Shown piece after piece: positions 1-50,000 of a stretch of DNA of 50,000 bases (position 1 is the stretch's first letter; every line of letters starts with the position of its first letter). This DNA is from Neocallimastix lanati (nom. inval.) (lineage: Eukaryota > Neocallimastigomycota > Neocallimastigomycetes > Neocallimastigales > Neocallimastigaceae), in assembly GCA_016946835.1 (NCBI GenBank), contig JACVTC010000019.1, positions 1,115,001 to 1,165,000 of the forward strand. Direction: 5' to 3'. The notes under the pieces were generated by a model. It ran no database searches, had not been told where the DNA came from, and saw only the letters and a list, made by a program, of their open reading frames with translations. The translations under genes were made by a program, and so were the position numbers.

Positions 1-691
1 ATTGTTTTCGTCTTCGGTATCTTCAGTTTCATTATAAAATTTTAAAGATTCTATATAATTTTTCATCATATTTCTTTTTTCATGCTTATTTTGTGATTTC
101 ATTTTATTATTATTATTATTTTCTACTTTGTCAGTTTCGGAAAAATTACTATATTCTGTATTTTCTTCTTCTTCTTCTTCACTTAAAATATTTATTCCAT
201 TAATTATGCTAGTATCATTAATATCTTTATTGTCATTATCATTATCATAAACAATATGATTTATATTTTCATTCTTTTCTTCTTCTTCATCTTCTTCTTC
301 ACTTAATATATTTATCTCATTAATTTCGTTCATATTATCATTATCAATTTTATTATTAGTTTCTTTTTCTTCTTCGTTATTATTATCATCACTCTCCTCT
401 TCACTCAAAATATTTATCTTCTTAATTTCACTTTCATTATTATTATTAATTTTATTGTTAATTTCTTCTTCTCCTTTTAATTCATCCATCTCATTAATGT
501 CTCTTATATTAACATTATTAGAAATAATTTCCTCTTTTTTATTAAATATTTTACCATTTAATATTGTTGAATCGAAATCACTTTCTTGATTTAATGATTT
601 GGGTTTATTATTATTTTTATTAGAGCTTTCAGGAGTTGTATATGTATTAGTATTTATATTATTATTATTGTTGTTGTTGTTGTTATTGTTA

Positions 692-738
<47 letters not shown>

Positions 739-2696
739 TTCCAATTTTAATGGATCTGATACATTATTTCTATTATTTATTAATTCTGATGAATTACTTT
801 TATCAATATAAGTTTCATTATCAATAACCTTATTTTCTGAAAAATTACTTATTAAACCATTATTTTCTTCTTCTTTTAAAGCACTGTCACAATTCATTTG
901 ATGAGATATAACTTCTTCTATAGAATTATTTTCATTAAATGAAATTTTACTATCTTTTGTATTTTTGTTAATCTCATTAATACTTTTTTTTTCATATTTG
1001 TTTTCATCATTAGGTTCTAATACATCTTCATCTTTTATTTCATCAACTTCTTTAATTAGCATCTTTTTCTTTGGTTTTTTAGATTCTTTAATTTTTATAT
1101 CTAATTTTTCTGCTAATTCACCTTCAACTTCTAAATATTTTTGCTGGGCTTTAATTAAAAAATTTTCTGCTTCTTTATTATCAGGTTCTAATTTTAATGC
1201 TTCAGAAAAATCGTTTATCGCTTCACGATATCTTGCTCTACGTGAATAGGATTCACCCCGTCTCAAATATGCTTTGAAATTAAACTTTGGATCATTCATT
1301 CGTAATGCCTCTGATTTTTTTTTAAAAAAAAATAATAATTATTATATTTTTTCATTAATGATTTTCTTTTAATAATTTTTTTTTTTATTTAATAATTATT
1401 AGCAAACCTGTAGCATCATTTTCTGCTTCAGAAAAACGTGACAATTTAAGATTTACTAATGCTCTATTTGTATAAACGTTTGGCATTTTTAATACATCTA
1501 AACTTCTTGTATAATAAATCAACTATACGTAATAACAATTAATTAGCATAAAAAAAAATTAAAAAGTATATATTATATATAAATACAATTTATTTATTTA
1601 AAATATTAAAATTACAGCTTCTTCATAATCTTTGCTTTTGAAGCAGTCATTTCCTTTATTTTTTTCAATTTCAGCCAAAACTTTTAATTCTTCTTGACTT
1701 TTTTGCTTAATTTCTTCAGAAACTGAGGGAATGTGTTTTTCTTTATTCAACCTTCTAGAATAATCTTCAATTTTCTTTATTCTCTCCTTTGCATGGTTAT
1801 CTTCATTATCTTCTTGAATTTCCTTAATTTTATCATCATTATCTATTTTTTTAACTTCTTCCTCTACATTATATAAATCCCATTTTCTATAATCTGTTGA
1901 CTTTATCCTTTCATTGGCTTTATTTTTTGCATCATGGGATTTTAAATTATTTTTTTTATTTGGAATTTCTGAAGGTTCATTTGTATTAAATTTAAGTTCA
2001 TTTGTTAATATGCTCTTATCTTCTTTTCTTGAAAATATTAATTTTGAATCTTTATTATTATTTTTCAAATTCTCATCCTTTTTTTTCAACATATTTACCC
2101 ATTCCTATTTATAAATATATATATATATATATATATATAATAAGACATATTATTATTTCTATTATTTTCAATAATTAATATTTGATTATAAACTTCAATT
2201 TTAAATTTATATATTTACATTTAATTCATTATTTATATCTTCCTTTTTTGGTAATGGTTCCCTTTAAATTATTATATATGTATATATTCAGTATAAATTA
2301 TTATAAATTAACTTCTGTAATATTAACCAATATAATATATATTATATATTATCCAATTAGGCATACTGTTTCAAAGAAGGATCTAAAAATTCAAGTCTCT
2401 TTTGTATTGCATCTTCCATTTGTAAAAAATACCCTTCCTTTCCTGATCTAAATTAAATATTTTTTAGAGATATTCGCATAAATTAATTATAAGTCATAAT
2501 TGAATATGGAATTTTATAATACAAAATTTTTATACTTCAAAATTTTTAGCAATTTTTTTAGTTCTTTAATATCTGAGCATTTTTCAATATAATGGTAGTC
2601 CAAATGATTAACATCATAATCATTTAAATCTTCATAGTCATCATCTTCATTTAGTATTTGTTTCGTAAACGCTCTCAAATCCTTTGAATTTATCAT
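1..2696 (-). CDS. SPAG1: SPAG1/DNAAF13-like TPR co-chaperone, 6 exons seen, C-terminus beyond left edge
   Basis: Likely a cytoplasmic axonemal dynein assembly factor. SPAG1/RPAP3 family proteins use TPR domains to work with HSP90/HSP70 in dynein arm preassembly. I built the model by joining GT-AG exons that keep frame: 2696-2536, 2447-2367, 2261-2219, 2104-1616, 1522-1408 and 1310-<1 (introns 88-114 nt). The N-terminus HLDYHYIEKCSDIKELKKLL followed by ILKSGKEGYF across the first intron strongly resembles the SPAG1 N-terminal region. A DYRKWDLYNVEEEVKKID segment follows, typical of SPAG1/RPAP3. Then comes a TPR block starting EKNKGNDCFKSKDYEEALIY and running across two introns to SEALKLEP. The C-terminal part is acidic and Asn-rich, with a poly-Asn run (about 661-738) and three INILSEE(E) repeats. 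The start at 2696 is the first ATG and matches the SPAG1 start position. RPAP3 is the alternative, but the N-terminus favours SPAG1. The remaining C-terminal domains are outside the window. Confidence 0.82.
661..738. repeat. TTA/TTG trinucleotide run encoding poly-Asn
   Basis: A TTA/TTG microsatellite read on the minus strand as AAT/AAC codons, giving an Asn homopolymer inside exon 6 of the SPAG1-like gene. Confidence 0.85.
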
Positions 2697-3315
2697 GTTT
2701 ATATTATTACTATAATTGAAATGATATAAAATATCAATATCGCAGTAAAAAAATAAAATGAAATGAAATTATTTATAATAAAAAAATTTTTTTATAAAAA
2801 TTAAACTCCGAAATTAAAATTTTATAAATTATTTTTTAAATTTAACACATATCATTTTTTTATTAAAAACTTTTTTTTATTAAAAACATATATTTATGAA
2901 AATAGTAAAATAACGTGATATTCATTATTTAGAAAATAAATAATAATAAATAAATAATAATAAATAATAATAAAAAATAATATAAAACAATAAATATTAT
3001 TAGCCAATATATTTATAAATAAGATATTAATTTTTAATTATGATTGGTTAAAAAAACTATAAAAATAATGGATTTACAATCTGTTAAACACTCCTTCTCA
3101 AAATAGTCGTTTTATAACGGTAAATAATGATAATTAATAAAAGATTATTATATATGTTTATTAAATTATGTTTATTAAATTATTATGAGTAATGATATTG
3201 ATGGATGAGTATTTAATATTAACATTTTGTTCATTTTTCATAAAATTAGATTTTAGTCTTGAAAACACCTAATTAAATACAAGGAAACCCCTTGCACACA
3301 GCAATATAATCAAAG
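2697..3315. promoter_or_regulatory. Divergent promoter region between SPAG1-like and RPP0
   Basis: A 619-bp AT-rich gap between two divergent starts, so it must hold both promoters. A CCAAT pentamer lies at 3004-3008 and its reverse complement ATTGG at 3043-3047, both in the half distal to RPP0. The last 60 bases before the RPP0 ATG are less AT-rich and look like a transcribed leader. No coding sequence was seen. Confidence 0.45.
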
Positions 3316-4251
3316 ATGTCAAAGGGAGACAACAAAGCCGAATACTTCGTTAAGTTAGAAAAGCTTCTTAAGGAATACAACACTATCTTCATTGTCAATG
3401 TTGATAATGTTGGTTCAAACCAAATGCACCAAGTCCGTAAGGAACTCCGTGGTAAGGCTGTTATTCTTATGGGTAAGAACACTATGGTCAGAAAAGCTAT
3501 TAGAAATGTTATTAGTGAACACCCAGATTTCGAAAAGCTTCTTCCAATTGTAAAGGGTAACATTGGTTTCGTTTTCACTAACGAAGATCTTAAGGAAATC
3601 CGTGATGCTATTAAGTCTAACCGTGTCCAAGCCCCAGCCAGAGCTGGTGCCATCGCCCCAGTCGATGTCTTCGTTCCACCAGGTAACACCGGTATGGAAC
3701 CAGGTCAAACTTCTTTCTTCCAAGCTCTTGGTATCCCAACCAAGATTTCCCGTGGTACTATTGAAATTGTTAATGAAGTTCACCTTGTTAAGGTCGGTGA
3801 AAAGGTCGGTCCTTCTGAAGCTACTTTACTTAACAAGTTAAACATTTCTCCATTCACTTACGGTCTTACTGTTGAACACATTTATGATAATGGTAATGTT
3901 TTCACTCCAGAAGTTCTTGATATTACCGATGACGATTTAATTGAAAATCTTGTTAACGGTATTAAGAACATTGCTGCTCTTTCATTAGAAATTAACTACC
4001 CAACTGTTGCCTCTGTTCCACACAGTTTAGCTAACGGTTACAAGAACCTTATTGCTATCTCTTTAGTCTCTGACTACTGTCTTGACAGTGTTAAGGAACT
4101 TAAGGAACTTCTTGACAACCCAGAAGCTTTAGCCGCTATGCAAGCTGCTTCTGCTGCTCCAGCTGCTGCTGAAGAATCTGCTGCTGCTGCTGCCGAAGAA
4201 GAAGAAGAAGAAGAATCCGACAGTGATATGGGTTTCGGTCTTTTCGACTAA
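3316..4251 (+). CDS. RPP0: 60S acidic ribosomal protein P0 (uL10)
   Basis: The stalk base protein of the large ribosomal subunit, which binds 28S rRNA and anchors P1/P2 dimers that recruit elongation factors. It is a single uninterrupted 311-residue frame, the usual length for P0. The N-terminal uL10 domain has [19 protein letters not shown] and [12 protein letters not shown], the middle insertion has [20 protein letters not shown], and an Ala/Glu hinge leads to the universal stalk tail ending DMGFGLFD. Codon use is strongly biased (GGT, AAG, AAC, CCA, GTC), as expected of a highly expressed gene and clearly unlike the surrounding DNA. The ATG is preceded by AAAG and no upstream in-frame start competes. 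No introns, unlike RPL23 in this window. An AATAAA hexamer lies about 30 bases after the stop. Confidence 0.98.
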
Positions 4252-5279
4252 GTTTGATGTAAATATTAAGCTAATATTTATTCAAATAAAGAAATGTTAA
4301 AAAATCGATATAAAACAAAATTATAAGAAGTAATATTTTTGGAAGTGTTTTAACATTATTTGTTTAAAAGTGTTTTTATTTAAATAGGAAAGTTGTTTAG
4401 TATTGATTAAATATTTTATTTTTAGGTGTAGTAATTTTAAAATGAAGTATAGATAATTATTAAATTATTTATGGTATAAAAACTGTTGAAACTGTAATTT
4501 TCTATAAATATGTTGATTTAATATTATAAAGTTGAGTATATATTCTAGTTGAAAATATGTAAATGAGAAATATTGTATGAATGTTTAATTTTTAAAAGCA
4601 GTAATTTTAAAATTAAGTATAAATTATAAATTTATTTGTGAAAAGTTAATTAATGAAACTCATAGAGTTATTGTATATGGTTATGAAAACACATGTGGTT
4701 AATTGACGATAAAACCTGTATTGTTTATATAAACGTAGGCTATATTGATTTTTATTGAACATATATGCATTGTTGTTAACTGAATAACTTAGCTATGTTG
4801 TTTATTTATTTATACACGTTCCAGAAATTCAATGAACAATAAAACAGCAATGAATTAATATAAATGATAGTGTTTTTAGCATTTGCAATCCTAGCTAGTT
4901 TGAGGATATATGAACATATATTTAAACATATTGAACAATCAGAAGCATATGTTGTTCAACTAGCTAGGTTTTGCATAACTAACCTATATATTGTTCATAT
5001 ATATAAAATATAAGGATTATTTCTAATATATTAAATATAAACAATTATTGCTAATATTTTATATAAACTATTGTTTTTATATTATAAATATAAACAATAT
5101 TGCTATATTATTATATAAATTATTATTATTAATATTATTATTATATGAATTTTGTTACAATATGCTGATTTTGAATGCCTTTTTGATACAAACTAGCTAT
5201 ATTTATCAATAAACAATGCAAAACATATATCGTTAATCATGTACAATCATAGCATAGGAAAATTAAATTAAAAAGATGG
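4252..5279. other. Intergenic: RPP0 3' region, then AT-rich DNA with one inverted repeat
   Basis: No gene seen. It starts with the RPP0 3'UTR (AATAAA near 4284). From about 4680 composition becomes more mixed, with many short words such as GAACATATAT, CTAGCTAG and ATTGTTCATAT recurring in both orientations. This suggests a decayed, unclassified repeat. Confidence 0.5.
4890..4968. repeat. 11-bp inverted repeat with 57-bp spacer
   Basis: CCTAGCTAGTT at 4890-4900 is the exact reverse complement of AACTAGCTAGG at 4958-4968. Inside it, GAACAA and TTGTTC form a second matching pair near the right arm. It could be a MITE end pair or a hairpin. No target duplication was identified. Confidence 0.6.
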
Positions 5280-7113
5280 ATTTCTATTTCTAATGTCTTC
5301 ATTCCCAAGGAAGGGGATCACTCATAACTATATAATTGATGCATAGGGCTAGTAAAAGGGTTAATGATTTTCGTAACAAAAATGCTAGGAGTGCTTGATT
5401 AATATTAAAGAATCTTATGTACCATAATTCTACTTCGTCAAGCGTTTAAAGAAACAAGCAAGGTAACTTTTTATTTTCTCATTCGGATCAATTGAATCGA
5501 TCTGCTGAACATTATAGTGAACTAGCTTCTGATGTACTCAACATAGTCTGGATAATGAATACTAGGTAAATTTATTTGGAATTAATCCTAACAATAATCC
5601 TACTTGGGATATTAATGATCCGTCTTTCTTTATTGGTAGTAACAAATTACCTAAAACTGACAACTATACTTATCTTGGTATTCCTTTTGATGAATCTTTA
5701 TTATTGAAACCTATACAATACTGTTTAATTTGGAATTTAAATGTCAAATTAAATTCGTATTTTCGATTTCTTATTAATAAATCTATTCCTCCTATATTGA
5801 AGAAATATGTTTTAATTTCGTTTATTCTTAGTCCTGTTTTATATTATGCTCCTCTCTTTGGTTCAAATAAGAGCAGATGCTTTAAAACTCAAAAAATTAT
5901 TAATAGAGGACTTTATTGGAGTTATGGATTTAAATCTCGTAATTCTTATGTTAGTCTCTATGATATTACTCGTGAATTGAGAATACCTCCTCTTTCAGCT
6001 ATCTGTGCAATATCTCAATTACGATGCTTTAGAAAATGGAAAAATTCATCATGTATTATTAATCATCTCACTAATAATATTCCTACTATGTCACATTACT
6101 CATTAACTAAAGAATCAAGGACTTTGGATAAGAAATTAAATGGTAAAAAAACAAGTGAAATAAAAAAGTTTTATTGGGAAAGAGATGTTCTTCAAACCCT
6201 CAAAAGCTTAAAAAGCAATTATTTACAAGGAGAATGATTTTGGATTTATTTCAGAAATCAAAAACTTAACATTTTAATATCCTAAGTATCAGTTGGGATT
6301 CTTTTGGAATTCTCGAATTAGGTATGGTTTTAAATTTGACATTAGTATTTCCATTAAAAGAAAAATAGTCTCAGAAGATTGCCCTAAATGTTGCCCTTGT
6401 TGTGGTGTTGTGGTCTTAGTGTACCAAGATTTTCTCACTGGATCTTTGCCTGTAATGAATTGGAAAATTACAGAAATAAATCTTTACCTTTTCTAGATGA
6501 TCTCTTTCTGAAGTTTGCAATGATAATTGAACAAAAATCCTTGGATGTTTCCTTAGATTCAGAAAAGAATTATGATAATATTTATTACTTTATATTGAGT
6601 GCTCTTCTTGGCGGGGCGGGCGTTCAATATATGAAAAAATTAAACTTAATGATGGGGAACGAAGACAATTAGTTGACAATATTTTTAAACAAAGTTCAAC
6701 TTCGTCGACCGTTTCGTATTTTGTGGGGATTGCGGAGTTTCTAATAAACGTAATACCATTAATTTGTCGATCTTTTAGTTTGATGATGAAATGTTATTCC
6801 ATTGAATCTACCGTTACCAAGAGCGTCGACGTCGAAATGATAAGGCATGGATTTTCATCTCCAGATACAGATTCGATTGATAACACTAATACTGAAATTA
6901 TTACTTGCAATAATGGACGTGGTGTTACTATCGAGGAATGGGAAAAGTTAGAGGCTATTGCTTCTAACGCACTTTTATAATTTTATAATATATAATATTT
7001 TAATTCATGTATTTTATTTTATTTTTTTTTCATTAAAATCATGTAATTTTATTATTATTATAAATTAAATAAAGTTTTCTCTAAGTCTAAAAAAAAAAAA
7101 AAAAAAAAAAAAA
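5280..7113 (+). mobile_element. Decayed LINE (non-LTR retrotransposon), 3' half with poly(A) tail
   Basis: This stretch holds the distal part of a LINE ORF2, its 3'UTR and a 25-nt poly(A) tail (7089-7113), all on the plus strand. Recognisable in order are a degraded IPKEGD-like reverse transcriptase segment (about 5281-5320), SLDNEY..LFGIN (about 5536-5590), the YLGIPFDESL motif after the RT palm (about 5660-5700), a post-RT region to 6237, then the C-terminal Cys region with CPKCCPCCG and, frameshifted, HWIFACNELENY. The coding sequence is broken by stops and at least two frameshifts. Related fragments occur at 7114-8468 and 45845-46592, so this is a local family. The 5' part (endonuclease, most of RT) is missing, typical of 5'-truncated insertions. 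Confidence 0.8.
5536..6980 (+). pseudogene. LINE ORF2 remnant: end of reverse transcriptase through C-terminal Cys domain
   Basis: The reading frame is clearest from 5560 to 6235, running from FGINPNN through NYTYLGIPFDESLL, the hydrophobic post-RT part and ending LQGE. The next segment (about 6268-6672) carries the CPKCCPCCG cluster followed by a SHWIFACNEL stretch like the zinc-binding ends of other LINE proteins, but split over two frames. A last segment (6723-6980) is in a third frame and ends at a TAA before the 3'UTR. It lacks the catalytic RT motifs and endonuclease, so it cannot be an active protein. Confidence 0.75.
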
Positions 7114-8468
7114 TTACTATTCCGATGGTATAAACTTAATCTAATCAATGCTAAAAATACAATAAGACAAGCTAGCAGGGCCAATACCTTCAAAGAAAAA
7201 GAACATAATTTCTTTCAGGTTATCAATTCAAACCCTTATCTAGAATATGAATTCCTTTAAAACAGAAATCAGGAAAATCAATAAAGGCTAAGGCTTATAA
7301 GAAAAATAAATTTAAAAAAACTAGAGACCACTAAAATCTCAATCTTAAATATCCTGAATTTAGCATTGCCTTCCGAATGGATACTTCATACCAGATGTGG
7401 ATATAAATTCGGTGCTCATGTTGCCAAAGCTGACAAAATGATTGAAGACAACTGTTCAGAAAAGGTGTCCTTATTGTTATAGAAAAAATAGTAACATTCG
7501 ATTAGAAAACTGGTTTTCTAAATGCTATCTTTTCTGTGAATTTCGAATAAAATATTTTAAGGTTATTGAAGTTCCTTATGAAAAATTTTTTAAAACTTCT
7601 AAATATTGTCCATTGTCCAATATTAAATAGTAATTTAAACACTGTTATCACAGATATGAATAATATAGGATCAAATGCAGATTCTGATAGTAGTAACGAA
7701 GTATATAATATTAATAATAATAATAACAGAAATAATATTGTTAATAATAGTAGAATTAGTGATTAGGGAAAATTGGAATATTAATATTAGTGATAGTGAA
7801 AATAATAGTATCGTTACTAATGATATAGTGAATAGGTCAATTTGTGAAAATCGTGTTAATATTAGTAATTTTCTGAATAATGAGTATGTAAATATATGTG
7901 ATATGGTACTGATTAAATAACTTCCTTCTTGATGGAAGAGATGCAGACATTATTTATTTAATTATAAAAGGAATGGGATGTTTTGTTTAAGAACCAAATC
8001 ATTTCTGGTGATTATTCCAAAACGTCATTCTTGATGAGATCTGCGGCTCTCTTTACAGAAATTATGCATAGGACTAGTACTCGACAAAGGTTACTATTCC
8101 GAAGGTATAAGTGCAAACTAACCAGGAGCGTCAACGCAGAAAATGCAGTAAGACAAGCTAGCAGGGCCAATGCCTCTGAAGGTGAAGACCATAATTTCTT
8201 TCAAATAATCAATTCAAACCCTAATACCATAATTTCTTTCAGACAATCAATTCAAACCCTAATCCGTAATAAATATTATGGAGGTTTGAGGTTAGTTGCC
8301 TATGAACTTTTTTTTCTGAATTTATTTATACACTTTATTTTGAATATTACTTTTTATTTCACATTACTATTTAAATATTATTATATTCAAATTGGACAAA
8401 TAATATATTTTTTTTTTATTAATTGTGGGTGGGTGTGTATTTTTTTTTAAAAAAAAAAAAAAAAAAAA
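7114..8468 (+). mobile_element. Second, rearranged LINE fragment of the same family abutting the first tail
   Basis: It begins directly after the poly(A) tail of the preceding copy and ends in an A-run at 8449-8468. Two segments inside it resemble each other: about 7114-7260 and 8091-8280 share TTACTATTCCGA, AAGACAAGCTAGCAGGGCCAA and ATAATTTCTTTCA words, so this is a composite or internally duplicated copy. The part at 7341-7420 matches the LKYP..F.I.FR LINE end seen at 6268 and 46290. The part at 7917-8060 matches the GGRDAD and SGDYSKT sequence at 45945-46060 and 46600-46660. An open frame (about 7983-8330) reads SGDYSKTSFLMRSAALFTEI then NAENAVRQASRANASEGEDH. No complete ORF remains. Confidence 0.65.
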
Positions 8469-8657
8469 TATTCATGTAATTAATAAATGAATAAACAAAT
8501 AAAGATTAAAGTTCACAATAATTGCTGCTATAAAAAAAAAAAAATACAAGAAACTTAGTACTCTTAACATATTTTTTTTAAAAATTTATTAAAAAAATAC
8601 ATGAAAAAAATTATGTAAAATTTTTTTAATTAATATTAAAAAAAGTTTATTCCTAAC

Positions 8658-8705
<48 letters not shown>

Positions 8706-9340
8706 ATTAAAAGCTTATTTGATGAGATAAGGTTTTACTAATAATAAGCTTTAGTTATAAAGTTGGGTAAATTTGTTATAGATCTTATTGTTGTTTTCGT
8801 AAAGCATTGGCCTGAAGGTTGATGGTAAATTTCGTAATTACAACAATTTTATTACGTTAGGGAATTACGCAAGGGAACCTTTATATCTTCTCTATATGCT
8901 TATAAAATATATTATATTCTCTTTTCTTATCTTGTTAATCCATAGCAGATCACTTATCGTTTGTCAAATTTAATCAATTTCTATATCATAGCTTAAGCAA
9001 TAATTACTGTTATGCCGAAAATATTACCATTAATGTACTCACTGATATATATAATTTCAGTATTTATTACTTTTAATAAATATTTTGTGTAATAAAATTA
9101 ATAAATATGAAGTTAAATATTAATATTTTCTTGTTACTATTGAAAATTAAAAGATTCTGAACAATAAAAGTAATAACATTAGTAAATAATATTTAATAAT
9201 TAAATATTAAATATATATATTATATAATATGTAAGAATTTAACACAAAAAAATATAAAAATTATTCATTTTCAATAGTTCTTATAATTTATATTTATAAA
9301 TTTGCCTGTAAACATTTTGTAATATTATTTTATTAATTTT
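8469..9340. other. Intergenic with homopolymers; no gene seen
   Basis: A 42-nt A tract occupies 8659-8700. The following 300 bases (8701-9000) are less AT-rich and could be another degraded repeat, but no frame or motif was recognised. The rest is AT-rich. Confidence 0.5.
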
Positions 9341-9772
<432 letters not shown>

Positions 9773-9966
9773 AAATATTTATTTTTAAGGGTTGTGTTTC
9801 ATTGTACGAAACGTTGCAATTCAGAATGTGGCTTTTTATAATGTGATTTTATATTAATTATGACTTATTTAAATAAACTGTTTATGTAAAAATGGCTTAA
9901 ATAATATTAAATAAATGTTTAATAAATAATAAAATCTGGAGATAGTGTATTTCCTATTTCTCCAAT

Positions 9967-10200
9967 CGTGCATTTTGAAATATAGTGTATTTTCGTATGT
10001 GGCTTATTTTTTAATAATTAAATAAATAAATTTTCTTTTATTTATTGTAAAAATTATTTTTTATAATTCTTTTTTAATAGAATATATTATTTCTTTTAAA
10101 ATAATAATTATTTATATATATTATTTATGATTGTATAGAATATCTTAAAAATGTATGGCTGTATTCTATAATGTTTATAAGACATATTACGAAATGCACG
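9967..10200. mobile_element. MITE copy 1 (234 bp) with imperfect terminal inverted repeats
   Basis: The left end CGTGCATTTTGAAATATAG and right end CATATTACGAAATGCACG are imperfect inverse complements. The interior, including GATTGTATAGAATATCTTA near the right end, matches the copies at 10236-10560 (same orientation) and 16347-16675 (opposite orientation). No coding capacity. Confidence 0.7.
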
Positions 10201-10235
10201 ATCCCCTGAGTTTCGAATCAAGTGCGTTTCGCAAT

Positions 10236-10560
10236 CGTGCAATTCGTAATATGGCGTATTTTTATATGTGGCCCATTTTAATTATCAAATAAATAATAAT
10301 TATATAAATAATAAATATTCTTTTTTTATATATATAATTTATTAATATTCAATTATAAAAATAATTTTTTATAATTCTTTTTTAATAGTATAAATTATTA
10401 TTTCTTTAGAAATAGTTATTTAATAATATTTAATTGAAAAAATATATTATTATTTCTTTTAAAATAATAATTATTTATATTTTTGTTTATGATTGTATAG
10501 AATATCTTAAAACTGTATAGCTTTATTTATAATATTTTACGCCACATTGTGAAATGCACG
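10236..10560. mobile_element. MITE copy 2 (325 bp)
   Basis: Left end CGTGCAATTCGTAATATGG and right end CCACATTGTGAAATGCACG are inverse complements with about four mismatches. The AT-rich interior contains GATTGTATAGAATATCTTA on the right, as in copy 1, which lies only 35 bp away. It is non-coding, so any transposition would have depended on an enzyme from elsewhere. Confidence 0.75.
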
Positions 10561-11166
<606 letters not shown>

Positions 11167-11184
11167 TACTTTGTCATTTATCAT

Positions 11185-11493
11185 AAATTAGTATTTATAT
11201 TATTTAAATTAAATATTTAAACCATAATTCGACAATATCATTTCTTGGTCTTCCATTATCAACAAATTATGTTACCATAACCCTTTCTTGTTTGTAGGGA
11301 TTTAGTTGTTTTATATTTAGGAATCCCATTTTTTGTGAAACTTCATTAAATTTAAATTAAGTTTTATACCTAAAGGAATTAACCATTTTTTAATTTTATC
11401 TTTAATTTTATGTTTTACAATTGACATAGCTACGTCGAATTTTTTTTCAAGATGATTATGTAAACTTTCATATTTTAAAATTTCCCTCTTATT
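11185..11493. other. Mixed-composition remnant, unidentified
   Basis: Between two repeats lies about 280 bp that is less AT-rich than its surroundings. On the minus strand a short open stretch reads roughly KFDVAMSIVKHKIKDKIKKW before stops. It may be a transposon coding remnant, but I cannot assign a family. Confidence 0.35.
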
Positions 11494-12124
11494 GTTTAAA
11501 ATAATGAAAGATTTGATTTATTAAATGTTTTATATTCAGTACATCTATATACTTCGGAATTATCTTTTTTTTTATTTAAAAATTAAATTTATATTTTTTA
11601 TTAATAATAATTTGTTCTTTTCTTCGATTAATTTACTTATTATTTCAGTATTAATAATAAATAATAAAGAAAATATATATATATTTTTAATTTTTAAAAA
11701 TCTGTTTAAAATAATGAAAGATTTGATTTATTAAATGTTTTATATTCAGTACATCTATATACTTCGGAATTATCTTTTTTTTTATTTAAAAATTAAATTT
11801 ATATTTTTTATTAATAATAATTTGTTCTTTTCTTCGATTAATTTACTTATTATTTCAGTATTAATAATAAATAATAAAGAAAATATATATATATATTTTT
11901 AATTTTTAAAAATCTGTTTAAAATAATGAAAGATTTGATTTATTAAATGTTTTATATTCAGTACATCTATATACTTCGGAATTATCTTTTTTTTATTTAA
12001 AAATTAAATTTATATCTTTTATTAATAATAATTTGTTCTTTTCTTCGATTAATTTACTTATTATTTCAGTATTAATAATAAATAATAAAGAAAATATATA
12101 TATATTTTTAATTTTTAAAAATCT
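11494..12124. repeat. Three direct tandem copies of a 210-bp unit
   Basis: Units start at 11494, 11704 and 11915 with GTTTAAAATAATGAAAGA and end with TTTTTAAAAATCT. The copies are almost identical, differing by small changes in the T and TA runs and one T-to-C, which implies recent tandem duplication. No unit carries a significant reading frame. Confidence 0.93.
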
Positions 12125-12570
12125 TTAATAAATAAATAATTTTATAATTTTTAAAAATTGAAAATAATATTTTCTTTAATTTTTTTATTAATTTAAAGTT
12201 ATTTTATTTAATTTATTTATTATAAATATATTAGTTTTAATTATTTTTTTTATTAAAGATTTTATAAAAAAATATTTTATTTTTTATATACTAGAAAAGC
12301 AATATTTATTTAATTATTTTTAATTTATATTTATTTGTTTATCATTTATTTTTATTATTTAAAAATTCAATTATTTATTATAATTAAATAATTATTATTT
12401 AGTCTTTTTTTTACAAAGCAATTTAGAAAATATTTTAAACATATTATTTTTTAATAATTAACACAATTTTATTTATTTCTGAACCTAAATAAATAAATTA
12501 TAATAATTTATTTATTTATTTGTATTTGTTACGAGTCAGGAATTTACGATTTATAATTACATCAATTTTA
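12125..12570. other. AT-rich intergenic, nothing seen
   Basis: Only A/T-dominated sequence; no frame, RNA gene or repeat recognised. Confidence 0.5.
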
Positions 12571-12820
12571 TGGGGAGTTGCATTTCGCCATGTTGCATTT
12601 CGCCAAACAGAGTATTGATATAAATAAGTGAATAAATAAATATTAATTCAAAATATATTTTTTTTAAAATTGTTTTTAATTTTATTTATTGATTTATTTA
12701 TTTATTTAATAATTTTCAATTTGGCGAAATGCTACATTTTTTAATACGCCACATGCTTTCAAAAAAATTGGCGAAATGCAATCTGGAGAAATGCAATTTA
12801 GAGAAATGCCCCACACCCCA
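12571..12820. mobile_element. MITE-like element with GCATTTCGCC repeats at both ends
   Basis: The left end reads TGGGGAGTTGCATTTCGCC and contains a second GCATTTCGCC about 15 bases in. The right end has GGCGAAATGC twice, inverted, then related GAGAAATGC copies and a CCCC-rich end. The interior also has a TACGCCACAT word, like the terminus of the other MITEs here. It looks like a related but distinct family. Confidence 0.6.
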
Positions 12821-12981
12821 ATTTTATTAATGTACTTTATGATAAAGAGTTACTCTCAATTATTCTAAATTAATATATTGTGGCTTATGTATTAATTATA
12901 TTTGATTATGTTTAAATACATTATATATATTTGATAAATTTCATAAATCCATCAGTATCAATATTGAAATTGAAATTTGTT

Positions 12982-12984
12982 GTA

Positions 12985-13060
<76 letters not shown>

Positions 13061-13080
13061 AATATAAAATAAAAATAATA

Positions 13081-13122
<42 letters not shown>
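12982..13122. repeat. AAT microsatellite that served as LTR-element target
   Basis: AAT units with a short AAAATAAAAATA interruption. The LTR element at 13123 begins inside this run, and AAT units resume after its right end at 15154. Confidence 0.9.
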
Positions 13123-13318
13123 TGTCAGAATATGTGAAATGTATGAAATATAAGCTTAAAATGTATTGAAACATATTGTAATATAAATAATGTATAAGCC
13201 ACAATGTATTAATATAAAAGCATTTAATTTAGAATAATTAAATGCTAGTAACTCTTTATTATAAAATATATTAATAAAATTGACATAATTATAAACCATA
13301 AATTCATAACTATTAACA
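13123..13318 (+). repeat. Left LTR
   Basis: Matches the right LTR over its full length except for GA present near 13236 and absent in the other. Near identity of the two LTRs implies a recent insertion. Confidence 0.92.
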
Positions 13319-13332
13319 GATTAAGAGTCTCA
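13319..13332 (+). other. Candidate primer-binding site complementary to tRNA-Lys(CUU) anticodon arm
   Basis: GATTAAGAGTCTCA directly after the left LTR is complementary to TGAGACTCTTAATC, which reads as an anticodon arm with a CUCUUAA loop, i.e. lysine CUU. Copia-type elements of Drosophila and some Candida elements are known to prime from half-tRNAs ending in this region. The same bases also form half of a 9-bp hairpin (13321-13329 with 13336-13344), so the tRNA match is not certain. Confidence 0.45.
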
Positions 13333-14950
13333 TCTGACTCTTAAAAAGATTCATAGCAAAAGAATCTTTTGCCGGAAACAATATTATGTCAAAAAAAAAA
13401 AAATAATTGAATTTTAAATTATTATAAAGGTTGCTCATTATGTCAATTTTTGAGATGACTAATAAAATTGGTAACTGATCAAAATGATCAAGAAAGAAAA
13501 ATTGAAGAAACGAGTAAAATATAAAATTGTTGATATAAGAAGTTATTTCAGGATAAAGACTCTTAATTGAAATTATAATTTGATATTTTAACAAATAAGC
13601 TTTTGACTATTGGTAATATAATATCTATACATGAAGGAATCTACTATGCGATGGACTATTTCCGCCCCATGAATATACGAAACATATTATTTAAAGTATA
13701 GTTATTTTAACGCGTATTTATAAATATTAAACGCGTATATATAAATATAAACTACAATAATGGAGGAGTCTATATGTCAGAGACCTCATATAAAATAATT
13801 AATATATAATATCCCAAATATTCAAGGGAAATAGAATAGAATGGTAATTCCTAGGGTACATTCTAATAATAATAATATTATTAAACATAGCGTGAAATAG
13901 GTTTAAATAAAAAAAAATTACTTAATATAATCATAATACAAACCTTCGTGATGAAAGATATAATAAAATAATAAATATAACCATGAGTTATATAAAAATG
14001 GATGATGTTTATCCATCTATAAACTATACTTATTTATTACAGAGTATTTAAAATTATTAAAATTTTATAATTAATATTTTAATGATGAGAAAATTCAAAT
14101 ATATAAAATTCTTTTTAGAAATTTGGACTTTAGGGGGAAAGTAGGCAAAATAAAATACAAATTATAAAAATATTAAAGAAAAGTCACTTAACTGATTCTT
14201 TGAGCTAATTATTTGAAAATAATATTTATCTTGAAATGAATAAAAAAGCCTAATAGCGAAAATTAATAAAATTAACCTTTAAGAAAGAATTAACTGAAAT
14301 AGTGAATATTAATCAATTATGAAACAATTTATATTATTACTAATAAGTTTAAATAACTAGAATAATATAATTAATTATAAATACAATCAATTTTAATACC
14401 CCAAGATTATGATTTATCAAATACACCAATATATAATTAACAATTTATTTTAATAGTTATCGCTAAAACTACAAAGCGAAAATATATAAAAGTTAACGCT
14501 AATCTATAAAGCGGATTATAATTGAAAGTGATGTAAAACCCAATATATAAGAGGTATTCACACAAATTGAGATGGTATAATATCACCCTTCAAGAGAAAG
14601 GTTTCCATCATATATAAATGGTATATTTAAATCATATAATTATTTTATATTAAAGATGACATAGATTCATCTAATATTTATTAAAGGTGTAAAAATATTA
14701 AATACTTAGTTTTAGGGGGAAATTATTAGATTATAAATATATTTAAGAAATTATTTTAGCAATATTTAAATTAAATTAAACAATTAATATAACATAAAAA
14801 ATATTTTATTCATGTAAAATTAGAGGTTAATTTAGGATAGAAATATATATAACAGTTTAATAATATCAAGTTAATAGTGTAAAATAGGATAATTTTATTT
14901 ACACATATTCACCAGTAAACCAATTTATTCATTATAGAATAACTAGGTTT

Positions 14951-14959
14951 AAGGGGGAA
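14951..14959 (+). other. Polypurine tract of the LTR element
   Basis: AAGGGGGAA immediately precedes the right LTR. Similar TTTAGGGGGAAA words occur near 14131 and 14712, which could be additional purine tracts. Confidence 0.7.
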
Positions 14960-15153
14960 TGTCAGAATATGTGAAATGTATGAAATATAAGCTTAAAATG
15001 TATTGAAACATATTGTAATATAAATAATGTATAAGCCACAATGTATTAATATAAAAGCATTTAATTTAATAATTAAATGCTAGTAACTCTTTATTATAAA
15101 ATATATTAATAAAATTGACATAATTATAAACCATAAATTCATAACTATTAACA
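14960..15153 (+). repeat. Right LTR
   Basis: Begins TGTCAGAATATG after the polypurine tract and ends CTATTAACA before the resumed AAT repeat. Confidence 0.92.
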
Positions 15154-15990
15154 ATAATAATAATAATATTCAAATTTTATACTTTTATATTATTATTTTA
15201 TTAATATTATCAAAATAACTAATAAAAGACCAATCTAACCTTATATATATATATTTATATGTATTATTGTATTATCTATAAGAATAAATAATAACTAATT
15301 AAAAATTTTGTGTTAATATAATTTCAATGAAACAAGTTTTTTTATTATTAATTAATTTATAAATAAAAGGTTAATATTTGTAAATTAATTTTTAATAAAA
15401 AAATTCATTGAATTCTAATAGTAATCACTATTTTAAAATACATTAAGTGGTAACTCTTAATTGAGACTTTGTTTCTTAATAAGCGGCATTACTTTATAAT
15501 AAAAAAGGGTAATTTACCAATTAGAAGATACACTCTTATTTGAATTTTTTATGCTGAAGATAAGAGAATGGTCATTGAATATTGAGTGTTTTATCTTGAC
15601 TGAGTTTTAACAATGATCATTAATATACATTTATATTAATTTATATTATGGTTATATGTTTTATTTTTTTATTAATCACAGTTCTATTATATTACTGGAA
15701 ATTCTAAAATTAGTGTAGCTAATACAAAAATAAAGTCTATTATATAAATTTTAATAAATATTGTTCAACAATCTAATTTAAATTCAAAATAGCTATTTTA
15801 ATATATATTATAATATATATTATTATATAGTATAATTCAAATTTATTTTAATCAAATATAGATTATTATATTATATAATAGATAAAAATAAATTAGAATT
15901 TATAATTAAAAAATTTTTATATGAACTAATAGAATTATTTATGATATTTTTTTTTGGAAATATGAAAAAGTAAAAAAAAAAAAAAAATAG
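15154..15990. other. AT-rich intergenic, no gene seen
   Basis: A stretch of more mixed composition (about 15440-15610) may be an old repeat, but no frame or terminal structure was found. Confidence 0.45.
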
Positions 15991-16053
<63 letters not shown>

Positions 16054-16056
16054 ATA
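15991..16056. repeat. TAAA tetranucleotide microsatellite
   Basis: About sixteen perfect TAAA units. Confidence 0.95.
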
Positions 16057-16109
16057 TAATTTTTGTGTAAAAATAGTCATATATAAAAATATATTATATT
16101 TCTTCAATT

Positions 16110-16232
16110 ATAATTTTGTAAATTACAAGGGTTATGAAGATCTTTTAATGATAATTTTGTAAATTACAAGGGTTATGAAGATCTTTTAATGATAATTTTG
16201 TAAAATACAAGGGTTATGAGGATCTTTTAATG
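16110..16232. repeat. Three tandem copies of a 41-bp unit
   Basis: Units 16110-16150, 16151-16191 and 16192-16232 each contain ACAAGGGTTATGA and end GATCTTTTAATG. The third differs at two positions. Units abut without spacers, so this is not a CRISPR array. Confidence 0.95.
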
Positions 16233-16346
16233 ATTGCCTATATTGTTTTTTTCTGTGTATATATATTTAATATTCTTATATTTTAATATAGGAATTAAAT
16301 TTTTGTTGATTATAGTGGATTTAATTAAAACGGGGAGACATTCTTC

Positions 16347-16675
16347 GGGGATTGTGCATTTCGCAATGTGGCGTATATATTTTTTTAAATAAAGCCATAC
16401 CTTTTTAAGATGTTCTATACAATCATAAATAAATATATAAATAATTATTATTTTAAAAGAAATAATAATATTTTTCAATTATTAAATAACTATTTCCAAA
16501 GAAATAATAATATATTCTAATATATTCTATTAAAAAAGAATTATAAAAAATTATTTTTATAATTGAATATTAATAAATTATATAAAAAAAGAATATTTAT
16601 TATTTATTTAATTATTATTTATTTGATTATTAAAAACAAGCCACAAATTAATACGCCACATTGTGAAATACAAGA
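16347..16675. mobile_element. MITE copy 3 (about 330 bp), opposite orientation
   Basis: Left end GCATTTCGCAATGTGGCG and right end CGCCACATTGTGAAATAC are inverse complements with about three mismatches. The interior is the reverse complement of copy 2, for example AAGATGTTCTATACAATC here against GATTGTATAGAATATCTT there. Confidence 0.78.
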
Positions 16676-16689
16676 CCACATTCTTCATC

Positions 16690-16748
16690 AATAACCTAAC
16701 CATTTATATTGTAATTTTTATTTTAATAAATTTATCTTCAAGGTATTT

Positions 16749-16789
<41 letters not shown>

Positions 16790-19715
16790 TTTTTGTTTAT
16801 AATAATATTATTATTTAATAGAGATCATTCAAACATCAAATTATAATATTGAACATTTTATAATTATTAGATTTCTTTTTGAAATCTTAATAATATTCAA
16901 AAAATAAATAAATACTATAATTTAGATAAATAATTTATTATTTATAAGTCTTATTTAATTATATTTAAACTTTTAAATTTGGTAAAAACAAAATTCTATG
17001 TTATAAAATAATTAATTATTTCATATTTTATACATTTAGAAGGACCTATATTTTTAAAAGAATTTAGAATAATAAAAATATCAGACTTTTACTTTCTAAA
17101 TATGTTCTTGAATATTATATTACTGATGTTAAAACCTTTTTTATTTATTTTAACTATTTTAGCAATATTAGTTAGAAATAAATAAATCAGGTATAACGTG
17201 AATGTAATTAAAAGTGTAATTAAATTCTACATTTTAGTAATTTATTTAGCAATTAACTATTTTAATTCACAAACACTCTTTAAAACTTTTTAACTAAGTG
17301 ATTATTTTATTGTTAGTTAATAAAAGTAATTATTTAAATATTTTATTAAATTTCATTATATAAATAAACTTATAAATTGCTTAATATATGTGTTAATTTC
17401 AATAGTTATATATTAAATATATCTTTATAGCATAACATAAGAATAAGTATAAATTCTATGAAAAAATGATTACCTATTATTATTTTTACATTATTAATAT
17501 TAGTAAATATGTAATTTTCAATTTCAATCAATATTTTTTATAGTATTTATTAAGTCAATAAAAAATAATCTTCGTAATAAATATATCAAATAATTATTAA
17601 TATGAACATTATCTTAAAATATATATATATTTTTTTTTTAAAAAAATTTAATACATATTAAGAAAATAAGTATAATATAATAGACAATAATTAATTATCG
17701 TAATAAGCTTTTTTTTAAATAATAAAATTAAAATATATTTATATATGAATATGTATTATATATTTAAAACATTTAAAACGTATTTATTGGATAATATTAC
17801 TCAGGTAAAAAAAAGTAAAAAGGATTTGTTTTATGTGGAAATACTTATTTAATGATTATTTTTTAAGGTTTATTTTTGTTATAATTGTAGTACAGATAGT
17901 TTAATACAAAAAGAGGATAATGTAATATAAATATAATATTAATAATAAAATTTTGTACTACTTAAAATTTTTTTAATTAACGGGTACTAAATCATACTAA
18001 AATAATATAAAATAATATAGTGTTAGAATTTGAATGCAATTATTTAATAATCATATTATTATATGTGATTTTATATTTTTTTTCATTTTTCATTTTTCAT
18101 TTTTCCTTTTTTTTTTTTTTTTTTTTTTAATTTTTTTTATTTTTTAAACTATAACAAATAAAGAAAAATAGAACGAATAAAATTTTTTTTTTATTTAATT
18201 ATACATAATTAATTAATAAATTTAATAATATTTAATATATTTTTTTATTTTAGTTTAATATATTAATAATTAGCATATATTAAAGATATTTATTAAAATG
18301 ATATATTAGAGTAAATTTTTTTTATATTTATTTATAAATATAAAAGTGGTATTTCTTATTTCAATTAAAATTGTAAATATTATTTAATATATATACTGAA
18401 TATATTGTAATACATTTAATATATGTTTAATTATATAATAGTGTTATTAGAAAAGGTATTTTTAATTAATACTTAAAATTTTTTATTTTCTTGTTGAATA
18501 AAGTTAATTATTGATAATAAATTACAAAATAAAAAAAAACATTTATTGTACTAAATAGAATTATTATTATGAAAAATTTTTATTAATTAAAATGATTCAT
18601 AAATAAAAAATATTAAATATGCTATTTTTCAAAAAAAATTGCTAAATCAATATTAAATAGTAGTAAAATTATTATAATATAGAATATTATGTAATATATT
18701 TTAATAAACTAATTTATAATAATAATATTTTAATTTTGTTTTATAAAAATTTTATTAGAAATACATTTTATATATTTTTAATATTTTATTAAAAAGTATC
18801 TTTAAAATTTTATATTTTATATATTTATATTTTTACAAAAAAATTTTTTTTAATTGTGTTTGTTAATTTCTATAATTAATTTAAATTGTTGCATCTAGAA
18901 ATTGTAATTTAGTTTTGTTTTTAAAAGAAATATAAATAGATATTTTTTATAATTTTTCAAAACATAACTTTCATAATAAATATTATAATCATTTTTAATA
19001 TTAAAAAAGATGCATAAATAAATATATTTATTTAAGTCATCTTTTTTTCTTTACACAAAAAATATTAGGATAAATTATACTATCTTCTTAATATCATATA
19101 ATTTAATATTTAATTATTTTTATTAAAAACAATCATAAATTTTAAATAATAAATATATATTCTAAAATATTAATTCTCGATAGATGCAATAAATTCATAA
19201 ACTATAAACTAAATATAGTAATTAATTAAAAAAAACAAAACAGAACAATATAAATAACATAATTATTTTGTTGAAACATTGATTATTATTTACAAATTCG
19301 ATAGTATTATACACACTTTTGTATCATTTTAATAATATATATTTTGAATTTCAACGGTTAGCTTTTATTATCATTTTCTCATAATTCAATTTGTTAATAT
19401 AATTGAATCTTTTACAAAAAAGGTTATTATTCGTTAAATTATTAATTATTAGTAAAATTTGAGATAATAATAACTATATAGTACTAATAATTAAACAATA
19501 GAAAAATTCAAAACAATGTTCAATTAGAAATATTTTTTCAAATTTTTTTTCTAGAATAATTAAGAGAAATATTGAATTAATATTCCTTAAATATAGAGAG
19601 TATGAATGTATAAGATAATTAACGAATAACAGCAATCTAAACATAATATAAACAACTATATTCAAAATTTATATATATATTTAAAATAATATAATAATAT
19701 AACCGAAAAATAAAA
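16690..19715. other. 3-kb AT desert, no feature seen
   Basis: Almost only A and T, with a 37-nt T tract near 16750-16786 and a T-rich run near 18105-18130. I examined both strands and found no credible exon, RNA gene or repeat. The last 100 bases must contain the promoter of the following gene. Confidence 0.55.
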
Positions 19716-21917
19716 ATGATATCGTTTTATGAAAATAGTTCACAAAATCAAATGAAATATCAACGAAAACCTGATGAACTTTCATTCTTATCAGATGATG
19801 AAGATGATGCTACTGTAGGATTCAGTAAAAATAAACGTATGTCTCAATTGACAGCAACTGATTCAGCATATTTTAGTGAATCTTCAAATCAAGCTACTAC
19901 TATTATTAATCCGTCGAAAGAAATAGCTTCACCTTCCCCACATCACAATGTCATTTTATGGCAGAAACAACAACAGCAATATCAGAAGCATAATAATTCA
20001 CCTTCATCCCCAAATGTTACTCCTACACCTTCTTTTGAAAATGGTAATGATATGACATCAATTAATCCATTAGATACCATACCTCAAATTGATGAATGGG
20101 ATACCCATTCTTCAGAAAATAATTCAATAAAAATTTCTAACAATATAAATAAATTGAGATACTCTTCTCCTAGAGGTTCTAACGAACTTTCATATAATAC
20201 ACCAGAACAAAGAACTCAACGAATTCAATTACGAATGAGTCAATGGAAAGAAAAATTAGAATTAATGTCTGGTTCTTCAGCTGTAAGTTCTTCTTCAAGT
20301 GTTGTAGGTTATTCAGGTCGATCAAGTCCAAATCCTAATATAAATGCTTATAAAAGAGTTCGATCGAATCGTCATCCTTCATTTACTAGCTCTGTTGATA
20401 TGGAAAATGGATTTGATCAGCCTTTTTCTTCAGCTCGTTCAGTATATTCTGTAAATTCTTTACCAAATAGTGTATTTGATGAAAAATATGATAGTTTTGC
20501 TGAAGATGATCGTGAAAGTGTTTTTTCGTTAAGATCTTCGAATTTTCATTCCAATTATAATCCTAATTCAAATGCTTATATACCCCCAAGAAGTAGGAGT
20601 TCATTGGAAGTGAGAAATCCTCATAGAAGTTCAAGAGTTTATAATGCTGGAACAACTTCACCTTTAAAAGAAAGTCGGATTCATATTATGCAAGCTGAAC
20701 TTGAAAATAGTCAGCGTATATATAAACAAAAATTACAACAAATTAATCAAATGAAACAAGATATAGAACAATATCAATATAAATTGGAGGAGATAAGAGA
20801 AAAAGAAATTGAGCAAGCACGACAAGAAACTATTGAAGAATTGGAAGCTACCGTCATTAAAAATTTAAAATTAGAAATTGAGGCCTTACAAAATAAACTC
20901 CAAGAAACTACTAAAGAGTTAGAACATTCTAAGACATATTCGGATATGTTAAGAAATGAGTTGATTACTTTAAAAATGAATGAACAAGTATTTAAAGATG
21001 ATAATGAAAGTGAAAATATACATGATGAGGTGATTGAACCTAAAAGGGAAGAGAAAAAAGAGTATTATAATAATGAAATAAGGGAAAGTGAAGTTTCAAT
21101 GGAAAATACATTTGTAAACAATGATTTAAAGTCAGAACAGTCTCAGAAATCTGATGAATTACGAAGATTAGAAATGTTAGAAAAAGAATTAAAGAAAAAG
21201 AATGAAGAAATTATTGAATTAAAAAAGAAATTAGATAAATCAACGAAATTAAATGAACTTTCTCAACGTGAAATTGAATTATTAAATAAAAAGGTTGAAA
21301 ATCATAAACAAGCTAGAGAAGACATTGAAAGAAGACATACTAAACTTGTGGATGTTGCTTCTGCTAATGAAATTGAATTAAATAAACTTCGTTATAAATT
21401 AGATATGATAACTCAACGTCAAGATAAGGCATTAAGAAAAATGCAAAGGCGTTATTCAAGTATATTAGAAACAGAAGAAGATGAAAATGAAATTGTGTCG
21501 TTTGAAAATAATAGCAATTGTGATAATTTATCATCTTCTGATCATGAAAAAACAAATAAACATCAATCTAAAATGGAATTCAGTGTAAACGAAGAAGAAA
21601 AAGATGATATTACAGCAGTTGAAAAAGAAATTGCTTCTGAAGGATTAAGTAAAGAAGAAAAAAATCAAAATGAAAATAATAGTAGCATTGAAATTTCAAA
21701 TACTTTAGATCACACTTCTTTAATAGATGATACCATTAATGATATTCTTGATTTAAGTGAATTAGAAAATAATTCATTAAGTGATTCTGATGATTTAAAT
21801 AGTGATAATTTAGAAGAAATATTAAATCAATTAGAATTATCTGATCTTGATATTGACGATGAGGAAGATATTGATTTAAAAGATATTTTACTTGATGATG
21901 AAACTTTTATGATATAA
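19716..21917 (+). CDS. Ser/Asn-rich coiled-coil protein, 733 residues, function unknown
   Basis: An uninterrupted single-exon frame with clear coding composition in a gene-poor stretch. I do not recognise the family. Residues 1-310 are low-complexity and probably disordered: an acidic FLSDDEDD patch near the N-terminus, a Gln-rich run, and many Ser-Pro and Arg-Ser sites such as YSGRSSPNPN. Residues about 320-430 form a long heptad-like coiled coil (from HIMQAELENSQR to LRNELITLK). A second coiled coil covers about 475-595 and ends with basic DKALRKMQRRYSS. The last 130 residues are very acidic, finishing in Leu/Asp repeats (DLDIDDEEDIDLKDILLDDE). No signal peptide or TM segment. The architecture suggests a cytoplasmic scaffold or cytoskeleton-associated protein; that is inference only. 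The ATG follows an A-rich leader. Confidence 0.85.
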   Translation: MISFYENSSQNQMKYQRKPDELSFLSDDEDDATVGFSKNKRMSQLTATDSAYFSESSNQATTIINPSKEIASPSPHHNVILWQKQQQQYQKHNNSPSSPNVTPTPSFENGNDMTSINPLDTIPQIDEWDTHSSENNSIKISNNINKLRYSSPRGSNELSYNTPEQRTQRIQLRMSQWKEKLELMSGSSAVSSSSSVVGYSGRSSPNPNINAYKRVRSNRHPSFTSSVDMENGFDQPFSSARSVYSVNSLPNSVFDEKYDSFAEDDRESVFSLRSSNFHSNYNPNSNAYIPPRSRSSLEVRNPHRSSRVYNAGTTSPLKESRIHIMQAELENSQRIYKQKLQQINQMKQDIEQYQYKLEEIREKEIEQARQETIEELEATVIKNLKLEIEALQNKLQETTKELEHSKTYSDMLRNELITLKMNEQVFKDDNESENIHDEVIEPKREEKKEYYNNEIRESEVSMENTFVNNDLKSEQSQKSDELRRLEMLEKELKKKNEEIIELKKKLDKSTKLNELSQREIELLNKKVENHKQAREDIERRHTKLVDVASANEIELNKLRYKLDMITQRQDKALRKMQRRYSSILETEEDENEIVSFENNSNCDNLSSSDHEKTNKHQSKMEFSVNEEEKDDITAVEKEIASEGLSKEEKNQNENNSSIEISNTLDHTSLIDDTINDILDLSELENNSLSDSDDLNSDNLEEILNQLELSDLDIDDEEDIDLKDILLDDETFMI

Positions 21918-23017
21918 TTAACAAAATATGAAAATATTATATATATATATAAAATTATGGATATATATGAATTTATATCTAAAATTAAAATAAAATGAAT
22001 AAGGTTTTATTATACTTTTAATATAATTAATTATATTTTTTATTATTATTAAATTTATATATATATATTATATAAATTAGTAAATTAGTAAATATTTGTA
22101 AATATCAAATTAACAGTTATCAATTGATTCATCAAATGCAAAAGATAATTTAATTAAATCAATAATTAAGAACAAGAAGAAAAAGAAAAAAATAAAAATA
22201 TTTAAATCAAATATTCTAAATCGAAAAATAGCAAACAAAATAAATGAAAATAAAAGCAATATAAAAGCAATATAAAAACGAAACAAAAACTAAAACTAAA
22301 AACAAAAACAAAAACAAAACAAAAAAACAGTAAAAAAAAAAAAAAAAAATACAAAACAAAAAACAAACAAAAAAAACAAACAAAAAAAACAAACAAAAAA
22401 TACAAAAAAAAAAAAAACAAAAAACAAAAAACAAAAAAAAAAATAATATATAAATATAATAATTATATTTTATATATAAGAATAAGTTATATATATAATA
22501 ATTTATAATAAAACCTTAAAATTAATAACATGAATATAAAAGAGTTAATTATATATAATTGTTTATACCAAAATTAAATCATCAAGAAATAAAATAAAAT
22601 ATATTGTTTTATTGAAATATATTACATAAATTCTTTTTTTATCAAAAAAATTATTAAATTCAATTTTAATACGATACAAATTCAGTAAATTTTTATCAAA
22701 CATATTTATAATTCAAAAGTTATAGATACCTGAGATAAATTTAATAGAATTATAAAATTAACAAATAGCAATTAATTTTTTTTTTTAATAAATGAATAAA
22801 TAAATAAATAAAATAGCAATATTAATAATAATATTAATAATATAAATATATATATAAATAAAATAATAAATAATAAATAATATATAAAATTTTGAAAAAT
22901 ATATTGGATATATCTTACAATAAAATAATAAATAAAATAGTAAATAGAATAATTATAAAATTTTATTATTTATAGAAATGTAAATAATAAATAATAATTA
23001 GAAGAAATAAAAAATAA

Positions 23018-23052
<35 letters not shown>

Positions 23053-24081
23053 ACAACTTCTAGTAAATTTACATATATAGAGAATAAGAATAATTTATGA
23101 GCAATTAATATCATAATCAATAAATAAATAAATAAAAGATATTATAATTCTATTTAATTTATTTAATACAATATTCTGCACAATTCAAAAGTTTCAATAT
23201 TAAATATAAATAAGTAATAGATTACAAATTTCAAATAAAATAATATAATCTTTAAAAATATTTATAATTATTTTAAGTAATTAAAATTTTTAAGAAAGAA
23301 AAAAAAAAAAAAATTAGATAATTAAAAATAAAATTGATAAAACTTATTTTTTTATTTTTTTTTTTTTAAATGTTTCATTAACATATAATTATTATTATTA
23401 TTTTATATGAAATATATAAAAAAAAAAAAAAAAAAATTATTTTAATTTTTATAATTCAATTTATTTTAATTAAACTAATTTATTTATTATATAGAATATT
23501 TTATAGTAAAACTCATTAATTATTCATTTAAATTCACATATTAAAAAATTTTATATTCACCTCATTAATTTTACAATTATCGATTTTCATCAACGAATTT
23601 ACCATTTCAGCCATTATATATGTACTTTTTTTATTTTAGAAGTATAATATTTAAAATGATTAAAATTATATATAATAGCATAACAATAATTTGATATTGT
23701 TGTTTGTATTTTATATGTAATGTTTAATTTATATAATTATATATTTTTGTGTTATGGTAGACTAACATTATAATAACCAAGATAATGACAACATAAAAAA
23801 TTTTCAAAAAAATGAAATAAAAAATAATAATAATAATAATAATAATAATTTTTATTAAATTACAATAAAATTTAATATTTTTTGTTTATTGTGTTTAAAC
23901 AACGTAATATAATATATATTAAATTTTGTTTTAATTTAAGAAATTATAAATAAAAAGAGACATTTAATTAAAAATATATTATTTAATCAAACTAGCCATA
24001 AAATTAAATTATTATATAATAAATTGTTTAAACTTTTTTTTTTATTTTTATTATTATTGTAATTATAATTATTAATTGATC

Positions 24082-24122
<41 letters not shown>

Positions 24123-24546
24123 GATTATAAAATAATAATAGAAAGAGAAAATAAAGTTAAAAATATAAATAATATAATAATTTTTTTTTTTGAATTTTTG
24201 ATAAATAAAATTAATAGCAATGAAAGTTTAAAATATAATCATAAAATAAAACAATAATATTAGTAATATTTTTTAAAATTTTAAAATAGTTAAAAAGTTA
24301 TATAGTTATAATAGCAATTGATAATCTTAATAATCAAATGAAATAAAATATAATAAAAAAAATGAAATAATAATATATAATATGATAATAATTATAATAA
24401 AATATAAAAAAAAAAAAAAATTTAAATAAAAACAAAATTAAAGAATAAAAAATAAGAAATACAATAAAGAGATATAATAAATAAATAAATAAATATAAAA
24501 ATAATAAATAAATAAATAAATAAAATTTAAATAAATAAATAAATAA

Positions 24547-24577
<31 letters not shown>

Positions 24578-24620
24578 CATAAACATTTTATTTTGCTGTT
24601 TTGTAAAAAGGAAATTTTTT
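21918..24620. other. 2.7-kb AT desert with A-rich tracts, no gene seen
   Basis: Low-complexity A-with-C sequence at about 22230-22440, A tracts at about 23020-23049 and 24551-24577, and a T26/A17 back-to-back pair near 24083-24122. Apparent poly-Phe frames on the minus strand are low-complexity artefacts. Confidence 0.55.
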
Positions 24621-24629
24621 TAAAAAAGA

Positions 24630-24638
24630 AAGGAATAT
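24630..24638 (+). promoter_or_regulatory. Shine-Dalgarno-like site before copy 1
   Basis: AAGGA at 24630-24634 followed by a 4-base spacer to ATG at 24639. Fungal mRNAs do not use such sites, so this is read as a relic of bacterial origin. Confidence 0.55.
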
Positions 24639-25580
24639 ATGCAAATAAGTATTTTAAACAATTATAAACCCATAAGCATCAACAACAATATAAAACACAA
24701 CAATATACCAAAACTGCAATCTTTAAAGGCAGATACCGTTTCATTCACAGGAGAAGAAAAAGTAAATAAAAAAAATCAAATAAATGCCATCAAAAGTGAA
24801 ATCTCAAAATTAAACACTAAAAGTAAAACGTACACGCAAGACATTTTAAATGTAGTGGGAATAAAATATAAAACAAATGAAAAAGGGAAATTAATTCTTG
24901 AAAAGTATGACCAACCTTTTGGATATACTTTTTCGGATATTGGCGTAGATGAAAATAGACTTTTCAAGGATATAGTTGAAATTGAAAAAACAGCTAATTT
25001 TTCAAACACCAATGCTACAAATTTGGGAAATTTGGAATTCATAAGCGGAATAGGACTGGCGGATGGCTCCTATATAGCAGTTAATTTTAACGGTTCTAAT
25101 ATAACTGACACCGGCAATTTAATATATATCGGAGGTGAACCTATTTTTGATAATTCAAAATTAACAAACCTTGAAAAAATAAAATACATAGATGGGGATG
25201 TTAGTTTTGAAAATTCAAAAATAACAAACCTCGGCGATTTAGTACAAATTGAAGGCAATGCTAACTTTAACAATTCTAAAATAAGAAATTTAGTTAATCT
25301 TGAACGCATAATTGGGAATGCAACTGTTGCAAATTCTAAAATAGAAAGTCTTGGTATTTTAAAAAGCATAGAAGGAGATGCTGATTTTAGATATACAAGC
25401 AAATTAAAAAACTTAGGCAATCTTAAACATATCGGCGGGAATGCTGATTTTACCTTTTCTCAAATTGAAAACATTGTAAATTTGGAACATATAGAGAAAA
25501 ATGCATACATAAATAAGGTTAACATTCCGAAAAACTTCTATAATATAAATTATATTGGCGGAGAATTGTATTATATTTAA
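24639..25580 (+). CDS. Bacterial-type 20-residue-repeat protein, copy 1 (313 aa, intact)
   Basis: First of four tandem paralogues. Residues 1-40 are basic and Asn-rich and end in ADTVSFTGEE. Residues about 48-115 form a conserved module (KTYTQDILNVVGIKYK, GKLILEKYDQPF, FSDIGVDENRLFKDIVEI) found in all four copies. From about residue 115 there are some nine 20-residue repeats of the type NLGNLKHIGGNADFTFSQIE, which suggests a beta-solenoid or LRR-like fold. No signal peptide, TM or catalytic motif. AAGGA lies 4 bases before the ATG, a bacterial-style ribosome site. Base composition is richer in G and C than the flanks. From memory, the N-terminal VSFTG pattern recalls gut Gastranaerophilales (Melainabacteria) proteins; I could not check this. 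Function unknown; an acquired gene is the favoured reading. Confidence 0.8.
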   Translation: MQISILNNYKPISINNNIKHNNIPKLQSLKADTVSFTGEEKVNKKNQINAIKSEISKLNTKSKTYTQDILNVVGIKYKTNEKGKLILEKYDQPFGYTFSDIGVDENRLFKDIVEIEKTANFSNTNATNLGNLEFISGIGLADGSYIAVNFNGSNITDTGNLIYIGGEPIFDNSKLTNLEKIKYIDGDVSFENSKITNLGDLVQIEGNANFNNSKIRNLVNLERIIGNATVANSKIESLGILKSIEGDADFRYTSKLKNLGNLKHIGGNADFTFSQIENIVNLEHIEKNAYINKVNIPKNFYNINYIGGELYYI

Positions 25581-25690
25581 AATACAACATCAAATAATCT
25601 AAAAATACTATATAAGCGTAATTTATAGCACAATATATATGCAACTTATATAGCAAATAATCCTATTACTCATATAAGAAAGGGTAGAAA

Positions 25691-26219
25691 TTGAAAGTAA
25701 ATCCTATAAATAGCTTTTCAAATCTTTACTTAAATATTCCAAAGCGCACAAGAAGCAAAATTAATTTGCACTCAATCGGATGCGATACGATTATGTTTGA
25801 AAGCAGCAATAGTGAAGCAAAAAAAATAAAGGAACAAATCTCCAAATTAAATACAAAAGATAAAATATACACTAAAAAAAGTTTTAGATATTTTAAAAAT
25901 ACCATACAAAATAAATCAAGAAGGCAAATACATTATAGCTGAATATGTCCAGCCGGAAGAATACAAATTTTCAGATATTAAAGTTAACGAAAACAGAATA
26001 TTTAAAGATATCGTAGCAATATCAGGAAACGCAGATTTTAGGAATACAAAAATTTCAAATCTGGGAAGCTTGGCATATATCGGGGGAAATGTTGAATTTA
26101 CAGACACCGATATTAAAAACGTATCATCATTAAGATATATAGGAGGAATTGCTTATATTAACAGCTTTAATCCAAAGAAATTTAAAAATTTGAAATATAT
26201 TGGTGGCGGAATACGATAG
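25691..26219 (+). pseudogene. Bacterial-type repeat protein, copy 2, TTG start, one frameshift
   Basis: Begins at TTG (25691) six bases after a GAAAGGG site, with KVNPINSFSNLYLN then SIGCDTIMFESS, matching the N-terminal pattern of copies 1, 3 and 4. No ATG can replace it without losing this conserved start. The module continues to DKIYT, then the frame is lost at a run of seven A (about 25876-25882), where six would keep it open. The remainder is in the next frame: EYVQPEEYKFSDIKVNENRI, then about four repeats ending in YIGGGIR before TAG at 26217-26219. It is shorter than copy 1, having fewer repeats. A eukaryote would not normally start at TTG, so expression in the host is unlikely. A sequencing error in the A-run is the alternative to a true frameshift. 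Confidence 0.75.
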
Positions 26220-26357
26220 TATTTAACCAAATAAAATGTATTCAAACAATCTAAGCTTAATATTGTTATATAAAGTTATATAAGTTTAATTTCAAGTTTT
26301 GTGCATGTTTTTTATTTATTCTATAAAATTATATTAGAAGTTGTTAGGAAAAGAACA

Positions 26358-27030
26358 ATGAAGGTCAATTTTTTAAACATTCATACTGTAGGAATATATC
26401 CTATTAAATCTCGCATTGCATGCAAGTCTGTATTGCACCATAGAGCGGCAGATGTTGTTTCTTTTTCATCAAAAAAAATAAGTATTGCCGAATTTAATAA
26501 AAGACTTAATAATATGGGAGTAAATACAAAAACCTGCACGACAGAACAAGTCTTTGATTGTTTTGGGACAAAATATGAAAAAGATGATAACGGAAAATTA
26601 ATTTTATATAAATATGCACAGCCAGCAACAAGCATGACATATTCAGATTATGGAATAAAAGAAGATGACCTATTAAACGATATAGTGGAAATTAAAGGTG
26701 ATGCTTTCTTTGTAAATTCAGATGCCGAAAGCTTAGGGGCTTTAAAATATATCGAAGGAAATGCTTATTTTCAAAAATCAAAGTTGAAAGACTTTGAAGG
26801 AACTTGAATTCATAGGAAAAGATGCTTATTTTCAAGATACCGAAATAGAGAGCCTGAATAAAATAAAAAATATTGGAGGAAACTTATATCTTCAAGGTTC
26901 AAAAGTTGAAAATCTTGGTGATTTAGAATATGTCGGCGGGGATATTTGGTTTAATTCAAATACCATAAATCTGGGCAATCTAAAATATATTGGCGGTACG
27001 GTGCATATTGAACCAACAAAAAAGAACTGA
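26358..27030 (+). pseudogene. Bacterial-type repeat protein, copy 3, one frameshift
   Basis: Start chosen at ATG 26358, eight bases after AGGA and matching MKVNFLNIH to the starts of copies 2 and 4; the in-frame ATG at 26301 would add a non-conserved extension. The N-terminus carries RAADVVSFSSKK, then the module (KTCTTEQVFDCFGTKYE, GKLILYKYAQP, YSDYGIKEDDLLNDIVEI) and repeats. The frame breaks near 26800 (KLKDFEGT then stop), and the next frame resumes at KELEFIGKDAYF, one base out, continuing through three more repeats to TGA at 27028-27030. Removing one base would join them, so this is a single indel. Only ten bases separate its end from copy 4. Confidence 0.75.
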
Positions 27031-27040
27031 AAGGACAGAT

Positions 27041-27766
27041 ATGAGAGTAAATATTATAAATAGCTCAAGTAATACAAATTTTAATAAATATTTAACAAAA
27101 TGTAATCGACCAAAACCACATTCAATAAAACTTGACAACATTTCATTCAAAGCAAAAAATGATAGCACTAATGATAAAATCCAATTTAAACTTAATCATT
27201 TTGTTCCGGAATTAAGGTCGTATCAAGCTTATCGTATATATAATGCATACGGTATAAATTTGCAATTAACTAAAGACGGAAAGATTATTCTGGATGAGTT
27301 CAGACAACCTGATGAAAATACAAGTTTTGCGGATCTTGGAATAAATGAAACACATCTGCTTGAAGATGTTATTGAAATAAAAGGAGATGCTGATTTTAGA
27401 TATTCTAAAGCAACAAAACTTTGTAATATTAAAAAAATCGGCGGTTCTGCAAATTTTGAAGATTCAAGAATTTCAAATTTAGGTGAATTGGAATATATCG
27501 GAAATAATGCAAATTTTGAACATTCAAAAGTAGTCAATATGGGAAAATTAAATTATATCGGAGGGGATGGCAAATTTAGTTATTCTAAAATTGAAGATTT
27601 GGGCGAGCTTACAGAAATAGGGAAAAATGCTGATTTTTCATATTCATCCGAAAAAAATCTCGGCAATTTAAAAATAATAAACAAAAATGCTGATTTTAGG
27701 AACTCACCGGTAAGAACTCTTTCAAAAGTAGAATATATTGGCGGAAACTTGCATTGCGAGAAATAA
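27041..27766 (+). CDS. Bacterial-type 20-residue-repeat protein, copy 4 (241 aa, intact)
   Basis: Start chosen at ATG 27041, five bases after AAGGA (27031-27035) and giving MRVNIINSSSNTNFN, the family N-terminus. The upstream in-frame ATG at 26990 lies inside copy 3 and is unlikely. SIKLDNISFKAKN replaces the VSFTG stretch. The conserved module follows (SYQAYRIYNAYGINLQL, GKIILDEFRQPDE, FADLGINETHLLEDVIEI), then about seven repeats such as NLGELEYIGNNANFEHSKV, ending YIGGNLHCEK. Spacing of ten bases from copy 3 is operon-like. No signal peptide or TM. Together with copy 1 it is one of the two uninterrupted members. Confidence 0.8.
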   Translation: MRVNIINSSSNTNFNKYLTKCNRPKPHSIKLDNISFKAKNDSTNDKIQFKLNHFVPELRSYQAYRIYNAYGINLQLTKDGKIILDEFRQPDENTSFADLGINETHLLEDVIEIKGDADFRYSKATKLCNIKKIGGSANFEDSRISNLGELEYIGNNANFEHSKVVNMGKLNYIGGDGKFSYSKIEDLGELTEIGKNADFSYSSEKNLGNLKIINKNADFRNSPVRTLSKVEYIGGNLHCEK

Positions 27767-27815
27767 TAAATAAATAATAAATAAATATTCAGATATAGAA
27801 TGGAATTATGAACTC

Positions 27816-29525
27816 ATGAGAAACAAATTAATAGAGCTCTCTGTTAAGAATGTTCTTGGCAATATAGGATCTGAGGATACACCAAATCGCTTACTTAATA
27901 ATGGTAAACATATAGTATACTCTCCTATCAATGTCTATAACGGTTGTGGTTTGTCCTCCGGCAATAAACAATATAAGAGTAATAGTTGTTGTTCGGCGGA
28001 AGACCACTGTATCGAATATTCCTCCTCCAATCCATCAGACCTTTGCTACGCCAGAAATGATTGTCAAACCAAATTTGGTATCTGTATTCTAAAGGACCAT
28101 ATCATTACAAATAATACCGATCCTACTACTACTCTTGATAAACCATCTACAACGACTGTTGTCATTCCATCGACGACTCAAAAGAATTGTCATACACCTC
28201 TTATCTTTTACGACAATAATAAAACGAATGTATATTACGAAGAACAGTATTTTGAATATATTGATCATATAGAGGATTCTTCTCCTCTCACACATCCTAA
28301 ATATGATTGTGTATTAGCCGATGCTGATATATATGATGACGGATTACAAATTGATGGAATAGCTTACTGTGGAAAAGTGTATTACAAAGATGATGCGATA
28401 AGATTCCGAATTGAAACTAATCCAGAGAAAACAATTCATTTTACCAACAATACGGTTGTTTTAGAAAAAGTCTATCATGCTCATTTTGATAGTTATAATG
28501 GTGACAAGTTTGCGGTGAATCCAGAAGTGCTAGACAATCAAATTCATGTTCAATATCGTTCCTACAAAAATGAACTGATATTACTCGAAAAAGATAATAT
28601 TAAAAGTAATTTTAATAGACCGATCGATTCTAACGAAGAAAATAATTTCGCTAATTTATTAAGACTTTACAATAATAATGTAAATATAAGACTTTATAAT
28701 CTTAATAAATATCGTAATGGGTCTATTAGTTCCATTGAGGAATTTAAAAATCAGGTTACATACAAACACTCTCTTACGCCTATTTATTCTATTGAGGAAC
28801 TTGAGTCCTTCTGCATAAATAGCGAACATTTGTTCAAATTAAATTTATTCTTTAAAAGTTCTGTCGATACTACTCCATCTACTACCACCACCACCACCAG
28901 AAAAGCGGAAGTAACAACCACAACTACAAAAAGAAAAACAGTAACTACTACAACTACAACCACAACTAAAACTACAACCACAGAAAGAAAAACAGTAACT
29001 ACTACAACTAAGAAAGCCGCAGAGACTTCCTCCGATAATCATCTTTACACCGTTAAATTGAAGGGTACTCTGGAATTCAGCAAATATTATTTAGGTGTTG
29101 ATCAGTTAACACCTCAAACTTATTTCTTTATTTATCAAGAGGAAAAAGATGGTGTTAGTGCTCCATATCGAACTTGGCATATTACCTCCAAGAATGAACC
29201 TTCCTATTTATACTTATCAGAAGCTAAATATGGTAATAACGGTGAGCCCTCTGAATTATGTCTTGATGTCAACTCCTCCTCCTATTATTATAACACCCTT
29301 AGTATTGTAAAATGTACAGAGGCAAAACACAAATTTTTATATGGAGGAACATATTCGAATGTCATTGATATTTACAACCAAAATAATGAGCATTATTTAG
29401 ATTTACTTGGAAATCCATTATGTATTTATTATTCTGATATTCCCTATGCGGCAAAATGTAGTAACATTGAGAAAACGTCTGACGAATTAGCTCAACATAT
29501 GAAATGGACTATTCACTATCTTTAA
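27816..29525 (+). CDS. CBM18 (hevein-type chitin-binding) protein with Thr-rich linkers, 569 aa; 5' end uncertain
   Basis: Residues about 38-92 carry a hevein-like Cys pattern (GCGLSSGN, SCCSAEDHC, and DCQTKFGIC as the typical ending), so chitin binding is likely. Two Thr-rich linkers (about 98-118 and 352-402) bracket a 230-residue middle domain I do not recognise. Residues about 405-569 (YLGVDQLTPQ, LCLDVNSSSYYYN, HYLDLLGNPLCI, MKWTI) resemble a ricin-type beta-trefoil, at moderate confidence. Such proteins are normally secreted, yet this frame has no signal peptide. The open frame continues upstream of the ATG through DIEWNYEL to an AG near 27792, so an earlier exon may be missing or displaced by the bacterial-type block that ends 50 bp away. 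Composition is fungal-like. Confidence 0.78.
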   Translation: MRNKLIELSVKNVLGNIGSEDTPNRLLNNGKHIVYSPINVYNGCGLSSGNKQYKSNSCCSAEDHCIEYSSSNPSDLCYARNDCQTKFGICILKDHIITNNTDPTTTLDKPSTTTVVIPSTTQKNCHTPLIFYDNNKTNVYYEEQYFEYIDHIEDSSPLTHPKYDCVLADADIYDDGLQIDGIAYCGKVYYKDDAIRFRIETNPEKTIHFTNNTVVLEKVYHAHFDSYNGDKFAVNPEVLDNQIHVQYRSYKNELILLEKDNIKSNFNRPIDSNEENNFANLLRLYNNNVNIRLYNLNKYRNGSISSIEEFKNQVTYKHSLTPIYSIEELESFCINSEHLFKLNLFFKSSVDTTPSTTTTTTRKAEVTTTTTKRKTVTTTTTTTTKTTTTERKTVTTTTKKAAETSSDNHLYTVKLKGTLEFSKYYLGVDQLTPQTYFFIYQEEKDGVSAPYRTWHITSKNEPSYLYLSEAKYGNNGEPSELCLDVNSSSYYYNTLSIVKCTEAKHKFLYGGTYSNVIDIYNQNNEHYLDLLGNPLCIYYSDIPYAAKCSNIEKTSDELAQHMKWTIHYL

Positions 29526-29558
29526 AAATTTACTATTTCCATAAAAGTAGAATCATTA

Positions 29559-29601
<43 letters not shown>

Positions 29602-29630
29602 ATTTCATCTCTTATTTAATTTGGATTTAT

Positions 29631-29674
<44 letters not shown>

Positions 29675-29736
29675 ATCAATATTAATAAAAGCAACGTATA
29701 AGATTGAAAATTAATATTGTATTCTAAAAATTAAAA

Positions 29737-29767
<31 letters not shown>

Positions 29768-29788
29768 ATTTTTTTTTAAAAAAATTAT

Positions 29789-29820
<32 letters not shown>

Positions 29821-30198
29821 TATTTTATTAACAAATATTATTACAAAACAAATATTATAAAATAATGTTTGTTTTGTAAAGTTGTTTAATAATTTTTCTA
29901 TTTACATATATAGGTTAATGAAATTTCTAATAAAGCATAATATATAATAATCATTTTATTATTGCAAAATCCATTTAAATTTTTTTTTTTTTTTTTTTTT
30001 TTTATTTTTATAAATTTTATTTTTACTTTTTTTTAATTAAAATCTTTTTCCATTATTGTAATAACAAATAGATACGTATGTAATTTATATTTATGATATT
30101 AAAAAAGAAAAAAAAAAAAATGAAATACTAAAAGTTATAATTAATAGTACAATAAAAATAATTATTTATAAGAGAGTGTATATTTATATTATTTTATA

Positions 30199-30246
<48 letters not shown>

Positions 30247-30285
30247 CATTATTATTATTATTATTAATTATTATTATTTAAATAT
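29526..30285. other. Intergenic with a T39/A40 inverted homopolymer pair
   Basis: T tract 29562-29600 and A tract 29634-29673 are separated by 33 bases. Then TAAA repeats (about 29735-29770), a TA run, and an ATT microsatellite (about 30200-30270). No gene seen. Confidence 0.7.
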
Positions 30286-31162
30286 TTAATTTTTATTAGC
30301 ATATTTAACCCATTCATTTAATAAATTCTTTTTAGACGTTGTTTTTGGTTTTGCATTAACAAAATGTTTAGAAATATCTAATTTTTCAGTTTTCGTATTT
30401 TTAAGTTCCTTATCGAAATAGACAATAGTAACAGTCATATCATCACGGTAATTACGACATTTGGGACTTGGAATAGCTAATAGATCAGATATGTATTTAT
30501 TATCTGAACCTCCTAATGCATTTCTGATGACATGAGTTGCGGTATTAGAATCGGTCAAGATAGCTGGAATCTTTTTATCAGATATTATAAGATTATTTTT
30601 ATCTTTTTTCATTTCTTCTGGTGTTTTTCTTTATATTAAGAGAGATGAAGGATATTTAGAGTCATGGATAATTTTTTTATGTTCACCTTTCTTTCTTCTA
30701 AATGTTGTGAAACTAAATTAACTACATCTTCATTTGAAAGAACATCCCAAATACCATCAATTGCCATTACTAAGAATTGGTCCTCCTCAGTTAATGGATG
30801 ACATGTAACTACTGGTTCAGCAGGAATATATGGTGGTGTATAATAAAATGGTAATGGTCTACGATTAATGAATTTTGGAATTACAATTGATTTTTGAATC
30901 TTACTACTCCATTTATATCTTGAATCACTAAAATAGTTAAAATACATAAATATATAAATATTAATATATAAATAAATATAAAAATAAAAAAAAAATATAA
31001 AAATATAAAAATTTAAATTAATAAATTAATAAATAGATAAATTTATAAATAATTTTATATAACAATATGGAATATTTAATAACAAAAATAAAAATATATA
31101 ATTTTTAAAAAAAAAAAAAAAAAAAAAAATAAAAAAAAAAAAGAAAAAGAAACTCATTTATT

Positions 31163-31196
<34 letters not shown>

Positions 31197-31327
31197 CTTT
31201 TTATTTACCAAATGTACGGGTTGGCATTAATCCACCTAATACACAATTTCTAATAAACATAGTTTCCTTTTCATTTGGATGCGCTCTTTTTCCATACGTT
31301 GTTTTTCAAATTCATTACGTAAAGATA
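30286..31327 (-). pseudogene. PP2C-family phosphatase remnant (mitochondrial PDP/Ptc5 type)
   Basis: Intact members dephosphorylate proteins such as pyruvate dehydrogenase. Three coding segments are visible: about 31327-31209 (HPNEKE..., CVLGGLMPTRTFG), 30927-about 30640 (SRYKWSSK, TPPYIPAEPVVT, MAIDGIWDVLSNEDVV) and about 30618-30286 (THVIRNALGG, YRDDMTVTIVYF). Metal-site residues DG and DD are present. The N-terminal half of the PP2C fold is absent upstream. The first segment has a one-base frame loss between MEKE and HPNEKE. The splice junction G|TGATTC is also one base short of the expected FGDSRYKW, and the last two segments are not cleanly joined. I therefore call it a truncated pseudogene; sequencing errors could explain some of the breaks. 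Confidence 0.68.
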
Positions 31328-31535
31328 CTTACTTACATAAACATATTATAAAATAAAACTAAGAATATTATAAAATTTTACATAACAATTATTGGGTTAT
31401 ACCAATAATAATTTAAAAATAATGATACTAATTATTATAAATTAGTTTTTTTAATCACTTTTTTTTAATTTTTTTTTTTAATATATAAATCGATATAATA
31501 ATGATATAAGTTTATTAATTTCAATCATAAATATT

Positions 31536-31578
<43 letters not shown>

Positions 31579-31639
31579 AAATATATTTGACTATGATATC
31601 TTATAATTTTAATTATTTTTATAAAAGGCTTTTATTTTT

Positions 31640-32913
31640 TCTTCATATTCTTTAATTAAATGTCTAGTTTAAGTTTTTTTATTAGTTAAACGAAAACTAT
31701 TTCTTTCTATGGAAGCTATTGTTAAGTTACTACCTCCTTTATATTTATATTTTTCATTTTCATAAAATTTAGATCCATCCATTTTTTGAGAATTATGTTT
31801 ACAACTTAAATGATCATTATTAAATTTCATTTTTACTGATTTATTTATTAAATAATTTTCATTCTTTGATGATAAAATTATATTATTAGATTTAGTATTA
31901 ATCATTTTACTTTGAAATTCATTATCAATTTTAGAATTTGAATGACTTGTATTTATTATATTATCATTACTTTGAATAGTAGTGTATTCTAATAGCTGAA
32001 TCTGTTTTTCAAGGGAATGGATGGATAAATATTTTAAGGAAGATATTTGTGAATTAGAATTTGGAATTGATCTGAAATTTGGATTAATATATATTAAATG
32101 TTGATTTTGAAAAATTTGAGATGATAAAGGAGATTGGGAGGTTTGATGCTGAAATGAATGTATTGGTAATTACATTTGAGATTGAGGTGTTTCATAATTA
32201 GCTGAATTAGAATTGAGTATTTTATTGGTACTGCTTTTATTATTATTATTCATGGAAGCATTATTATTTTCTATTTTTATTGTCTCTGAAGATAGTGTTT
32301 GACTTTTCATTTCTCTCCATTGAATTTTCTTCATCTTTACTACTTTCCATATTATTTTCTCTATTATTTCTATTATTTTCTATTTCCATATTCATTTATT
32401 CTTGATCTTCTGGTGAAATTTCTAAATCATCGATGTTAAAGGAGTAGTCATCTGAAAATATCATATGCAATTGTTTTATTTATAATTCTTCATTATATTC
32501 CCGTGTTTTTTTATTTTCTATATTTCAAGCATGTCTTGCCTTTCCCTAAGTTCTGGTAGGTTTTACATTGCCGATTCAACAGAAGCCACTATAAATTTAA
32601 ATATTATGTAATAAAATTTTTGTAAATAAAATATATATATAAAATTTTATTTTTTTTTAAAAAAAAATTATAAATATATTAAATTAATCCTGCAATGTTT
32701 ATTTATTATTCCATTTTTTTTTAATATTGATTCACTATATTTTGTGCTTTTAGCTTTTTTTATAAATGGAGTCTCTAACAATTCTGATGCAACTGGTCTT
32801 TTATAATATATATATATATTATATATATAAGTTAAATTATTGCATAACAATATAACTTATTTATATAACAATATTATTGCAATAATATTATTATAAATAT
32901 ACAATATCAATTA

Positions 32914-32970
<57 letters not shown>

Positions 32971-33840
32971 AAATTAATTAATTGATAGTTTTATTCTTTT
33001 TTTCTCATTATTTTACCTTTCTTCAGGATCTTTTTTAACACATGCACTAACAAAACACCAAAAATTTTCTGATAATTTTTTCTTTGATTTTATTATTGGA
33101 TAGGATACAAAATTTTACTTAATAATATCTTTGCTGATGGTCATTCGTCAAATAGCGTTTTATTATATACTAATTCTAACGCTGTAATTCCAATACTATA
33201 TATATCTGACTTTTGATTATGATTAATATATTGCACTATAATTTCAGGTACAGCCCATTCATGATTATCTCTAATAGGAGTGAAAATTGATTTTTTTTAA
33301 CTACCATTAATAATTAAAGATGATAGTTGATTAAATCCAGTTAATTTTACGTCACCATTAAAATATAAAAGTATATTTGATGCTCTTATATCACTTTATA
33401 TATTTAATAATCATAATGTTATAATCATATATTATAACCATATATATATATATATTTTTTTTTATATATATATATATATATTATTTTTAAATTATTTATA
33501 TGCATGTATATGATATTTACTTATGAAATAAATTATTATTAAGTATTGCACAGGTTTTAAAACTTTTTTAAAATAACAGATGCCATCATTTCTGAAAATC
33601 CATCTTGAAAATAATCTTTTAAAATGGTTGAACATACCCCTTATACATTAATTATTTATAAATTTTTTTTTTATTATTATTATTATTATTAATTTTAATA
33701 AAGAAATATATTATTTTTGATTATATTATACAAGCTTTCATTGGGTATGTTACTGTCCATAATCGATCATTTTCAATAAAATCTGTATAATATGATAAAA
33801 AATTAGGATGCTTTAATAAATGTGTATTTATAACAGTGTT
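31640..33840 (-). pseudogene. STRAD-like STE20 pseudokinase remnant with C-terminal disordered tail
   Basis: Minus-strand segments in order: 33840-about 33737 (KHPNFLSYYTDFIENDRLWT), about 33640-33540 (STILKDYFQDGFSEMMASVI), 33393-about 33015 (DIRASNILL, GDVKLTGFNQLSS, AVPEII, QKSDIYSIGITALEL) and about 32802-32690 (PVASELLETPFIKKAKSTKY), with intron-like gaps between. HRD reads HND across a plausible splice and DFG reads GFN, so the ancestor was already a pseudokinase, as in STRAD, which binds LKB1-type kinases. It is now broken by stops (TAA after IINGS; TGA where W is expected in FDE-PSAK) and frameshifts. The tail (about 32430-31669) is Ser/Asn-rich with further stops. The N-lobe is missing, close to a retroelement fragment at 33996. 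Confidence 0.72.
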
Positions 33841-33995
33841 CTGGTTATTTTTATTTTTTTTTTTTTTTATAATGAAATAATATAATAAATAAAGAAATAT
33901 ATATATAAATTATAGTTTAATATATTAAATATTGTTATATTTAATAAAAACACGTATAAACGTCAAAAAAAGAAAATTATATATCTTCATACTAG

Positions 33996-34485
33996 AAACT
34001 CTTAATTGAAATTATAATTTGATATATTAACAAATAAACTTTTGGCTATTAGTAATATAATATATCAATATATAAAGGAATCTACTATGTTATAGACTAT
34101 TTCGCCCCATGAATATATAAAACAAAATTTAATAATATATATTAAGAAAATTTAAACAATCATATATTAATTAATGTTTTTTTTTTTAAAGAACAAAAAT
34201 ACATTATTTAAAGTATAGTTATTTTAATGCGTATTTATACATATCAAACGCGTATATATTAATATAAACTACAATAATGGAGGAGACTATATGTCAGAGA
34301 TCCCATATAAAATAATTAAAATATAATATCCCAAATATTCAAGGGAAATATAATAGAATGGTAATTCCTAGGGTACATTCTAACAATAATAGTATTATTA
34401 AACCTAACGTAAAATAGGTTTAGATAATAACTAACTCAACATAATTATAATGCGAACTTTCGTGATGAAAGGTATAATAAAGTTA
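33996..34485 (+). mobile_element. Fragment related to the interior of the LTR element at 13-15 kb
   Basis: Matches about 13556-13975 closely, starting ACTCTTAATTGAAATTATAA and including GGAATCTACTATG, CGCCCCATGAATATA, GGTAATTCCTAGGGTACATT and TTCGTGATGAAAG. It has an extra insertion of about 80 bp near 34115-34195. No LTRs were found around it. The sequence is non-coding, yet well conserved between the two sites. Confidence 0.8.
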
Positions 34486-34490
34486 TAAGT

Positions 34491-34869
34491 AATTAAAATA
34501 ATTGATTTATTATAATTAATTTTTTTTAAAATTAAAATGTTCATTTATGGTACATAACCGAGTACATGGTCCCCTTATAGACTGAGTTCCTTGGTGGAGA
34601 TATCCATTAAGTGCAATCACTATCGAACGATTACGTGCGTTGAACCAGATCATGAAAAAATAAAGAATTTCAAGGAAAGAATTAGAAAAATCAGATATTA
34701 AGAATCATATTACCATCTATTTAAACATTACACTAAAAGACTCGTTTTAATATTTCTACGTGCCTCATTGTCTTTAACGATTTCAACAATAATGATACTC
34801 AGAAATCCTGGTTAACAACAGACCAAATATCAATGGAATGTATTTTTTTTTTTTAACCCCCTAACCCCT

Positions 34870-34902
<33 letters not shown>

Positions 34903-35720
34903 GATTACAACTCCTTTAATGTCAACATCGATTCTTCATATTGTAAAATATAAATCTTGCATTGATCCTGAAGTCAACAAAATTTCAACTTTACTCGACA
35001 AAATTTCACCAGTCTATCTGATTGGGACTCTTAGATATTCACACAAGGAATACGACAACATCATTTGCGTTTGACATCAACCCATCTAATGTAACAAATC
35101 ATTATGAGAATGCAATTTAAAGCAACAAAATCATTCGAATCTTCGAAAAGTTTAATTTTAAATTAATTGAGGAGCATACCATTCCCTTTTCTTAATCTCT
35201 CTTAGCACTTATATACTTCATTTTTGAAAGTTATTAAAATTTCATATATAAATGACTAAATTAATTATAAAAATAAAAAAAAAAAATACATAGACATATA
35301 TATAATGAGTATCTATCTCACATTAGTGCCCCAACAGATATTACTGTTGGTGTGATGATATATGGCATACCAGTATAGGGTCGCTGCTCACAACACATCG
35401 TTACACGACTGCCGGAGCTGAATACCCTATACATTCCTACATATATCTCCATTAACCACGAGTATCGGAACGTGAACCTTTCATTCCCCTCAGTAGGAGC
35501 AATCATTGGTGTGTTGGAATTTGTTCCGTTTAATTCTTATAGAATTAACCGGAGACATCATCAAGGCCTATGATTAAGTGGTAGTGTAGTATTAGGGTTG
35601 GGAGAATAAGCAGTCAAAGGAAAACCTTTTGGATACCCCAGGATAGAAAACCTCATTGTTTATTTGGTGCGGCAACTACAGTAACCTATATTGTCCTTAC
35701 TGACTGGATCATCATGACAC
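34491..35720. other. Compositionally distinct island with unidentified coding-like remnants
   Basis: Less AT-rich than its surroundings, especially 34540-34840 and 35300-35720. Plus-strand stretches open for 30-80 codons, for example CLIVFNDFNNNDTQKSWL (about 34765-34820), where a GDFN-like LINE endonuclease motif could be decayed, and ITVGVMIYGIPV then RLPELNTLYIPTYISI (about 35335-35560). AACCGAGTA near 34556 also occurs in the LINE fragment at about 45943. A T tract interrupts at about 34872-34901. It is probably degraded mobile-element sequence, but I cannot name the family. Confidence 0.35.
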
Positions 35721-36535
35721 TAAATTAATTATGAAACAATTTAAACAAATAAACATTTGACACAATAAAGTTAATTAAATATTATAAATATTATGAAATT
35801 TAATAATTTATATTATTTGTTAACACACATATTAATAACAAAAAATCTAGAATATTTATTCATGCTATGTTTAATTGTCAAACTATGTATAATACTTATG
35901 ATAAATTTATTTTATCTTATATATTTATGAATAATAACTCCTTTAGATTATTTTAAACCAAAAATTTTTGAAACATTTATACTTTTGAATTTTATATATA
36001 AGTAAATAATTGTTTTTTAAAAGAACTTTCAATTCAATCAAATAAATAATTAACTAGGTGAAGTTATAGCATTATTTGTGATAAATAATATATCTAAATA
36101 ATTTGTTATTTATTTTATGTAATACTTATTATTTATTTTAATTACGATAAATGCTATACACAAGAATTTTATTTATTATTTATTATTTATATTAATAATA
36201 AATAATAATTTATATTAAACTTTTAAAAATTAAGTATTTAATAACTTTCCAAATTTTTATTATGAATTTAATTTAATTTTAGATAGTGTAGAAGGTAGGA
36301 TCTATTTTGTTTAATTTTTTTTTATTAGAATTTTATTCTTATCAATTTTATAATAGTTTAGAATTTATGCATTCTTGAGATTATTGTATTTATAGTAATA
36401 TTTTTTTATTTATAAATAAATTCTTAAAAATCATTATATGTAAGTTTATAAATAAATTTATTGATTTAAAGATTTTAATATATAATATGCATAATAATAA
36501 TTTTTAATTAATAGTTATCAACATTTATTGCATCT
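35721..36535. other. AT-rich intergenic, nothing seen
   Basis: No frame, RNA gene or repeat recognised in either strand. Confidence 0.5.
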
Positions 36536-36697
36536 TTATTGGTATACAGAATCACAGGAGGCACTAGAAGAACCAAAATATTCATATTTACTATAATAAT
36601 AGTCATATTTACACATGCATATATTCCATCCTTCTTAGTGCCACACTTATCATTAGGTATATATAGTTGGAATAGCTTGCTTTTTTGCTGTAGTTTT

Positions 36698-36733
<36 letters not shown>

Positions 36734-36838
36734 CGGTTCTTCTTCCAATTCCTCCTTTATCTCGTCGCAGATAGAATCGGTTTCTATTTCCCTTATTATG
36801 TCACCGTAGATAGGATTGATTTTTAATTCCTTTCTCAT
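36536..36838 (-). pseudogene. Degenerate CBM18 domain fragment
   Basis: Reading on the minus strand: MRKELKINPIYGDIIREIE, an acidic stretch, a Lys homopolymer from a T tract (about 36700-36733), then after frame changes KCGTKKDGIYAC and YYYSKYEYFGSSSASCDSVY before a stop at 36536. The last segment aligns with the CBM18 pattern CCSKYGYCGSSS..CDSGC, but several Cys positions are Tyr or Phe and a frameshift precedes it. It would have been a secreted chitin-binding module. The acidic N-terminal stretch resembles linker or spacer sequence. No intact start or signal peptide. Confidence 0.55.
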
Positions 36839-37203
36839 GTAATCAAAAATTTTTGAATTAAGGTTATTATCTGAATGTAACCTTTTAGTTAATTTAGTTT
36901 CTTATTCTTAATTAGGATTACCATCAGCATTAGATGGTAAGTTGATGAAATAAATTGCATTAATAGCTAATAGAAACGAAAATATCAAATTTACAAATCT
37001 TAAATAAACATTATTTAATGAATAAATATTATTGTATATAATAAAAATATTATTTTATTTTATTTATTTTAATTTTATTTATTTACAATAATGTTTATTA
37101 AATAACAATACTATTCATTTATAAATTCTATTATTATTCCTAAATAATAAAATTTGATACTGAAGGAGATTTAATATGTATTAGCATATGTATTATCAAT
37201 ACT

Positions 37204-37890
37204 CTATATCGAATTGTATTTGTTAAAGATATATAAATTATTTATTATTTTTATCTTTTTATAATAGAAAATCAGATAATACGATAAAATTACATCTATT
37301 ATTAAAAATATTAATAGACTGCTAAAAAACATCATTATAAATGCTATTTCACTATTAGAACAATCATGTTCTTGGGTTTGTTTTTTTTGCAAACGCCATT
37401 AAAACATACTTCAGAAGAGCATTCATCACTATTATTACAAGCCTGCGTATAAGTTTTTCCACAATACTTATATGAAATATATTTTTCCTGATATATAATA
37501 TCGCAATAAACACAATGATTTTTATAACATTTATTATATAAACATTCCGAATCTTTATCACATATTGAATAGAACTACATATTTTTGTAATATTACAATT
37601 ACAACATGGATTAATATTACTACATTTTCTTTTAACGTAATTTATTAAATGAGGGTCATTATATGTAAAAGAGATATATTCTTTTGTATTATTGCTCTTT
37701 CTTGGAAAAAAAATATATGAATTATTATATATAATAAACAGTTTTTATACAAATATTATCCTTTGTAATAAAAGATAATGTAGAATTCATTTCTGAGATC
37801 TAATACTTCATCTTTAGATAGGAATTGATTAGTAGAAGTGTCAATAAGGTGGATATAAAAAATAAAATATAAAAATATAATTCGAAACAT
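37204..37890 (-). pseudogene. Cys-rich signal-peptide/TM protein remnant, several frameshifts
   Basis: A possible start at 37890 gives MFRIIFLYFIFYIHLID, a good signal peptide. Segments in shifting frames follow: NNSYIFFPRKSNNTKEYISF, RKCSNINPCCNCNITKICSS, CDKDSECLYNKCYKNHCVYC, then CNNSDECSSEVCFNGVCKK, and finally EHDCSNSEIAFIMMFFSSLL with a hydrophobic helix and a Lys-containing cytoplasmic tail ending at 37204. The order is that of a type I membrane protein with a Cys-rich ectodomain. At least four frame changes are needed to join the parts, one at an A-run near 37383, so it is a pseudogene. Function unknown; from memory, similar Cys-rich proteins are abundant in gut fungi. Confidence 0.6.
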
Positions 37891-38915
37891 TATTTACAAT
37901 CATTTAAATTATAAAATCAGTTTGTAGTTAATACTAATATATAACGCTATTTATTAAGACACATTTATATATTCTACATATGTTATTGTTAATATATAAT
38001 ATAATACTGAACTTTGAAAATATATGTATTCAACCATTTAAACAATTAAACATAAAACTTATATATTTATATCATATAATATATTTAAATATTTATATAT
38101 TTAAATATATTATATGATATAATTTGAAAAATATAAAATAATAATTATTTTTACATATTAATAAATTAAAAATTGTTTATAAATAATGATTATGGTAAAT
38201 ATTACTAATACTTATATAAACTAATAATTTAAATAAAAAAAAAAAAAAAAAGTTTATTGCACTTTTTTATTTTGTTTTGCTTTTTTTTTTTTTTTTTTTT
38301 TTATTTTTTTTTATTTTTTATTTATTTATTTAATGATTTTTATTTATATTGGTATAATATAGTATTATTCAGTAAATATATAATATATATTTTTAATTAA
38401 TTTTTAAATTACTAAAAGTTTTTATATTTAAACTTTTATTACTTATAATTTAAATATTTATTATTAGTTCAATTTGAGCTTCCTAATTATTTATTAGATA
38501 TTTATCATTTTAACTTTTTTATTTTTAATATTTAATTTTCTGTTTGATTATTTATTTATTTACTTTTTGTTAGTTTATTTTTTATTTTTTATTTTGTACT
38601 TTTTATTTTTATTTTACTTTATTTTAATTTTTTTTTTTTTTTTAAGCCTTGCTTTAAAATTTTGTTTTTATTATTTTATTCTTGATAATTAAAATATTTT
38701 ATAATTGTAATAATTAATATATATTTATAATATATTATTTACAATATTTTCTATGAAAATGTTAAATAATATAATATAAATAAATATATATATATAACTT
38801 ACTGAATTACCCACTTATATTATACTTTTCATTGTATAATATTTAATATAATATATATTATATAATAATGAATAGTTTTATATATATATGATAATATTTT
38901 TTTCAAAAGATTCTT
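37891..38915. other. AT-rich intergenic, nothing seen
   Basis: Includes A and T tracts near 38236-38252 and 38281-38302. It holds the 3' flank of the SulP gene. No coding sequence seen. Confidence 0.5.
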
Positions 38916-39141
38916 TTATTTTGAAGATTTAGTATTCCATACATTTGGTTGATTAAATAAATCATCACCGGATGTATTAAAAACTTGATTTGGTAAATCA
39001 AAATTCAAACTATCATTAATAGAATCATTTCTCCACACATTTACATTATTCATTAAATTATAACTATCATTCCTATTCCTATTTCTATTATTATTATTGT
39101 CATTATTGTCATTATTATCATTATTATTATTATCATTATTA

Positions 39142-39206
<65 letters not shown>

Positions 39207-42200
39207 GAAAGGTTTTTCAATAGGATTTTGATTTGATTTGAAATTATTTATATTATTAGAGTTTTTACGAAGTATATTTGCGTTAACATCATTTGAACTA
39301 CTAGGAAGAGGTTCAGCATATTGATCTATACTAACATTATGACCTTTAATTTGACCTTGATTAGTAGAAGTAAATGTAGCAGCTGTAGATTGTCGATGAA
39401 TACGATAACGAATAAAATTTTCTTCATTTTTATTGGCATTAATATTTTCATCTAATAGATTGAAAGGTTCATTCCATATATTATCAATTGGATCCCATGA
39501 TATTGAGGTACCATCATGTACTATATTATTTGCTCTTGGATATACAATACCTTCACTATCTTTCCAATTAACGCCATTTGGTAATCCAGGTACATAATAT
39601 GTTAATGCATCCAAACAATCACTAATCTTATTGAAATATCTATGAAATTCAATCTTTTCATAAAGTCCTGAATTTTTAAATTGTTTTTTACAACTCTCAT
39701 TTAATTTAATAATTGATACACCAATATTTCTTTGATGATAATCTTCAATAATTTCCGAAAGAATTTGTGTAGCACTATTAATGTTTAAGCATGAATAAAT
39801 ATAATAATAAATAAATAAATAAATATATATGTATATATGTATATGTATATTTGTATATATAATGTTATAAGGAGGGAAAATATGAAATTATATATATATT
39901 AGTATTTTTAAAAATATTAATTAAAAAATATATATATGAAAAATTATATTATATATTTAATTATATTAAAATATTAAATTTACCATGCATCAATAGTACC
40001 AACATTTTCAAAATCGAGAATAATTTCTTGAATTGGATGATTTTCATAATCAGGATCTATTAAGTGTGGATCCTCGCCTGGATGTATACCAGTTTGACGA
40101 TAAACTTCAATACGTCTAAACCTTTCTTTAAGTTGGCCAGTATTACCAAAAAATAAACTATCTCCAATTTTGATAATAATTACACCTTCAATCTGTTCTA
40201 CTTCACATGTATCTTCCTTTTCTAATGATTCATTGTCATCACCATTAATACGATCAAGAATATTATATCTGTGAGTATTATGTTTTTTAACATTCTTAAA
40301 CTTGAACTTTTCTTCACCTGTTTTTTCATCAATAATTTTATATTTACCTAAAACCTTCAATCTTGGTACAGTTGTATGCTTAACAACTAACAAAAGAGAA
40401 AGTGAAACACTAATAAGAATACCATCAGATATGGAAAAGAAGATTGTGGTAAAATAGATGAGCATCATTAATAAAATATCACTGTATGATTTCGCTTTAA
40501 AGAAATAAATAATATCATTTACTTCAATTAATCCCAAAGCTGCAACTGAAATAATGGCAGCCATACAGGGAGTTGGTAAGTATTTAAAATAAGGTAATAA
40601 ATATTTTATGGTTAAAAATATTACCCCAACACTTGTAATACCACTAATTTGAGATTTGGCGCCAGCCATATCATTAATTCTAGAACGAGAAAGAGATGCA
40701 TAAGTTGGAGTTGCTCCAAAGAAAGAACCTACAATATTTAAAGAACCAAATGCAACTAATTCACGGTTTGGTGAAACGGAATACTTGTATTTAGAAGAAT
40801 ATTTTTTAGTAATAATTAAAGCTTCTACAAAACCAACAACAGCAATTAATATTGAAGGTACAAAAAGGCCATTAAGTCTCTTGATATTAAAAATAGGATA
40901 TTTAATTTCTACATTACTATCTATATCACCTAAAACTTTAATTTTTTTACCTTCCCAATCAAAATATGCCGAGCAAATAATACAAGTAACTACTAAAAAT
41001 AAGATTTCTGGAAATCTTTGAATAAATGTTTCCTTTCGAGTTTTCTTTAATATTGAAACTACTAATAAAAATAATAATGATAATACAGACACCATTAAAG
41101 TTTCTTTATGAAATTCTCCAAAATTATTTTTCATTATATATACAAATTTCTCGATTGGCGATGTTGTTTCATAGTTTGAAGATATACCTAAAAGTAATGG
41201 AATTTGTTCAAATAAAATTACAGTAGCAACTGCTGATGTAAAACCTGAAAGAAGTGCTCTTGATAATACAGAATCTAAGAAACCAAGTCGAAATAATCCG
41301 AAGATTAACGTAAGAATACCAACAATTGCAGTTATTAGAAATGCTAATTCTGCACGATTTGTAGACATATCTTGATCTGAAATATCTGCAAATTCTTCTG
41401 AATTTCTTCTTATATATTCTGATATAGTGGATCCTGTCATAATTGATATTACAGCTTCAGGACCAATTGATATTTGGCTTTATAATTAGATTTATTTGAA
41501 ATATAATTAAATAAATATATGAATATACATATATAAATATACATGAGTATATTTATGAATAAAAAATATACATTATTTAATATATTTTATATTTAATAAT
41601 TCGTTCCAAAATTTAATATTAGTTGTTTTAAAAAAAATATAATAAATAAATAAATTTAATAATAATAAATTAGAAAAAGAAAATAATATTATAATATTAA
41701 ATTACCGTGAAGTTCCAAGCAAAACATATATTAAAGCTGGAATTATGCATGAATATAAACCATAAATGGGATTTATTTTAATTAAATTGGCTGCATATGA
41801 TAGTCCTTGTGGAATTAAAATAAATGATATTGTAATACCAGCAATAATATCAAATTTTAAATCATTAAATGAATAATTAGGTAACCAAGATAATATTGGA
41901 ATATAATATTTTATTCTATTCCACCATTGGGAACTTTTATAATGTTCTTTAAAAAAAATAAGATATATATAATATATTAATTTATTGCAAAAATAAGATA
42001 TATATAATATATATTAATTTATTTCAAAACAAAATATTTCGATAAAAATATTGTAATTTTAATTATTTAAATTATTTTCAACATATAATAAAATATATAA
42101 AGAATAATTTTATATCAAATTAACTTCTATCTATTATTCAATTATTTAAATATAAATAAGTATATAAAACTAATTATACCATTTGTTGGTCTATTTTCTG

Positions 42201-42288
42201 CATTTATTTCTCTAGTTTCTACATCATCACCCATTAATGGTGCCGTTTCGGAAGTTTCAACTGCTGTTTCTACTTCTGGATTGTTCAT
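38916..42288 (-). CDS. SulP/SLC26 anion (sulfate-type) transporter with STAS domain, 900 aa, 4 exons
   Basis: A membrane anion transporter; fungal relatives take up sulfate by proton symport. Joined GT-AG exons keep frame: 42288-42180, 41946-41706, 41477-39984 and 39774-38916 (introns 233, 228 and 209 nt), giving 900 residues plus stop. The N-terminus is hydrophilic. Exon 2 has the SulP entry DIIAGITISFILIPQGLSYA, and the exon 2/3 junction reads LGTSRQISIGPEAVISIMTG, the family signature. Exon 3 holds the remaining membrane helices (FGLFRLGFLDSVLSRALLSG, GATPTYASLSRSRINDMAG). The cytoplasmic STAS domain runs from about EGVIIIKIGDSLFFGN across intron 3 (ENVGTIDACATQIL). The C-terminal 200 residues are disordered, with a poly-Asn tract from a TTA repeat. 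The length is close to that of yeast sulfate permeases. Substrate is inferred, not shown; other anions are possible. Confidence 0.93.
39105..39206. repeat. TTA/TCA microsatellite encoding poly-Asn/Asp in the SulP tail
   Basis: ATT/TTA and ATTGTC/ATTATC units read on the minus strand as Asn and Asp codons, in frame with the transporter's C-terminal tail. Confidence 0.85.
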
Positions 42289-42551
42289 ATTCTTTTTATT
42301 TATAATTATTATTATTGTAGGTTTTTTCTTTTTTATTTAATTGTTCGTTTATATTTTTTTAATTAATTTTCTATATATTTACTTAATTCAGTTTTATATT
42401 TTATTATACTCCAAAATAAATTAAATCAATAATATAAGATAAATAAATAGTTATATTGATATATAGATATATATAAATTATTTTATAAAAGTTATATATA
42501 CAAATTCATTGATATATATTATATTTTATTTAAATAAAAACTAATAATAAG

Positions 42552-42591
<40 letters not shown>

Positions 42592-44168
42592 TAGCTTTTA
42601 TCTAAATTTTATAAAATACATAAATAATAAATTAATTAATAAAAAAATATATAAATTTAGAAATAAAAGTTATTAAAAATATTTTTTTAATGTTTTCAAA
42701 TCTAATACCTTAATTTAATTAAATTTTCTTTTAAAGAAAATTTAAATAAAGAAAATCACTTCTAAACTGCAAATATATGTTTTAAAGAGGAAAAAAAAAA
42801 AGTTTAAAAAAAAATATTATATATATATATATTTGTAAAATTTTATTTTAAAATTATTTATTACATAATATACTATTATATTAGTAATATATTTGTTAAT
42901 ATAAAAATTTTTTTTGTTAAAGTTTTTTCTATTACCATGGATTATTATTAACAAAAATAAGGATGTTAGTCTTTATCACATTAAATTTTATATTATTTAT
43001 TATATTACAAAAATATTATCAATATAGAACTAATCGAAATCGAATAAATATATCACTCTTATCTAATCATGTAAAAATTATAATAATAATAAAATTTATT
43101 AATTTATACTATAAAATATCGAATAATAAGATTTGACTTTATATATAAAAAAGTTAATAATATTAACATTAATTTTTATATTAAAGAATATCGACTATAT
43201 TACAGAATAATTACTAGAACTTCATTACAATAATATTCCATTATAAAGCCTTAGTACAATAATATAAATCTCATCATGTAAAATAATATTATATTCTCAT
43301 TTCTATTCTCGTAAAGAACTAAAAAGTAAAATTTTCTATGTCCAAAAAAGAACTAATAAGTAATTTATGATTAACAACCAATCTTTATGTTTATTTTTTT
43401 TAAAATTTTAAATATATTATATTTTCAAATTAATAATAATAAAATAACATAAATAAATTTAAATAAATTTTCATTTTAAAATAAAAATAATTACAAAACA
43501 AGAATAATTACTGTCATTTAATATAATAAATAATTTCTATATTCTCTATCTAAAATTGAATATAATAAAACGTAACACCATTTAAAAATGATATATTATT
43601 TAAAAATAATAATAATGATAATGATTATTGCTTTTATTTTTATTAGGATAATAAAATGTATTATTTAAAAGATTAATTTTTTTTTTTTTTTTTTTTTTTT
43701 TAGACTAGGAATAAACTAAAAGATTAATAATATTTATAAAATCATTTAAAATAAATAAATAAAAATTAATTATTAAACTATTAATTTATTATTATTTTTT
43801 TTTAATAAATCTTCTTTGAGAAAATATATTATTTCAATTTTTAAAAAAATAATTAATTTTAATAATAATAATTAAAAATAATTTTTGATTTTATTATTAT
43901 TTTTATTCTCTTTGGACCTTATTTGAAAAAAATCTTATATTCATAATTATTTTTTTTTATTTCATACTTGTATTACGCATTTGATATATTTTTCAAATAT
44001 ATTATAAATATATATTTTTATTTATTTTATTATATGCATTATTTTATTCAACCAATCATATTATCTGTCCAATCAATTTTCAATTTGTTCATATCAAGAA
44101 AACACATTTGTGTATTATAATTTTATCTCTCTTTTTGTTGTATTTCTCGATAATATAATACTGTAGAC
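42289..44168. promoter_or_regulatory. 1.9-kb divergent intergenic region between SulP and RPL23
   Basis: AT-rich, with a TTA microsatellite (about 42557-42590) and a T tract (about 43679-43700). Two CCAAT pentamers at 44052-44056 and 44069-44073 lie 96-117 bases before the RPL23 ATG, with a pyrimidine-rich TTTATCTCTCTTTTTGTTG between them and the start, as in many fungal ribosomal protein promoters. No gene seen. Confidence 0.5.
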
Positions 44169-45012
44169 ATGTCTAAAAGAGGTTAGAAAATGGATGAATG
44201 AATAAATTAGTTTTTTTAATGATGATGGATGTAAATCTTTTTTAAAGTTGATATTAAATGAAAGTTATGTTTTCACCTTATATATGAATGAATAAAAATT
44301 TTAAAATGTAAAATAGTTGTATATATAATAGTATACCAAAACGATGAGTGCCTAATGTATATTATAATACTTAATATATATTGATTAATGTCTTTAATAA
44401 GATATAAAATAACTTTCATTTAAATCATAGAAATATATATTATATTACTTATTAATAAAGTTTTATCAATTAAGTATACTAAAATGTAAATGTTAATTAA
44501 TTAATAAATAATAGGAAGAGCCGCAGCTTCAGGAAACAAGTACCGTATGACCCTTGGTCTTCCATGTGGTGCTGTCTTAAATTGCGCCGATAACTCTGGT
44601 GCTAAGAACTTATACATTGTTGCCGTTAACGGTATTCACGCTCGTCTTAACAGACTCCCAGCCGCTGGTGTTGGTGATATGGTCGTTGCTACAGTTAAGA
44701 AAGGTAAGCCAGAATTAAGAAAGAAGGTTATGCCAGCTGTCGTTGTTCGTCAAAGAAAGGCCTGGAGAAGAAGAGATGGTGTTTACATTTACTTCGAAGA
44801 TAACGCTGGTGTCATTGTTAACCCAAAGGGTGAAATGAAGGGTTCTGCTATTACTGGTCCAGTCGGTAAGGAATGTACTGATTTATGGCCAAAGATTGCC
44901 TCCAACTCTGGTAATATATATATATATATTAATGAAATAATATATAAATTTTATTTTTTTTTAAACTAATTATATAATTTTATAATATATAAAAATAGGT
45001 ACCGTCGTCTAA
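44169..45012 (+). CDS. RPL23: 60S ribosomal protein L23 (uL14), 3 exons
   Basis: A large-subunit protein at the subunit interface. Exons 44169-44181, 44515-44910 and 44999-45012 join in frame to 423 nt and 140 residues, the normal length of eukaryotic uL14. The first exon encodes only MSKR plus one base and the last only the end of SGTVV, so an annotation from the central frame alone would get both ends wrong. The protein reads [20 protein letters not shown], then [53 protein letters not shown] and [19 protein letters not shown], all typical of uL14. Codon use is strongly biased, as in RPP0. Introns of 333 and 88 nt have GT-AG ends (GTTAGA...TAG and GTAATA...TAG). Confidence 0.97.
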
Positions 45013-45844
45013 GTTACCTGATCATGTTATATTGTATTAAACGGAATAAAAATCTAATAAAAACACATAAAATAAATGTTTTTTATTTAAAAAAATTTTC
45101 GTGTTCAAAAGTAATTAATTACAAATTATACGGGATTTAAAAATTCAGTAAATAAATGTGTATTCAGAAATGTTTATTTAATATCACTTTTAACAATGTG
45201 GAATTTAATTAAAGTATTATATAGAATAAGCATTTAATAAAGTAAACTATTTTATGAGAAAAATGTTATTTATTTCATATTGGAAATTATAAATCTGTAG
45301 TAATAAATATATGAATAATAGTGAAATAAAGTATGTTAATTTATATTTTTAGTAAATGGAAAAAAGAATTATAAAAAGAAAAAGAAAAAAAAGAAAGAAA
45401 AAAAATAAAAGTTAAAAAAATAAATGAATATATTGAAAGGGAGAGGTAAAAAAAGTTAAAATTAATTAAATTTGTAATTGTAAATATATTTATCAAAAGT
45501 TGTTACTTAATAATAATAAAATCTTCTTATCATAGAACAGTTATAAATATGTTTTGTAAAATAATTATGGGAATTGTATTTTTATTGGTTTTGATTTTTT
45601 TGTTTATTCAATTATTAAGTATAGTCTAATGCATAACTTTAAGGAATTAATCTTTTAAAATTAAAATAAAATGAGTATTTTGTGCTTAATTTTTTTTTTG
45701 GGGGCTTTTGTTAAATAATCGCTTTTTAATGGTCTAGTAGGAAATTTTTATAAATATATTCCCTTTAAAAAATGGTAAATGAAATTAATTAAAAAATAAA
45801 ATTAATAAAATAATATTGAAAAAATAAAAAACTTTATACTTTTC
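45013..45844. other. AT-rich intergenic, RPL23 3' region
   Basis: AATAAA-like words lie within 40 bases of the stop; an A/G-rich patch occurs near 45365-45410. No gene seen. Confidence 0.5.
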
Positions 45845-46592
45845 AATTATTGATGCTGTAAAAAAAAATCTAATGGGTGCAACTTTACAACCATTTATTT
45901 TGTTAATAAAGAACTTATTATTGCATCTCTATCGACGTGTAACCGAGTATAACCTCCTTCTTGGTGGAAGAGATGCTGACGTTGTTGATTTAAATTATAA
46001 AAAGGAATGGATGTTTTGCTTAATAACCCGCGCAGCCTTACAGATTAAATCGTTTTCATAATGGAGTAAATCAAACTGTATTATAAAGGATTTTATTAAA
46101 TCTTTTCCCAAAATGCCTTATTATTCCTGGATTAAAGAATCTAGAACACTGTATAAAAAAATCAAAAAATATAAATGTGTAAAATATGACGATATTTTAG
46201 AACGTTACTGGAAATCAGTTTCCAAATTTCAAGGTATTAAAGGTCAAAACTACGATAGTAACAAGTTCTCAAACAATAAAGCTATAATTATGCTTAGCTT
46301 AAAATATCCCCAATTCAACTTAGGGTTTTCGTGGATTATACATTTACGTTGTGGTATCCACTAAACTCTCCCCGGATGTTACTTTTAGGTTTTATTACTT
46401 TTTTTATTTGTTAGGAAGGAGAAATTCCAGCATAATACAACTTGCTGAAATACATAGTATTTTTGAGCTTTTTTATTTTTTAATTTCAAATGTACTTTTC
46501 ACCTACATGTATTTTTTATAATAAAATTAATAAAGTTATGAAAGTGTATTCTCTTCCCTGTCTAGAAAAAAAAAAAAAAAAAAAAAAAAAAA
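45845..46592 (+). mobile_element. LINE fragment with poly(A) tail, same family as 5.3-8.5 kb
   Basis: The frame at 45873-46061 reads VTEYNLLLGGRDADVVDLNY then KKEWMFCLITRAALQ, matching the degraded sequence at about 7917-7980. The frame at 46113-46364 reads SWIKESRTLYKKIKKY, then DILERYWKSV and LKYPQFNLGF, matching the post-RT region at about 6090-6190 and 6268-6300. A 27-nt A tract at 46566-46592 ends the element. Internal deletion has removed the RT itself. Non-functional. Confidence 0.7.
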
Positions 46593-46604
46593 GAGTTTAA
46601 TAAC

Positions 46605-47250
46605 CTAATCATTTCTGGTGATTATTCTAAAACGCCATTCTTGGTGTGATCTGCTGCTTTGAATTCACAAATTGCTGATCTGACTAAACAAATGAAGGAT
46701 TTACTTAGTAAAGTGTGTAAAGTATCAGAAAAGAAACGATTGACAGAAGTTTCAAATGATGATCTTATGATCTTATTGGAAAGGCAACAGAAAGAACAAC
46801 AAGAAAGGTTGAAGAATGGACAAAGTGTACAAATTGCCAATTTAGTCCAACAAATGTAAAATTTGAACAGTAAGATGTCATCAACATATGAAAAAAATGG
46901 AGAACAGGAACAATTAACGGAAACTTTTAATAGTAATCGTATGAATTTAATGAAAAAGCAAGAGGAAAGAGAAAGGTTAGAGAGAGAAGAGCGGTTGAGG
47001 TAGGAAAAAGCCGCAAAGAAGAAAGCAGAAGAAGCTAGGAAGCAGCTAGAAGAGATAGATCAGATGCAAGTGCAGCAAAATAAAAGAATCAATGCGATGC
47101 TTGAGGCAATGACACAAAAGAGAAAATAATCATCGTTTCAATAATTCAATATAAGCCGATCAATTGATTTGACGTTTTCAGGCGTTTTGAGACAGTAAAA
47201 AAGATTGTACAAATATTTAAGATCGATCTGTGAAAAAAAAAAAAAAAAAA
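46605..47250 (+). mobile_element. Poly(A)-tailed retroposed fragment with coiled-coil ORF
   Basis: Begins about 12 bases after the preceding poly(A) tail with SGDYSKTPFLV, which is also found at about 8008-8040 next to the LINE sequence there. A single frame then continues to TAA at 47127-47129, interrupted only by TGA near 46647, TAA at about 46857 and TAG near 47002. It reads LNSQIADLTKQMKDLLSKV, LLERQQKEQQERLKNGQ, KKQEERERLEREERLR and EEARKQLEEIDQMQVQQNKR, a highly charged coiled coil. An A tract at 47233-47250 ends it. It may be the ORF1 (RNA-binding, coiled-coil) part of the LINE, or an unrelated mRNA retroposed by it. Confidence 0.55.
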
Positions 47251-49190
47251 TAAAAATAAATAATTTCTTTACTAATAAGAATTAATGTATATTTTAAATA
47301 ACTTTAATTAATAATAGTCGTATAATTATATAAATTTACTAATATAATATTTTTATTAATAATAATTTTATGTATTATTTCTTATCTTAACTTCATTTGT
47401 TTTATTAATTGCTGTTATTAATTTTTTTTATAATTTTTTTTTTTCAAAATTTATATTAAAATATATTAAAAAAAAATAAATAAATAAATATAAATAAATA
47501 TAATATATATTATAGTTTTTATTAAATTAGATAAGAATTGTTTTATTATAAAAGTATAATAAATAAGGTTGAATATTATAATATTAAATATAAATTATTA
47601 ACAATAAATAAATTTAGATCAAATACCATATAAATTTATTGCTGATGTGACTAATAGTAACTATTTGTTAATGTTTCTTTTTTTTTTTAAATGTCCAAGG
47701 TTTTAATATAATATCTTATATGACTTCATATATAATATAACTTTTTTTTTTTTTATTAAAAAAAAAATGAAATATTTAAATATATAGTAAAAAAAAATTT
47801 TTGCTTAATTAAAATAATGATTTATTTGTAGTTTTTGATTTAAATCTAATGATTATCTCAATATAATTTTTCAAAGAAAAAATAATATTGAGATAATCAT
47901 TAGATTTAAATATTAGAATATTTCATATTTAAATATCATGCTTAATTAATTATGAAATAATTTATTTGTAATTTAATTCTTTTTAGGATAAAATATAAAT
48001 ACATTTTTTGATAAGTCAAAATTAAAAATAACTTTTTTTTTTTTTTTTTATTTTTAAATTCTAAAAAAAAGTATATATAATAAATACATTATAATATATA
48101 TTATTTAAAAATAAATTTTATAATTAAATTTTTTTTTTTTTTTTTATCATATTCATATTTCATTTATTCATTTAATGAATATATTATTTATATATATTAA
48201 AATTTTATTATTTATGATAAAAAATAAAAATTAAAAATCATGATAAATAATATATAATAATTAAAATTCATTTAATCATTTATTTTTACCAATTATAATT
48301 ATATATAATTATAATAATTTTATTCAATACTAAAAAAAAAAAAAAAGAAAAATTATTATTGTAATAATTCATGAATAGTTTTTATTTTATTTTTATTTTG
48401 TATTAATTTTTTTTTCTATTTATTTTTTTTATATGAATCATAATATGTAAAGTTCAATTTCATAATATAGAATGTTATATCATTGTAACATTAAATAATA
48501 TATTAAATATAGAACATAATAATAATAATAATCTAGTATTGATAATAAAATTGTTCTTGATATAATAATATAGTAATATCAAGTATTTCAAAAAATTATT
48601 CATGGCAGTGAAATAATTACTCTGAAAATATAGAGATTTTAAATCTATATTTTTAATATTTAAAAATATAGAAAAGAAATATTATAATATTTAATGGATA
48701 ATAACTTTTATTTTCTTTTTTATAAAGTTAAGAAGTTATATATATATATATATATTTTTTTTTTAAAACGATAAAACGAAGTATTTATATATATATGTAC
48801 TATATGTTATATATAATAGGGAAGATTAACTCTTTTGTAAAAAAAAAGAAGCAAAAATATAATTAAAATATCGAAAAAAGCTTTTTAATTTATTATGTAA
48901 TATATTAGTTTTTCAATTATTAAATGAATTATTTTATTTTATTTGTTGTAATAAGTTAATTAATAATTATCATCAATGGTATGTTTTTTTTTTTTTTTTT
49001 TTTTTTAAAAAAAAATATTTATTTTTTGTTATATATAAATTAGTCGATAATCTATTCTTTTTTTTTAGTATTATAATTTATGTTGAAAGTATTAAGGACT
49101 TGATTACCGAGGAATTTTAAATAAAACCTATTTTAAATTATAATACTAACAATTTTTAACATTTTTATTACTATATATATATATTAAATT

Positions 49191-49224
<34 letters not shown>

Positions 49225-49582
49225 AAATAAAAATAAAAATAATTATAGAACTTTATATTATGTTCATAAAATTATTATTATTATTTTTATAAAAAGGAGT
49301 TATAAATATAGAATAATTAAAAATAGATAAATGAATTTAAAATATGCAATTTCTTAATATATTTTAATAATAATATAACGAGAACAAATACTATAATTGT
49401 ATAATAGAAATCAATATTTCAGTATATGATTGTTAAAATTTATGTTTTTGCTAAATAATAAAATATTTTTTTTTTTATTCAGTAATTTCATTAAAATTTC
49501 GAATAATAATAGTAATAGTAAAATCAGCATTAGATAAAATATCAATATTATATTATATATTTTAAATTGGATAAATTAAAGT
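47251..49582. other. 2.3-kb AT-rich intergenic with one perfect long hairpin
   Basis: Homopolymers near 48032-48050, 48130-48145 and 49191-49221. Apart from the inverted repeat at 47838-47911, nothing was recognised. Confidence 0.55.
47838..47911. repeat. Perfect 27-bp inverted repeat with 20-nt loop
   Basis: Arm 47838-47864 (ATTTAAATCTAATGATTATC and on) is exactly the reverse complement of 47885-47911, with an A-rich 20-base loop between. Direct copies of ATAATTTATTTGTA-like sequence flank it on both sides (about 47815-47830 and 47957-47972). Confidence 0.9.
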
Positions 49583-50000
49583 ATGGAATTTAATAAAATA
49601 ATAAATAGTAATAATTTTCTTATTAGAAAGATTAGTCAATCTTATCAGCAACATTTACTTGGAACATTGAAAAATGCAAGTTTTCAAAAGATTTCCAATA
49701 TTATTTTATCAAATAAAATACTGTTGAATCAAGTTTCAACTCATTCTTTCCACTCTTTATCATCTTTTAGTTCATACCGAGTCCAGAATCACCAAAATAT
49801 TATAAATTTTTTTCCAACATCTTCCTTATCCATTCCAAGTTCATTTGAATTAATTCATAATTCACTTTATAGTTATACCCTTTTCTATAGAAAAGAACAT
49901 TTTAGAATTTTAAGTCTCTTTTCAAAAGATGAAGAAATTATTTCGGAAAAAGTTATTCATCATGCTAAAAATGATATTTTAGCTCCACCTTTAACAAAGA
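49583..50000 (+). CDS. N-terminal part of an unidentified protein, cut by right edge
   Basis: From ATG 49583 the frame stays open for 139 codons to the window end, and its mixed composition stands out from the AT desert before it. The protein begins MEFNKIINSNNFLIRKISQS, rich in Asn, Ser and Lys/Arg with few acidic residues in the first 100 positions. That would fit a mitochondrion/hydrogenosome targeting region, though this is only a guess. The last visible part, SLFSKDEEIISEKVIHHAKN, is more charged. No family recognised. The start is the first ATG after a stop-rich AT stretch. Confidence 0.7.
   Translation, partial: MEFNKIINSNNFLIRKISQSYQQHLLGTLKNASFQKISNIILSNKILLNQVSTHSFHSLSSFSSYRVQNHQNIINFFPTSSLSIPSSFELIHNSLYSYTLFYRKEHFRILSLFSKDEEIISEKVIHHAKNDILAPPLTK

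Follow-up and report, generated by a model that had tools for sequence, protein, structure and literature searches.

Tandem array of repeat-protein genes and its bacterial signals

We analyzed a window of 50,000 nucleotides from a 1.75 Mb contig of the anaerobic fungus Neocallimastix lanati. At 24639-27766, it carries four head-to-tail paralogues on the + strand that encode proteins of 20-residue repeats (Table 1). The initial annotation had described four tandem, same-strand genes without introns and with ten bases between copies 3 and 4. The array was recovered as described, no introns were seen in the four-copy block, and the ten bases lie between the copy 3 stop (27028-27030) and the copy 4 ATG (27041). 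It had been overlooked, however, that copies 2 and 3 are each broken by one frameshift, as seen by three-frame translation and piecewise matches. These frameshifts are the sole defects detected in the array. No nonsense codons were found across the 944 codons of the copies, which limits neutral substitutions to about 2% per site (95%) and means that the array is either recent or constrained.

Table 1. Features of the four-copy block and its surroundings (window positions).
Feature	Position	Strand	Remarks
Left fungal flank	24478..24578	.	TAAA microsatellite closing in A run
25 bases before copy 1	24614..24638	+	Shine-Dalgarno-like site, as also present ahead of the three other copies
Copy 1	24639-25580	+	Intact, 313 aa; disordered N-terminal tail, then helices, then solenoid of 20-residue repeats (structure as predicted)
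Copy 2	25691-26219	+	TTG start; one frame change near 25880, otherwise no stop
Copy 3	26358-27030	+	One frame change near 26790-26800, otherwise no stop
Copy 4	27041-27766	+	Intact, 241 aa
Right junction	27767..27785	.	TAAA-type sequence, G+C 0.000
3' part of fungal subtilase (S8)-type gene	27786..29525	+	ORF 27816-29525, 569 aa; catalytic part absent

With copy 1 as query in a search of the 199 Mb fungal genome, the remaining copies were retrieved at E 1.4e-20 to 2.4e-6, and the family was detected at this one place only. Self-matching peaked at a lag of 20 in both intact copies and in two of the four pieces into which copies 2 and 3 are split. The repeats and the kinship of the copies thus exceed chance. 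The structure model of copy 1 (mean pLDDT 86.4, pTM 0.79, residues 1-36 below 50) predicts a solenoid fold for its family, as in Recep_L_domain and LRR proteins. Copies 1 and 4 differ from such solenoids in that neither reached a cut-off in a scan of Pfam and NCBIfam; the second piece of copy 3 scored 13 bits against Pfam Recep_L_domain/LRR, where the cut-off is 21.8. In bacteria, the protein is most likely a binding scaffold of LRR-like fold. PADLOC, run on six proteins, named AbiD for P0002, gave a weak match for P0015, and reported nothing else.

Several adjacent genes carry bacterial signals. All four copies are preceded by a Shine-Dalgarno-like site, compared to 7 of 126 ATGs in the non-genic fungal DNA of the window; such sites were found in 171 of 332 bacterial ORFs and also in one of five fungal ORFs. 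The codon log-ratio per codon was 0.115, 0.154, 0.072, and 0.085 for copies 1-4, where the bacterial median is 0.087 and the seven ORFs that made up the fungal training set range from -0.077 to 0.075, the highest of them outscoring copy 3. A second bacterial training set placed all copies above the seven fungal ORFs, yet three of the four fell below the bacterial 25% point. Codon use of the array thus leans toward the bacterial side.

The G+C content was of little use. The copies (0.27-0.32) are richer than the left desert (0.096), as first annotated, but this was rejected as a sign of origin since the five non-overlapping fungal ORFs of at least 150 aa outside the block span 0.24-0.41 and enclose the range of the copies. 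Two spacers (0.227 and 0.181) and the stretch before copy 1 (0.169) are mildly above fungal non-genic DNA. Control stretches reached these values in 90 of 1275, 189 of 1272, and 295 of 1280 cases, respectively, and spacer G+C is not telling as a bacterial signal.

Junctions and the truncated neighbor

Both ends of the block abut a fungal TAAA microsatellite. The sequence TAAATAAATAA starts nine times at 24478-24540, is absent inside the block, and occurs once more exactly at 27767. Among the matches listed, out of 343, none to the fungal genome reaches past 24595 except that of the locus itself; low complexity stops there in any case, and the left junction is probably located at about 24579-24595. 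The right junction is tight. As assembled, it falls inside the subtilase-type gene, no more than about 20 bases from copy 4. An Rfam scan of the window gave nothing.

The gene to the right had been annotated as a fungal CBM18 gene. It is fungal, but what is present is the 3' portion of a gene of subtilase type, and a Pfam scan of its ORF gave no chitin-binding match; the chitin-binding label stems from PF00187 precomputed for the relatives P0033 and P0034. The initial annotation also missed its truncation. P0029, P0030, P0032, P0033, and P0034 have a peptidase part (PF00082) N-terminal to the region they share with the neighbor, and alignments of these relatives to the window start at 27774-27798, with one at 27738. 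A paralogue on another contig (C743) has a single open frame across the truncation point. A displaced peptidase part inside the window was rejected, as no match with E < 1 was found elsewhere in it. Nor was a block-free allelic copy of the neighbor found among 68 matches in the fungal genome, where those off site were pieces shorter than 190 bases. The named relative of the neighbor protein is from Piromyces sp. E2, an anaerobic gut fungus.

Bacterial relatives of the array

Of 383 Gastranaerophilales genomes, at least 139 hold a match to copy 1 (E ≤ 0.001; lowest E 3.6e-43), the count being a lower bound because only the best candidates per genome were scored. The matches run over linker and repeats, which indicates membership of a single family. 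In a GTDB-wide scan, which is of low sensitivity and the sole coverage of other phyla, 242 pattern stretches led to three related loci, every one in Gastranaerophilales. A phylum-wide draw gave matches in 60 of 386 genomes, all of them already within the Gastranaerophilales draw. The initial suggestion of a Gastranaerophilales-like donor is therefore upheld at order level. Members of this order live in guts.

At about 40-45% identity to the fungal copies, the nearest bacterial proteins are too distant to fix either the donor species or the date of transfer, and a near-identical donor sequence was not found. Among 5.8 billion proteins, a set that includes Piromyces sp. E2, nothing exceeded 48% identity besides near-identical copies.

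The best match of copy 1 was a bacterial locus (L036), and that of copy 4 was a member of a row of three consecutive paralogues located amid ordinary bacterial genes in the bacterial bin L010. The metagenome protein P0005 was the best match of both the second piece of copy 2 and the first piece of copy 3, and the metagenome protein P0009 that of the other piece of copy 3; bacterial loci scored nearly as well. The top seven matches of copies 1 and 4, the second piece of copy 2, and both pieces of copy 3 contained no other fungal copy. For the first piece of copy 2, which is short, two matches were obtained: P0007 with 31.2 bits and copy 1 of the fungus with 30.4 bits. Since the copies are closer to outside proteins than to one another, the array diverged before transfer, and amplification within the fungus was rejected. 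Together with the L010 row, this fits a multi-gene transfer as a block, as initially proposed. A tree of 32 rows was mostly unresolved, with 21 of 29 inner branches open. It was built with part of the loci and with P0004, P0014, P0019, P0021, P0023, P0024, P0025, and P0027 excluded beforehand; of 35 rows, copy 2, P0017, and P0026 dropped out because the anchor motif was not found in the translations used.

A [VI]SF motif was found in the N-terminal tail of copies 1, 3, and 4 but not of copy 2. It is also present in P0010, P0011, P0012, P0013, P0018, and two of the three L010 paralogues, with variant forms in P0007, P0008, P0015, P0016, and P0017. As an order-wide tag the motif is unsupported: among 302 other Gastranaerophilales proteins, nine had it in residues 11-60, compared to two in residues 61-110 and one in residues 101-150.

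A phage or plasmid carrier was rejected. Searches by tblastn at E 1e-5 against 50,697 phage records and 72,556 plasmid records gave no match, and scans of viral contigs, with six and one pattern stretches tested, returned no relatives.

Origin of the array

We consider a recent capture of a Gastranaerophilales array by the fungus, now most likely a decaying passenger, to be the best explanation, with a probability of roughly 0.78. Chromosomal DNA of a bacterium of this order, about 3.2 kb long, would have entered the fungal chromosome as a ready-made tandem array, i.e., four solenoid-protein genes with their own spacers and ribosome-binding sites. Joining most likely took place when a double-strand break was repaired within or next to the subtilase-type gene, the catalytic part of which is now missing. 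Residence would have been too brief for introns or fungal codon use to be acquired. The array is most likely a functionless passenger in which decay has begun with the frameshifts of copies 2 and 3. The initial annotation had proposed a recent transfer from a gut bacterium; the transfer is supported, and its recency is supported indirectly by the missing nonsense codons, the ribosome-binding-like sites, and the codon use.

The bacterial look of the genes would equally be expected if a piece of DNA from a bacterium in a mixed culture had been misjoined into the fungal contig, the frameshifts then being assembly errors. Both junctions do lie in A+T-rich microsatellite, which is prone to assembler slippage, and beyond the two frameshifts no defect was detected. 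Such a chimera is nevertheless unlikely, given the fungal-looking flanks on a contig of this length and the absence of a second place for the family. No bacterial 16S rRNA was found in the assembly among the 5 of 164 candidates scored (the control was positive in 9 of 14 genomes), and the sole strong match for UvrA shares 36-44% identity with the Gastranaerophilales protein, which we read as not stemming from a close contaminant. A JGI variant of copy 4 differs at one of 241 residues and that of the neighbor at one of 569, with 13 gap columns in addition. These differences are similarly small, like those between alleles of one genome, and the neighbor variant shares its starting methionine with the truncated ORF. 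The near-identical variants argue against a one-off misassembly.

A real transfer might instead be on its way to domestication, with the fungus using the solenoid proteins, keeping copies 1 and 4 open, and having no need of copies 2 and 3. Copy 1 is indeed open across 313 codons and copy 4 across 241, and the cluster of copy 1 is found on 61 public contigs, which might include transcript assemblies. We regard this as rather improbable, since the ribosome-binding-like sites and codon use appear unchanged and open frames are expected without selection at so little divergence. An old transfer, retained by many anaerobic fungi and amplified in the fungus, would be in line with the frequency of gene transfer into Neocallimastigomycota, for which one report gives 277 events in mammalian lineages (PMC10978972). 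It is highly improbable considering the 48% identity limit and the closer resemblance of the copies to outside proteins.

Bacterial genes in anaerobic fungi are usually observed long after arrival, when they have adapted and spread and the arrival step is hidden. Under the preferred reading of a recent capture, a raw fragment with readable bacterial signals, junctions, and first defects would expose that step as the joining of multi-gene chromosomal DNA at an A+T microsatellite next to a broken gene. In addition, Gastranaerophilales would join the list of donors, and decay versus domestication could be followed from a dated start. As a long shot, the fungus captured a whole array of diverged solenoid binding proteins that now stands between loss and use; with two copies breaking and two open and possibly transcribed, the array might then provide the fungus with a bacterial recognition scaffold.

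The literature search, covering sources available in part, returned nothing on the fungal block. The closest likeness found is TvLF, a 34 kb bacterial fragment in Trichomonas vaginalis, which is likewise a recent, single event that brought several adjacent bacterial genes, some of them already pseudogenes, into a microbial eukaryote (PMC4082486). The fungal block differs in its size of about 3.2 kb, its four paralogues of one family, its donor order, and its fungal host, and no near-identical donor is known for it. Bacterial xenologs of Neocallimastigomycota share the host phylum and bacterial donors (PMC6712302; PMC11291939; PMC10978972) and, like the block, have few or no introns (PMC11291939). 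Those described differ in being mostly metabolic genes or carbohydrate-binding domains, many of which are common to several lineages (PMC6712302; PMC11291939; PMC10978972). Neither a tandem array with bacterial spacers nor a Gastranaerophilales donor was found in the available portions of these three papers, one of which reports a single Cyanobacteria donor, for an aldehyde/alcohol dehydrogenase (PMC10978972).

A tandem block of four repeat-protein genes

The initial annotation claimed four consecutive paralogues on one strand, and these were found on the + strand at 24639-27766, although copies 2 and 3 each contain a single frame change. Besides this change no further stop was found in either copy. 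The top self-match was at lag 20 for copies 1 and 4 and, of the four pieces that make up copies 2 and 3, for two. When the whole fungal assembly (199 Mb in 762 contigs, the contig holding the window, at its positions 1115001-1165000, being 1,748,449 bases) was searched, copy 1 matched this block only (7 segments; 9 of 9 candidates scored), as did copy 4 (6 segments; 23 of 23 candidates scored). A DNA search with 24600-26200 found nothing beyond the block.

Positions of the four paralogues in the window
Feature	Position	Strand	Length	Frame
Copy 1	24639-25580	+	313 aa	
Copy 2	25691-26219	+		single frame change near 25880
Copy 3	26358-27030	+		single frame change near 26790-26800
Copy 4	27041-27766	+	241 aa	

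Relatives in Gastranaerophilales and divergence of the array

Among 5.8 billion proteins searched, 24 were listed for copy 1 with E ≤ 0.001, and every one except copy 1 itself was at most 48% identical to it. A scan of GTDB genomes with an alignment of four sequences returned 242 pattern stretches, three of which (L010, L011, and L012) encode relatives. L011 is titled Candidatus Gastranaerophilales; L010 and L012 are uncultured bins, the latter with the prefix RUG, which we take to mean rumen. From the order to which L011 belongs 383 genomes were drawn, those of both bins among them, and at least 139 had matches. In a draw from the phylum 60 of 386 genomes had matches, every one with a handle from the order draw. 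Three paralogues lie consecutively in L010 (4241-8139); a reverse ORF separates the first from the second, and ordinary bacterial genes surround the row. The GTDB relatives, the two draws and the L010 row thus confirm, at the level of the order, the earlier guess of a Gastranaerophilales donor.

The three L010 proteins have diverged, and their genome, G001, has 13 matching segments over several contigs; this solenoid family merits separate study. Some longer relatives carry the same solenoid behind differing front parts: P0002 has an Abi-like domain there, and P0008, P0010, P0013, P0016, and P0018 have a common part with a WCTK-like motif.

In the local comparison both copy 1 and copy 4 had bacterial best matches, L036 and one of the L010 paralogues, respectively. 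P0005 was the best match for piece 2 of copy 2 and for piece 1 of copy 3, and P0009 for piece 2 of copy 3; bacterial loci closely follow behind these two metagenome proteins. No other fungal copy was among the seven best matches of copy 1, copy 4, piece 2 of copy 2 or either piece of copy 3. Piece 1 of copy 2, which is short, had two matches, P0007 and fungal copy 1, almost level. The three fungal copies included in a 32-row tree sit in one unresolved bush among other rows. The best matches outside the fungus suggest that the array most likely diverged in bacteria and then crossed as a block.

Bacterial genes are described as common in anaerobic fungi in the portions of the literature sampled, with 277 transfer events given for mammalian lineages (PMC10978972) and 165 tested in Neocallimastix californiae (PMC10831095). 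Neither a Gastranaerophilales donor nor such an array in fungi was found in this sample, outside which the principal survey, that of Murphy et al. (2019), falls. For a raw piece holding several genes, the closest parallel in the sample is TvLF of Trichomonas vaginalis (PMC4082486).

Bacterial signals and probable recency

Ribosome-binding-like sites were found upstream of all four copies; the corresponding counts were 7 of 126 for ATGs in the non-genic fungal DNA of the window, one of five for fungal ORFs and 171 of 332 for bacterial ones. The synonymous codon usage of the copies inclined toward that of the bacterial genome G001, which served as training genome: the scores per codon were 0.115, 0.154, 0.072, and 0.085 for copies 1-4, the bacterial median being 0.087 and the seven fungal ORFs ranging from -0.077 to 0.075. 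Training on two other bacterial genomes (G119 and G044) gave 0.057-0.148 for the copies, higher than any of the seven fungal ORFs (range -0.224 to 0.015), with three of the four copies under the bacterial 25% point of 0.127.

No nonsense codon was found in the 944 codons of the block, which under a simple neutral model caps substitutions at about 2% per site (95%). The block would therefore be a recent arrival, unless selection preserved the frames.

The initial annotation also argued from G+C, and this argument did not hold. Gene G+C was uninformative as a sign of origin, and spacer G+C tells little: for the two longer spacers, 90 of 1275 and 189 of 1272 stretches of non-genic fungal DNA had an equal or higher G+C.

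Junctions and probable integration

When 23400-24640 was compared to the fungal genome, none of the matches listed, its own place aside, extended past 24595, where low complexity also stops. TAAATAAATAA starts at 43 positions in the window, nine of them at 24478-24540, immediately left of the block, and none within it. On the right, one TAAATAAATAA starts at exactly 27767, copy 4 ending at 27766.

The ORF at 27816-29525, previously read as a fungal CBM18 gene, was found to be the terminal portion of a subtilase-type protein. PF00082 lies in front in P0029, P0030 (named Piromyces sp. E2), P0032, P0033, and P0034; P0031 has the same C-terminal part, but behind a different front domain. The alignments of relatives to the window start at 27774-27798, with one at 27738, and a paralogue on fungal contig C743 continues across the truncation point in a single frame. 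Elsewhere in the window the peptidase part had no match with E < 1. The likeliest route would be that the block was joined at a TAAATAAATAA-type microsatellite in the course of break repair, and that the catalytic part of the protease was lost during this joining. The truncated protease and its JGI variant have threonine-rich linkers of different lengths (13 gap columns overall), and stretches resembling this linker occur at many sites in the fungal genome.

JGI variants and the 16S rRNA and UvrA results make it unlikely that the block is an assembly chimera. One residue of 241 was changed in the JGI variant of copy 4 (P0025), and one of 569 in that of the truncated neighbor (P0028), which also showed 13 gap columns. 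P0028 and the truncated ORF share their initial methionine. Such comparably small distances on either side of the junction would be the pattern expected from alleles of one fungal genome. Bacterial 16S rRNA was not found in the assembly among the 5 of 164 candidates scored, the control being positive in 9 of 14 genomes, and the sole strong UvrA match was 36-44% identical to the Gastranaerophilales protein.

This UvrA-like gene, with an open frame of 841 residues, is located in the fungal assembly on a large contig (G000:C1:3503922-3506411) and is perhaps a further, older bacterial acquisition. The protein cluster of copy 1 was represented on 61 public contigs, the longest of 6,658 bases, and the representative of copy 4 on one; the 61 contigs could be explained by fungal runs, perhaps transcriptomes, or by a bacterium.
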